Shown here in pieces: positions 1 to 64,000 of a DNA stretch of 64,000 bases (position 1 is the first letter of the stretch; each line of letters starts with the position of its first letter). The stretch is from Amaurobius ferox (lineage: Eukaryota; Arthropoda; Arachnida; Araneae; Amaurobiidae): positions 153,305,178 to 153,369,177 of the forward strand of contig OX578136.1 of assembly GCA_951213105.1 (NCBI GenBank), given 5' to 3'. Made by a program: the position numbers and the translations under genes. Under the pieces are notes generated by a model. That model saw only the letters and a list, made by a program, of their open reading frames with translations. It was not told where the DNA came from and did not search any database.

Positions 1-2
1 GC

Positions 3-1487
3 AATCATCGCTGTATAATAGTCCTTTACGGTGAGACTTTTAAAAAATTCAGGTGAAACATTGTTTTCATTTGTTTCACAAAACTCTCGCGCAATTTCTT
101 GAATGTTTATCATTAAAAGTTCGTGATCGACTAGTTCATAATCCACAAATTGCATATGAGTGGATAGCGTACAGCACTTGTGTTTCAAATCGGTACACCC
201 GTGACTTTTACATGTTTCGCGCTGATATAATTTATACAACTCTACACATAAATTTTTATGTACACACTGCATTAAAGTGTGTTTTAATTCATAGGGTGGC
301 AAAGTCGGTAGTGCTTCGACAGGTTTTTGATACTTCACAATACAATTGGGTAGGATATTTGTCAGTAACTGATCCAAAACACATTTAGTAACATCTTGAC
401 TAATGTACTGAAGAGTATGAAAATTATCCTGATTTAATAAGATTAATTTCTTTTTGAACTGTCCAGTGCAAGGTGGTAATTGTTGTAAATATAGATTGCT
501 TTCAAACACACAAACTAAGAGTTCGTTATTAATTGTGAAAGATGAATTTTCACTGTCCATATTTGAAATGCGTTTTAAAAATACACTCCACGTATTAGGC
601 GTGAGTGTTACTCCATGAGGGGTAGGCACGATAACATCAGAAGCATTCATCCTGTAGACACGAAAGTGTACTTTCACATTTCCTCGAAAATGTTGCACGG
701 TAACGTAAATGTTACAGCCCAAATGGTAACGGAACTTTTCAGATGAGGATAATTCTATCGAAACCGATCCATTTTGAGAAGTAGCATAGTTCAGAGCCGA
801 CGACACCAAATCACTTTGCGAATCTGTAGCAGGTATAGATGGAGTATGCATATGGCTCCAATCGATTTCAGGTATAGGCGAAAGCGCTGCAGGCGGGACA
901 TACATTGGAAACTCGCACTTGCGTTTCTGTACAGGCGTTTTAGGTAGAATTTTTCTAAATGTTAGACTTATTCTAGCTTCTGAGACTTCGGGTTCCGCAG
1001 CAATTCCGTGAGAATAGAATTTGTTGGTTGGTGATTGCATCGCATAAAGCGATCCGTGTTGGATTGGAATACTTAGAGGAGATTGTCCTTTTCTTTCGAA
1101 AATGATAGATCTTGTAGCACCGAAACTGAGAGTCGCTATAGGTGTTTTAGAGCATAGGGAGGATTCATTGTCCTTGTGTTGTCCTATTTTAGCATGTCCA
1201 TCCACATAGTGGTTTGCTAACACAAAATTGTAGCTGTATCCCATATGTTCTTCCACACGTGATTTTATCTCCGATAAGAGAGGTGTCCATCCCTCAGAAC
1301 TGTTTCCAGCGTCTCCAAATGTATATGCTTTTTGAGCTGGTTGGTATGGATGACCATGCACCACCCCTTGTGATTGTTGAAAGGGCAGACTTTTCAACTC
1401 TTGAAAAATTAAATCGGCTACATTTACCGAATAAAATTCGCGAACATATTCTACATTCAACTTCTCGCGTTTAAAAAAGATAGACAT
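3..1487 (-). CDS. AlkB (ALKBH2-like) dioxygenase fused to PC4-like ssDNA-binding domain; partial, runs off left edge
   Basis: Reading from an ATG at 1487 toward position 1, 495 codons are open without a stop and the frame leaves the window. Residues ~88-180 match the Fe(II)/2-oxoglutarate AlkB core. An NxYxDG motif (92-97) is followed by the iron ligands H104 and D106, then SFGATR, HGSL, PTN, a distal H160, and the closing ARISLTFRKI whose arginines would bind 2-oxoglutarate. This order is that of ALKBH2/3, which directly reverse alkyl lesions in DNA. After a Pro/Ser-rich linker, residues ~248-311 fit the PC4/p15 fold, with YVTV, FRGNVKVHFR and GVTLTPNTW in the family's order. Residues 312-495 are unrecognised and include a Cys/His cluster near 425-439. 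The gene is divergent from the polymerase at 2198, which suggests one Polinton/adintovirus-like element. I saw no frame break. Domain calls rest on motif reading; I am confident of AlkB and fairly confident of PC4. Confidence 0.85.
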   Translation of the reverse strand, partial: MSIFFKREKLNVEYVREFYSVNVADLIFQELKSLPFQQSQGVVHGHPYQPAQKAYTFGDAGNSSEGWTPLLSEIKSRVEEHMGYSYNFVLANHYVDGHAKIGQHKDNESSLCSKTPIATLSFGATRSIIFERKGQSPLSIPIQHGSLYAMQSPTNKFYSHGIAAEPEVSEARISLTFRKILPKTPVQKRKCEFPMYVPPAALSPIPEIDWSHMHTPSIPATDSQSDLVSSALNYATSQNGSVSIELSSSEKFRYHLGCNIYVTVQHFRGNVKVHFRVYRMNASDVIVPTPHGVTLTPNTWSVFLKRISNMDSENSSFTINNELLVCVFESNLYLQQLPPCTGQFKKKLILLNQDNFHTLQYISQDVTKCVLDQLLTNILPNCIVKYQKPVEALPTLPPYELKHTLMQCVHKNLCVELYKLYQRETCKSHGCTDLKHKCCTLSTHMQFVDYELVDHELLMINIQEIAREFCETNENNVSPEFFKSLTVKDYYTAMI

Positions 1488-2197
1488 TTTTAAAAATAAG
1501 CAAGGACAACCTTCTAGGAGAACAAACGTTGAACGAATGAACTCTTATCTAAATAATATTCCTTATCGTAACATTTCTTATCGCATCACGTGATGTATCA
1601 CATGATATTTCTTATCGTATCACATGACACATCATATCTGTAAATCACATGACACATCACATGATATTTCTTATCGCATCATGTCACATGATATTCCTTA
1701 TCATATCACATGACACATGATATTCCTTATCGTATCACATGACACATCACATGATATTCCTTATCGTATCACGTGATGTATCACGTGACATCTTGTTAGC
1801 GAATCACAAGGTTCCACGTATGGAATCACGTGACATCTTGTTAGCGAATCACAAGGTTCCACGTATGGAATCACGTGACAAACCAGATAAGGTTTCCGCC
1901 CACTATACATGCTACGTGGAGCTCACTTTGACTCGAGACTTGCGCTAGGAAAGACGTGCTTTTAATTTGCTCCTCTCTATTAAAATATCGACAAACGAAT
2001 TTACCACAATGATGGTTGTTTCAAAAGTGAGTTCAAAATGTTTTCGAATTAAAAATAAAGATACATTTTTAAAAATTCATATCCCAATAAATTCTGTTAT
2101 CATTCATAACACAAGAACTTTTAAAATGTACAACACAAAAATTAGCTTCATACACATTTCACTCTTTTACATGTTTTGCGTTTTTAATATTTAGGAT
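1488..2197. promoter_or_regulatory. Shared divergent promoter/leader region with TCACRTGA palindrome array
   Basis: This 710-bp gap separates the starts of the minus-strand AlkB-PC4 gene and the plus-strand polymerase gene. Between 1586 and 1878 it holds 13 copies of the palindrome TCACRTGA (an E-box octamer), interspersed with repeated CTTATCG/TTATCGTA (GATA-like) words. A 45-bp unit occurs twice in tandem (1780-1824 and 1825-1869). The remaining 1.9-2.19 kb is AT-rich. TTTTTAATATTTAG at 2181-2194, just before the ATG at 2198, looks like a splice acceptor, so the polymerase mRNA may have a further 5' exon. A bidirectional control region is inferred from position and motif density. Confidence 0.55.
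1586..1878. repeat. Array of 13 TCACRTGA octamers, last part a 45-bp tandem unit
   Basis: The octamers TCACATGA and TCACGTGA recur 13 times in about 290 bp. The right part is organised as two exact 45-bp units beginning ATCACGTGACATC, plus the start of a third at 1870. Each octamer is a perfect palindrome of the bHLH-zip (USF/MiT/TFE) binding type. Confidence 0.8.
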
Positions 2198-2320
2198 ATG
2201 ACTGTGGAAGCTGCTGCATTGCCTGTGGCACCAACAGTTGTGGAAGCTGGTGTATTGCCTGATGCATTGCCTGTGGCAGCGCCGACCGTGGTGGGAAAGG
2301 CCGGACCTAGTGGTATTCAT
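2198..2320 (+). CDS. First coding exon of the zinc-finger DNA polymerase
   Basis: ATG at 2198 opens 41 codons rich in Ala, Pro and Val with an internal imperfect repeat (APTVVEAG / APTVVGKAG). It ends at a strong donor, CAT|GTAAGT, in phase 0. The acceptor TTTTATAG at 2517-2524 restores frame directly into the first zinc finger (ATA TGT CCC...), which would otherwise lack a start codon and its first cysteine. The 204-bp intron is small for the neighbourhood but plausible. Choice of this exon rests on phase and splice signals; cDNA would decide. Confidence 0.6.
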
Positions 2321-2524
2321 GTAAGTTATTTTATTTCATCTTTTGGAAGGGGAAAATCGGCTGTTTCTGGGAGTATAGGATTGTATTGTATTCTATTACA
2401 GAAACTGTTATTTCTCTTAGAGGAAGTGCAATCAAAGAAAAAAACAGCTGACTCGCGATTTTATAGTGTGTTTTTAGGAATTTTATAGAAAAAAACTAAT
2501 ATGGACATTTTATCTATTTTATAG

Positions 2525-5500
2525 ATATGTCCCACCTGCCACAAGTCTTTTACGCAGAAGAAGAGTTTGACGAGACATTTAAACATCCACACAGGGCTAA
2601 AACCCTTTGTATGTGAAGTCTGCCAGATGGCTTTCACTCGAAAAAGCGACATGGTACGACATGCCAAAATGCATGAAGCAAGTTTAGATTGTGGTGTGTG
2701 TGGTGAAGCGTTTTTGTCCCGAATGGACCTCCTTCGCCACACGAGGCGACACCACAATACTGTACAGCACAAGTGCGAACTGTGTGATGAAGCATTCACA
2801 CGACGCGACGTGCTGTTACAGCATATTCGCCGTGCTCACCCTCACCCTTCCTCCAAGGGCGTGAAACGCAAGACGGCCGATGTTGATAGAATAACAAAGA
2901 AGCGAAACACCCAGGCGATGAGAGCTCTTCGTCGCACACAGCGAGCTTTGGGCGTTTTCACGACCCACACTTTGGAGCCCACCGAGGAGAATCGACAGGA
3001 TCTAACACTGGCGTTAGAAGAGATGCGTGTACCACTGATTGCCTTGTTGAGTGAAGAACTCTCGGCCAATCAGATTAAATGGTACCTGGTCCTCTACGCA
3101 AAGATGGTCCGACTGAATTCTGAGGGGGAGGAAGAGAGCACGACGGCCTACTTTCATAGTAGGTGTGGAATTGACCTGATTTCTCACACGATTGAGCAAC
3201 ATGTGAGTGAGGGGTACCTGAAGATTCAGAGTGCTTTCGAGGACTACCAACAGTTGGGGTCGGGGTGGTCTTTGGATCATGTGATGAAGATGGATGTTTG
3301 CGTGGGCAAGTACAGACCTCTTCGCCCCGCAAGCTATCTGCCCCTGCCCCCAAAACTTGCGGTCAAAAAAGCACTCTTAAATATTGAAAACAGCGACCAG
3401 AAGTGTTTCGTGTGGTGCCTTCTTGCTCACAGACTCAATTTGCAGCGGGCTGAAAAACCCGAACGTGTAGCTCATTATTTGCCTAGGGAGCATGAGATAA
3501 ACCTGGGGAATGTGGAGTGCCCGGTACCCGTGAGTAAGGTTAGTACCCTAGAGAAGCTGAACAACTGCCGGATTAATGTTTTCGGCTATGAGGATGAAGA
3601 AGTGTTTCCTCTGCACGTATCTGCAAGAGACGATGCAGACTGCATTAACCTTCTCCTCATAAGTCAGGATACCCAACAACATTACTGCCTGATCCGCAGT
3701 ATGTCGAGACTTCTGGGGGATTTGACTCAACACGAGCATGCCTTTCACGTATGCTATCGGTGCCTCCACCGCTTCTCCCGAGAAGATTTACTCGTGGCAC
3801 ACACTCCCTACTGCAAAGAGCACGCACCGCAACGTGTTGAGATGCCAAGCCTCGAGAAAAGTTGTTTAAAATTCTCCAATTTGGAGTATCAACACCCGGT
3901 CCCGTTCGTGATATATGCCGACTTTGAGTCGCTTTTGGTAGAAGTGCCCAGCGCACAGCCTAGCGATAGTCGGTCCTTTGTAGAAAAGGTAGCCCATCAT
4001 GAGGCTTGCGGCTACGCATACGTCGTCGTGGGACCCCAAGGCGAATCACACAAGCCCGTGTATTGCTATCGGGGCCCTGACGCCGTAACCCATTTTCTGC
4101 AGAGGATGCTCTTGGAAAGAGACGAACTGGCCGTTCGTTTTAATAGCATAGCACCTATGCGTCTTACCAGGAGTGAAGCACTGGCCTTCAACAGCGCATC
4201 CCACTGCTATCTGTGTAAGAGGGCCTTTGCAAAGGACGGTGACCGGTACATTATGAAGGTTCGCGATCATTGTCACATTGTTGGAAACTATAGGGGTGCA
4301 GCACACTCGAATTGTAATCTTAGATACAAGTTACGCAAGAGTGTCCCTGTAGTGTTTCACAATTTGAAAAACTATGATTCGCACCTCTTAATGTCGGGGC
4401 TTGGAAAGCTGAAAGACCACAGCTTAGAGGTCATTCCACAAAATATGGAGAGATATATCTCCATCTCCCTGTATGAGGGAAAGGAGAGTGTGAGGCTGCA
4501 ATTCATCGATAGCCTTCAATTCATGAATGCTTCCTTGGAGAAGTTAGTGGCCAATTTACCAGCTGATAAATTCAAGATCATGAAGGCAAACATCCCCATC
4601 CATTTTGAGCTGCTGCTTCGCAAGGGAGTGTACCCTTACGAGTATATGAATTCGTTGGCGAAATTCGATGAGCAGGTATTACCTCCACTCTCGGCTTTTT
4701 ATAGCACTCTGACGGATGAGACCCCCACCGCTGACGATTATGCTCATGCTCAGAATGTATGGAGAACATTCAACTTGAAAACATTAGGGGAGTACCACGA
4801 CCTCTACGTTAAAAGTGATGTTCTTCTGTTGGCCGACGTATTTCAGCAGTTTCGACACCTGTGCAGGGAGTACTATGGGTTGGATTGTGTCCACCTGATG
4901 ACAGCACCCGGCTTGGCATGGCAGGCTGCTCTCAAGATGTGCAAGCAGCCCCTCGATCTCATGACAGAGATTGACCAGCATCTCTTCATTGAGCGTGGTA
5001 TCAGGGGTGGCGTGTCTGTCATTACGAAGCGTTTGGCACATGCAAATAATCCTTACATGGCGAAGTATGACCCTGCACAGCCCACCCAGTATATTATGTA
5101 TTTGGATGCTAACAACTTGTACGGGTGGGCTATGTCTCAGCCCCTTCCATATGGAAAGTTTGAGTGGGTGTCACCCACGATTGCGACAGAGGATTGGATC
5201 CTGTCTTGCCCCGACCATGCATCGGTTGGCTACATTTTGGAGGTCGACTTGGAGTACCCGCCAGAACTTCACGATCTCCATAATGATTACCCTGTTGCGC
5301 CAGAAAGAATGTTGATTCGAGAGGAAGATGTCTCGCCGTATACGGTAAAGATCATGGAGGAGCTTGGAGTTCCCCAGTTCCAAGAGCAAGAAAAACTTGT
5401 CCCAAATCTCTGCAACAAGAAAAATTATGTGGTACATTATAGATGCTTGAAAATGTACCTGGAACTGGGGCTGCACGTAACATCTGTGCACAAAGTCCTT

Positions 5501-6169
5501 CGCTTCCATCAGCGGCCCTGGTTGAGATCGTACATCGATTTCAACACCGAGCAGAGGAAGAGGTCTCAATCGGGGTTTGAGAAGGACTTCTTCAAGCTCA
5601 TGAACAACGCCGTATACGGAAAATCAATGGAAAATCTGCGTAACAGAGTTAATGTAGATTTGGTCACCGACACGCGGCGGGGTGAAAAGCTCGTGGCGGC
5701 GCCTACATTCAAGCGCTTCAAAATTTTTGATGAAGACTTGGTTGGGGTTGAGCGGGTGAAGAACTGCATTGTCTTTAATAGACCGATTTACGTTGGATTC
5801 ACCATTCTGGAGCTGAGCAAACTCCATATGTACACATTTCATTATGGCTACATGAAAAAAAACTATGGAGCAAAGGCTGTGTTACTATTCACTGACACTG
5901 ATTCTTTAACCTATGAGGTGCAGTGTCGTGATTTTTATCAGGACATGCAGAAAAACAGCCATCTCTTTGACACCTCTGATTTCCCCGTGAACCATCCGGC
6001 ATTCAGTGGTGTTAATAAAAAGAAGATTGGTTGTTTCAAGGATGAACTGAACGCGCAGCCGGACTTGAGTTCGTGGGGCTCAGGTCTAAAATGTACTCAC
6101 TACTGGCAGTTAGTGGTACAAAAAAGACAGCAAAGGGGGTCTCCCGATCAGTTATCAGTAAGCAACTGA
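2525..6169 (+). CDS. Protein-primed-type family B DNA polymerase of a Polinton/Maverick (adintovirus-like) element, with N-terminal C2H2 fingers
   Basis: Four C2H2 fingers come first (CPTC, CEVC, CGVC and CELC, each followed by paired histidines; ~2528-2850). The DNA_pol_B_2 core follows. Exonuclease motifs are DFE at 3920-3928, NxxxYDSH at ~4363-4383 and YVKSDVLLLAD at ~4805-4840. Polymerase motifs are A (DANNLYG, ~5104-5125), B (LMNNAVYGK, ~5596-5622) and C (DTDS, ~5891-5902). Between exonuclease motifs I and II, CYLC...DHCH...RG...H..CN (~4205-4320) resembles recombination endonuclease VII. Such polymerases replicate linear elements from a terminal-protein primer. Protein length to the stop is ~1255 residues with exon 1. 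The stop at 6167-6169 is premature: the usual C-terminus continues in another frame. Integrase, ATPase and capsid genes are not in the window, so the element presumably extends to the left. Confidence 0.93.
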   Translation: MCPTCHKSFTQKKSLTRHLNIHTGLKPFVCEVCQMAFTRKSDMVRHAKMHEASLDCGVCGEAFLSRMDLLRHTRRHHNTVQHKCELCDEAFTRRDVLLQHIRRAHPHPSSKGVKRKTADVDRITKKRNTQAMRALRRTQRALGVFTTHTLEPTEENRQDLTLALEEMRVPLIALLSEELSANQIKWYLVLYAKMVRLNSEGEEESTTAYFHSRCGIDLISHTIEQHVSEGYLKIQSAFEDYQQLGSGWSLDHVMKMDVCVGKYRPLRPASYLPLPPKLAVKKALLNIENSDQKCFVWCLLAHRLNLQRAEKPERVAHYLPREHEINLGNVECPVPVSKVSTLEKLNNCRINVFGYEDEEVFPLHVSARDDADCINLLLISQDTQQHYCLIRSMSRLLGDLTQHEHAFHVCYRCLHRFSREDLLVAHTPYCKEHAPQRVEMPSLEKSCLKFSNLEYQHPVPFVIYADFESLLVEVPSAQPSDSRSFVEKVAHHEACGYAYVVVGPQGESHKPVYCYRGPDAVTHFLQRMLLERDELAVRFNSIAPMRLTRSEALAFNSASHCYLCKRAFAKDGDRYIMKVRDHCHIVGNYRGAAHSNCNLRYKLRKSVPVVFHNLKNYDSHLLMSGLGKLKDHSLEVIPQNMERYISISLYEGKESVRLQFIDSLQFMNASLEKLVANLPADKFKIMKANIPIHFELLLRKGVYPYEYMNSLAKFDEQVLPPLSAFYSTLTDETPTADDYAHAQNVWRTFNLKTLGEYHDLYVKSDVLLLADVFQQFRHLCREYYGLDCVHLMTAPGLAWQAALKMCKQPLDLMTEIDQHLFIERGIRGGVSVITKRLAHANNPYMAKYDPAQPTQYIMYLDANNLYGWAMSQPLPYGKFEWVSPTIATEDWILSCPDHASVGYILEVDLEYPPELHDLHNDYPVAPERMLIREEDVSPYTVKIMEELGVPQFQEQEKLVPNLCNKKNYVVHYRCLKMYLELGLHVTSVHKVLRFHQRPWLRSYIDFNTEQRKRSQSGFEKDFFKLMNNAVYGKSMENLRNRVNVDLVTDTRRGEKLVAAPTFKRFKIFDEDLVGVERVKNCIVFNRPIYVGFTILELSKLHMYTFHYGYMKKNYGAKAVLLFTDTDSLTYEVQCRDFYQDMQKNSHLFDTSDFPVNHPAFSGVNKKKIGCFKDELNAQPDLSSWGSGLKCTHYWQLVVQKRQQRGSPDQLSVSN

Positions 6170-6405
6170 GACATGAAATGTACAAAAGTTGTCTTACTGA
6201 TAAAAAAGTTGCACGTCACGTTCAGTATCGCATCGGGAGTGAGTGTCACAAATTATACACTCTAAAACAGTGTAAGGTGTCACTCTCTCCATACGATGAT
6301 AAACGCTACATAATGGACGATGGCGTGCATACTTATGCTTACGGCCACCACAAAATTAAAAGAGAAGAGCAAAGAAAGAAAGATGAAGACCAAAGCAAGA
6401 TATAG
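6067..6405 (+). pseudogene. C-terminal ~110 codons of the same polymerase, displaced by a 1-nt frameshift
   Basis: From 6067 the frame one nucleotide earlier than the main polymerase frame reads EFVGLRSKMYSLL and ends with SPYDDKRYI...DDG...YGHHKI. This is the standard C-terminus of these polymerases, closing at TAG 6403-6405. The change of phase falls between about 6046 and 6067 and corresponds to loss of one nucleotide. No slippery heptamer or stem-loop is evident there, so a mutation or a base-calling error is likelier than programmed frameshifting. The AlkB-PC4 gene opposite shows no such damage. Confidence 0.85.
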
Positions 6406-6409
6406 AGAT

Positions 6410-6540
6410 ATGGAAAAAAAAAAAAAGAAAAAAGTAAAAATTGAAAAAAAAAAAAAAAAAAAAAAAAAATATATATATATGGAAATAAAAAAAAAATCCA
6501 ACTGCATTGGAAAAAAAAAAAAAAGAAAAAAAAAATCTAT
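6410..6540 (+). repeat. A-rich low-complexity tract after the polymerase
   Basis: Long runs of A broken by AAAG and a short (TA)n. It encodes only Lys-rich or, on the other strand, Phe-rich nonsense. It directly follows the polymerase stop. Confidence 0.8.
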
Positions 6541-6689
6541 GTACAGTGGAAAGATTTTATTTCCACTGATATAACATTTTTATGTTAAAACATTTTTATG
6601 TTTGGGAAATAGGCCTGCCAGTTTGAAAGTGTACTACTTTACATTTAAAATTAATTTTTCACTGTTTAAAAACAGCTAAGTTTAAATTC

Positions 6690-7195
6690 TTTATGAAACT
6701 TTATCTTGTAAAGTAGAAAATATAAATTTCTGAATTTAAAAATTCAGATTTAATTTTTAAAACTTTATCTTGTAACATTACAAGTATCTGAATTTAAAAA
6801 TTCAGATTTATTTTTTTAAAAACTTTGTCTTGTAAAATTACATGCATCTGAGTTTAAAAATTCAGATTTATTTTAAAATTCTTTATCTTGTAAAATTACA
6901 AGTATCTGAATTTAAAAATTCAGATTTATTTTAAAATTCTTTATCTTGTAAAATTACATGTATCTGAATTTAACTTTACTTATTTTAAAATGTTTTTAAA
7001 AAAAACAATAAAGATTAAAATTCTTTATAAAATTTTATCTTGTAAAATTACAAGTATCTGAATTTAAAAATTCAGATTTATTTTAAAATTCTTTATAAAA
7101 CTTTATCTTGTAAAATTACAAGTATCTGAATTTAACTTTACTTATTTTAAAATGTTTTTAAAAACAATAAAGATTAAAATTCTTTATGAAACTTG
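6690..7195 (+). repeat. Minisatellite of ~60-70-bp units, seven copies
   Basis: The unit reads CTTTATCTTGTAAAATTACA followed by the near-palindrome CTGAATTTAAAAATTCAG. Copies begin near 6730, 6785, 6847, 6904, 6962, 7054 and 7124; the fifth and seventh are diverged after CTGAATTT and lack the palindrome's right arm. Unit length varies and no coding potential is seen. Confidence 0.75.
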
Positions 7196-7210
7196 TAAAA
7201 TAAAATTACA

Positions 7211-9534
7211 ATTTAAATTAATAAAAAAACCATTTCAGACTGGTGGGGAACGCTGCCCTTAAAGAGCGTAGTGACAGGGTGTGACACCTCATGGGGCTGT
7301 TGGAATCACACAAACTTTTTCTTCTTCTTCTACTAACATTTTCCCACTTTTTCTAACACTTTTCTCTTATATAATATGTAACAGTTCTTAATAACACATA
7401 TTTTCTAATGGAAACTTTCTTTTCAGATTGCGAGTAGCTTGTCGCATCATTTTTTTTTTTTTTTTTTGAAAATGCCTAAGTACAATGTAGTAATACATTA
7501 ATTTTTAAACCATTACAAGGGATCAATCTTGTTGACTTAACACAATTTTATCTAATGCGTTTAAATTTTAAAACTTAGAAATATATAATGTATACATTTG
7601 TATTTAGATACACAACACATAAAAGGGTTGAATCCTATTCATTGAACACAATTTATGTGTCCACTGAACACAATTTTTGTGTGTCCACTGAACACAATTT
7701 TTGTATGTCCACTGAACACAATTTTTGTGTGTTCATCGGAAATCCATAATCTATTATATTTTTAAACATTTGAAATCATTTCGTTATTATTATAAAAATC
7801 GTATTGATAGTTAGATTTATTTTTTAAAAAATCACACACACACACACACACACACTTAGAATGGTGAAATCTTGTTCACTTCATTTTAATTAAATGCGCT
7901 ATTTTAAAGTTTGTGTATACATTTGATTATAGATACACAACACTTGAAAGGGTCGAATCCTGTTCACAAAACATAATTTGTGTGTTCATTGAACACAATT
8001 TTAGCTATGTATTACATTCATGTTTTTAAAGTTTGTGTATACATTTGTTTTTAGATACACAACACATAAAGGGTTGAATCGTATTCATGTAACACCATTT
8101 TTGTGTCCACTGAACACAATGTGTGTTTTATTTTTTAAAAATATTGTGTTTTTAGTGAATCAAACATAAACACTTTAAAGGATTTTTACAGCCTCGTTTG
8201 GTATACATGGAAAAACTTTATTTTTCAGGTTTTAAATATGCCACTTGGTTTTTAGACATACTCAAAACCACATGCTGTTGAAAAACTTTATTTTTCAGAT
8301 TGGATTACAATGGTAAGGTTTTATCTATTCTAACATAGACTTCATATTTGGAACTCGTGAGTCTTATCATTTCTTATCAAATGTTTGAGAAAGAGAGTGC
8401 TGATATTGACCATAGCAATCGTTATCTGGGTGTTTGGACGATTATTGTAAATGCTCGCTTGGACGATTCTCGTTCATTGGAATATATATTGTGAGAACCA
8501 AACTTGCAATAGATTTTAAAAGTGTTTGTGTCAGGGAAAAATAATGTACACTCACTTCTAAGTTCTATCATGGTAGTAAAATTACAATGTTAAAATGGTG
8601 ATATCATATTCATTGGGTTTTATTTAAACTGAATGCTAAAATTTATGGGGGTGAAAATTCGTTAGTTTGTTAAATTCTAAACTTCGATATTTCAATTACA
8701 TCCGCCATTTTAAAAAAAAAAAAATGGCCGAATCATATTCGATGCACAATATCATTAAAGTGATGTGTTTTAGATTACGTGTAGCAAATCAGACCGTTGA
8801 AGTATCCAACTATTAAAAATATATTATTAGAAAAAATAGGTGGCAACACCTCATACTGGTGATGATAAGATCTAATTTTTAATAGCGTAATGAGAGTGTC
8901 TCACTCATTTGGAGTTTGACCAGCGGGTAGTGAAGAGGTCGTTCTGTGAGTTCTAATTTTCATTATTATTTTTCTATACTGTTAGATTTATTTTTCAAAA
9001 ATCACACTTAGAATGGTCAAATCGTGTTCACAAAACATAATTTCAGCTATGTATTACATTCGTGTTTTTAAAGTTTGTGTATACATTTGTTTTTAGATAC
9101 ACAACACATAAAAGGGTTGAATCCTATTCATTGAACACAATTTATGTGTCCACTGAACACAATTTGTGTGTCCACTGAACACAATTTTTGTGTTCATCCG
9201 TAATCAATTTGTGTGTTCATTGGAAATCCGTAATCAATTTGTTTTTAAACATTCGAAATCATTTCGTTATTATTATAAAAATCGTATTGATTTATTTTTA
9301 AAAAAAAAATCCACTGAATACAATTTTAGCTAATTATTACATTCGTGTTTTTAAAGTTTGTGTATACATTTGTTTTAAAAAAAAAATCATATTGTTATAA
9401 TATACATATTTATATTCACTCCGTAACATTCTGTTTTAAAACGCACCCTTGCATCGCTATTCGAATGAACTTTGAAAAATAATCTAACTTCCACTGATAA
9501 GGTACACTTCGAAGTTAACTGCCTATAAAGCACG
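7211..9534. other. AT-rich non-coding stretch with recurring 'CCACTGAACACAATTT' blocks
   Basis: No gene was found. A block containing AGATACACAACACATAAA, GGGTTGAATCCTATTCATTG and repeated GTCCACTGAACACAATTT occurs near 7605-7740, 7930-8130 and 9090-9200. This indicates local duplication of a ~500-1000-bp segment. An (AC)n microsatellite lies at 7838-7855 and poly-T at 7450-7467. Several TTTTTCAG acceptor-like words (~7420, 8225, 8298) are not attached to recognisable exons. Whether this is the right part of the Polinton or flanking DNA cannot be told. Confidence 0.5.
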
Positions 9535-9643
9535 GGTGCTTTGGCACGATGGTAAGACGCGCGACTTCTAATCAGTTGGACCCAAGATCGAATCCAGCTC
9601 CTGACAAGTGAAACATTAATTTCTTTTGGAAAAAAAAAAAAAA
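9535..9643 (+). mobile_element. tRNA-Arg(TCT)-like sequence with A-tail: tRNA pseudogene or short tRNA-derived SINE
   Basis: GGTGCTTTGGCACGATGGTA resembles an A box (TGGCNNNATGG). CTTCTAATC resembles the anticodon loop of tRNA-Arg(TCT), and AGATCGAATCC resembles a B box, all correctly spaced over ~70 bp. The acceptor and T stems do not pair well, so a working tRNA is unlikely. About 30 bp later there is a run of 13 A (9630-9643), which suggests retroposition. No clear target-site duplication was found. Confidence 0.5.
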
Positions 9644-9649
9644 TGCCGA

Positions 9650-10265
9650 TAGATGGCAGCACTTCATCAAAATTCGCCAGAGGGCGCTTTAACTACATCC
9701 TGCTGATAAGATCTTTCACTCTGTCGCTGACCAGCAGAGAGGGAGGACGTGTGCTAAGGAGCTCTTGTCAAAGGTCACTTCTAAGGTTATCAATCGCGAC
9801 ACGTCATTTCCAGATTGTGTGATGCTCAGTCATCGATTGCGACATCCCTTGAAACTTCTTCCTCAGGTCAAGGGTCAGTCGCTGATTGCGAAATCCCTTG
9901 AAACCACTTCCTCAGGTCAGCGATTGTGACATTCCCTCTCAAGAGTGAAACTCACTCCGTATGAGTCATCATGCCTCTCTGAAAGACTTCGCAATTGCCC
10001 TCTTCCGAAAGAGGCATCCGGTGCTGCACCGCCTCACCAAACTTCCAAAAGAGGGGAGGGGGGCATTCTAAAGAGGATCCTCTCAAGAGAGGCATCCTCC
10101 CTCCTGGGGGTCTCAAGACCCTCTGAGAGGAGCTTCCTCTCAAAAGAGGGAAGACACTCCAAAGAGGCATCCTCCCAAAGAGGATCCTCCCAAAGAGGGA
10201 CCCTCCTCCCAAAGAGGGCCTCCTCTGGCACCGCACGGCACCGCCTCCCCGATCCGCCGCAGAAC
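9650..10265. repeat. Non-coding region ending in CTCCCAAAGAGG tandem repeats
   Basis: Between ~9760 and 9930 the phrase TC(A/G)xCGATTGCGACATCCCTTGAAAC recurs about three times. From ~10040 to 10220 a 15-25-bp unit around CCTCCCAAAGAGG is repeated. It gives an open frame on the plus strand only because of the repeat; composition (Ser/Arg/Glu repeats) does not look like a protein. Confidence 0.6.
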
Positions 10266-10289
10266 CGGCCTTTTATAACTACTCAGGTA

Positions 10290-10625
10290 AAAATGCTAAA
10301 ATATCAAAATTATAACCACTATACTTCAAAAACCAAGAAAGTGACGCAAAATCCAATTATATACACTTGTAGAATTTAAAAAAAAAATAAATTTTCTCTT
10401 ATTGTTTATAGCTATCTCTTTTAGCATTTAAGATATAAGCATTGTAAGCTTGAAAAATATCTTACACATTACAAGACTATTACTTAAAAACTATAAGAAC
10501 TTTTTTAAATATACATATAAGATTTAGAAACTAAATTTTCTCATACATATTTCTGTCGCTTACTAATTATATCTATCCTTTACACTTTCGATGATATTTC
10601 GAGTGAAAGTATGAAACATGGAAAA
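10290..10625 (+). repeat. Dispersed repeat family F, copy 1
   Basis: Begins near GCTAAAATATCAAAATTATAACCACTATA and contains AATCCAATTATATACACTTG, GATATAAGCATT and a CATATTTxTGTCxCTTACT block. The same order of words is found at ~36000-36400 (same orientation) and, reversed, at ~23340-23660. Partial repeats of it lie at ~10645-10770 and ~12060-12300. Confidence 0.65.
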
Positions 10626-10846
10626 AGAACTTTTTTTATAGGGTTCTATCCAAAATCTAATTATATGCACTTGTTTGTAGGGCTTTTAATATCTACAAAT
10701 CCATGCTTATTGTTCAAAACTAGATCTTTTGGGTTTTGAGATAAATCATTACAAACTTGAACAAGAAAGATCAATCATGCTTAAAGCATTGATTATGAAA
10801 CACTTTCCAACTTCAATGCAATTTTATTTAAAAAAGTCGAAAATGC

Positions 10847-11125
10847 AATACATTCCTCGGTAATATTTTAAAACTTATCACGATACTACATTGATTTATT
10901 ATATTTGAAAACTTAAACCTTCATTGAAAAAAATGAACTTCATTCAAAAGACGGCATTGAAATATAAATTGCGTGGTTTAAATATCTCTAAAATGCAATA
11001 CATTCCACGGTAATATTTTTAAATCTATCATAATACTACGATAATTTATTATATTTGAAAACTTCATCGAAACCAACTGAAATTAATTCAAATGACGTCA
11101 TAGAAAATATAACACGCCTGGATCT
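10847..11125 (+). repeat. Two diverged tandem ~145-bp units
   Basis: AATGCAATACATTCC(T/A)CGGTAATATTTT...ATTTATTATATTTGAAAACTT occurs at ~10846 and again at ~10992 with moderate divergence. Non-coding. Confidence 0.6.
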
Positions 11126-11984
11126 CTCTATAAAAGCAGGATTTCATTCATAACTTTCTCCATTTCATTCATCACAATACTATAGTAATTAATTTTATTT
11201 AAAAATTAAGACCATGGAGCTACAATTTATAAACTGTATGCTTAAAACTTCATCGAAAAATATCGTCCTTCTGTTTATAAAATCAATTAATATTTCATTC
11301 ATATCAGCCATGCAGACTCCATGGACTGAATTATTTTGTGTTAAAGAAATACAGTAATTCTAATACAACTCATTCTACATATTTTGCTGTTTACATTTTA
11401 CATAGGTGAAAAATAGGCTTAATTGTAGAAATAATCAAATTTGAATGAGAATTTAAACTCAAATATATTGTCATTGTGTTGTTTTAGTATGTAGATGCAC
11501 AGAATTTAAGCAGAAATAAAGTAGTTTTAGGATGGATACAACACTCAATATGAATTAAAAAGAACTTTAAAAAATCACGAATTTGAAACAAGATGGATGC
11601 CATATCTCATTTTGAAGTGGGTCATGTGATCGTTTCATATCATGGTCACGTGATCGTTTCATATAAGATGTGTAATTATTATTTTAATTTTTATTTAAAA
11701 AACTACTGAATATATTTAGCTGAATTTTTTTTTATATATTTTATGAAACAATTTGACTATTACCTAAAGTTTTCGAAGCAATTTGGGAATTTTAAATCCG
11801 CTTAAAAATGTTAGAAAAATTAGGTCCCATAGGGCTCAATGTATTTCATTTTTTCAACCCGGGTTCAATCCAAAACTAATTGTGTGATATTATTCATTTA
11901 TATTCCCATAGGTCCTACAGACCGTCTGAACAACATACTAAAATTTCATTTTGATTAAGTCATTTTTACGGCAGTTATCGTGCT

Positions 11985-12015
11985 AACGGACAGACAGACA
12001 GACAGACAGACAGAA
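11985..12015 (+). repeat. (GACA)n microsatellite in a retroelement-like tail
   Basis: GACAGACAGACAGACAGACAGA follows GGCAGTTATCGTGCTAACG, a configuration common in arthropod TE tails. The rest of ~11130-12440 is AT-rich and shows only repeat-family F fragments. Confidence 0.7.
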
Positions 12016-12551
12016 TGAACAAAGTCATAAACACTTTTCAACTTTGTTGTAAAGTGTTAAAAATGGAAAATTTTCAATCTTCTTCAATTTGGCAAGACGA
12101 TTACATGAGAACTATAAAAACTTTTTTTAATAGTAAATATTGATTTTGATATCAAATTCCCTAGTATTTATTTTTGCGTTTACTATTTATATCTATATTT
12201 TATAGTTTAAAATGAGAATAAGAATAAAAAAACACTCACTCGGACAAATACTTTTAATGCTTTCTAGAAAAAAGTTCTGAATATTGAAATTATTTTTATA
12301 AGCGCCCAAAGGGTTTACATTTCTCGTAACCCTTCGTTTTTCCTCCCCAGAAACCCCAAACATAGATGCTCTTCACGTAAAATAAAAACCTTGTATCCAC
12401 GTTCTAGAATTTATTTCACAATAATATTAGCAGTGCATTAACTAACGTAAACAGCAGTGGCGGCTCGTGAGCGACATGTAGAGGGGGGCGCTCATCTATG
12501 TATTTATGCCTATATATATATGTTATTAATATATATATATATATATATATG

Positions 12552-12589
<38 letters not shown>

Positions 12590-12766
12590 TATATATTATA
12601 TATATATGTATATATAAGGCATATGTATATACATATACGTATTTTGGGCATAGCAACGGGAGTATTAAAAATATAAACGACGAATGTATTAAGTAAATTA
12701 ACGTACCTCCCACCTGCTCGCTCGTTCATAAAAATCCTGGACACATGGAACGTATCTTTCCTAGTG

Positions 12767-12825
12767 GAAGACCCAGACCGTCCGACTCATCCAGAGGACT
12801 TGAGCAACTATTTGGACGACCGGAT
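12767..12825 (-). mobile_element. Degraded SINE tail fragment, minus orientation
   Basis: AGACCCAGACCGTCCGACTCATCCAG... matches the reverse complement of the terminal segment of the SINE at 12979-13366 (CTGGTAGGTCGGACGGTCTG), with many changes. It lies just upstream of that SINE but inverted. Confidence 0.45.
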
Positions 12826-12978
12826 ATCTTTCCTAGTGAAAAACATCACGCAATCCTAATTTACATTAAAGTAAAATTGTAGCGGCTAGTTAAACTAAAA
12901 GTTATGCCCAGGGAGTTGACTAAAAAATATGCATATTCTGGCGATACGTACTGATGGTTCAGACACACTATAGCCACC

Positions 12979-13366
12979 CCGGGGCCAACGGCCGTACCGT
13001 GCTGAAAACACCGGTTCTCGTTAGATCACCGAAGTGAAGCAGCATCGGACGCGGTTAGTACTTGGTGGGTGACCACCTCGGAACGCCGCGTGCTGTTGGC
13101 CATCTCGGGTGCGGTATCCCCGTGGTTTGCGCGCTAGATTTGCACGCTGCCACAAATGCCGCCGTGTTCATGCGGAGTACGATCACGTTAAACATGTGGG
13201 TCCGTAAGTCCTTCCGAGAGGTTGGTGGTAGGGGAAGGAGGGTACGGTCCCTGTGGATGCCTCCCCCACTGGGTTCCGTTCTAAATTGGGAGGCACTTCC
13301 CGGCCGTCCATACAGTTACCTTACACCTTTCTGGTAGGTCGGACGGTCTGGGTCTCAACAACAACA
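12979..13366 (+). mobile_element. 5S-rRNA-headed SINE (SINE3-type) inserted in the hAT array
   Basis: Positions 12984-13101 read as a diverged 5S rRNA, from GCCAACGGCCGTACC through GATCACCGAAGTGAAGCAGC and GGTTAGTACTTGG to GTGCTGTTGGC, close to the normal ~120 nt and including the internal promoter region. A ~60-bp link follows, then a ~210-bp body (13158-13366) shared with the SINE at 20179-20456, ending in CAACAACAACA. The 14-bp sequence ACACTATAGCCACC flanks it on both sides (12965-12978 and 13364-13377). It therefore inserted by target-primed retroposition into one unit of the tandem array. Confidence 0.85.
12984..13101 (+). pseudogene. 5S rRNA-like head of the SINE
   Basis: An 118-nt stretch follows the eukaryotic 5S rRNA from end to end, with differences in the 5' arm and loops. 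It carries an A-box/C-box-like promoter region, which would make the SINE transcribable by RNA polymerase III. It is part of a SINE, not a ribosomal gene: it is single and continues into the SINE body. Confidence 0.8.
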
Positions 13367-15838
13367 CTATAGCCACCCGTAAAATCAAAATCGGTGGATT
13401 AGGAAACGAGATAGAAAATTGGGGGGGGGGAGGTAACCAAAGTAAGAGTTACGCTCGGGGATTTGCCATATTAAAGTTGCATATCCAGGTGACATGTACA
13501 AATGGTAGAGAGACTCACTATAGCGACAAGCCGAACCAAAATCGCTTAATTAGAAGCAGATATGTAAAATTCTGGGGACTAGTTAAACTAAAAGTTATAC
13601 CCAGGGGTTGACACAAAAATATGTTTATCCAAGTGAAATGTACAAATGTTGCTCAGACTATATAGTCACCAGCAGAATCAAAATCGCTCAATTAGGAATT
13701 GAAATGTAAAATTATGGGGACTAGTTAAACTAAACGTTAAGCCCAGGGGTTGACGCAAAAAACGTATGTATATTATATCCATCAAATATGTATATCAAGT
13801 TAATACGTACATGTGGGTCAGAGACTATAGCCACCATCTGAATCAAAATTGCTTTATTAGGAGTCGAGATGGTTAAGTGTGTGTGTGGGGGGGGGGGTGC
13901 TATTTGAAGTAAAAGTTACGCTCAGAGATTTATCACTATAAAGATGCAGATCCAGGTGACATGTGCTAATGGTGCTGAGACTATAGCTACTAGCAGAACC
14001 AAAATCGCTCAATTAGGAACAGCGATGTAAAATTGTGGTGAATAAAAGTTACGCCCAGGTGTTGACACAAGAAAAGTATTTATATTATACCCATCAAATA
14101 TGTATATCAAGGTGATACAGATGGTGCAGAGACTATAGCCATCAATAAAATCAAAATAGCTCAATTAAGAGGTGAGATGGGAAATTGGAGGGGGGGCGTA
14201 ACTGAAGTAAATGTTAATCTCAGGGATTTCTCACAAAGATGCATATCTAGGTGACATGTACAAATGGTGCAGAGGCTATAGCCACTAGCAGAACCAAAAT
14301 CTCTCAGTTAGGAAACGAGATGTAAAATTGAGGGAGCTAAGCTAAAAGTTACGTCCAGAGGGGGTTGGCACAAAATATATATTCAGGTGACACGTACAGA
14401 TGGTGCAGAGACTATAACCATGATTAGAATCAAACTCGCTGAATTAGAAGCCGAGATAAGAAATTCGGGGGCTACCTCAATTTAAATATAAGCCTAGGGT
14501 CAATATTATAAGTCTAGACCCAATTTGGGGGCTACCAATATAGTTGCCAGCGGTCGGGCTAAAATTTCCAGAAAAACGACGTCAAATAAAAGGATCATGT
14601 TGAAAATTTAATTTTTAAGTTTTTTAACAAATACTTAGAATTTCTTTAATTTTTAGGCATTTTTTAATGTTAAATAGCTGAAAAAGTAAGACAGCTGGGT
14701 AAGTCAACTCAAACTAAATGTCCGAAACAACACATTTATGAAAGTGTCACTAAAAATAGCCTATATGTCACAGTGTGCCAAAAATTGGAAACTCGTGACG
14801 TTTAAAGAATTATTTTGAAGTCAAACATATTGAAATTCGTCACCAGCAGATCAACCTGAGCATAGAAATAAATCCCATCCGGAAGAACAGACAAACTACA
14901 TCAGAAATGACGAAATGCGAAACAACTTCAATAATTAAGACAGCTGGGTGGGTCAAGCGATACCTCAAACTGAGTGTCCTAAACAAGACACTTTATTCAC
15001 GATGACCCGAAACCCCTAAAATATCATAACCCCCCCCCCCCTTCCTATCACCACACATGTACACTTAATTCTCTCATTTGTTCAAATGTTTATTTAAACT
15101 TCCAAATTTATAACAAAGACGAGAATGAGAACAAATACATTCTTAAATGTAGAAAATTGAAGCCAAATTAGCGAAACCGAGCCAATTTGAGAAGTCCCTC
15201 TTCATGTTTTTCTACTCTTCTGTTTCTTTTTGGCTAAAGGCGCGCTCAGTCCCGCGACACAATCTGCAAATAAATCTGCAATGTCTGGTTTTTTTTCACG
15301 CCAAATTTCTAATATTGCTCCTATACCATTCTTTCACTCAGGAACTGCCGATGGCAGGGCCGCGGATTTAAAAATATCCCGGTATTTTCCCCTATGTGTT
15401 GAGAATTCTGTGCAATACAGCTTTCGTGAGTCGACTTTCTCCGAAGAAAGGTGTAGTGCTGCCATCTAATGACATTTTTCATAACTTATTTTTAATAATT
15501 CTCGATTTAATTGAACAAAAATTCAGATTTTTTCAATAGAAATTGTAATAAATCTGTATAACTAAAAACATAATTTGGGGTGTTTACTCAATGGTGTCTC
15601 GCGTACTCGCGGCCCCCCCCCAATGGCCGCCACTGATAAACAGAAACTTATAGCATTATTGAACAAAACAAAATTAACATGTCTTTTTTCGTGAATAGAA
15701 CGCGCTATATATGTATACGAGAATATCGTTAATAAATTTATCGTATAATTACTCTTTTATTAACTTTATGCATAGTTTTTGATCCATTTATTCGAAAAAA
15801 GTGCAATAGCACGAGAACAGTTCATGCTATATATATGA

Positions 15839-15891
15839 TGGGGCCCAAAACTGTTTTGCCCACACAGGAAAATATCCTTGAGCCGGCCCTG
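15839..15891 (-). mobile_element. Solitary hAT-like terminal sequence
   Basis: On the minus strand this reads CAGGGCCGGCTCAAGG followed by TTTTCCTGTGTGGGCAAAAC, the typical start of many hAT elements. No matching second end was found nearby. Confidence 0.4.
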
Positions 15892-16504
15892 CTTATGAAT
15901 TTGTGCTTTTGTTTATTTATAAAATGTATTAAAATTGAAATATAATTTGACAGACAAAACTGATAAAGCAACAAAGTAATCACGTTTTTAACGAGTTTCT
16001 TTGTTCTACGCACATCATACAGAAATGATGAAAATAACATTAATTATACGAATTTTTAACTTTGAATAATGAAAATTATTTACTACTATAGATTTATTAT
16101 TATCAACTAGAAAATGTACCTGCGATTTAAGATAAGCTTTTGTAGCATAGCTGTGTGTGCACAAAAACAAAATTGTTTTATTTTACTTTTGTTTTAAGCT
16201 AGCATACTGTTAAATCACTCTTTGATTTTTGCGAATTTGCTGTAGTGTAGTCTTTACAAGAGATTTTCATCTGTAATCATGGGAACGTTTCAGAAAATGT
16301 ACTCAGCATTGCCCGGAATTAAAGATGAAAGCCTTTGATTACAATTACACCTAAACTCACAGAGTATTTGGTGAAAACCAAAGAACGTTTTAACAAATAC
16401 GTCCGCTTATAATAATACTAATAAAAAAAAACTGCATCAATGATGTTAAGAGAAACTCTCCAGGAATATCCTAGACCACCAGAGGCCTGATATGTTCAAC
16501 AAAC

Positions 16505-16790
16505 AAGAATTATATATTTTTAAAAATTCATAAACATTTAACTATTAATCATATGGATTTCATTCAAAGTTGGTTTGAAAGAGAGTTTTCTGATATTGTC
16601 ATCGGTGTTAAAATGGAAACTCTGAAATAATATTTTTGATTGCTAAGGAATGTATTTGTGTGAAAATCATAGAAAAACAAATAACTAAGAAACTAATTCG
16701 AATTTAAAAAATTTAATACCAAAGCGTATCATCACAGTGTCCTGAAGTACCTGTGTAACCAAAATGTACATGACCAGTGCAGGTAAAGTA
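16505..16790 (+). repeat. Dispersed repeat G, copy 1
   Basis: Shares ATTAATCATATGGATT, AATATTTTxxxTTGCTAAGGAA, GTGTGAAAAT and AAAGCGTATCATC in order with ~56105-56390, at roughly 70% similarity by eye. No coding frame. Confidence 0.6.
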
Positions 16791-17044
16791 CAACATGATT
16801 TCATATGCGCACAAATTTAAAAATTAAATATATATATATATATATGTATATATATATCATTTTATAAATTCCTTATAAATTAAAATTTAAAATAATTAAA
16901 TAAAAATATTTTAAGGATTAGTGTTAACCTCTGCGTAATTATACCAGTGTAACTATTTATCACAAGCTCTGTATAACAACATTCGCCAAAATTCAAATCA
17001 CCGTAAAATTTTAAACTGGCCCCTTTCTGACATGACTCCTAGAT

Positions 17045-19975
<2,931 letters not shown>

Positions 19976-20178
19976 GAAAAAAGGTGGTAATGGTAAATTC
20001 GGCTGGTAAGGGTTATCGCGTTGTTTTTCAACGGCTCAGCAACTGCAAGGGCATCAGTGAGCATTGGCGCGTTATTGGGATTTTCGCCAAGGACCGATGA
20101 CAGAACCACCTGGCGACCACCTGGGTTCTGTACGCACCACCGATTCTTTTTACGCGAGCCGGACTGTCTGGGCTTTCG

Positions 20179-20456
20179 ACACCAAAACGTTACAGAGTTG
20201 CACTCGGTAGGTCCGGGTTCGATTCCCTCTGCTTTCAAAACTGTCGCCGTGTTCACGCGTAGTAAGATCACGTTAAATATGTGGGTCCGTAAGTCCTTCC
20301 GAGCGGTTGGTGGTAGGGGTAGGAGAGTACGGTCCCTGTGAATGCCTCCCCCACTGGGTTCAGGTCTAAATTGGGTGGCTTTTCCCGGCCGTCCAAACAG
20401 TTATCTTACAACTTTCTGGTAGGTCGAACGGTCTTGGTCTCAACAACAACACCAAA
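20179..20456 (+). mobile_element. SINE sharing the body of the 5S-headed SINE but with a tRNA-type head
   Basis: The 210-bp body from CGCCGTGTTCACGCG (20241) to TCTCAACAACAACA is ~88% identical by eye to 13158-13366. Upstream there is no 5S; instead TAGGTCCGGGTTCGATTCCCTC contains a perfect tRNA B box (GGTTCGATTCC). ACACCAAA occurs at 20179-20186 and 20449-20456, which may be the target duplication of a 5'-truncated copy. The sequence from 19990 to 20178 is GC-richer and could be part of the same or an adjacent element. Confidence 0.65.
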
Positions 20457-20570
20457 GAGTATATTTTACATATAAACCTCACGCAAGTTCACGTTTGTTT
20501 GTACAAAGAGAACTTAGGATTTTTGCCGCTAGATGGACGTGACGTCACGTGAATCCTCCCTATCGTTGGA
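20449..20570 (+). repeat. Repeat H, copy 1, with TGACGTCACGTGA
   Basis: ACACCAAA, TATATTTTACATATAAACCT, GTTTGTTTGTACAAAGAGAA and GGACGTGACGTCACGTGAA are shared in order with 22102-22225. The palindromic CRE (TGACGTCA) overlaps an E-box (CACGTG). Confidence 0.7.
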
Positions 20571-21200
20571 AACTTTATATTATATGGAAAAAAATGTTTT
20601 CACAAATCAATCTCTTGCTAATTCAAAGAGTTTTGATGCAACTTCATAGTCACTGAAATCTCATGTCGGTTTTATGTCATGTCTGTCACGATGGGCTTTT
20701 AATTTTATACAACTTGAGATTTTGAAACTTCCCTAGGAAATAGCTGTGATATAGATATACATATGTGAATAAAATTTCTTTTCCTAGAAATATTGCCTTT
20801 TCTGTCAAACGTGCTATATTACACATCTGATGTCATATCTGTCACAAACGAAATTAACTTACAGGTATCTACTACTGAATTTAGTGATTTTAATTTGATG
20901 TTGATTTTTTTTTAATTTTAGATTTATGAAACAAAAAAACATTACGGAGTTGGTTGCTAATAAATCAGTGATTGTATAATCAAATTATGAAACTAAAAAA
21001 ATATTCGTTTTGTTTTTTAAATTTATTAAACTTAAATTGAAAAGCATACTGTGCCATATAATGTTCTCACTATAAATAAAATGCTCACTGCAAACTTTCC
21101 TGTGCTTCAAATTTTCAGTATTCAAATCTTCTCTGTTGATTCTTGAAAGCTCTTTGCTTCTTTTATTCCCTTTATTTTCAATTTTTCGAGGGAGTGAAAA

Positions 21201-21945
21201 AATCTGATGTGGGCAGCACATGACTTTCCCTGAAGACTTATATTCACATTATCTTTATTTTAATTAAATTTAATTCACTTTTAATTCAATTTTCGCTCTC
21301 ATTTGGTAACTGGATTTAATTTCAAAGGTGGCGTTGAGAAAATACGAAAAAATTAAAATATCTCAAGAACGGCTAGTCCTAGTGTAATGGGGTTGATCTT
21401 ATTCTTTTCTTCGTTAACAATTACGTATAAAACAAGCATTTAATGGATATATTTGAGCATACGTAGTTTTTATTTTAAATTTTGACGCTTTTTGGGGGCC
21501 ATTTTGCAAAAGAAGGCAGGTTATTTTTTTCTGAATCATACCCAAATCTAATCAGCACCAGAGTAACCCACAAGCGACTTATCTATCGAATTTTGTGAAA
21601 TTCGGTCCATTAGTTTTTCAGCTAGAGTGGATACAGGCAATTTTTTCGGGCCATTCCGCAAAAAAGGCGGGTTCTTTTATCCCAAATCGTATTAAAAACT
21701 AATTAGCACCAGGGTCACATCCATGTGACTTACATACCAATTTTTATGAAATTCGGTCCATCAGTTTTTGAGTTAGAGTAGATACATACATTGCACAGAC
21801 AGACACACAGACGTTACGCTAAAAATAGTTTTTCGTATTCAAGAGGTCTCGAAACGTGTAGGTCCGTCGAAAACTCGAGTTGCGATTTTCGGCATGATTC
21901 CAATACTTTCCCTATACACTACGATGTATTGCAGGGAAAGTAAAA
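21201..21945 (+). mobile_element. ~750-bp dispersed element R1, copy A
   Basis: Starts TCTGATGTGGG..ACATGACTTTCCCTG and ends TATTGCAGGGAAAGTAA, so the termini are inverted around ACTTTCCCTGCA. Internal landmarks are CTCAAGAACGGCTAGTCCTA, CTAATCAGCACCAG, GAAATTCGGTCCATTAG, a CAGACAGACAC run and AACTCGAGTTGCGATTTTCGG. The segment AAAAGGCxGGTTC...GGTCCAT is duplicated inside. Two more copies lie at 54182-54957 and 63095-63898. No coding frame; probably a MITE or a retroelement tail. Confidence 0.75.
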
Positions 21946-22101
21946 ATGATACATTACAATTACGTAACGATCGTTTGCTGCAGTTAATTACGGCACAGAT
22001 CACCATTATTAAATTCAATTACTTCATCTGAAAGAAATTATGATTATATATGATATCGGCCGGAAATAGTTTTAATAAAATGACTTTTTTTAATATATTA
22101 C

Positions 22102-22225
22102 ACACCAAAACATATATTTTACATATAAACCTAATGCAAGTTCAAAGTTTGTTTGTACAAAGAGAACTTAGGATTTTCGCTGCTAGTTGGATGTGACGTC
22201 ACGTGAAACTTCCCTATGTCTCTGG
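22102..22225 (+). repeat. Repeat H, copy 2, 0.7 kb upstream of the first STN1 exon found
   Basis: Same order of words as 20449-20570, about 85% identical by eye, again with GTGACGTCACGTGAA (22192-22206). It lies just before a region (22227-22310) that ends in GAAGAATGGCGG, a fair start-codon context. Confidence 0.65.
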
Positions 22226-22939
22226 GCGAAACCAAGGCCACCTGTTTTAGATAGCCTTGTCCAAACACACCAAATGAAGGGGGGAAAAAGAAGAATGGCG
22301 GAAATTTCATTTATGTTTGAACAAGATTTTTCTGTGCAGATGCTTTCAGCTGCTTAATTTATATATAATTTTGAGTTTTTGTGCCGTGTAACACAATATA
22401 TAAATGGAACTTGAAATGTTTTGATTGACAATCTAGTATATGTTAACAATCTATATGTTGTAATATGTTTAACTGCCATACCCAATAATGAAATTGGTTG
22501 TGCTGTTTAATGCAGCTAATTATGAGAATTTTTAAACCTACCAATTAATTTATCGTGTGATAAATTGTCAGCACAAGTCCAATAAAGAATATTGCGCTAT
22601 TTAATGCAGCTAATTATGAAAAATTTTAAACTTACCAATTAATTTATTATGTGAAAAATTGTCAGCACAAGTCCATTTCCTTTGTTGTTTATCCCCAATT
22701 TATATACTAATTTATATGCGCATCTCTTTTTGTGTTACTTCTTTAATATTATTAAAATCATAACACCAAAATTTTGTTTTGATGAATGAAATTTTTAAAT
22801 AAGTCACTGTATTATGGCTATGAATTGTTACAATAAATGGTTTATTAGCGAAATCAACTCTACTTTACAGGGTACATACATTTTTTATAATTTTATTTTG
22901 TAACCAATTTAACGTCTACAATCCAATTTTCTTTTTCAG

Positions 22940-23041
22940 ATGAAAAGTCAAATTTGGATATCTCTAGAATTTTAATGAAATCATCAGTCTTAGGGATAGT
23001 AACTGCTATTAAAAAATATTCTCGGAGAACAGTGTTTTCTG
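22940..23041 (+). CDS. STN1: STN1 exon A (OB-fold strands 1-2)
   Basis: Acceptor TTTTCTTTTTCAG (to 22939) and donor G|GTATGT (23042). It reads EKSNLDISRILMKSSVLGIV and then TAIKKYSRRTVFS, leaving one G that joins TT of the next exon to make Val. Confidence 0.75.
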
Positions 23042-26000
23042 GTATGTACTATAAAATTGTTAAATAAAGAATCAACTATTTTGTTAAGAAATGAAAGTTG
23101 TTCAGCCAATAATTTATGTGTAGTAAGCAATACAGGAAAGAAAATTAATATACAGAGTAACCCTCAACTTTCTATAAACTTTGTGAAACATCACATGTTT
23201 CATATATTTCTAATGGAAAAGGGTTAATAACATCTATGCTTGGGATAGGCAGAAACAGGAGCATTACATAAAATGTAAACACTTTTCTCGTTTTGTTGGA
23301 AATATGGTTAAATTTATGAATATATAAAAAAATTTTAAATATTTTGAGCTTTATTTAAAAAGTATCTGAGTGATTTTTTTTCATTTTTCTTACTTTCATT
23401 CAAAATATCTTCGAGACTATGAAATATAGATATAAATACTAAGTAGCAAAAATATGTATTAAGAACTGTAGTTACAAAAATCATAAACTAAAAGTGCTAG
23501 CTCTGAACAACAAGCAAAAATTTGTGGTCTTGAAAATCCCTACAAGTGTATATAATTGGATTTTGGATTGGGCTCTTAGTGTATAGTGATTATAATTTCA
23601 ATATTTTTCTATTTTAACCTAGGCTATCCAATGAGTGGGAAAGCTGTAATATTTAAAATGGGTTGAATGTTGCAGCTCAATGAGTTTATATACACCTTGG
23701 TGAAATATTGGTACACAAGGAGATTTTTTTTTATAAGGAAGTTAAATGAACTTGTGAATTCTAAAAATGCTTAATGATTGATGAGATTTGAACAGAATAG
23801 ATGAAAATACACGTTTTCAAGTATGTATTTATGTGCCACCAAGCAAGTTTTTAGATATGCTTTAAATATAAAATATCGTCAGATATATTTCATCGGTTTA
23901 ATGTATATACCTCCAAACAAGTTAATAAAATTCAAATTCAAATTTATTAATACAACAAACAAGACAATACAGACAGAACACAAAATTTTGTTACAGTGAA
24001 ACCTAGAAACTAAGAAGTCCATTTAGGTCGGTAAAATAAACTACAATCGAGAGAAATTGGCAACAGGTGCAATACAATAATTAGCAGAAACTATACTTAA
24101 AATAACTATTCTTAGAATAATGAAAAAATATTTCTGTATCCGTATATGAATATATAAACTTTCAATTTATACTTAAAACTGTTAGGTGACTTTACAGATT
24201 TCAGTTCAGTAGGTAAAACATTATAATTTTTAGGAGCTAACCACAAGAAGTTCTTAAGCAAAATTTCATGATTAGCTTTAGGAATAATATATTTAGAGTT
24301 GTAAGAACTAGTGGATCTGATGTTACGATTGATTTTTAAGTAGTTAGGGTTCTTAGATATAAAGTTGATGAATAGTTAACATGTCAGTGTGTTTCCTTAA
24401 CACAGTAAGAGTGTCATCATAACTATTATGCAAAATCAATTAATGCACTCTTTGACTGAACTTTAATCAAAGAATACAGATTAAAAATATGTCACTACCC
24501 CAAATAAGGATACCATAGAAGAAGCATAATTCAAATAAGTTATATAAACATTTTTTAAATGACTGTTAAACAATTGGCCTAAAATGATAATGATTAAATA
24601 TAACATAGTTTGAACACAAGCCACATGGGAATGCCATTTAAGATTACAATCAATATACACACCTAAATATCTACAACTTGGTCAATTATCGGACAATATA
24701 TGGTCAATTATCGGAAAAATCAGAGATTTTGTGTCGATTAAGTAGACAAATGATATCTAATGTCTAAGGATATGTTACGAGATGGTAAGGAAAACAACAT
24801 ATAATTGGTTTTAGAAACATTAATATTTAATTTATTACATTCATATTCCACAGTAAACTATTATAATCATTTTCAGAATACATTAACAGTGTCATCAGTA
24901 AAGGAGTTTAACTTACCATTTAGATTAAAATTACACAAATCATTAATATACAATAGAAATGACAGGTCTTAGAACTGAACCTTGAGGAGAGACACCCGAG
25001 TTTATAGTCATAATACTAGAACTTATGTTACTAATGTGTACCAATTGTTTTCTGTTATTTAAGTAAGATTTTAATCAGTCATGAGCAGTATCACGAAACC
25101 CATAAGCCTGTATTAAAAATGTGAACTAGGTGTCATTTGACACCTATAGTTTTGACTCTAGGTGCCAAATAAATACAACTAGTTGCCATTTTTATATCTA
25201 ACAATAACGAAATTTTTTAAATATTCGTTTTTGTTAAAGATAAAAGAATAATTCAGATTTTTGCATTAAAAATTGTTTTAAATTTTCTTAAAGTAGAATG
25301 ACTAATAAAAAAAACCCAAGACAAAATAAACACAGAATAAATATGCCAATTTTTTTTTTTTTTTTTTTTGCTTGGCAAAAAGGAAACAACAAATTTAAAG
25401 AAATTATATTTTTATTTAGCTGTTTTGAATTCTGCTGGTTGTCTTGTATGGTCATCACTAAAATACAAAATACCCCCTTCATTTCGATAATAACATGTTT
25501 AAAAATTAATTTTCTGAGTAAAAAGTGAAATTATAACAGTTCTAGTTAATGCAAACAGATTGCAAAAATGGAAATTATTTGACAATATAATGGGATAAAC
25601 CAAAAATCGCATATAAATAAAGATTTCAGTGATATTGCCAAATAGTCTTTCTCAAATTACTTACCAAGAATAAAACACATTTAAACCCTAAAATATTATA
25701 AGAGAATTTTGAGTTAAATTTAGGCACTTTTTGCCAATGGGATTTTATTTTAAATCTTTAAAAGACAAGATTCATCTTAAAAGTCTTAATAAAAAGAAAC
25801 AAATTTGCATATTAGACCGGAGATCAACACTCGGTAGAAAATGCAAATATTGGGGTTTTCACAAGAAAATGCAGAGTTGGCAGCTATAGTTCAGTATTTG
25901 CAGAAGTCAATCAGATGTTTTTTTATCATGTTTTATACTTGCTATTCTTTTTCTTGTCATTTCGACAAAGTATAAATCACATTAGTTGCTCTTTGGATAT

Positions 26001-29000
26001 ACTACATTAAAGATTCAAATGTTGCTCCTTACTGAACACACAGATTCACACTCATGGGGAATGGATATTACCTTTAGTGTAGTACCCCATTGTGTTGGTT
26101 ATTTCCAGGAATTTTTTTAAGAAATACAAAGGCCCAACAAGCCACACATCTGGGATTGCGATTATGACTTTGAACATCACCACCTGCAGATTTGTCACTG
26201 CTAGTGATTAAAGTCTGGCTAGTGTTTTTTTTTTTTTAACTGCTATCCAGTCTTCAACATATCCTAATTTAGTCAAAGGAAAAGGGTAGACTGATTGTGA
26301 ACAAGACAAGACCATTGTTGGACTTCAAATTTGATGCCTGGGTTGAAGAATCTAGTCAGCAAATTGAAATTTCTAGTCCCAAATTACAACTAATGCTCAC
26401 TAATTTCGAACACTGCCATAAACGTAAAGTTTTTTAATAAAATCTCATGATCAACAGTGTTGAAAGTCTTCAAGATATCCAAAAATATAGCAGCAATTAT
26501 TTTATTTTTATTACAGTTAATTAACATGGATTCAGTATTAAGTCTTTTACACTAAAGTCATATTGGTTAGAAGAAAAATGTCTTTTGATCAATATATTTT
26601 TAAATTCTAACATTCACTAACTTTTCCAAAATTTTAGAAAAAATCAAAAGAATAGAAATTAGTCTATAATTAAGATCATTAATGTCTCCTTTTTCGTAAA
26701 GCGGAATCACATTCGCAAGATTTATATTTATCAGAAAAATACCCAGAGTTACAGATTTATTGAAAATAGAAGTAAAATAAGAGTGTTCATGATAAAATAA
26801 TTTGATATCTTGGCGTGAAGTCTATGGTTTGAATATCCAGATAAAATCGGGGTGAAAACTAAAAGTGCTAGCTAGCTATAAACAGTTGGCAAGTAATTTG
26901 TAGCACTTTGAAAGCCTGTAAACAAAACAAACAAGTTCCAATTAATTTATTCAGGAAAAATCGAATACACTTATTAAACTTTATGGAAGTTTTACTTTAG
27001 AAAATGTTATTCACGCGAAACCATTTCAGTTTTATCGGACTGGGGCCATTGCCAATTTTGTTTTAGATTTTATTTATTCATTATATTTCTTTAAATTATG
27101 TAATTTTGATAGATAAATAGAATACAGTTTACTTCATTAGAATAGGACCACAAACAACAAAGTTGCAATGAAGCATTTATATTCTCTCCATTGGGCAAGC
27201 AGTCGGTGCTAGTGATAAGCGCATACTACCATGTATCACAAATATCACAGATCTAAAATTTAATTTTTTTACTCTTTTTTACCAAAATTGTTTTATAACA
27301 TAGCTTAAAGAGTATATATAATAAAGAGAAAAATTACATGTTGGGTTCTGTATTAAGTTCAGCATCAGCAGATACTTTTACTCATATCATGTCAAAAACT
27401 GAACTGAGTGATGACCAACTCATCTACCCCCTTTTTCTCCTACCGAACCATTCGGTCTACCTGAAGGTTGAAGGTAACTGTTTGGACACCTAGAACAGTA
27501 TATATAATATTTGGTCTTTATGCCAAAAATTGTTTTATATATTGCTAAATTGGCACTTTCTCAGATAAGTGTCAATAATTTACTGTCAAAATTTATTTTT
27601 ATATCCATTTCTTATTTCTTTAAATCAGAAATTTTTTTAATAAAATTTGTCTGTGCTATAAACACATTTGATTTGATTTGGTTCCTGAGCAACATGATAT
27701 AATTCTTTTCAAATAAATTTATGAAAACTATATTGTCTACATAATGCTATTTCTATGGAAGGTTCGTTTTAAACTAGTATCTCAACAAGCACTGGTCCTA
27801 GAAACTCAAAACATGGACTACATTGTAAGTGGGGCTATTCCAAGGCTACCCATAAAATTTCATGAAATTCATTGTAGCTGTTCACGCGTGAAGATGAAAC
27901 ACACACACAGACAGATTTTCAATTTTATTTATATAGATTATATTGTATGTATATTCTTATACACTGTATATTTTTTTGATTAATGGATTTTGTTTTCAAA
28001 ATTTTTTATTCCAACTCTCTTTTTTTTCAGTTGATGATGGTACTGGATCATTGGATTGTGTCTTATGGCATAAAGAACCACCTTCAAAGAAAATAACAAA
28101 TGAACTCCAAAAGAACTTGGATTCTCGTAATATTTATGTTTTACTAAATTTTACAGAAAAAAAAAACATATTTTTTATGATGGATTTTTTAGAGTATTGC
28201 AGTAATGTTTTAAAATTTTAATTTTATATGCATGTAATTTTTACTATAAAATTTCCAATTTTGAAGTTTTATTTGAGCTTAATCTTTTTGCGAGCTTAAC
28301 ACTATCAAATACTTTATATTTAATAGTTGTTTGATAATATCTTGTTCCTTTAAAAGTCACCTGTAAAAAATAATTTTACTTGTATAATATTATATGTACA
28401 TAATAACTGGATTGGAATTGGATGTTTATGTAGACTTTTAAATGTTATTACATGATCAGTGTATTGAGATAAAAGCTGTATTTTCTTTTAAACATCAATA
28501 GATAGTGCTACTTCACTTTAAATATTGTTATCTTTGTATTGATGTGGAGGCAGTTTGATCTCTTTTAAAGAATATAAAATGCTTATTTGACCACAATTAT
28601 AATTTTTTTTTAAACATTTGGCATATGCAATTCTTTCATAAATGATTATTGATTCAAATTCTATCAAATGTTGCCATTCAACCCCAAAATATTTATAATA
28701 TTCACAAAAACTTTATAATAAAAATGTGTGTGTTCAAAAAAATATGATACTGTATAAATCTACTGACTTTGCCTTTTAATTTGATTCATCTGATATATTC
28801 AAAGAAGATGGCTGTTGGTTATACAGCAGAAACTCACAGATATAAGAGATTCAATATAGTAATAATTCATATTAAATCCCAAGATATATCTCGGAACTAT
28901 TTTTTTTAAATTCAAATTAGTTTAGTTATATTGAGGTGCAATTTTGAGTGATTTTCACACAAATCGGTTTCATAGTAATCGAAAATATTATCACAGGGTT

Positions 29001-32000
29001 TCCAACTTGACACCATCAGAAATATTAGAATATTTTTTCCAACAAGCATTGAACCAAATCCATAGGATAATAACTCATAATTAAAAAACTTGTTGAATAT
29101 ACATAAAAGTATATGTATTTTATGCAATATTATTTTTCTTCTCTTACATTGGAGAATTAACGATTCACTCAATTCTAATTTTTGGCATGAATATGGAATA
29201 ATAGCTTCACATTTGAATAATAAAAAAACTATTCAAGTTATTATAAAATATATGGCATCACGTCTAAAAATTACCTTTTAAAGAATAAACACTTTATAAT
29301 AAAAGTCTTTATTTGATCATACTAATCATTCAAATGTCCATCATCAGAGGCAATAGTGAAAAAAAAAGAAGATATATTAACTTTCATATCCAGTCAAAAA
29401 CTGTGAAAAAAAATTGCATATGAATTTCCAGATTAAACAAGAAAAATATTGGAATTAAACATTTAATTATAAAATTGATACAGCAGATGTAAAATATAAA
29501 AATTTAGATGCCATGAATATTGAAGATGAAGAAGAAGAATTAGATGGCATAACTATTTAGAAATTTAGTTGTCTAAATATTCATGCAAAGATTTAACTCT
29601 CAAGGAGTCAGGAATATGTTAATAGTATCTAGAAGGCTATTGAGATCGCATAAACTATTATTCTAAACAATAAAACTTGTCCTGACTTTCAACCTTTTAC
29701 CTTATAAATCGAGTCTTCACTACTATCCTAAAATTTTCCATCCTCTGGTTCAGTTTTGTTGCGAATTTAAATTTAAACCAGCCCAATCTACTGTTACTCC
29801 TATGTTTAGTCATATATGTACCATTGAGTTTAAAAGTAATATCTCAGGCTGGAATGCATGTTATCCCCCTCCTTTCCCCTGAAAATAGTTATACATTTTA
29901 TATTGGTGATATTAAACATGCTGTTGACATTAGATTATCTAAACATGCATGTAATATTAAGACTAATAAACTTTCCACTGCTTTATTCCAAATTGTTATT
30001 AATCATAACTTTATCCCAGTTTTTGATAAAACCGTTCTTTTAACTAACTGTAATGATCCACATAATATTTTGCATTTTGAATCCTTTCATTTTTATATTT
30101 ATCATGACTCTATTTGTAATGTCAGCTCTGTTCAAATCCCCAGTTTCACATGGCATCTTATTTTCTACTCCTTGAGTGAAATCTTTATAAATTTTTATGC
30201 ATCTAAATTTGTTATTTTTATATTTTACTTCTACTGTTTCAATCTTATAATTCAATGTTTTTAATTCCAATATTTTTCTTTGTATAATCTGGCAATTCAT
30301 ATCACATTTTGTTCACAGTTTTTGACTGGGTATAAAAGCCAATGTAACCTTTATTTTCACAATTGCCTCTGATGATGGACGTTTAATGTCCAAAACTGCT
30401 TGGGCTTTTAATGTGATTTTAACATCTTTTAGTGTGATCAAATAAAGACTTTTATCTTAAAGTGTTTATTCTGTAATTTTCAAATTATGTTATTTGTTAA
30501 ATTTGAAATAAATTTGCATTAAAATTTCTCGTAAAGTTTCAAATCTCTTATAAAAGAGTTGCTGGTTGTCTTTCTCCTTATCATATGGGTTTCACCAAGA
30601 TGTGGTATATTACTAGTAATTTAATATTGTAAACTCACATCATATCTGGTAATCACAAAAACTGCTTATTACTATAGCAGAACCAGTGTCAGTTTGAAAG
30701 TTTCTCAAATTTAAATATTAATTTTTAACTTCAATGTTATATTTTAATAAGTTGATTTTGTGCTTCATTATAAATGCAGTAATTGAATATAAAGGGATTT
30801 CTAATCATTTTATAAATTTTTAAGAAATATTTTCAGTTCTATTTAATATTTTTAACATTCTGGATACCAGGTTCTTTTGTGGGGATTGGGACTTATTCTC
30901 AAGTGTGCTGTGTGCTTGCTGTTCCCTATTTTACTACATTGGGATAAATACTTTATATATGAAATAATAAAAGTGGTTTTATTTTGTGAACCAATGATGC
31001 ATTGAGTTTATGTACAATGTCACAGTTTATGTCCAGACATATTTTATAGCTTCTGTATGAAGTTATGTTATGGTTTATGTACTAAAAATACTCATGCAAG
31101 TTTGCCCAGATCAGATACACAGATTGCGAACTTACAAGCAGATACATGCAATCACTTATTTAGGGTATATTGCACCTAAGCAGTGAAGATGGACAGCAAT
31201 GTAATCGCAACTCAACCCCATGAAACAATAAGCTTATATAAACATTGCATGCGTAATATTGTAAGTTCAGTATCCCTCAATTAACTGGGAAACATTTTGG
31301 CACTATGGGGTTCTTGCAATGCAATTACATCGCAGTCCGTGACAGAGGGTATTGCTATTGAATGGATTGAGGTTATTATTTTTACATGTATCAGGGTGCA
31401 TCAACCACTTCTCCCCGAGTGGTCATACCCAGATCGCAAGCATACATGAATTGTAATTGTGTACTTATGCTGTGGACATATACATGATCACCAACTACTA
31501 AGCTATCGCAAGTTGAGAACTTTTAAAAAATAGTATAGCTGCATGTGTGTGCCTGCTTTCAGAATTTGCTACGATTTCTAATGTAATTTTATTAGAGGCT
31601 TGTATCTTAAATCCCAGGTAGTGTTAGGTATTCATTCCAATGATTTATATTTCTGTATTGAGTATTAGCTGAGATCTTAGATGCACATTATGAACATTTA
31701 CACAAATAATATATAGGTTATATATTATAATAACGTGACTAAATTTTTAATGATATTATTCTCCATTCATAATGGATACTGTATCACTTATACACTCTCT
31801 AAATGGGTTTCTGGTTTTAACACAAAAGAGCAGAAATCTAAACAAATCGGATAAAAATCTATTTTATGAAAATAGATATAAATATTGATCTCTTATAGAA
31901 ATAGACATATTGATCTTTTATGGAAATAGACATAGATATTAAATCATCATGACAGATCTTATTTCAAAATGCAGGATAAGCATATATTAAATATTTTTGC

Positions 32001-35000
32001 AATTTTCTAAATGCATGGCTTACCTGTGTCTGAATAATCAGAATACTGTACTCAGAACTGACTGAGAGGCAATGTCACCAGTTGTAATATTCTTCTATTT
32101 AACTGTAACTAACAGGCTGTGCATATTAGATTTTCTCAATGTTAACTGAAATACAGTTCAGTCACACTCATCTACAGTCACTTACTCTTATCCTGCATTC
32201 GAAAACAAGCCCTGTTATGATGATCTTGTATTTATATCTATTTCCATAAGAGATCAATATTTATATCTATTTCCATAAAAATGTATTGTTATCCAATTTT
32301 TTTTTAATTTTTGCCCTTTTATGATAAAACCAGAACATGGAGAGAATGTATTATAGTCATACAGCATCATTAAGAAAGAAATATAATATCATTTGAAATT
32401 TAGTCACCTCATTATAACAAATTATCTATATATTATTATTAATATGCATATCAGTTAAGGTTTATAGAAACAGCATATCTCATTATTCCATTTCTGTCTG
32501 TATGACTGCATTTGACTCTTGACAAGAAATGTTTAGTTTGAAATAGAAAATTTTACAATGGGAGAAATCGAAACTGTGAACAGAATCCTCATTTTTTTTT
32601 TTTTTTTTTATAATTCTGAAAGTGCTTTTTATGTATATACTTTTGTGTTCTGCATTTATTGATATGAGGAAATTTGTCATAAAATTTCTGGTATTCTGGT
32701 CATAATTGCTTTATAATCATTCCATTATGAGAAAAACTGTTGAAATATTATCTAAAACAAATAAACATTTGTTTTTATGAAATAAATGCAAAAGTTTCTA
32801 TTTTGTATCTTTATCAAAGTGATAAATATTTTAGCAGTGACATGTTAATAATCTTTGAAGTTTTATGAGAATTATGTTTGTTAATATTGTGCACTTCATT
32901 TTTTGTCACTTTAGAAAATCTCCTGCTAAGCATTGAAGCAAGTGCTACCTGTCGCTTATTTTTAAATAAAATCGAAATGAATGAAGATGAAACAGAATGT
33001 CAAGAATATGTTCATGGTGATATAATATGTTGCCTTGGAAATGTGAAATTGGTGAAAGGAAAATTGTTGATTGATATCAAACATCACTGTATCCTTTGAT
33101 AGTGTATTAATAATTTTGGACATTTTTAAATGAATTTTTGACACTTTATTGGTTTTCCAAATACTGTGATATGCAAATCATCTAAAAATTTATATTGTGA
33201 AATAATCCAAAATTAAGTTATTTCATTATTTTAGAAATTTTAGTGCTTAAATAGAAATGCTTTTGGAAATTGCAGTGCTTAAGTTCATTATTAATAATAA
33301 CCTACTTTATTTGATAAATACTGTTTATTAACATATTTTGCTTTTTGACTTTGTATTTTCTTGCATGATCAGTTGAGTCTGATTGATTTGATATTGGCAC
33401 ACTTTCTTTTAAGAGAAACTTTAAGTTTGATAAGTACTATACAAAGTAGCAAGGAAAGTCACGGACCATGCCAATAATTCAAGAAATATTAGGATTATTG
33501 TATATTGTTTATATTCGTATTCAGCAACGTGTTCTCCTTCAGCAACAATGCATGCACACGTGTAATAGGGTGTCTTTGCATGTTTTCGAGTGTTGCTGCA
33601 TGCAGGTTAATAAAATTGTTTCTTTTAAAACCGTTATTTAGAAATTTTCGCCTTAGAACAGAAATGCTTTTGCAATGCTCTACAACTTTGTAATTAACTT
33701 TTCCAATATTTCTAACAAGAAGCAGAAGAGTCCCTTTATCCCCTAAAAAATGAAGTCACCCCTTTCCCTAAAGTTGTCTCTGTGTTGCACCATTGGGGTT
33801 TCCTACACACCTGTATAAAAGAATATACAGTAACTTTAATACCTCTCAATTTATTGGTCTGGTTATATAACTTTTCTTGACACCATGTATATATGATATA
33901 ATTTTAACAAATTCCTATTTTTTATGTGCAGTGCTATAACATTGATTCACTGTTATTTCACTGCGCATGTGTCAAATGTCCAGACATCTTTATTCAAGTT
34001 ACATTCTTTATCGAAATATTACAAGTAATAAACATCTCAAATTAAAGGGTTTGCTAAATTAACTGGTTTCTATGTAGCACCTATCATTTTCAGTAAAAAA
34101 TTTTCATGTTCAAAAAAGTCAACACGTGACTTTCTTTACAAATTAATAAATTCGATATTGTGGGGAAACAATAACACAAATTGAGAGTTTTCTTATGACT
34201 TAATCTTTATTAAAATCCACATATTTTATGTAACTGATTAAAATAAGCATACTGAATTTCAAGGATTTTCGTTAGAGATATATCATGCTCCCTGTGGAAA
34301 ACTAAAATTTCTACAGTCTCAAGAACAGTTCTTGATCACTTCTACACAATAGCATCCACACATTTCTGGTAAAATGAGCTTACAATATTTTTATTCTTCT
34401 AATAATAATGGATAAAAAAATTTATGTTTTTTACCATTTTGGATCAAAAAACATACAATGTCTGAAGAACGGCACATTTTAAGGTTCTATAAATAATTTA
34501 ATTTGCATATAAATAAAACCTTACATATAAATTAGCTATTTTTGTATGAATTTTTATGAATTTGATTGTATTTTTAAACAAGAAATTTGCTTTTGAAAAT
34601 ATAAGAGCTTTCTCCTGGGGTCAGGTGCTAGAAATCAATAGTCTTTGATATTTATCAATTGCAATCAATAGTACCAAATTTCATTTGGTGCAATTTGTTT
34701 GAGCGATTTTGTGCCTGTAAGCATGCAGCCATCATTGAAAAAATGGTGGATATGCATTCAGAGATGCTCAAGATGTATAAATGTATCCAAAACTAAAAGT
34801 CATATTTTTGACCCATACTTTCATTTATACATACCATATATTGTAGGGAAAGTTGATTTTGTTCTTAAAAAGAAATTCTTAAATACTATTTTTTGAAATA
34901 ATTCCGTGAATTAAAGCTGTAATGTTTGGTAACTTGGTGTAAATTTAAAATTTTTTACTTCTAAACTGTGGATACAAGAGCTTAATTCAACAGATTGAAA

Positions 35001-38000
35001 TGGAAAAAAAAATAAAACAGCTGAAAAAGTATCTCATATATCTTAGAGAAAACCTGGAAACCTTGTAGACTTTGAATTCAGCTTAAAATCAGGGGAAACT
35101 CATGGGTTACTTAAAACCTTGAGAGAACTGAGAACCTGGTAAAAGTTTTTATTTTATCATCCTGAAATGATCTTTATATATATATATATTATTTTATTTG
35201 TTTGGTTACTGACTGATATTATTTTTGTAGATAAAATAACAATCTCATGCAAAATGTCATGAAAACACTGAAAATTTATGAAAGGATTTATGGTAAACAA
35301 AAAATTTAATTTCAGAATTTCAATAGGATACCTGATATATTATGTTTTCTAAACTTTAAAATATTTTGGGAAAATGATTTTTATCTAATGTAATATTTAT
35401 GTGACCTGATATACAAATTTAGCAAAAATATGGATTTAGAAGTTTAAATACATATAGAAATTAAGATGCAGTAAATATTTTCATGTGTATTCACATTTTG
35501 TAAAATGAAACTCCAATGAAGTTCAATAAGTTTGATTTTTTCAGACTAATCTATTTCATTTACAGGCTTTAAAGTGCTACAAATTACTCACTAACTGCTT
35601 ATAATTTTAGTTTTTGCCTCAATTTTATTTGGATACTCCGACTACAAACTTTATATCAAAATATCAAACTATTTTACTAACTTGCTTGGTGGTATATAAA
35701 TTAAACTCATGCAATATATCTGACGAGATTTTAGATTCAAGTTAATCTATAAACTTGCCTGTTGGTACATAAATACATACTTGAATACATATATTTCCAT
35801 CTATTCTATTCAAACCTCATCAATCATTAAACATCTTTAGAATCCCCAGGTTCATTTAACTTCCTCATTTTTTTAAACAAAACAAACTATCTCGTGCTGG
35901 AATACCAATATTTCACCAAAGAGTAAGTAAACATATTGAGCTGCAACTCCCATGACATTTTAAATATTGCAGCTTTCCTACCCATTGGAATCGTTAGGAT
36001 ACCCATTGAAGCCAGGTTAAAATACTAAAATATCGAAATTATAACCACTATACTTTGAAAACTAAGAGCTTGATCTGAAATCCAATTATATACACTTATA
36101 GGGCTTTCAAAGAGCTACACATTCTTGCTTATTATTCATAGCTAAAACTTTTAGTTTTGAAGATATAAGCATTAAAAACTTGAAAAATGAAAATTTTTCA
36201 TTCTTCAAATTTACAAGATGATTACTCAAAATCTGTCAGAGCTCTTTGTAAAAACAAATTATAGATCTATGAACTAGATTTCTTAATACATATTTTTGTC
36301 ACTTACTGTGAATATCTATCTTTTATAGTTTCAAAGATATTTCAAGCGAAATTAAGAAAAATAAAAAAAAAATAAAACTCACTTGAACTGGTACTGTTAA
36401 GCTTTTTCGAAAAAATGCTCAAAATATTGAAATGATTTTTATATATTTATAATCTGTACCATTATTCTGTCAAACCAAGTAAAAATTGTTTATATTTTTA
36501 TCTTTTAGGTTCGGAGATATGTGCATCCAAAATATATACATTAGGGGCGCACAACCTTTATAGCAGAAGGGCCATTCACATGAAATGATAAGGCTGATGA
36601 GGGCTAAGATACCCAATTCAGTTTGAAAGTAAATATCAACAGTTTACGTTTGTATATATAGTAATAGTACAATATAAAAGTCTTTTTAAAAAATGTGTAA
36701 AGATTGGCCACATTTAAGCAGCTTAGTGTGATGGTTGAGACTGAATTTTACCAACAATTTTTGGTATATTGTGTTCAAAGCTAGTTGTTGATATTCTCAA
36801 GACAGATTGCAAGCGTTGATTTGTCAATTTATTTCTTAATTTTGACGTATTTAGATTCATAAGGGAAAATGTTTGTTCGCATATATAGGTACTACCAAAC
36901 ATGGTAGCACATAAACTTGCATTATCTTTTAAGTGCAAAAATTCATCAGGTAGAGTTTTATAAAAGTCAAGAATGTGTAAATCACAGAATATAGACTTGA
37001 ATAAGTCAGAAGTTTGTATGTCAATAAGTTCCATTTGAACATTTTCAGGAGCTTCCTGAACTGGAACAGAAGATGGATCACCAAACAATTTCATTTTAAC
37101 CTTATGCTACTCAAAATTTGTTAATCACTTTTCAAATGAGTTAAACAGCTTGTTTATTTGTTCTGAATAATCCAGTGGTTTATCAGGAAAATTTCCCTTG
37201 AGTTTCATCCCGTAAGGAAAGTTGATGGAATTTTGACAACTTAGCTGCTTTGAGAACATCTGGAGTTTTAGTTTGAAAGCAGATATTGCATTAGCCATTT
37301 GGTTAACAAATTTGTTTTTTCCCATCAATTTTTTGCTTAAGTCATTCAGATGGGCTGTCACATCAACCAAAAATGCTAAGTCACACTTGAAAGATGGTTC
37401 TTTTAACATCCTAGTTTGCTTGCCTTTTTTTTTTTCAAGGAATGGTATTATTTCATCAATCAAGTCAGCAAACCTTTTCAATGCCTCTTCACAGCTCATC
37501 CACTGTACCTCACAGTAATATATCAGATCACTATGTGATGCATCTGTATGTTCTAACATTTCCTTAAATTGTCTGTGATTCAAACCATGTGAGTGAATAA
37601 AATTAATAGCATCACTCACTGCCTTCATTAAGCGGTCGAATCCCAGTTCTTTTGCGCACAGCTATTCCTGGTGAATAATGCAATGATACCCAAGCAAATC
37701 TTTGTCTCGTTCACCTAAATGGTTTCTCAGCAAACTCATCACACCATTCTGAACTCCAATCATAGTTGGAGCACCATCTGTGGCAATACTAACTAGTTTG
37801 TTATTGAAATTATGTGCAGAACACAAATTCAAGATGGAGGATAACATATTGGCTCCAGTTGTTCTCCCCTTCATTGAACTCATTCCAACCAGTTCTTTTG
37901 TTACCTCAAAATTTTCAGAAATCCCTCTAACAAACAAAAGCAGCTGATCTGTTGAAGTGTTGTCTGTTGACTCAGCAGCTGGTAGCGAAAGGTACATAAA

Positions 38001-41000
38001 TTTGGTGGCAGCAATCTGTAGTTGTTCATTAATATCATCAGACAAATTTTCAATTCTTCTTAGAATTGTCATTCTGCTGAGACTCATATTTTTAAATTTG
38101 TTGGTGGCTTCAGGGGACAATTTCTCGGCAACCAACAAAATGCACTACTTGGCAAAATCACCATCAGTAAATGGGCAGCTACTTTTAGCGATTATGGCTG
38201 TGATATCCAAAGACATTTCAACACAGTTATCTAATTGTGCAGACGCTTTTGTAAACACTTTCCTTTTTGCAACAAAAGAATGATGAAGAAATTCGATTCT
38301 GCGATTTCGATCTTCTCCCTCAAGCTTTGAAACTGCCAAGTATTTCGTCTCATAGTGCCACTTAATGTTATACTCCTTGCAAACACTAATCGTAAAATTA
38401 CATATCAAGCATATAATTGGACTATCTTGCTCTACAAAAAAATACTTTGAAGTTCAAACTTCCGAAAACTTTCTATTATTGTCCTCTACCTTTCTTTTCA
38501 TTTTCGATCTTTCCATCATGGCAAATAAATATTATACGAAAGACGTAACAACGTATACTTGCGAAGTCAAAAGTACACCAGCGCAAATCTCCCAAGCCAC
38601 CCTTCGGAAGCGATTTTTTTCTCCCCGCTCCTAGCATATGCGTACAACCACACTTTCTTTCCCGATCAGGCAGTGAAACTCATGAAACTATCTTCGGTGA
38701 ACACTGTTATGTTGGTTTCCCCTTTTGCAAATTATTACTCTATTTTCTTCATACATTATTTACTTATGACATTAATTTATTTTAATATTATTTACATTTT
38801 CATTCTATGATATTGAGATTAAACCTGATCGTATAGTTTTATACAATTATTAATAAAGTTTACTTTTAATATTATTTATTTTGTTTCTTTACTTACAGCT
38901 TGGTCTGTGCTCAACTATGTAAACCTTTTAAAAACACTTAACATCATAAAAAACTTCTAATAATTCCACTTACCTTTAACTAAATAAATAGCACAGCCAA
39001 CAATAACTAAAGAATCACAAACACTAATTGTTAAATTTAAAAATTAACTTTTATTAACAACACTTAAGAATTTAAACAATCTGAACTCTTTGATTTCATT
39101 ATTATTTATGTCTATTAAATTTAGTACATTGCATTTACTGACAATTCAATTTAAATGACCCAGGAAACAGAATCCACTCTGGTCTGAAGACCAGAGCTTG
39201 GTCTGCCTAAGGAGCTGTCCACCACCAAAAATTATGATAGGAATTAATTTAAAAATATAAAAACCAATACATATTGTAATTGATAAAACTTTCAACATAT
39301 GTGTTCCATCTTCAAAAGGAAACAAAACATCTTAAAAGGGGTAGAAATTCCAACGTTACATAAGCCCAAGGCTCTACACTTCACAAGCTGAATCCTTACA
39401 AAGAGTAAACAGAAAACCCTGTTTTTACTATTTATTTACTGCTTGAAATTTCTCTCATAGAGAAATATTTAAAAACCACTCTCACTTGATGTCAGCACAA
39501 CGTAACTTGAAAATTTTAATGACACGGTTGAAATCAAAACGCTTCTAGTTGGCCGGTAAAATAAAATACAGCTCTTCACTGCGGAGCTCTCGAGTGGGCC
39601 CGCAAAGCACTTGAGGAACACTGAAAAATGTGGAGAGGGATCACTGATGCACTTAACACTGGAATTGGCCGGCAATAAGGACAGTAGGTATCATGGGAAT
39701 TCTGAAGCATGAAGGGCTTCCCAAAAACATTGTTGTTGGACAATCTTTGTTGGCATGACGATTGATGATGGATCACTGGCCGATTTTTCTCAACTTTGTA
39801 TTCAGTAACTAATGGAACATCCGGTGACAAAGACAGCTGAACTTGTGCAGAAACAGAATCGCCGCAATATCGTAATTTGACGTAGTTCCCTGCAAATGCG
39901 CTGAACTCAGAAGCAGGTATTTTTTACTAATACACTGTAGCCAGTTTCAGGAATGCCAAGATGCTCAGTATCTAAATTCATAAGCTACCGGCGACCCGGG
40001 GCGTGAGCCCCAGGCTCGGCTCTTAGAAATTTTATCAACCTCACTCGTCTGCCGCTCAGAATCGAACTCTCCCGGCAACACACGCTTGCCTTCCCAGGAG
40101 ACGCCAAACTTGGCGAGCGAAACTCTGCGCCGAGCGCCCACGCGGAAATCAAAAACGCTGTTATGCCAAGAATCAAAAAAGGATAACTTCCGCCAAGCGG
40201 CAAGCCGCCGCGAAATGGCAACCCGCCAGCCCCACCGGATGTGCTGGCACCCTCCTCTTGCAGGTGTTTAGGAAAGTCAAATTTTGTCTTAAAAAAGTGC
40301 CTTTTTTCTGCAAACTCATGAATGAAGTGAAAAGAAGTTAACAGCTGAAAACGAAGATTATGAGAATTAACAAAAGATTATTTAATGTTTAAAGGTACAT
40401 TGCGCACAATTTTGAATAATAAAAACATTAAAAAGATAACAAATTACGCTAAAGGGGAAATAAATCGCCGAAATATTCCAAAACAACAAATAAATTTAGA
40501 ATTTTGAAGGGAAAGGGGAAAAATAACGAATTTTAAGCTATTACAACTTTTGAACTATTAATTAAATTTAGAGCTGTCAAATCTCGGCATAACATAATTC
40601 CTCTCGACCACCGGAAAAAAAATTTTTAGAATAAAATTTTTCACAACAAAGAGCCGAAAATGACCAAAAGAGAACACCATCCTGGTGGCAGAGAAATTGT
40701 AAACCTACGAGAACACTCGCTTCATGTAGCAACTCCTGGGATTACAATCTGAAAAAATGTTTACAATACATATTTTACATACAGGGAAGGCACACTGATC
40801 ATGACCATAAAATTTAAAACTTGCACTTTTCCTAGACTTTAATAAAAAAAATTTCGTATCTCTCCTTTAAGAGAAGAGAAAGACCTCCAAAAAGAAAACA
40901 TTCATTACAACTCTAAAATTTTAAAATATTCAAAAACTCGAAGTGAACGTCAAGAAAAAACATCTGAATTCTCACCAAATTTAATAAAAAGATTTAAATC

Positions 41001-44000
41001 AAACAAGGGGAAAAATACACTGCTCACAAACAAAAAAAATCAAATCCCTCCCAATCAAAACAAAAGCCAAAGAACCCCAGTAGTGTGTAGCAGAGCCTGG
41101 GCAATGTGACATAAAAAAATACACTTCTCATGGCGCCCCCAAGCATTCCTTGCTTTTGGGTCCGCCTCCTTTCCTATTTACACAGCATGTGCCCTCCTGG
41201 CCTCATGCTTACACCACCCTCAGCTCTGCCATGCAGTACTCACTTAAAGCAAATGGTCACCAAAATTTAGAATTTAAACTGCACTGTGGCCAGGTGAAAG
41301 AAAATCTCAAAACACTGAAAAACAGTCTGTCAAACCACGGTTCCACATCTCTCTGGAAGTACAAGTGATATAGAACTGAACCAAGCCAGACTTCCATAAA
41401 AACAAAATTCCTAATGACAAAACACAAAAAAAAATCAAGTGTTTCCGACAGGCGAGGTCTGTCCCGGATCCCTCAAAAACCGTAGATTTAATGAATCGAA
41501 CCAAAAAAAAACTTCATAAAGAATAGATGGAATATAAATTTTGAAAAGAATAATTTGAAATAAAAATTTTTCAAACAGAACTGCCAGAGCTATGTACTTC
41601 CAATACGGGTAAAGAAAGAAACATTAACTTGAACAAGAACTGAACTCAAGCCAGCGAGATCATTTGAAACTATTGTAGGCCCAATGTAGCACACAACCCT
41701 GAAGGTCCCATTAAATTTCCTAAAGCAAATCCTGTCGAACGAGAAATTCTCCCAAAAAAAAAATCATCTCTGCAGCAGTGACTTTCATAAACAAGTGTAC
41801 TTCCACTAAAATTTGACTAACTCCAAGGTCCACAAAAATTTAACAAATTCGAAGAACTTCCACAAATGGTAAAATTTTAAAAATTCAAATCCCTGCACTA
41901 AAATCCGAAGTACAAACTTCAACAAAAAGGGAATCCCAAAAATGTAAATTTCAAGCAAACCAAAGTTTTAGCTCCACCTCCCAGAAAATTAAAATTCCGA
42001 CAAACAACAAAAAAAAAAATTTTCAAAATGTAATTTTAAACAAAAACAAAATTTAATTCTAATCTTCCAGTCTATCAATTCATTCTTAACACTCCCAATC
42101 ATCACAAGTAAAAAAAAATTTCAATTACCTTCAAAAGGTTTCAATTTTTAAAAAAAAAATTCCAAAACAAAAAAAAAACTGCATTTGTAGAGTGCATCAC
42201 CCAAACAGCCGGAAAGAAGAAAAACAAAACAGAGTTCCCAATTACTTGTCATGACAATAAAAACATAAATTTTGATGAAGACTTTGGACCAGCCGAAGAA
42301 TTCAAAGGGTCGAAACATAAAATTTTGAGGCCTCCAAGATTAATAACTAAACAACTGAAAACTCAATTTCAAATCTCCTCCCCCACATTTGAAGAAAATA
42401 CACAATCTCCCAGCAACAAACTTTTAAGAGCCAAAACACTTTTAAATAAAAAAAAATTTCACAAAGCTAACTTAAATTAAAAAAAAAATTTTCTCAAGGA
42501 ATATTTCTCAAAGAACAATCTCCATTCCCCCCCAAAACAAACATCTGAGACTGAACTTGCACAATTTAACAAAAAATTTACACTACCCAAAGTCGATCGC
42601 TTGGCTGAAGGATCAATGACACAAGAAAAGACAACAATTTTTAGCGGGCAAGTAATTCTCCAAAAAGGAAAGGTGCATTCCCCAGCTGAGCACCTTAAAG
42701 GCGGCTTCAAAGCACCAAAGTGACAGTTAACATGGCCTAATGAAAAACAAAAAAAAATTTTTCTTTTTCAAACACATTTCTCTGAAGAAGAATTTCTATG
42801 AAAACAAGGCTTCCCAGACCTCAAAATTCCTCCGGGTGACCATGAAACTAACCCATTAGCCGTACCTTTAACTTCACCCAAAGCCAAGAGTTGTGACTAA
42901 TTATACAAAACAAAAACAAAAGAAAACTTTTGATCACTGTTCTCCCCCTTTAATAAATTTTAAAACCAAAATTTGAACTGAAACTCAAATCCCAACTATA
43001 TTCCAAAAGAGAAAAAAAATCTTCTATCATAAAAAAAAATTCCTAACATTTAATACTTAGCAGATCTTTTGACATATTTAGCTACTTTTAAACACACATT
43101 AAATTCAATACACTTAAAACACAACTACTAATACACATACATTATTCGCCATTCTTAGCACTTTCCAATAACTCTCTATCTCAAAATCTTGTTGCAACAT
43201 TTCTCAAATCTCAAAAAAAAATCTGACAGCGGGCAAGGGGTCGTGAATCCCTTCCCAAAAAAAAACAGTACACAAAACACATCATGGGCAAGTGATTTAA
43301 TTCCCGAGGGAAAAAGGTGCATTCCCCAGTGAACACCTGAAAACTGTGTGGCATCAAAGCACTGAAGTAGCCATTATGGGCAGACTGAGAAAAAAAATTT
43401 TTACCCACTTAAAAAGTTGAGAAGGAATGGTTTAGCAAAGCAAGGCCTCCTTTGAACCTGAATCTCCCAGAATCCCCACAACAAACAACCACTTCTCCGC
43501 CGCACACTTGCAAAAGAAAATATCCAAAAGATCCCTAAAGGTGAGAAAAAAATCTCTCAAAGTCAAAAAAAAAAATCCTACTCAAATTCCAAAATCACAG
43601 AGTCAAACTCCAAAGTTTTACTTTTAAATAAAAAAAAATTCTACAAAACAAAAAAAAATATCTTTAAAACAACAAGCTATGATTAGCTTACACAGGAGTG
43701 AAAAGAAAAAAAAAATTCAACTAACAAAGCTTAATGAAGAGAAGAAAAAAAAAAAAAAAAAACTCCTAAATCTTTCCAACTTTTCAAAAAAACTACAATA
43801 TTATTTTTAAAACAAACTAAATTAATGAAATTATTTAATTAATTTGTGCCCTTCCCCATAGTAAACATATGAAACATATAATAACATCCAAATAAAACAT
43901 TTTCAACTACCTATAAAAAATATTATTATGGTGGACAGCCCATTATTAAATATTTTATTCAGTGGACAGACAACTCAGGCAGAACCAAAGAGGTTCACGG

Positions 44001-46817
44001 CACCACATGTTATGTTGGTTTCCCCTTTTGCAAATTATTACTCTATTTTCTTCATATATTATTTACTTATGACATTAATTTATTTTAATATTATTTACAT
44101 TTTCATTCTATGATATTGAGATTAAGCCTGATCGTATAGTTTTATACAATTATTAATAAAGTTTACTTTTAATATTATTTATTTTGTTTCTTTACTTACA
44201 GCTTGGTCTGTGCTCAACTATGTAAACCTTTTAAAAACACTTAACATCATAAAAAACTTCTAATAATTCCACTTACCTTTAACTAAATAAATAGCACAGC
44301 CAACAATAACTAAAGAATCACAAACACTAATTGTTAAATTTAAAAATTAACTTTTATTAACAACACTTAAGAATTTAAACAATCTGAACTCTTTGATTTC
44401 ATTATTATTTATGTCTATTAAATTTAGTACATTGCATTTACTGACAATTCAATTTAAATGACCCAGGAAACAGAATCCACTCTGGTCTGAAGACCAGAGC
44501 TTGGTCTGCCTAAGGAGCTGTCCACCACCAAAAATTATGATAGGAATTAATTTAAAAATATAAAAACCAATACATATTGTAATTGATAAAACTTTCAACA
44601 TATGTGTTCCATCTTCAAAAGGAAACAAAACATCTTAAAAGGGGTAGAAATTCCAACGTTACATAAGCCCAAGGCTCTACACTTCACAAGCTGAATCCTT
44701 ACAAAGAGTAAACAGAAAACCCTGTTTTTACTATTTATTTACTGCTTGAAATTTCTCTCATAGAGAAATATTTAAAAACCACTCTCACTTGATGTCAGCA
44801 CAACGTAACTTGAAAATTTTAATGACACGGTTGAAATCAAAACGCTTCTAGTTGGCCGGTAAAATAAAATACAGCTCTTCACTGCGGAGCTCTCGAGTGG
44901 GCCCGCAAAGCACTTGAGGAACACTGAAAAATGTGGAGAGGGATCACTGATGCACTTAACACTGGAATTGGCCGGCAATAAGGACAGTAGGTATCATGGG
45001 AATTCTGAAGCATGAAGGGCTTCCCAAAAACATTGTTGTTGGACAATCTTTGTTGGCATGACGATTGATGATGGATCACTGGCCGATTTTTCTCAACTTT
45101 GTATTCAGTAACTAATGGAACATCCGGTGACAAAGACAGCTGAACTTGTGCAGAAACAGAATCGCCGCAATATCGTAATTTGACGTAGTTCCCTGCAAAT
45201 GCGCTGAACTCAGAAGCAGGTATTTTTTACTAATACACTGTAGCCAGTTTCAGGAATGCCAAGATGCTCAGTATCTAAATTCATAAGCTACCGGCGACCC
45301 GGGGCGTGAGCCCCAGGCTCGGCTCTTAGAAATTTTATCAACCTCACTCGTCTGCCGCTCAGAATCGAACTCTCCCGGCAACACACGCTTGCCTTCCCAG
45401 GAGACGCCAAACTTGGCGAGCGAAACTCTGCGCCGAGTGCCCACGCATACACTGCGGAAATCAAAAACGCTGTTATGCCAAGAATCAAAAAAGGATAACT
45501 TCCGCCAAGCGGCAAGCCGCCGCGAAATGGCAACCCGCCAGCCCCACCGGATGTGCTGGCACCCTCCTCTTGCAGGTGTTTAGGAAAGTCAAATTTTGTC
45601 TTAAAAAAGTGCCTTTTTTCTGCAAACTCATGAATGAAGTGAAAAGAAGTTAACAGCTGAAAACGAAGATTATGAGAATTAACAAAAGATTATTTAATGT
45701 TTAAAGGCACATTGCGCACAATTTTGAATAATAAAAACATGAAAAAGATAACAAATTACGCTAAAGGGGAAATAAATCGCCGAAATATTCCAAAACAACA
45801 AATAAATTTAGAATTTTGAAGGGAAAGGGGAAAAATAACGAATTTTAAGCTATTACAACTTTTGAACTATTAATTAAATTTAGAGCTGTCAAATCTCGGC
45901 ATAACAACACCGGGCTTTACTCTTGACTCATTGCCAAATCATTGAAAATTTTTTCTTCTCACCAACCCATTCTAGAGTGATAGTCAAATTGCGATAGCTG
46001 ATGAGCCCTTGGCGGACCACAGGTTGTTCACCTCTAATTTGCATCTTCATAACTCTCTGATTTTACCACAGATACCCCAAGCATAGATGTTATTTACATA
46101 AATACATTTTATTTGGCAAATTTCCAGTTTAACACAAATTCTTTTCAATAAAGTTTGAAAACTAATATACCAAAAAACCTACTGATGAAGTAATATTGAA
46201 GGAGCTTAATCTTATTTTCCAACTGTAGAATACAATTTATTTTATAATCGCAAAATATTGTAATTTGAAGGAATCTGAGGTGAAGAATCAATTCATGTGT
46301 AAAAGAATGTCCAGATTTTGGTCAAATAAATACATTTCCTCTAGTCAGTGCTATATTTGTATGTTAAATGATTCAGTTATGGACTAAGACATTTCTCCCT
46401 ATTTCTTATGAATAAGTTATGAAATAATAAATAAAGGTAGTATATATTGTGTTAAAAAAGTGAACTCATTAAGCCTACCATTATAATATAATACAACTAC
46501 AAATTAATTATCAATTAATTAGAAATATGGCTTGTTTATACTGTATTTTTAGCACTATGTTTTGTGCCAATGATTCATTAGTGTTTAATTTATTCATTTA
46601 TAATTTTAATGCATTTATATAATTTATCATATGCTAGACAGCTTTTAAAATTTTAGCTATTTCCAATTTTTCACTTTATGCCGTAGTAAGTTAAGTGTAT
46701 TTTGTATATAATAATATGCTAATTTTATTTTTACCTTAATAACTTATAGATAAAGTTGATAATGTAAATTCTGAAGCATTATGGATTCTAGACGTATTGT
46801 CATGCAAAAGTAGATAG
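22940..46817 (+). CDS. STN1: STN1-like subunit of the CST telomere/replication complex; four 3' exons, 5' exon(s) missing
   Basis: Four exons splice in consistent phase (22940-23041, 28031-28126, 32915-33088, 46750-46817) into about 145 residues that follow the STN1 OB fold from strand 1 to the closing helix. Landmarks are VLGIVTAI...TVFS, VDDGTGSLDCVLW, GDIICCLGNVKLVKGKLLID and YKVDN. Each junction has GT-AG borders. STN1 with CTC1 and TEN1 binds telomeric single-stranded DNA and helps polymerase alpha fill in. The frame stops right after the OB fold, so the C-terminal winged-helix domains of animal STN1 are absent; plant STN1 is likewise a single OB fold. The first exon found starts in phase 1, so at least one upstream exon is needed. 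RPA2 was considered, but DDGTGxLDCVxW fits STN1 better. Confidence 0.8.
23340..23931 (-). repeat. Repeat family F, inverted copy, interrupted by a LINE
   Basis: Reverse-complement match, in order, to ~35640-36400, with words such as TATATAATTGGATTTTGGATT, GCAGCTCAATGAGTTTATATAC and CGTCAGATATAT. The copy resumes at 26791-26920 on the other side of the LINE, where ATCCAGATAAAATCGGGGTGAAAACTAAAAGT matches ~35590-35630. Confidence 0.65.
23932..26790 (-). mobile_element. Degenerate 5'-truncated CR1/Jockey-like non-LTR retrotransposon
   Basis: Minus-strand reading, in several frames with stops, gives the reverse-transcriptase series IPLYEKGDINDLN..ISIL (~26740-26650), AAIFLDILKTFNTVDHEIL (~26500-26430), YGFRDTAHD..LKSYLNNRKQ (~25105-25040), QGSVL (~24990) and FTDDT where YADDT is expected (~24890). 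The 3' end is AATTTGAATTTGAATTT at 23931-23947. ATAAAAT flanks both sides (~23925-23931 and ~26792-26798), and the insertion splits repeat F. It is inactive and carries its own insertion at about 25115-26415. Confidence 0.7.
25115..26415. mobile_element. Unidentified ~1.3-kb insertion inside the LINE
   Basis: Reverse-transcriptase homology stops near 26425 and resumes at ~25110, so the 1.3 kb between is foreign to the LINE. It is AT-rich, contains poly-T at 25351-25370 and has no recognisable protein. One end contains the short inverted pair TAGGTGTCATTTGACACCTA. The boundaries are approximate. Confidence 0.45.
27440..27495 (-). mobile_element. SINE tail remnant
   Basis: CGGTCTACCTGAAGGTTGAA and GGTAACTGTTTGGACACC match the reverse complement of the SINE ends at 13366 and 20452 (CGACCTACCAGAAAGTTGTA, ACTGTTTGGACGGCC). 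Confidence 0.45.
28031..28126 (+). CDS. STN1: STN1 exon B (DDGTG strand)
   Basis: Acceptor CTTTTTTTTCAG (to 28030) and donor TCTC|GTAATA (28127). It reads VDDGTGSLDCVLWHKEPPSK and on to NLDS, leaving one C that joins AA of the next exon to make Gln. Confidence 0.8.
29824..30264 (+). pseudogene. GIY-YIG endonuclease remnant of the Penelope-like element
   Basis: A 146-codon open stretch contains FYIGDIKHAVDIRLSKH, which follows the GIY-YIG motif of Penelope elements (YIG..xR-L..R..EH), then NKLSTALFQIVINHNFIPVFD, matching their S-AL..H....H.INFD block. The GIY half is degraded and flanking frames contain stops. In the intact family this domain nicks target DNA for reverse transcription. Confidence 0.6.
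30369..30396 (+). ncRNA. Hammerhead-ribozyme-like core in the Penelope end, probably inactive
   Basis: CTGATGA (30369-30375) is followed by a 5-bp stem TGGAC/GTCCA (30376-30380 with 30388-30392) and then AAAC, as in the hammerheads known from Penelope-like elements. The conserved G of the GAAA segment is A here, so cleavage is not expected. Stems I and III were not established. Confidence 0.4.
31846..32303. repeat. Foldback element: ~120-bp inverted arms in STN1 intron
   Basis: The left arm (31846-31982; ATAGATATAAATATTGATCTCTTAT, ATCATCATGACAG, AAATGCAGGATAAG) is matched in reverse complement by the right arm (32186-32303; CTTATCCTGCATTCG, CTGTTATGATGAT, ATAAGAGATCAATATTTATATCTAT). About 200 bp lie between. 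Transcribed, it could fold into a long hairpin. A MITE is likely. Confidence 0.65.
32915..33088 (+). CDS. STN1: STN1 exon C (OB-fold strands 3-4)
   Basis: Acceptor TTTTTTGTCACTTTAG (to 32914) and donor CACT|GTATCC (33089). It reads NLLLSIEASATCRLFLNKIE, an acidic linker, then GDIICCLGNVKLVKGKLLID, leaving one T that joins AT of exon D to make Tyr. Confidence 0.8.
33089..35560. other. First part of the 13.7-kb STN1 intron; nothing recognised
   Basis: AT-rich with scattered short open frames (33505-33693 and 34699-34896) that lack splice borders in phase with the gene. A (TA)n lies at ~35172-35188. I see no support for further exons or complete elements. Confidence 0.5.
35565..36480 (+). repeat. 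Repeat family F, long copy
   Basis: Matches 10290-10625 in the same orientation and 23340-23931 plus 26791-26920 in inverted orientation. It is uninterrupted where the other copy holds the LINE (~35660), which confirms the LINE insertion point. Confidence 0.65.
36723..38519 (-). pseudogene. hAT transposase (GTF2IRD2/ZBED-like family), five in-frame stops
   Basis: From ATG 38519 to TAA 36723 one frame runs ~598 codons. A BED-type region with CLICNFTI comes first, then the catalytic core (LFVRGISENFEVTKELVGM and SIATDGAPTMIGVQNG, the latter with the hAT aspartate), GYHCIIHQE, WMSCEEALKRF, and the C-terminal dimerisation region with CEQTFSLMN. It is like the transposase half of GTF2IRD2. Stops lie at 38454-38456 (TGA), 38145-38147 (TAG), 37662-37664 (TAG), 37125-37127 (TGA) and 37107-37109 (TAG), yet no frameshift occurs across the length. 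It would not make a functional protein; two pieces of 158 and 167 codons remain open. Confidence 0.85.
38705..40594 (-). repeat. 3' LTR of the LTR element (left copy)
   Basis: TGTTATG...CATAACA, 1890 bp. GC-rich patch at ~39990-40260. Short frames within it (39469-39830, 39985-40221) recur exactly in the other LTR and do not resemble known proteins. Confidence 0.85.
40595..44007 (-). other. Non-coding interior of the LTR element
   Basis: Dominated by poly-A/poly-C-biased sequence on the plus strand. A ~190-bp segment around GTGCATTCCCCAG occurs twice (~42590-42780 and ~43210-43420). TAAATTTTGATGAAGACTTTG (42269) recurs in the second LTR element at ~50792, which shows the two are related. Confidence 0.7.
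44008..45906 (-). repeat. 5' LTR of the LTR element (right copy)
   Basis: TGTTATG...CATAACA, 1899 bp, nearly identical to the left LTR. It lies next to the primer-binding site and so is the promoter-bearing LTR for minus-strand transcription, that is, antisense to STN1. Confidence 0.85.
46750..46817 (+). CDS. STN1: STN1 exon D (terminal coding exon)
   Basis: Acceptor TTAATAACTTATAG (to 46749). The two leading bases AT complete a Tyr codon with exon C, and the frame reads YKVDNVNSEALWILDVLSCK then a stop at 46815-46817. YKVD followed by a helix is exactly where the STN1 OB fold ends. A weak internal GTAGAT donor at 46810 could in principle extend the protein but finds no in-phase partner exon. 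Confidence 0.75.
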
Positions 46818-46840
46818 TATTTTGTATCTCTGCATGGTTG

Positions 46841-46846
46841 AATAAA
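46841..46846 (+). terminator. Polyadenylation signal for STN1
   Basis: AATAAA 24 bp after the stop codon, followed by a T-rich stretch. Consistent with a very short 3' UTR. Confidence 0.55.
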
Positions 46847-47907
46847 GTTATTAATTCTTAAAGCAGCAACTGATACTATTTATAAGGTTTCGATATATTT
46901 TAATTGTCAGTAAATATTTTAAGCTTGTCATCTCTTAAAAAAGTAAGTTGGGAGTTCTCTTATTGTTATGTGTATTCTCTAAAGCATTTGAAGAATTAAA
47001 AGAACTTTTGTGACTTAAAAAGTTGAAAAAGTAAATCATAATAAAGGAGAAACTCTCTTCCGAAGTCCAGTAATTGAAACTTGAATATTTTAGAGTTTAG
47101 TTGTAATGTATGTCATATTATAGGGTGCATAAAATTATGTAAAAGAATACCTTTCATCTGCCCATCTGCAGTACTTACTCCTAATATTCCCAAACATATA
47201 CCATACAGACTGCACACCTCTACAGTTTAGATTTTAGTTAAGTAGATCAGGTAGTAAGTAAAATAGATCAGACTAAACTGAAAATTATTTGTGCCTAAAG
47301 AATTATAAATAAATTATAAGTACAATTTTCAAAATAAAAGTAAATTTAACCTGCATCAGGATAGAGTTCTAAAGAATACCTAATTACATTATTATTGAAT
47401 AACAGATAACTTTTCTGCTTTAGGTATATAGCCGAATCCATGTGTAATGAACCTGCTTTTAGCAAGATTCCAGATTGAAAAATAGGAATTATAAACTTTT
47501 AATTAATACAATATCAAGTATAAGAGTTCTTGAGTATGGTATTGTGAAAGGTAATGGGACCCGTGTTCCTGAGTAAAGAAATATATTCCAAAGAAAGAAG
47601 ATGAGTGTTTCTGGAATTTGATACATAAGCTATTGATCAGAACTGAATTTTTTTCTGGGAGGGTATATAAGCAGGTTTCTAATTTGTGTGGAGAGTCCAT
47701 CAGATTTGTATCCATCATTTTATTTGACATTACTTTAAAGTCCTCTAGAAGTGTGTGTGTGTGGGGGGGCAGGGGTATGATCTTCATATCATTGTATTTA
47801 AGTCCCTACTGAGTACCCCTCTAATATAGTTTGAATGCAGAACATATTTAGGAAATGTGTAGATTTTGTGAGCAAATTGATGTGTTCTACGCTGCTCATT
47901 ACAACTG

Positions 47908-47932
47908 GATTGTATTGTATTGTATTGTATCG
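47908..47932 (+). repeat. (TATTG)n microsatellite
   Basis: GATTGTATTGTATTGTATTG then TATCG: about four perfect pentamers. Confidence 0.8.
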
Positions 47933-48225
47933 TAATGCATGGTTCCATTCATGCTGTGTCCACATTCAAGGTTTTGGAGCCTGGGTCAGTTCAAGTTTCA
48001 TATTTATAAACAGTGTTAGTCTTTTGATGCTAGGTTTGTATTCTGTTAAAATTGCTTGCTAAATTACATGGATATTTCAATTTGTGCTTAATATAACATC
48101 TTTAAACATATCATTATTTTGAAACAGAGAATAAGTAATTTAAATTTTGTCATATTGTGGAAGATTCTCTGGACTGAGAATTGGTTTATAAATTTCATTT
48201 ACATTTTTAATTAATATATATGTAT

Positions 48226-48374
48226 ATATATATATATTTCTTTTCATGTAGAATTTTGTTCATGTGGCAATTTTTGAGTAGAGAAAACAGTAAACCACTA
48301 GACTATAGTAATACCTCTTGGAAACTTACAAGACTTGTTCTTTTTAATTGCTGTTAAACTACGCCTCTGGGATG
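48226..48374 (+). repeat. 149-bp block duplicated across the second LTR element, left copy
   Basis: Identical, by eye without a mismatch, to 52672-52820, from ATATATATATATTTC to CCTCTGGGATG. It ends exactly where the left LTR begins. Confidence 0.9.
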
Positions 48375-50393
48375 TGTTGGGGGGGTTTCTTGCATTTATG
48401 ATATATTCAAAAACATTTTATCATTCTAAATATTCTAAGTTTTCCAAGTTTCTGAAAGTTCTTACTCAAGGTTCTTAAAACCTAAAAATCATTCTTCTGA
48501 AAACACTGAAAAATATCTGAAATTTGCAAAAGTTCTAAAACTTCTAAAGTTCCTCTGACCTGAAAACATTCTAAAAATAAACTGAATGTGGACCTATTGA
48601 CCAGTTTCCCTACGTGTACAAATATGTACTCTTGTAAAATATTAAAAACTGACACTTTACCTAAAAATAAAAACATTAAAAGTAAAAGAAAGAGAGAACA
48701 CAGAATTTAGGTTTTCAAAATCTAACGTTTATTAAAATTTTAAACTTCACTTTTAAAATAATTTTCAAAATATTTTACATCTCATTAACTAACAAATCCA
48801 ATAAACAACTTAAATAAATAAATAGAATGGAATGGCCGGTCGTATAGTGGTAAAAAAACAACGTTAGAATATTAAATTTTAAAGTTAACAATATTAAACT
48901 TATTCAATTATTTATCTAAACTAAAATTTGGGATAAAAGAACATCAGTAAGCCAAAAGGGAATTTAGAACAAAATTTAAAAGATAACCACAGGTTCAGAT
49001 GACCTAAAGTATATAAGTCTAAAGGGGTCTTATTCTACTAACACAATTAAACTGAAAACAATTGGAATATAAACATATTTTAACTATTGAGAGATATAAT
49101 TAGCAAAGGTTTCACCAAATGCTCCAAGGAACTGCAAGGATCAGCAGGAAAGAACTTCACAGGGAAAAGTCACCAAAGATCCCAAGGAACACCTCTTGAA
49201 ACGCAGAACACAGCAAAGGAGAATTATGTCCATCTCTAGAGAGGAAAATCCTTAACCGGATCCCTTTTCCAAGGGGATATTCCCAAAACAGGATGTTTAG
49301 TAACGATGGAATTAAACAATTTCTTCCAAACAGTTGTAGCTGACTTTTGGCATCAGAACAGAATACAGACCATATGTCCGTCTTAAATTTTCGGAAATGT
49401 GCATTCCATCCATCATAGATAGAGCTACTCTGCTTGACAAGATAAATAAACTCTTAATTGGCGGGTAAAGACTCCTCGGCCGACATCGCAAACAGCTGGG
49501 AACACGGTGGATTGCTAATTAAATGACTGAAGAGACAAGAAACCAAAACATCCTGTCTTTATAGACATAACAATTCTCAGCCATCAGGCGCAACATTTTC
49601 AACAGCTCTTGAATGTTTAGATTAAAACTCGAATAATAAATAAACAGAGCACAATTACTGGGCCGGGAATAAAAAAAAAGAACTTTCGTTCCTCAGAGCG
49701 CTCGCCGGATTCGAACTACGGCTCGCGCCGAAGCGCTGAAAACAACAACTTTAACAGATCACATTTTGGGTTCCAATCAATAAACAGAAGAGAAAAAGAG
49801 CAAAGAGATCGAAAAAGTGCGCGATTTGCTTATATACTGCGAAACATCGCTGCCACAGATTGTAAACAAAATTATCGATGAACGATAAAATAATTAATGA
49901 CAGACGATTTTAATATTACGGTCAACCAATTAAAAACTCGAAATTTTAAAGAAGAGAAATGGAATTTTAGAGCAGACGAAAATTAAAAAGAAATGAAGTG
50001 AAACGATTTGGAAAATACGAATTCGGCAATAATTTAAATATGGACGATTCTGAAATATTTAAAAAGCTGTAAATAGAATAAAATTGTAAAATTGCGATGA
50101 ATTAACCAATTTTTAACCGAGAGCAATAAATTTGGAATCAAATTAAAGGGAATTAAAAGGGCAATAAATGGAATCACAAATTAGCCAATTTAAATTGCTA
50201 AAACCTAAAAAGAACGAACTTTCGCCGTTTTTAACACAAAACCTATGGAATACAATATATTTGAACAGAAGAATATCAAAACCTAAACAATTGGAAAATG
50301 GATAACTAAAAGAGAATGGCTATGTAAATAAGACCCCTGAACACATTTAAACTAAAAACAAAATTATTAACTATCCAAAAGTATAACCCAACA
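48375..50393 (-). repeat. Complete LTR of the second element
   Basis: TGTTGGG...CCCAACA, 2019 bp. The purine-richer strand beside it (minus, ~50410-50394) resembles the polypurine tract position of the first element: both have ACTCCTTCGAAC/AATTCCTCTCGAC on the plus strand. Confidence 0.65.
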
Positions 50394-52484
50394 ACTCCTT
50401 CGAACGTCCCAAAAAAATTTTTCATTTGAAAAATGAAAAATTTTAGCTAACACATGACAAAATTTCGCGAAACGAAGGAGAAAAAAAAATCAAAATCTCA
50501 ACTACATCTGTAACATGAGCCATAAAAATCATATAGAAAATCAAATTCCTTATAAATAAATCAAAAATCAAACAATAACTTCACTAAACACTCTCATAAT
50601 ATCAGATCATAAATTTCTTAACTCTAAAATAAACATGTAGATTCACCATTAAATCCTTCAACTTCATTATAACTCTATACCATGAAAATTCATCAAATCA
50701 TTTTAAAATGCTCCAACAAATACGCCATCAAAGAGAAGAAACAGAAAAATAATAAACAGATCTCCATATCATTAGCTGTCATGAATAAACATAAATTTTA
50801 ACGAAAACTTTGGACCAGCCAAAGAATTCCAATAATCTAAACAATAAATTTTGAAATGGTACCTTCAACATAACAACCAATAAATACAATCATCAAATTC
50901 ATCACCATCTCCTCCTCTACAAAGAAAACAAATATTCGAAGCATAATTTTCAATTTAAATAATAATATCAAAGTTGGCTCAAGTTACAAACAAAAAAAAA
51001 TTGTGGAATATTTACCCCCAAAATAACAAACTCAATTCCCTAACAATTTGGAACTGAACTCAAATTTAACCGACTTGTTTACAACTTATACTATAAACTG
51101 ATTACTTGGCAAATTAGGTCGTTTAAACGACAAATATACACTAAAATGACCTTATGCATCATTTTACACCAATATCAATAAACGCGATTCTACTAATTAT
51201 TGTGCAACATCTTGCACTCTCAACAACAATAAACTCAAATATCATATCTGTATATCTCTGGTAATCTCAAACAATTCTCATAAAAATAAAAAAAAATTAA
51301 GACAAGGGGCCGAGGGTTGTGAGTCCTCTCAAAGGTTGTGAATCTTTTTTGAACCCCAAAAAAATAGCACAAAAATATCCATCAAGTATAAGTAGTACAT
51401 TTAAATTCACTAACAGCCAAGTGTATCACATTACTTTAACCAAAATACCAAAGAAAAATCAAGTTACAAATCCCCATTTAATTTTTAAAACCAAAAGAAC
51501 TCAAATTGCATTGCACAATTTAAAATATTCCACTTAAAAAAAATTTAATTCTCCTATAAATAAAATAAATTTTTCCACTTTAACAACCAAAAAAAATTTT
51601 AAAGACAGTATTAAAAATATCAGATTCAGAATTAAGAACAAACAAACTGATTTTATCACCACTCTATTTGAGTGTGAAAACCAAACAAATGATCAATGTG
51701 AAGAACAAGATAACTCAAGATGACATTTATGTCACACTCATATTGGAGTGTAAAAACACCTGCATTACCCAATCTTTCAATTAATCACCAGTATTTCATC
51801 ATCTACATTCACATATCAGTGAGCATTTAAATCTCAATTCCAAATCAGAACATACAAAAAATTCTAAGTCGAAAAACTACTGCTTTAATTCTATACAATT
51901 TAACTTAATAAAAAAAAAATATTCTCATATTAAATTTACTCAATTAATTTTTCTCTATTTTATCAAAACAATTTTAAGTGTTGCTGGGAGCGTGGGTTAC
52001 AAGAACAACAAAATAAAAAAAATTTGTTAATGAGATGGGATTAGAACAAAAAATGTAAATACTATAAAGTGCGTTCTTCAAATACTTATAATCTCTTAAA
52101 TTTATGAATTAAATGCAATTTCACACTACTTCAAATAATAAAATTCAAATCAAATTAATTTACATTAAGGAATGCTTAAATAAAAATTCTAAATGAAAAA
52201 GTCAAATTCAAAAGTTTCCTCAAAAAATTCTAAATGAAAATATTTAAATTAATCTTAAAATTTTAATCAAAATATTAAAATAAATTCCTCTAATTTAAAT
52301 CAAGAGCATTCTAAAACATCCTGCCTTACTTTAAGAACATATTAAAATCTTAACTGTAATCACTTTTAGAATAAACAGGCATGGAATCATTTTACTGAAA
52401 TTTCATTTTTAAGAACAAAAATTATTAAGAACATCTATTACAGTTAGCATGAATAAGCCCCTAGACTGGTCAAACGGCGCCAAT

Positions 52485-52671
52485 TGTTCGGTAGAAAAAG
52501 TGCATTTATGATACACTAAAAGCATTTCTAAATATTCCAAATTCTCAAAGTTTTTAAACCTAAACATCATCAAAATTATATATGAAAATGCACCATTTGA
52601 CCAGTTTCTCCCTAAATTTCGGTAGAAAAAGTTCTTTTTATGAAATACTAAAGCCTAATATATATATATTA
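52485..52671 (-). repeat. Truncated second LTR
   Basis: The first ~190 bp of an LTR (TGTTCGGTAGAAAAAGTGCATTTATGATAC). CGGTAGAAAAAGTTCTTTTT at ~52619 repeats its beginning, so a third LTR start may be joined here. It ends in a (TA)n stretch at the border of the duplicated 149-bp block. Confidence 0.6.
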
Positions 52672-52820
52672 ATATATATATATTTCTTTTCATGTAGAAT
52701 TTTGTTCATGTGGCAATTTTTGAGTAGAGAAAACAGTAAACCACTAGACTATAGTAATACCTCTTGGAAACTTACAAGACTTGTTCTTTTTAATTGCTGT
52801 TAAACTACGCCTCTGGGATG
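52672..52820 (+). repeat. 149-bp duplicated block, right copy, still joined to the empty-site sequence
   Basis: Same as 48226-48374, but continues GGGATG|CAATGAAG, i.e. the uninterrupted target into which the LTR element inserted on the left side. Confidence 0.9.
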
Positions 52821-53627
52821 CAATGAAGTATTTTCTTTAAAATTGCTAGTGTGCGTATTATTAATAAAGTATTGTATTTCAAATAAATTACTCACAAAAT
52901 TTTAAGGATACTGCAAATATAACTGGAAGAAATTGTTTAACGCTAAAGAATGACATGGATATGCATTTAGCAAGGTGTTCAAAAAACTTATTAAAAAGGA
53001 TTGTGCATAGAAAAATAATATTCAGTTTCAAAAATGGCATTTGTGACCGTGTGAAAAAATAACACAAATGATGAGATTATACATTTGCCCAATTTAGTAA
53101 CTTATAGTACTCCCCCTACTTCGAAGGATAACTTAGCATCTTTGAAGCATTTTTTTGATGACATTATTAACTGATGTGTCAATCGTATTACGTCACCATA
53201 TTTGAATAGTGCTGTTTTATCTTTTAAATATCCTTAAATTCTTAATATTTTGTAAGCAATTTATTTATGTATTTTTATAAAACTATGTATATACGTTATA
53301 TTATTGTTTGAAATGCTTGATTTTAAACTGTTCAACTGAGATATTATATAATCTTAATACTAAAAAATATGTTATGTTCAATATGTCAATTTTTTTTATA
53401 ATAATAAATATATTTTTTTTCAAGTTGAATTTTTTTCTTCAAGTTGATCTTTTAATTTCATGTATTATTTATTACATGTGAGTTCTGTCCAGAAGCTGTG
53501 TCACTGAGTTTCATTTTTATGAAAAAAAATATATATAATTTTGTGCATAATAATGATTTGAGAATTAATGCATATTGCCGAATAATGATTTGCGAAATAA
53601 TGATTTTGAGAATTAATGCATGTACCA

Positions 53628-53660
53628 CTTCTTACTCATTTTATAAAAATGAGTAAGAAG
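53628..53660. repeat. Perfect 15-bp-arm palindrome
   Basis: CTTCTTACTCATTTT, three bases, then AAAATGAGTAAGAAG. It is followed by GCCCATGGACC, not by a T-run. Could form a hairpin or cruciform; function unknown. Confidence 0.8.
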
Positions 53661-54181
53661 CCCATGGACCTTCATGGGAATGTTTTTACATAGTAAATTC
53701 TGCCGGGGGTATGTGCTGGGGTTGATGGAGTTGCTGTTGCCTCGACGAATCATCATTTCTGTATACCTTCGGGTGGGCGGGGCTTTCAAATGAATACCAA
53801 GTTAAAGTCAAGATGATTAAATGTTAATGTGTATAAGAACGTAATTCCTAATGTATGCTACTGCAACACTACTACTTCGCTTATGACTGTTTTAGTGTAA
53901 ACCTAGTGTAAGTATTTTACTATGCATAATAAACTAACAGGTATTTTATAATCAGAACAAAAGAATAATATATCTTAAGCAAAAAAATTATTTAAAATTT
54001 GTGTTTTCCAGTTTATAATTTCTCATGATTATCAATACATTCATCTACAGTTGCAGCATATTTAAAAAATAAACAATTATTTTTGATGAATTTTAATATT
54101 GCAACACCCTCAAATAGCTTTGTGTGAGAAATTCTATTTTCAATTCATTTGCTACATTAATCTCCTTATAGCAATCTAAGA

Positions 54182-54957
54182 AATCTGATGTGGGCGCAGC
54201 ATATGACTTTCCCTGCAGACTCAAATTCATTTTTTCTTTATTTCTTTAATAATTCATTAAATTGAGTTTAATTGCACAAAATAACACTAAATTTGCATTT
54301 TTAATTCAATTTCTGTTTTTATTTGGTAATTGGAATATTTTCCAAAGGCGACATAACAAAAATTTGAAAAATCTCAAATATCTCCAGAACTGATAGTCCT
54401 AGAGTAGTAGAGTTGTTCTTATTCTTTTCCTCGTTAAAAATTATGTATGAAATAAACATTAATAGTCGATACATTTGAACATACATAGTCTTGTAAGATT
54501 TTTTCAGGCCATTTCGTAAAGAAAGGCAGGGTCTTCTTTTCTGAATCGTACCAAAATCTAATCAGCATCAGAGTATCCCACAAGTAACTTATCTACCAAA
54601 TTTTGTGAAATTTGGTCAATTAAATATTTCAGCTAGAGTGGATACATGAGATTTTTGCAGGTCATTTCACAAAAAAAAGGCTTTTTTTCCCCCTAATTGT
54701 ACGAAAAACTAATCGGAATCAGTGTCACACCCAAGTGACTTACCTACCAAATTTTATGAAATTTGATCCATTAGTTTTTGAGTTAGAGTGGATACATACA
54801 TTACACAGACAGACACACATACAGACGTCACGTTAAAATAATAGTTTCGTATTCTAGATATCCCAAAACGTGTAAATCCGTCAAAAACTCGAGTTACGAT
54901 TTTCGGCATGATTCCAATACTTTCCTATACATTACCATGAATTGCAAGGAAAGTAAA
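54182..54957 (+). mobile_element. Dispersed element R1, copy B
   Basis: TCTGATGTGGGCGCAGCATA through AACTCGAGTTACGATTTTCGG to ATTGCAAGGAAAGTAA; the same order of landmarks as 21201-21945. Confidence 0.75.
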
Positions 54958-55226
54958 ATAGTTTAATGAATATGTTGTTTCTCTCTTGTATGTGTATACA
55001 TAAAAGTGTGCATTTTAAGGCATTTGAAATAATTCTGATATTCATAACAGAACTAGAAAATTAAAAAACTTAATGAAAAATCGGGATTTTGATATTCCTT
55101 TTGTATAAAGAATCTATTTAGTATTAATTGTTATTTCTTGTTCTTCTAATATTAAGAAAATCGAAAATTTCTCAAGTTTTTCTTAATCATTTTAGATAAA
55201 GTTTACTAATATTTCACTCAAGTGGT

Positions 55227-55428
55227 CATAAGCGGAGGGGGGGGGGGAGCACCCCCATTACAATTTGCACAAGTACTCCTTTTCAATTAATAACTGCCCA
55301 TTATTCCAATCAGTTTCAGTTTCTCTCTCTCTTTTTTTTTTTAAAAGTCGTTATTTTATTTATTTTTTTAAGGATTTATATATCTGAGATCAGCACCCCC
55401 CAATTGTGAAAGCCTGCTGCCGCCTATG
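55227..55428. mobile_element. 202-bp hAT-like MITE
   Basis: Ends CATAAGCGGAGG and CCGCCTATG (inverted with mismatches), flanked by CAAGTGGT (55219-55226) and CATGTGGT (55429-55436), an 8-bp duplication with one mismatch. G-run and AGCACCCCC words lie near both ends. Confidence 0.55.
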
Positions 55429-56104
55429 CATGTGGTACTTGTATGGTTAAATTTTGTTTCTGTTTAACAAGATAAAATAATAGGGCTCTCTATAAAAATT
55501 ATTTATTTTAATTTTCATGGGAAAAATTGTTATATGCACCTGTATTTCAAGTTTAATCGATAAATGACTTAAAATCTAATACTAAACCCAAATTTCATTG
55601 GATTCACGAACAACCATGGTGAAGCTGTTAAGTCACTGACTACTGAATCTTGGTCCACTAAGTCATTGGGTTCGAAGATCATCTGCTCAGACTGACTTAG
55701 GCAGCAATTTCGGTTTTCATGGTTTTCCAAGCATATAACATAAAGATGGTGCAGATGGAGAAATGTTGCCCTCCTTTGCCTTGATATCATGGCCTCATCA
55801 AGCCGTTATCCATTGAACATCGCTTATATTAGTTATTATGAACTTCTGAGATCAGAAATTTTTTTTCACTGTCCATAAGAAAACAGTGCACTTTTTTTAA
55901 TAATCTTCCTATAAGCTGATAGAATTCTTTTGAAAATTTATAAGGTTTTACATAAAATTTAGAATGAACAAAATACAGCAAAAGCGTAATTTTTCGATTG
56001 TAGCCGTCTAATATTCAAAGAAATATTTGGAGATGGTAATTGGTATTGTCAGTCAATTTTTTTTATATCGCCCGCAATTTAAAAATCGGAATCGTTTTAA
56101 ACAC

Positions 56105-56390
56105 GAAAATTATATATATATATATTTTAAATTATACGAAATTTTGCCTATTAATCATATGGATTCGGTTCATAAGTTTGAAAGATAATTTTTCGATCCT
56201 TTCGGTAGTGTTAAGATGGCAACTATACGATAATATTTTCGGTCGCTAAGGAACCGATTTGTGTAAAATTGCCCAGAATCGTGCTAAAACGTAAAAACTG
56301 ATTCGAATTTTTAAAAAATCTCGCCGAAGCGTATCATCTCGGGTCAAGTATTTGTGTACCAAATTTCATGGCTGTACGATGTTCAGAGTT
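56105..56390 (+). repeat. Dispersed repeat G, copy 2
   Basis: Counterpart of 16505-16790. It is better preserved and followed by ACAGACGGACATCTTTTATTATAGA, a typical retroelement-like end. Confidence 0.6.
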
Positions 56391-57307
56391 TTGCTATAGA
56401 CAACACTGACAGACGGACATCTTTTATTATAGATTTTTGTCATTTCTTGAAGCGAGCGAACCTGTAAAATTTCCGATGCTCCGCAATGAAGTTTCATGCA
56501 TTTTTCGACCTACCGATTGCGCATGCACACCATCGAGGTGAAATATAGGTATATCATATATCTCTGGTCGAAGATGCACACCAGATAAGGAGATTTTATC
56601 CACTCCTACTTTCTGAGAATTGTTTATTTATTTATTAGCTTTCAATGTTTGTGGAGCTATGCTCTTTGATGGCTTGCTGATGATGATTCAGCAATTTGGA
56701 AACTGAGGGGTATTATTTAAGTCGCAGGATCTTATTTAGGCGGCGACGACGGGTAATTCTTTCTAATGATAATAGAACAAAAGTAGTAGTATAGTGATAA
56801 TTGATGTGGGAAAATGACAGTATCGACTAAGTTATGAAAATGGTATTGAAATTCTATATATTTGCCCAAATTAGCGAAATGCATCGGTGGCTGCAAACTT
56901 CAAATATAGAAAGAATTTTTACTCGAATTTTCAAATGAATAACTTGCGAATGGAAGCTCATCAAAAGACAAGTTTTGTTTTCACTGTAAGTATAAACTTG
57001 GCCGTTGTAGACTTGTGCAACCTAAGCTCACTTTTTAAGAAATTTGATACTGGTTGTATGGTAGAGCTGAATTTGTCCGTCTCTTTAGAAGTTTGAAAAT
57101 TGGGGCACGTAACAAATTTTCTTGTTGCCATTGCCTGCTATATGCAATAAAAGCTAGAAGCTGCTCTATGGAGGGAGGCTGTTTGTTATTTATAAATGGC
57201 AGCGTCATATAACTTTGGGAATATCTTTAATCGGGTTTAGTGAGTATGAATTCAGGTATATTGTTCATAAAGCACTGTATATATTACACAGAATAACGAA
57301 TTTTTTC

Positions 57308-59626
57308 CAGTGGCGGCATGTAGAGGGGGGGCCTCATCTATGTATTTATGCCTATATTTATGTTAGTAATATATATATGTATGTTAGTATATATATATAT
57401 ATTGTATATATATGTATATACATATAAGTAAAATAACATACCTCCCACATGTTTGCTCGTTCATAACATTCCTGGACGCATATGGATGCACCCCTCCTGG
57501 TGAAAGCATTACGTGTCCTAATTTAGAGTAAAATTGCGTGGACTAGTTAAAATAAAAGTTGCATCCAGGGAGTTGACTAAATTATGCATATTCTGGTGAT
57601 ACGTACAGATGGTTCAGAAGTTATAGCTACCAGTAAAATCAAAATCGGTGGATTAGAAGGCTAGATGGAAAACTGGGGGGTGGGGGGGTAACCAAAGTAA
57701 GAGTTACGCTCAGGGATTTGCCATGTTAACGTTGCATATCCAGGTGACGTAAAAATGGTGCTGAGACTATAGCTATCAGCAGAACCAAAATCGCTCAATA
57801 AGGAACAGATATGTAAAATTGTGGGGGCTAGTTCAATTAAAAGTTGCACCCAGGGGTTGACACAAAATATATATACCCAGGTGACATGCACAAATGTTGC
57901 TGAGACTCACCAACAGAATCAGAATTGATCAATTAGGAACTGGTAAAATTGTTGGGGCGCTTAAACTAAAAGTTACGCCCAGGTGGTTGACACAAAAAAC
58001 GTATGTGTATCATATCCTTTAAATATGTATATCAAGGTGATACATAAACTACAGCCACCAGCAGAATCAAAATTGCTCAATTAGGAGGTAAGATGGAAAA
58101 TTTGGCGGGGGGGGGGGGGGGGGGAGGCTAACTGAAGTAAAAGTTACACACGGGGAGTTTTCACAACAAAGATGCATATTCAGGTGACATGTACAAATGG
58201 TGCAGAGACTATAGATATAATAACCTTGAGAGACTATAGCCACTAGCAGAACCAAAATCGCTCAATTAGGAAATGAGCAGTAGCGGCTCGCGTATAGGCA
58301 CTGTGGAACTGCAACACCCTCTATTTCCACTTGATATCGATAACATTTAATATAATGAGTTCTTTTTTCTTTAATTTTTTCTTTATACTTGTACAATATA
58401 TAATCCTTAAGCTTAACGTCAGTAGCCATCCCTCAGTTTATGAAAAAGATGTAAAAATCTTTGAATTTTCTGGAGCAGCACCCCCACTAATTTTAGGTAC
58501 GAGCCCCCAGTGAAAATGAGATTTAAAATTGTGGGGGCTAGTTAAATTAAAAGTTACGCCCAGGGGTTTGGCACGAAATAAGTATATTCAGGTGACACGT
58601 ATAGATGGCGCAGAGACTACTGCCATCAACAGAATCAAAATCGCTGAATTAGAAACCTAGATAAGATATTTGGGGGACTACCTCAATTAAAATATACGCC
58701 CATGGGGTATCTGTGCAATATAATCGCCAGCGGGGTCAAAATTTCCAGAAAAATGACGTCAGATAAAAGGATCATGTTGAAAATTTAATTTTAAAGCTTT
58801 TTAACAAATATTTAGAATTTCTTCTATTTAGAAATAGCTGAAAAAGTAAGACAGCTGGGTAGGTCAAGTAACCCCTCGAACTGAGGGTCTCATTTTACTC
58901 ACGATGGACAGAAACCCCTAAAATATAAATAACCCCTATTTATTCAACTCACTTATTAAAGGAAAAAAAAAACTTGCATTGAAGATTTTTTAGATTTCAA
59001 TTTTCTAAATCTAATACGAAACAATTTCGTCATGAACCCAAACTGAAAGAACTAGGTTAATAGATTTAATAAAAGAAATCAAAATTGCAAAAAAGAGTAA
59101 TTTGTTTTCAAATGTTTATTTAAACTTCCAAATTTATTTATAATAAAAGACGAGAAAGAGAACATACACATTCTTAAATGTAGAAAAGTGAAGCCAAATT
59201 AGCAAAACTAAGCCAATTTGAGAAGTTCCTCCTCACGTTTTACTGCTGTTATTCTCAAAGCTCAAAGTACATGAATTTAAAGGGGTGCCTTATCCGGGTT
59301 TGGTTACCGGACTTTAATCCCCATCTGTTATTCTCTTTGGCAAAAACCGCCTGTTTTCTTTTACTATGCCATTCGTTCTCTCAAGGCAAGGCGGTAACAC
59401 CTGAAAAATTATATGCACTACAGCTTTCGTGAGAGTCCTCTTTCTCTCAGGAAAACTGTAGTGCTGCCATCTAGTGACATTTACCATCCCTTATTTTCAA
59501 TAATTCTCGATTTAATTGGACCACAATTCAGATTTTTTCAATAGAAATTGTAATAAATCTTTATAACTAAAAAATTAATTTGGGGTGTTTTCTCAATGGT
59601 GCTGCGCGTCCCCATGACCGCCCCTG
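57308..59626 (+). mobile_element. Non-autonomous hAT-type transposon with tandem array (copy 2)
   Basis: Begins CAGTGGCGGC (57308) and ends CCGCCCCTG (59626). The flanking 8 bp ATTTTTTC are identical on both sides (57300-57307 and 59627-59634). The internal (TA)n tract, about six ~150-bp array units (57530-58690) and the right-hand unique part (CAGCTTTCGTGAG, GTGCTGCCATCTAGTGAC, TTTTTTCAATAGAAATTGTA) parallel copy 1. No 5S SINE is present here, but another MITE is inserted at 58278. Confidence 0.9.
58278..58512. mobile_element. 235-bp hAT-like MITE nested in the array
   Basis: CAGTAGCGGCTCG at the left and, reversed, CACTGGGGGCTCG at the right. Flanks are GAAATGAG (58270-58277) and AAAATGAG (58513-58520). 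Without it the array unit reads on as in copy 1. Confidence 0.7.
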
Positions 59627-60283
59627 ATTTTTTCCAAAGTGAGATATAATAACCTGATAATACCCCGAAAGCACGCCACTGATTTCACAAACAAATACTG
59701 ATATCACTGGACAACAAATTTTGACTCTTTGTATGTCTCTGAGATTAAATCAAGTTAAACATTTAGAAAATACTCCCATTGCCGATAACAGCATTTATAG
59801 ACCGGTTCTACGCAAACTTTGTGCTCTCATCAGCGTGGAATAGCCGCTATTTGCAACGACAGCAAGGAAACTTGGTATATGCCACAATTTTGCTAACTTT
59901 TATGGGAACTGACAATTTTAGACCTTTCACGTATCCGGCATCAAATTCATATACGATATAGCTGTGGTTTCATCAAGCTGTAAAGGCAAAATTCGAAATC
60001 TCAGAACCCGCCTATAAAGAGCATTCCCAAATATTTAGCGCTTATAATAGATGCGAAATCGGTCGACAGATGCCATTTATTTACGATGGAAATGTCTTCC
60101 AAATATTTAAGATCGCCCCTTATGGCGGATTCTGTTATTTTCAAGTTATTTTTATATGATTTGATCTGCTGAATATGAAAATGACCATTAACACATCAGA
60201 TTCGCTCTAAGTTTTAAAATATCTATAAAACAAGTTTTACACATCTGCATATATATACACTATTATAATCCTCGTGTAGGAAA

Positions 60284-62799
60284 GGTCTGACTAATGCAGG
60301 GGCATTTAGGGCGACTGCCCCGGGCCCCCGCATTAGAAGAGGCCCCCAATTAAACAATTGGATCATCGACAAATCCCGAAATAAAAATTATACCATCGGA
60401 ATATGTTTGCCCAGTGAAAAGATTCATTTTAAGGATAAGTATCAGGATGGTATTGGTCGTAAGTACTCCTGATATCATAACGAGGGAAGTAAATAGACCA
60501 ATTAAGAACCATCAGTAATTAATTTAAATACCTTATTAAAGAATAATTAATCATGGTCTATTATTTTAAATAGATGATCTAGTGGTTAGATTTTTATAAT
60601 AGGGAGACTTATACTCCAAATTGGCTGAAAGAAAGCATAGTTTATAATTAATTAATTCCAAAAGGTAAGAGACAATCAAGAGGCAGGTGTGGATCCAAAT
60701 TAACATTTATTGATATATATACATGTATATATATATATATATGAAAATCATCAAAATTCTATTATTTTAAATATCCAAAGCTTTACACCATGTAAATATA
60801 ACAAAATATAAATATATTCTTCCCTTAATTCCTGTATGGGTGATGTATTTCAAATGATCAATCATAGATTGGAGCATTATGACAAATGTTATATTATTCT
60901 AAATAAACTTGCTTAAAATGATTTGATAAACTTTTAGCATTTATGTTAAATGGGCAAAAACAAAACATCTTTACTTTCGATATTAGTACTTGTTAAAGTA
61001 ATTAGCTTAAAGGATTTAGAGAGATTAAATTGCTATGCAAATGAAGACTTACATGGTTGAATAGATGAGGCTTCTATATTGAGGGACCTGCTGCTGTTAT
61101 CAGCGACCTATATGGCAGTCTTTTTATTTATTGCACGGATTGGTCTCTCTTTTCACAGATCGTGAGTCTGCAGACTTATGCAAGGCATTAGTGATAAGGT
61201 AGTTTCTTCAAAACAAATCAGCCGTTGGTAATATATATGCCTGGATGACACATATCAACGAGGGAGGACCAATGTCTTGAGTATTATACGCTCAAAGAAT
61301 AGTAATATTCGGCATCTGCAGCAGACCAAAGAAGGCAAACATCGAGGATTGAAAAGGAACCGGTCCATATTGAGTTTCAGGTGCCTGTACAGGGCTCAAT
61401 AAAACACTAGGACCCATATGCTGAATCAGATTAGCTTAGCTAAAAGCCAACATTCTTAGGTCGCTCCGAAATTTTAAACCATAATGCCATGATAAAAAGG
61501 ATCATAGTGACCGGCATGAGGCCTGTTCGCCTCAAGTCAAGTCGGGGGTGCAATTCTGGAGCGCCTGGTCAACTATGACCGTATCTCCAAGCTGTAAGTG
61601 TACAATCATGATCTCTGTAATTACTTGAATTGCTCCAAAAAGGGGGATGAAGATGAGAATACTCCGTAGGAGTATAGAAGTGGTATTAGGAGGTAAGTGA
61701 ATTCACGAGGAAAAAGTATGACATGCCATGACGTAATGTTCAAAAAAGTAGTCCGAATTCCTCTTGAGACTAGGGGTCCGCGTCCACAATTTACAGGGAT
61801 TTTTATAATTATTCTGTTAATCAGTTTACAGTTTATCAAGTGGAGAGATGACTTTATTTAAGTTTCAGAGGCCTGTTCGCCTTCGTAATTCTGCTTATAT
61901 ATATTTTTTTACTTTTCACTACGCTGTCAATGTTACGGTGGCGCTGTCCTAAACAACCACGTAATTGGCTACTCGTGGACTTCCAAGTCGATGTTATTGG
62001 TAGTAGCCTTTGGTCATGCTAAATCAAGGGGTAGGGTGTTGATTACCCCTTTGGAGCAACGTGGACTTATCTGTGAATTCTGTCCTAGCTGTATTGTTTG
62101 GTAGGAGTAACTTTTGCACATTATTTTTGTAGGTTGACAGAAATAATTGGCTTTCTCGAATAACTGGACATGCTATCGTGAAGGAAGTGGAATTCGAGGT
62201 TTTCAGTTTCTGTGGTAACTAAGTTTTTGTCTGCAAAGGAATTTCTGACCGTTATGGTAAAGCATATGAAATTCTTGCACGTGTGTTTTAGAGGGGGCGA
62301 AATAACGTGTGACCACACTCGTGAAATTGCAGCTGTGGCTAGTCATCCTGCAGATGTTAACATAGGCATGAGAAGGGAATTTAGAAAATGGCTCGTTGAC
62401 CATGGTAACTGCCTTAAGATGTATTTAAAAAGAAAATGTGAATATAAAATTTTGAGTAAAAGATCAAATCACGATTAAAATTTAATAGAAACGATAAAAG
62501 GGTTTTAAAAATAAATGTGCATTAATTAAATTTAAGTAAAAATGTCATATTCACTATGACAATAAGATCGCACTGTTTCAAGATCTCGATTATGTTTGCT
62601 TTTTGGTTATGATAGAAAGTTTCCAATTATTTAAATTCCAATAAAATATATTAAAGCTTCTTACACTTTTTACTAGAATGCAATTATGTTTTTGAAAAAA
62701 AAAATTGTTTGTTTCTTTCATATATGTCGAGAGATAAAGGGGGGTCCCCAAAGAAGTGTCTGCCCCGGGTTCCAGTTATTCTAAGTCGGACCCCTGCAT
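60284..62799. mobile_element. Possible 2.5-kb DNA transposon
   Basis: GTAGGAAA stands at 60276-60283 and 62800-62807. Next to the right one the sequence ends CCCCTGCAT. On the left ATGCAGGGG begins 10 bp inside. GCCCCGGG occurs ~20-35 bp inside both ends. The interior has no recognised protein; open frames at 61621-61839 and 62212-62478 are unassigned. The asymmetry of the left end weakens the call. Confidence 0.4.
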
Positions 62800-63094
62800 G
62801 TAGGAAACTTCTTTCCTGTAATGATTTTCTACAGTATCTCTCACAAGGATACCAACAAATAATCTACTACCAATCACTGATAGCACCATAGTTGGCAAAG
62901 AAGAAACCCAGATGAGAATGTAAAAAGTGTATTTTCAATGACGTGTTGCCCATTGTCTCTCATAGTGTTGCAAGAGGGTTTATACAGACAGTGCAGATCA
63001 TCCACCCCCCTCCCCTGCGTCTTTAAAACTAGAACGAGATCCAGCCTTTAGCAGCTAAATTCGTTATCAGCATATCCAAATTAGTGGGGAAAAA

Positions 63095-63898
63095 AAGTCT
63101 GATGTGGGAAACACATGACTTTCCTTACAGACTCAAATTCATTTTCTCTTTATTTCTTTCACAAATCATTAAATTGAGTTTAATTCCACAAAATGACAAT
63201 GGATTTGCAGTTTTAATTCAATTTTTTTTTCATCTGGAGATTGGACGTACTTTTAAAATTGACGTGCCAAAAGGCAAAAAAAAGTAACGTTTAAAAGTGA
63301 CGTGCCAAAAGACAAGAAAGTAACGTTTAAAAGTGACGTGCCAAAAGGCAAAAAAAGTAACGTTTAAAAGTGACGTGCCAAAAGGCAAAAAAGTAACGTT
63401 TAAAAGTGACGTGCCAAAAGGCAAAAATACGAAAAAACTAAAATATCTCAATGGTTAATCATAGTGTTATCTCTTTGTCTTTGGGATTGGTCTTTCCATC
63501 GTCCAAAATTATGTACAAAATAAGCATTCAATTGATACATTTGAGAATATGTAGTCTTTTATATTAAATTTTGACGATTCTTGCGATTCGTTTCGCAAAA
63601 AATAAAGCAGAGATTTTTTCTTCGAATCATATCAAAATCTAATCAGCACCAGGGTAACCCCAAGTGACTTATCTACCAAATTTTAGGAAATTTGGTCAAT
63701 TAGGTTTAAGCCAGAGTAGATATACACATTGTACATGCAGACAGACAGTCGCTACACACAGATGTCATGCTATAAATAGATTTTTTTTTCCGAATTCCAG
63801 AGTGCTCGAAATGTGTAATTTGTCGAAAACTCGAGTTGCGATTTTCGACACGATTCCAATACTTTCCCTATACATAACCATGTATTGCAGGGAAAGCA
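63095..63898 (+). mobile_element. Dispersed element R1, copy C
   Basis: AGTCTGATGTGGGAAACACA through AACTCGAGTTGCGATTTTCG to TATTGCAGGGAAAGCAA. It contains the internal 36-bp repeat at 63251-63428, which the other copies lack. Confidence 0.75.
63251..63428 (+). repeat. 36-bp minisatellite, five copies, inside R1 copy C
   Basis: GACGTGCCAAAAGGCAAAAA then AGTAACGTTTAAAAGT, repeated five times with few changes. The corresponding place in copies A and B has one diverged unit (AAAGGTGGCGTTGAGAAAAT; AAAGGCGACATAACAAAAAT). Confidence 0.9.
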
Positions 63899-64000
63899 AT
63901 AACTACTTTTGTTTCAGATACATTTTGGCTTTTGTCCTGTGTATTAGTTTGTGTTCTATGCTGTAGCGAGGTAATTCACCTCACATTCGATCTGAACGCT

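What the first reader, a model, noticed from the sequence alone, without database searches (positions are those of the whole stretch)
3..1487. AlkB DNA-repair dioxygenase fused to a PC4-like ssDNA-binding domain in a Polinton/adintovirus-like element
The sequence shows an intact AlkB core with all iron and 2-oxoglutarate ligands, then a PC4-type domain, then an unrecognised ~185-residue extension that leaves the window, all in one frame. ALKBH2/3 repair alkylated DNA; PC4 binds single strands. Set divergently against a protein-primed polymerase, whose mode of copying exposes long single strands, this suggests an element-encoded system that binds and cleans its own displaced strand. I know of no established description of this fusion in Polintons.
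Basis: partly seen in the sequence, partly recalled or inferred. Interest (0 to 1): 0.88.

Follow-up and report, generated by a model that had tools for sequence, protein, structure and literature searches.

The report
Polinton split into separate segments
The AlkB–PC4 gene sits on one of at least three kinds of virus-like element in a large, probably animal, genome that share nearly the same ends but carry different genes, as if one Polinton had been split into separate segments.

Summary
The fusion is real. The reading frame (window 3-1487, minus strand) encodes an AlkB core with all five metal and 2-oxoglutarate ligands, a PC4 domain and a C-terminal region of unknown fold, and stops 5 codons outside the window (500 aa). 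Its element (A, 12,989 bp) has long terminal inverted repeats, Maverick-type AGTAGT...ACTACT ends and a 6-bp target duplication. I recognise only this gene and a PolB on it, and no integrase or capsid gene. The same genome (3.56 Gb) holds elements with nearly the same repeats but complementary genes: B carries integrase, packaging ATPase and capsid candidates, without PolB; C carries a PC4-X gene only, palindromic in 5 of 6 read. Each type read has its own PC4-X paralogue. In capped lists, none of 116 PolB copies lies within 15 kb of a listed integrase or capsid-gene copy. Window A's right repeat matches a C end over 1,800 bp with no mismatch, closer than its own left repeat (98.7%). Best reading: a multi-segment Polinton whose segments share functions in trans. 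Strand cleaning by AlkB-PC4 is plausible, and shared changes show purifying selection, but the substrate is unknown. The paper listings and passages I saw describe neither a split Polinton nor this fusion.

The parts
3..1487 (-). AlkB-PC4-X fusion gene; 495 codons in the window, 500 in total, the last 5 lying left of position 1
942..1487 (-). AlkB (ALKBH2/3-like) dioxygenase part, residues about 1-182; H104, D106, H160, R172, R178 present
552..728 (-). PC4-like ssDNA-binding domain, residues about 254-312
3..551 (-). C-terminal X region (residues 313-500, cut by the window edge), shared with the PC4-X proteins of segment types B and C; conserved Cys/His residues
   Evidence: mostly helical in a low-confidence model
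1553..1880 (.). direct repeats in the divergent region between the two genes
2567..6169 (+). family B DNA polymerase frame (organellar/viral, protein-primed type) with N-terminal C2H2 fingers; exonuclease and polymerase motifs present; in this copy the frame is broken in its last few hundred bases (described only)
7367..10283 (.). right terminal repeat region. The outer 8981-10283 is 98.7% identical, inverted, to the left end 2.7 kb outside the window; 8484-10283 is identical to the end of a C-type element
10284..10289 (.). 6-bp target duplication CAGGTA, also found at the left end at C5:153302466-153302471

Best explanation
The gene belongs to segment A of a multi-segment (at least two-part, probably three-part) Polinton. 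A supplies replication: PolB plus the AlkB-PC4-X protein. B supplies integrase, packaging ATPase and capsid-type proteins. C supplies only another PC4-X protein and may be a satellite. Shown: A and B share ends and 6-bp duplications, and their gene sets are complementary and not linked in the copies examined. Inferred: because the terminal repeats are interchangeable, one PolB copies all segments by protein priming, one integrase inserts them all, and one capsid packages them. Also inferred: PC4-X coats the displaced single strands or segment ends, and on A the attached AlkB removes N1-methyladenine and N3-methylcytosine (or a host-made methyl mark) from exposed single strands.
For: Element ends and terminal repeats. 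Perfect 6-bp duplications in 7 of 7 elements whose two ends were both read intact: 2 A, 2 B, 3 C. Three further pairs were dropped because one end is truncated, and four were not examined for duplications because both flanks were not held. B gene set; replicated in a second copy. B proteins absent from A: tblastn of ten A and B proteins against the left flank L009 and the A stretch L011 found only A genes and the PC4-X relation. No link between the sets: 0 of 86 AlkB copies within 20 kb of 97 MCP-candidate copies or 119 integrase places; 0 of 116 PolB places within 15 kb of either. In contrast 88 of 97 MCP copies have a listed integrase within 3 kb, and 62 of 86 AlkB copies have a listed PolB within 7 kb. 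C elements. Exchange of ends: A right repeat equals a C end over 1,800 bp with 0 mismatches against 98.7% to its own left repeat; 23 end sequences do not group significantly by segment type. Selection on AlkB-PC4-X: changes shared between copies 24 synonymous / 26 nonsynonymous (0.44 of neutral, p 0.004), private changes 16 / 42 (1.06).
Against: No virion, extrachromosomal DNA or transcript was seen. The gene lists are capped (best 86-119 places of thousands of candidates), so an older or rarer element carrying everything could exist; 54 of 116 PolB places have no listed AlkB copy within 7 kb and 9 of 97 MCP copies no listed integrase within 3 kb, and these were not read. One A and one B copy lie 18-26 kb apart on C2 and the stretch between was not read. 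The capsid assignments of B rest on gene order and recalled resemblance: Pfam gave none and the fold prediction failed. No protease gene was recognised on B. C has no recognisable gene beyond PC4-X. Many ends were collected by similarity to the window's end, which favours alike ends. In the second B copy the penton and 144-aa genes each lie in two frames. Sharing of functions in trans is inferred, not shown.
Confidence: 0.72

Rival explanations
1. A and C (and perhaps B) are deletion derivatives of a complete, monopartite Polinton that supplies the missing functions, like defective interfering genomes or non-autonomous transposons.
For: Palindromic C elements and head-to-head A pairs look like the panhandle or deletion forms known, from recall, for defective genomes of protein-primed viruses. 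The copy lists are capped.
Against: No complete element shows up among 116 PolB, 97 MCP and 119 integrase places. A and B genes are each present in many near-identical, mostly stop-free copies. The A gene is under selection while spreading.
Confidence: 0.15
2. Two independent element families (a PolB/AlkB transposon and a capsid-bearing Polinton with its polymerase elsewhere) met in one genome and only exchanged ends by recombination; they do not depend on each other.
For: End exchange is directly visible. PC4-X proteins of A, B and C are only 22-30% identical, so the segments may long have been distinct.
Against: Each lacks what the other has, and neither should be able to copy and insert itself alone. 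Both show 6-bp duplications of the Polinton integrase type, although no integrase was found on A.
Confidence: 0.1
3. The AlkB part does not repair alkylation damage but reverses a host-made methyl mark on element DNA or RNA (anti-silencing), or acts on transcripts.
For: ALKBH relatives act on several methylated DNA and RNA bases (recalled). Fusion to an ssDNA-binding domain fits either substrate.
Against: The closest solved relatives are ALKBH2 and ALKBH3, which repair alkylated DNA (function recalled). Nothing here tells damage from a mark.
Confidence: 0.3
4. The AlkB domain is a captured passenger without function.
For: The B and C PC4-X proteins have no AlkB.
Against: All ligands are kept, 4 of 86 copies have a stop, and shared changes over the whole gene are depleted in nonsynonymous ones (the AlkB part was not tested by itself).
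Confidence: 0.07

Closest known systems
Polintons / Mavericks (vertebrate Mavericks, PMC8097293, passages read)
   Same: family B polymerase, rve-chromodomain integrase, packaging ATPase, terminal inverted repeats, (AGT)2//(ACT)2 ends, perfect 6-bp target duplications, similar size
   Different: there, intact elements carry all core genes on one element; here they are divided between separately inserted elements, and AlkB-PC4-X / PC4-X genes are added
Adintoviruses (PMC11071296, PMC8363768, passages read)
   Same: animal-associated, PolB and rve-chromodomain integrase, FtsK/HerA-type ATPase and capsid set
   Different: in the passages, single contigs with PolB and integrase together; defined by an OTU-like PolB N-terminus, not seen here (C2H2 fingers instead)
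Bidnaviruses, including Drosophila Vesanto virus (PMC8363768 and PMC11071296, passages read)
   Same: segmented DNA viruses with an adintovirus-type PolB; putative segments with similar terminal inverted repeats
   Different: parvovirus-type NS1 and VP; none found here, where an integrase and Polinton-type genes occur and segments insert with 6-bp duplications
ALKBH2 / ALKBH3 and PC4 (PDB 3rzl, 8jnr, 1pcf)
   Same: catalytic core and ligands; PC4 sequence match
   Different: fused in one protein with an extra conserved C-terminal region, encoded by a mobile element

Membership tests
[quoted passage not shown]
   family: DNA_pol_B_2 3.7e-18, motifs; found on A only; priming itself and a terminal protein were not tested
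Polinton / Maverick | terminal inverted repeats with AG / (AGT)2 ends | tested here: met
   A, B and C
Polinton / Maverick | 6-bp target site duplication | tested here: met
   7 of 7 elements with both ends read intact
Polinton / Maverick | rve integrase with chromodomain | tested here: met
   on B only: rve 1.4e-11, Chromo 1.6e-8; not found on A
Polinton / Maverick | packaging ATPase | tested here: met
   on B only: Pox_A32 2.7e-7, Adeno_IVa2 2.5e-5
Polinton / Maverick | double jelly-roll major and minor capsid proteins | tested here: inconclusive
   candidates on B without Pfam match; structure prediction of one failed; resemblance recalled
Polinton / Maverick | core genes together on one element | tested here: not met
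   in the copies listed; each part alone is therefore not a complete Polinton
Adintovirus | OTU-like N-terminal domain on PolB | tested here: inconclusive
   Pfam shows C2H2 fingers and no OTU family; no profile-profile search was made
Adintovirus | hexon recognisable by BLAST with reference adintoviruses | not testable with these tools
   no adintovirus reference proteins at hand; IMG/VR scans with MCP candidate and integrase empty
Bidnavirus | NS1 helicase and parvovirus capsid | tested here: not met
   no such family in Pfam scans of the 2 A and 8 B proteins
ALKBH2/3 | HxD...H iron ligands and two arginines for 2-oxoglutarate | tested here: met
   H104, D106, H160, R172, R178
ALKBH2/3 | demethylation of 1-methyladenine and 3-methylcytosine | not testable with these tools
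   needs enzyme assay
PC4 | PC4 domain profile match | tested here: met
   A 6.5e-7 above cut-off; C 0.002, below cut-off; B no Pfam match of its own, only by alignment to A and C and through a joint profile

The most novel reading that the evidence does not exclude
A genuinely multipartite Polinton virus, probably of an arthropod. Its genome is divided over separately packaged and separately integrating segments with interchangeable ends: replication on A, integration and capsid on B. Every segment carries its own fast-diversifying PC4-X protein on its left side, and on A this protein is armed with an AlkB eraser. The PC4-X core is exchanged as a cassette between otherwise near-identical B segments, so it may work as a specificity module for segment ends or against host silencing.
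Probability: 0.5. Interest if true: 0.93.

Novelty: new variant of a known kind. Interest (0 to 1): 0.86.

Why it matters
Polintons are thought to be close to the origin of many eukaryotic DNA viruses and are described as single elements. A Polinton split into integrating segments would be a natural case of how a DNA virus becomes multipartite, a step otherwise inferred for bidnaviruses. Because many recent copies sit in one genome, terminal exchange, segment typing and dating can be studied directly. The AlkB-PC4 fusion makes a clear prediction that a displaced-strand repair or demethylation activity is built into a replicon.

Tried and rejected
Host ALKBH gene: rejected. The frame is uninterrupted, occurs in many near-identical copies, and lies inside terminal repeats next to PolB. 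Chance or misread frame: rejected. Relatives in the large protein database: only two AlkB-only proteins and no fusion, none for the PC4-X piece. This negative is weak: ALKBH2-type proteins, which match well in the PDB, did not appear either. IMG/VR: nothing for P0001, the MCP candidate or integrase; one Polinton-like-virus contig for PolB (L012, 13.7 of 15.1 kb held), in which I saw no AlkB in the ORF list or in the Pfam matches of 7 of its ORFs. Structure predictions were too poor to use (mean pLDDT 36.9 and 31.4), so no fold search was made. PHROGs and NCBIfam added transposase-type matches for integrase, weak ATPase matches and a weak AlkB match. No tRNA in the window. A census of PC4X-C copies failed because the machine stayed busy. 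The family search with PF13532 did not complete, so host AlkB genes in this genome were not surveyed. The host was not identified; the best named PolB relatives are spider proteins, a hint only.

Full report
Observation. Window 3-1487 (-) is one open frame that runs off the left edge. In three other copies translated it ends 5 codons further, giving 500 aa. Residues 62-178 match 2OG-FeII_Oxy_2 (2.7e-19) and 256-305 match PC4 (6.5e-7), both above cut-off. The best solved relatives are ALKBH2 (1.1e-24), ALKBH3 (1e-17) and human PC4 (3e-5). The iron ligands H104, D106, H160 and the two arginines R172 and R178 are present (the ligand pattern is recalled).

The element. The window is C5:153305178-153369177 of a 3.56-Gb genome in 276 contigs. 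Sequence left of the window matches window 8981-10283 in inverse orientation (98.7% over 1.3 kb). The end search places the two ends at C5:153302472 and 153315460, that is 12,989 bp or window -2705 to 10283. Both ends read AGTAGT...ACTACT and are flanked by CAGGTA. Vertebrate Mavericks have the end motif (AGT)2//(ACT)2 and perfect 6-bp duplications (PMC8097293, passages). Of the elements whose two ends were both read intact, 6 of 6 and the C20:61.5-Mb array have perfect 6-bp duplications. Three further pairs had one truncated end and were dropped; four more (C23:70.0, C22:108.9, C19:135.3, C2:189.7 Mb) could not be checked because both flanks were not held. Inside the window's element I recognise two genes only: AlkB-PC4-X and a PolB (DNA_pol_B_2 3.7e-18; best named relatives spider proteins at 52-53%, then cnidarian and mollusc ones). 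ORF lists of the left part (70 aa or more) and of the window (150 aa or more) show no integrase or capsid gene by eye. tblastn of the B proteins against L009 and against the corresponding A stretch on C20 (L011) finds only the PC4-X relation. The window's PolB frame is broken near its end. In the genome 71 of 116 scored PolB places lie in the commonest frame, 1,293 codons; 6 of those 71 have a stop within the match.

A second element type. The element at C20:94.15-94.17 Mb has nearly the same terminal repeats (94.8-98.0% in the long matches) and the duplication ATTAAG, but other genes. These are an integrase (rve 1.4e-11, Chromo 1.6e-8), a packaging ATPase (Pox_A32 2.7e-7, Adeno_IVa2 2.5e-5), a 435-aa capsid candidate, a 270-aa penton candidate, small proteins, and a 350-aa protein related to residues 252-495 of the AlkB fusion (24%, 2.7e-14) without AlkB. 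No PolB was found there by tblastn with a spider relative. The capsid names are recalled resemblance and gene order, not a profile match; the fold prediction of the 435-aa protein failed. A second copy (C11:85.06 Mb, MCP stretch not fetched) has the other B genes at 98.1-100%, PC4-X excepted, with the penton and 144-aa genes each in two frames, and no A gene except the PC4-X relation.

The two sets are not linked in the copies listed. The genome search scores only the best candidates: 86 AlkB-fusion copies of 3136 candidates, 97 MCP-candidate copies of 2719, 119 integrase places from 117 of 11838, 116 PolB places of 5868. None of the 86 AlkB copies has a listed MCP or integrase within 20 kb, and none of the 116 PolB places has one within 15 kb. 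By contrast 88 of 97 MCP copies have a listed integrase within 3 kb, and 62 of 86 AlkB copies have a listed PolB within 7 kb; the rest may have partners below the cap. The nearest A-B neighbours are one pair on C2, 18-26 kb apart, probably two neighbouring insertions; this was not read. Because the lists are capped, an older or rarer complete element is not excluded.

A third type. Five element-sized pairs of ends of unknown type and 12-13.5 kb span (C10:58.8, C20:42.7, C12:36.9, C23:70.0, C19:135.3 Mb) all carry, in the central 6-8.7 kb that I read, a third PC4-X paralogue (383-codon frame) in two inverted copies, and none of the ten A and B proteins except as PC4-X relatives. One of the five is partly degraded. 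The arms are 99.94% identical over 3,221 bp in one and 99.74% in another. The C paralogue also matches PC4 (0.002, below cut-off). One further element (C2:189.7 Mb, 4.7 of 9.7 kb read) has a single copy. The 6.2-kb pair on C22 and the three 7.7-kb pairs were not read inside. Two single-end places (C15:11.0, C14:79.0 Mb, 3.1 kb each) gave no match and no ORF of 80 aa or more.

Exchange of ends. Window 8484-10283 is identical over 1,800 bp, the whole stretch held, to one end of the C element at C10:58.8 Mb, and 94.8-95.7% identical to the two ends of the C20:94 B element. It is 98.7% identical to the same A element's left end. In a tree of 23 ends (one of 24 could not be extracted) the labels A, B and C change 9 times, against 11.1 on average in shuffles, and 10% of shuffles have 9 or fewer: no significant grouping by segment, in a small sample. 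Many of these ends were collected by similarity to the window's end, a bias towards likeness. End variants such as ACCGGCC and ACCCCCAATT occur on both A and B.

PC4-X. A, B and C proteins are 22-30% identical but share invariant positions through the PC4 domain and a C-terminal region with conserved Cys/His. Adding the B sequence raises the PC4 match from 3e-5 to 1.1e-6. In the elements read, the gene lies on the left side with its 3' end towards the terminal repeat: about 2.7 kb from the end on A, 3.1 kb on B and 4.9 kb on C (coordinates). The two B copies are 98.6% identical over 2.6 kb up to about codon 86 of PC4-X, about 65% in the alignable part of the roughly 0.9-kb core, and 94.4% again from the last codons onward. 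The first 80 aligned residues are all identical; the 30-column blocks of the core with 18 or more aligned residues are 27-63% identical. The core thus behaves like an exchanged or hypervariable cassette; two copies only were compared.

Selection and age. I read 28 copies of the A gene (8 and 20 of the 86), 25 of them distinct. Compared with the window's copy, the 24 others show private changes of 16 synonymous / 42 nonsynonymous (1.06 of the neutral ratio), while changes shared by two or more copies are 24 / 26 (0.44, p 0.004). The counts ignore relatedness. This fits neutral drift after insertion and purifying selection during spread. Private changes average about 0.16% per copy, so the spread is recent; with a recalled arthropod rate of a few per billion per site and year this is below about a million years.

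Literature. Searches for Polinton with PC4, adintovirus with AlkB, and AlkB with PC4, fusion and transposon gave 0 papers. A first search of five terms, any two, held 162 papers, 25 listed; one listed paper has both AlkB and Polinton (PMC11258239), and its passages concern fungal 6mA, with the two words unrelated. Polinton/spider/AlkB, any two: 44 papers, 15 listed; the six-term search gave 1, not on Polintons (listing). Polinton with multipartite gave 5, and three of bipartite/segmented/Polinton/adintovirus gave 7, 6 listed. Passages were read of four of these: PMC11071296 and PMC8363768 describe segmented bidnaviruses, but adintoviruses appear as single contigs with PolB and integrase; in PMC12567637 and PMC12220804 the words refer to other viruses or to networks. 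The others were seen as listings only. Only open-licence papers were searched, and the founding adintovirus paper was not held.

Interpretation. The best reading is a Polinton divided into segments that share ends and therefore can share polymerase, integrase and capsid in trans. The AlkB-PC4-X protein is the replication segment's version of a protein family present on all three segment types read. ssDNA coating by PC4 and base cleaning by AlkB during strand-displacement copying is the likeliest role (about 0.5); erasing a host methyl mark is the main alternative. Terminal exchange is shown; sharing in trans, packaging and enzyme activity are inferred.

Noticed in passing
L043/L087 (C20:94.15 Mb and C11:85.07 Mb), PC4-X gene: PC4-X core differs strongly between two B segments whose other genes are 98-100% identical, with sharp borders: a cassette exchange or hypervariable core.
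   Followed up: partly
C20:61528578-61556221 (L010, L011): Three A genes in head-to-tail array with 7,390-7,391 bp spacing, the whole 27.6-kb array flanked by one 6-bp duplication TCTGTC, as if a concatemer had inserted.
   Followed up: partly
C11:19.35, C5:125.44, C16:41.73, C11:75.23 Mb: Pairs of A genes in inverted orientation with starts 1.9-4.1 kb apart, suggesting palindromic A forms like the C palindromes.
   Followed up: no
C19:13.765-13.92 Mb: Tandem array of B capsid-candidate and integrase genes, listed capsid copies 14.1-15.6 kb apart.
   Followed up: no
window 2010-2525: Upstream of the PolB frame short open stretches with GT...AG borders suggest that PolB is spliced (read by eye).
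   Followed up: no
L009 2410-3473: Open frames resembling a pogo/Tigger-type DDE transposase beside the element (recalled resemblance).
   Followed up: no
P0003 (605 aa): Another protein with an AlkB domain between weak PHD and GDSL matches: possibly a second capture of AlkB by a genomic parasite such as a LINE (recalled resemblance).
   Followed up: no
window 17071-17501: 84-bp tandem repeat, 5.1 copies, possibly C2H2 zinc-finger coding repeats.
   Followed up: no
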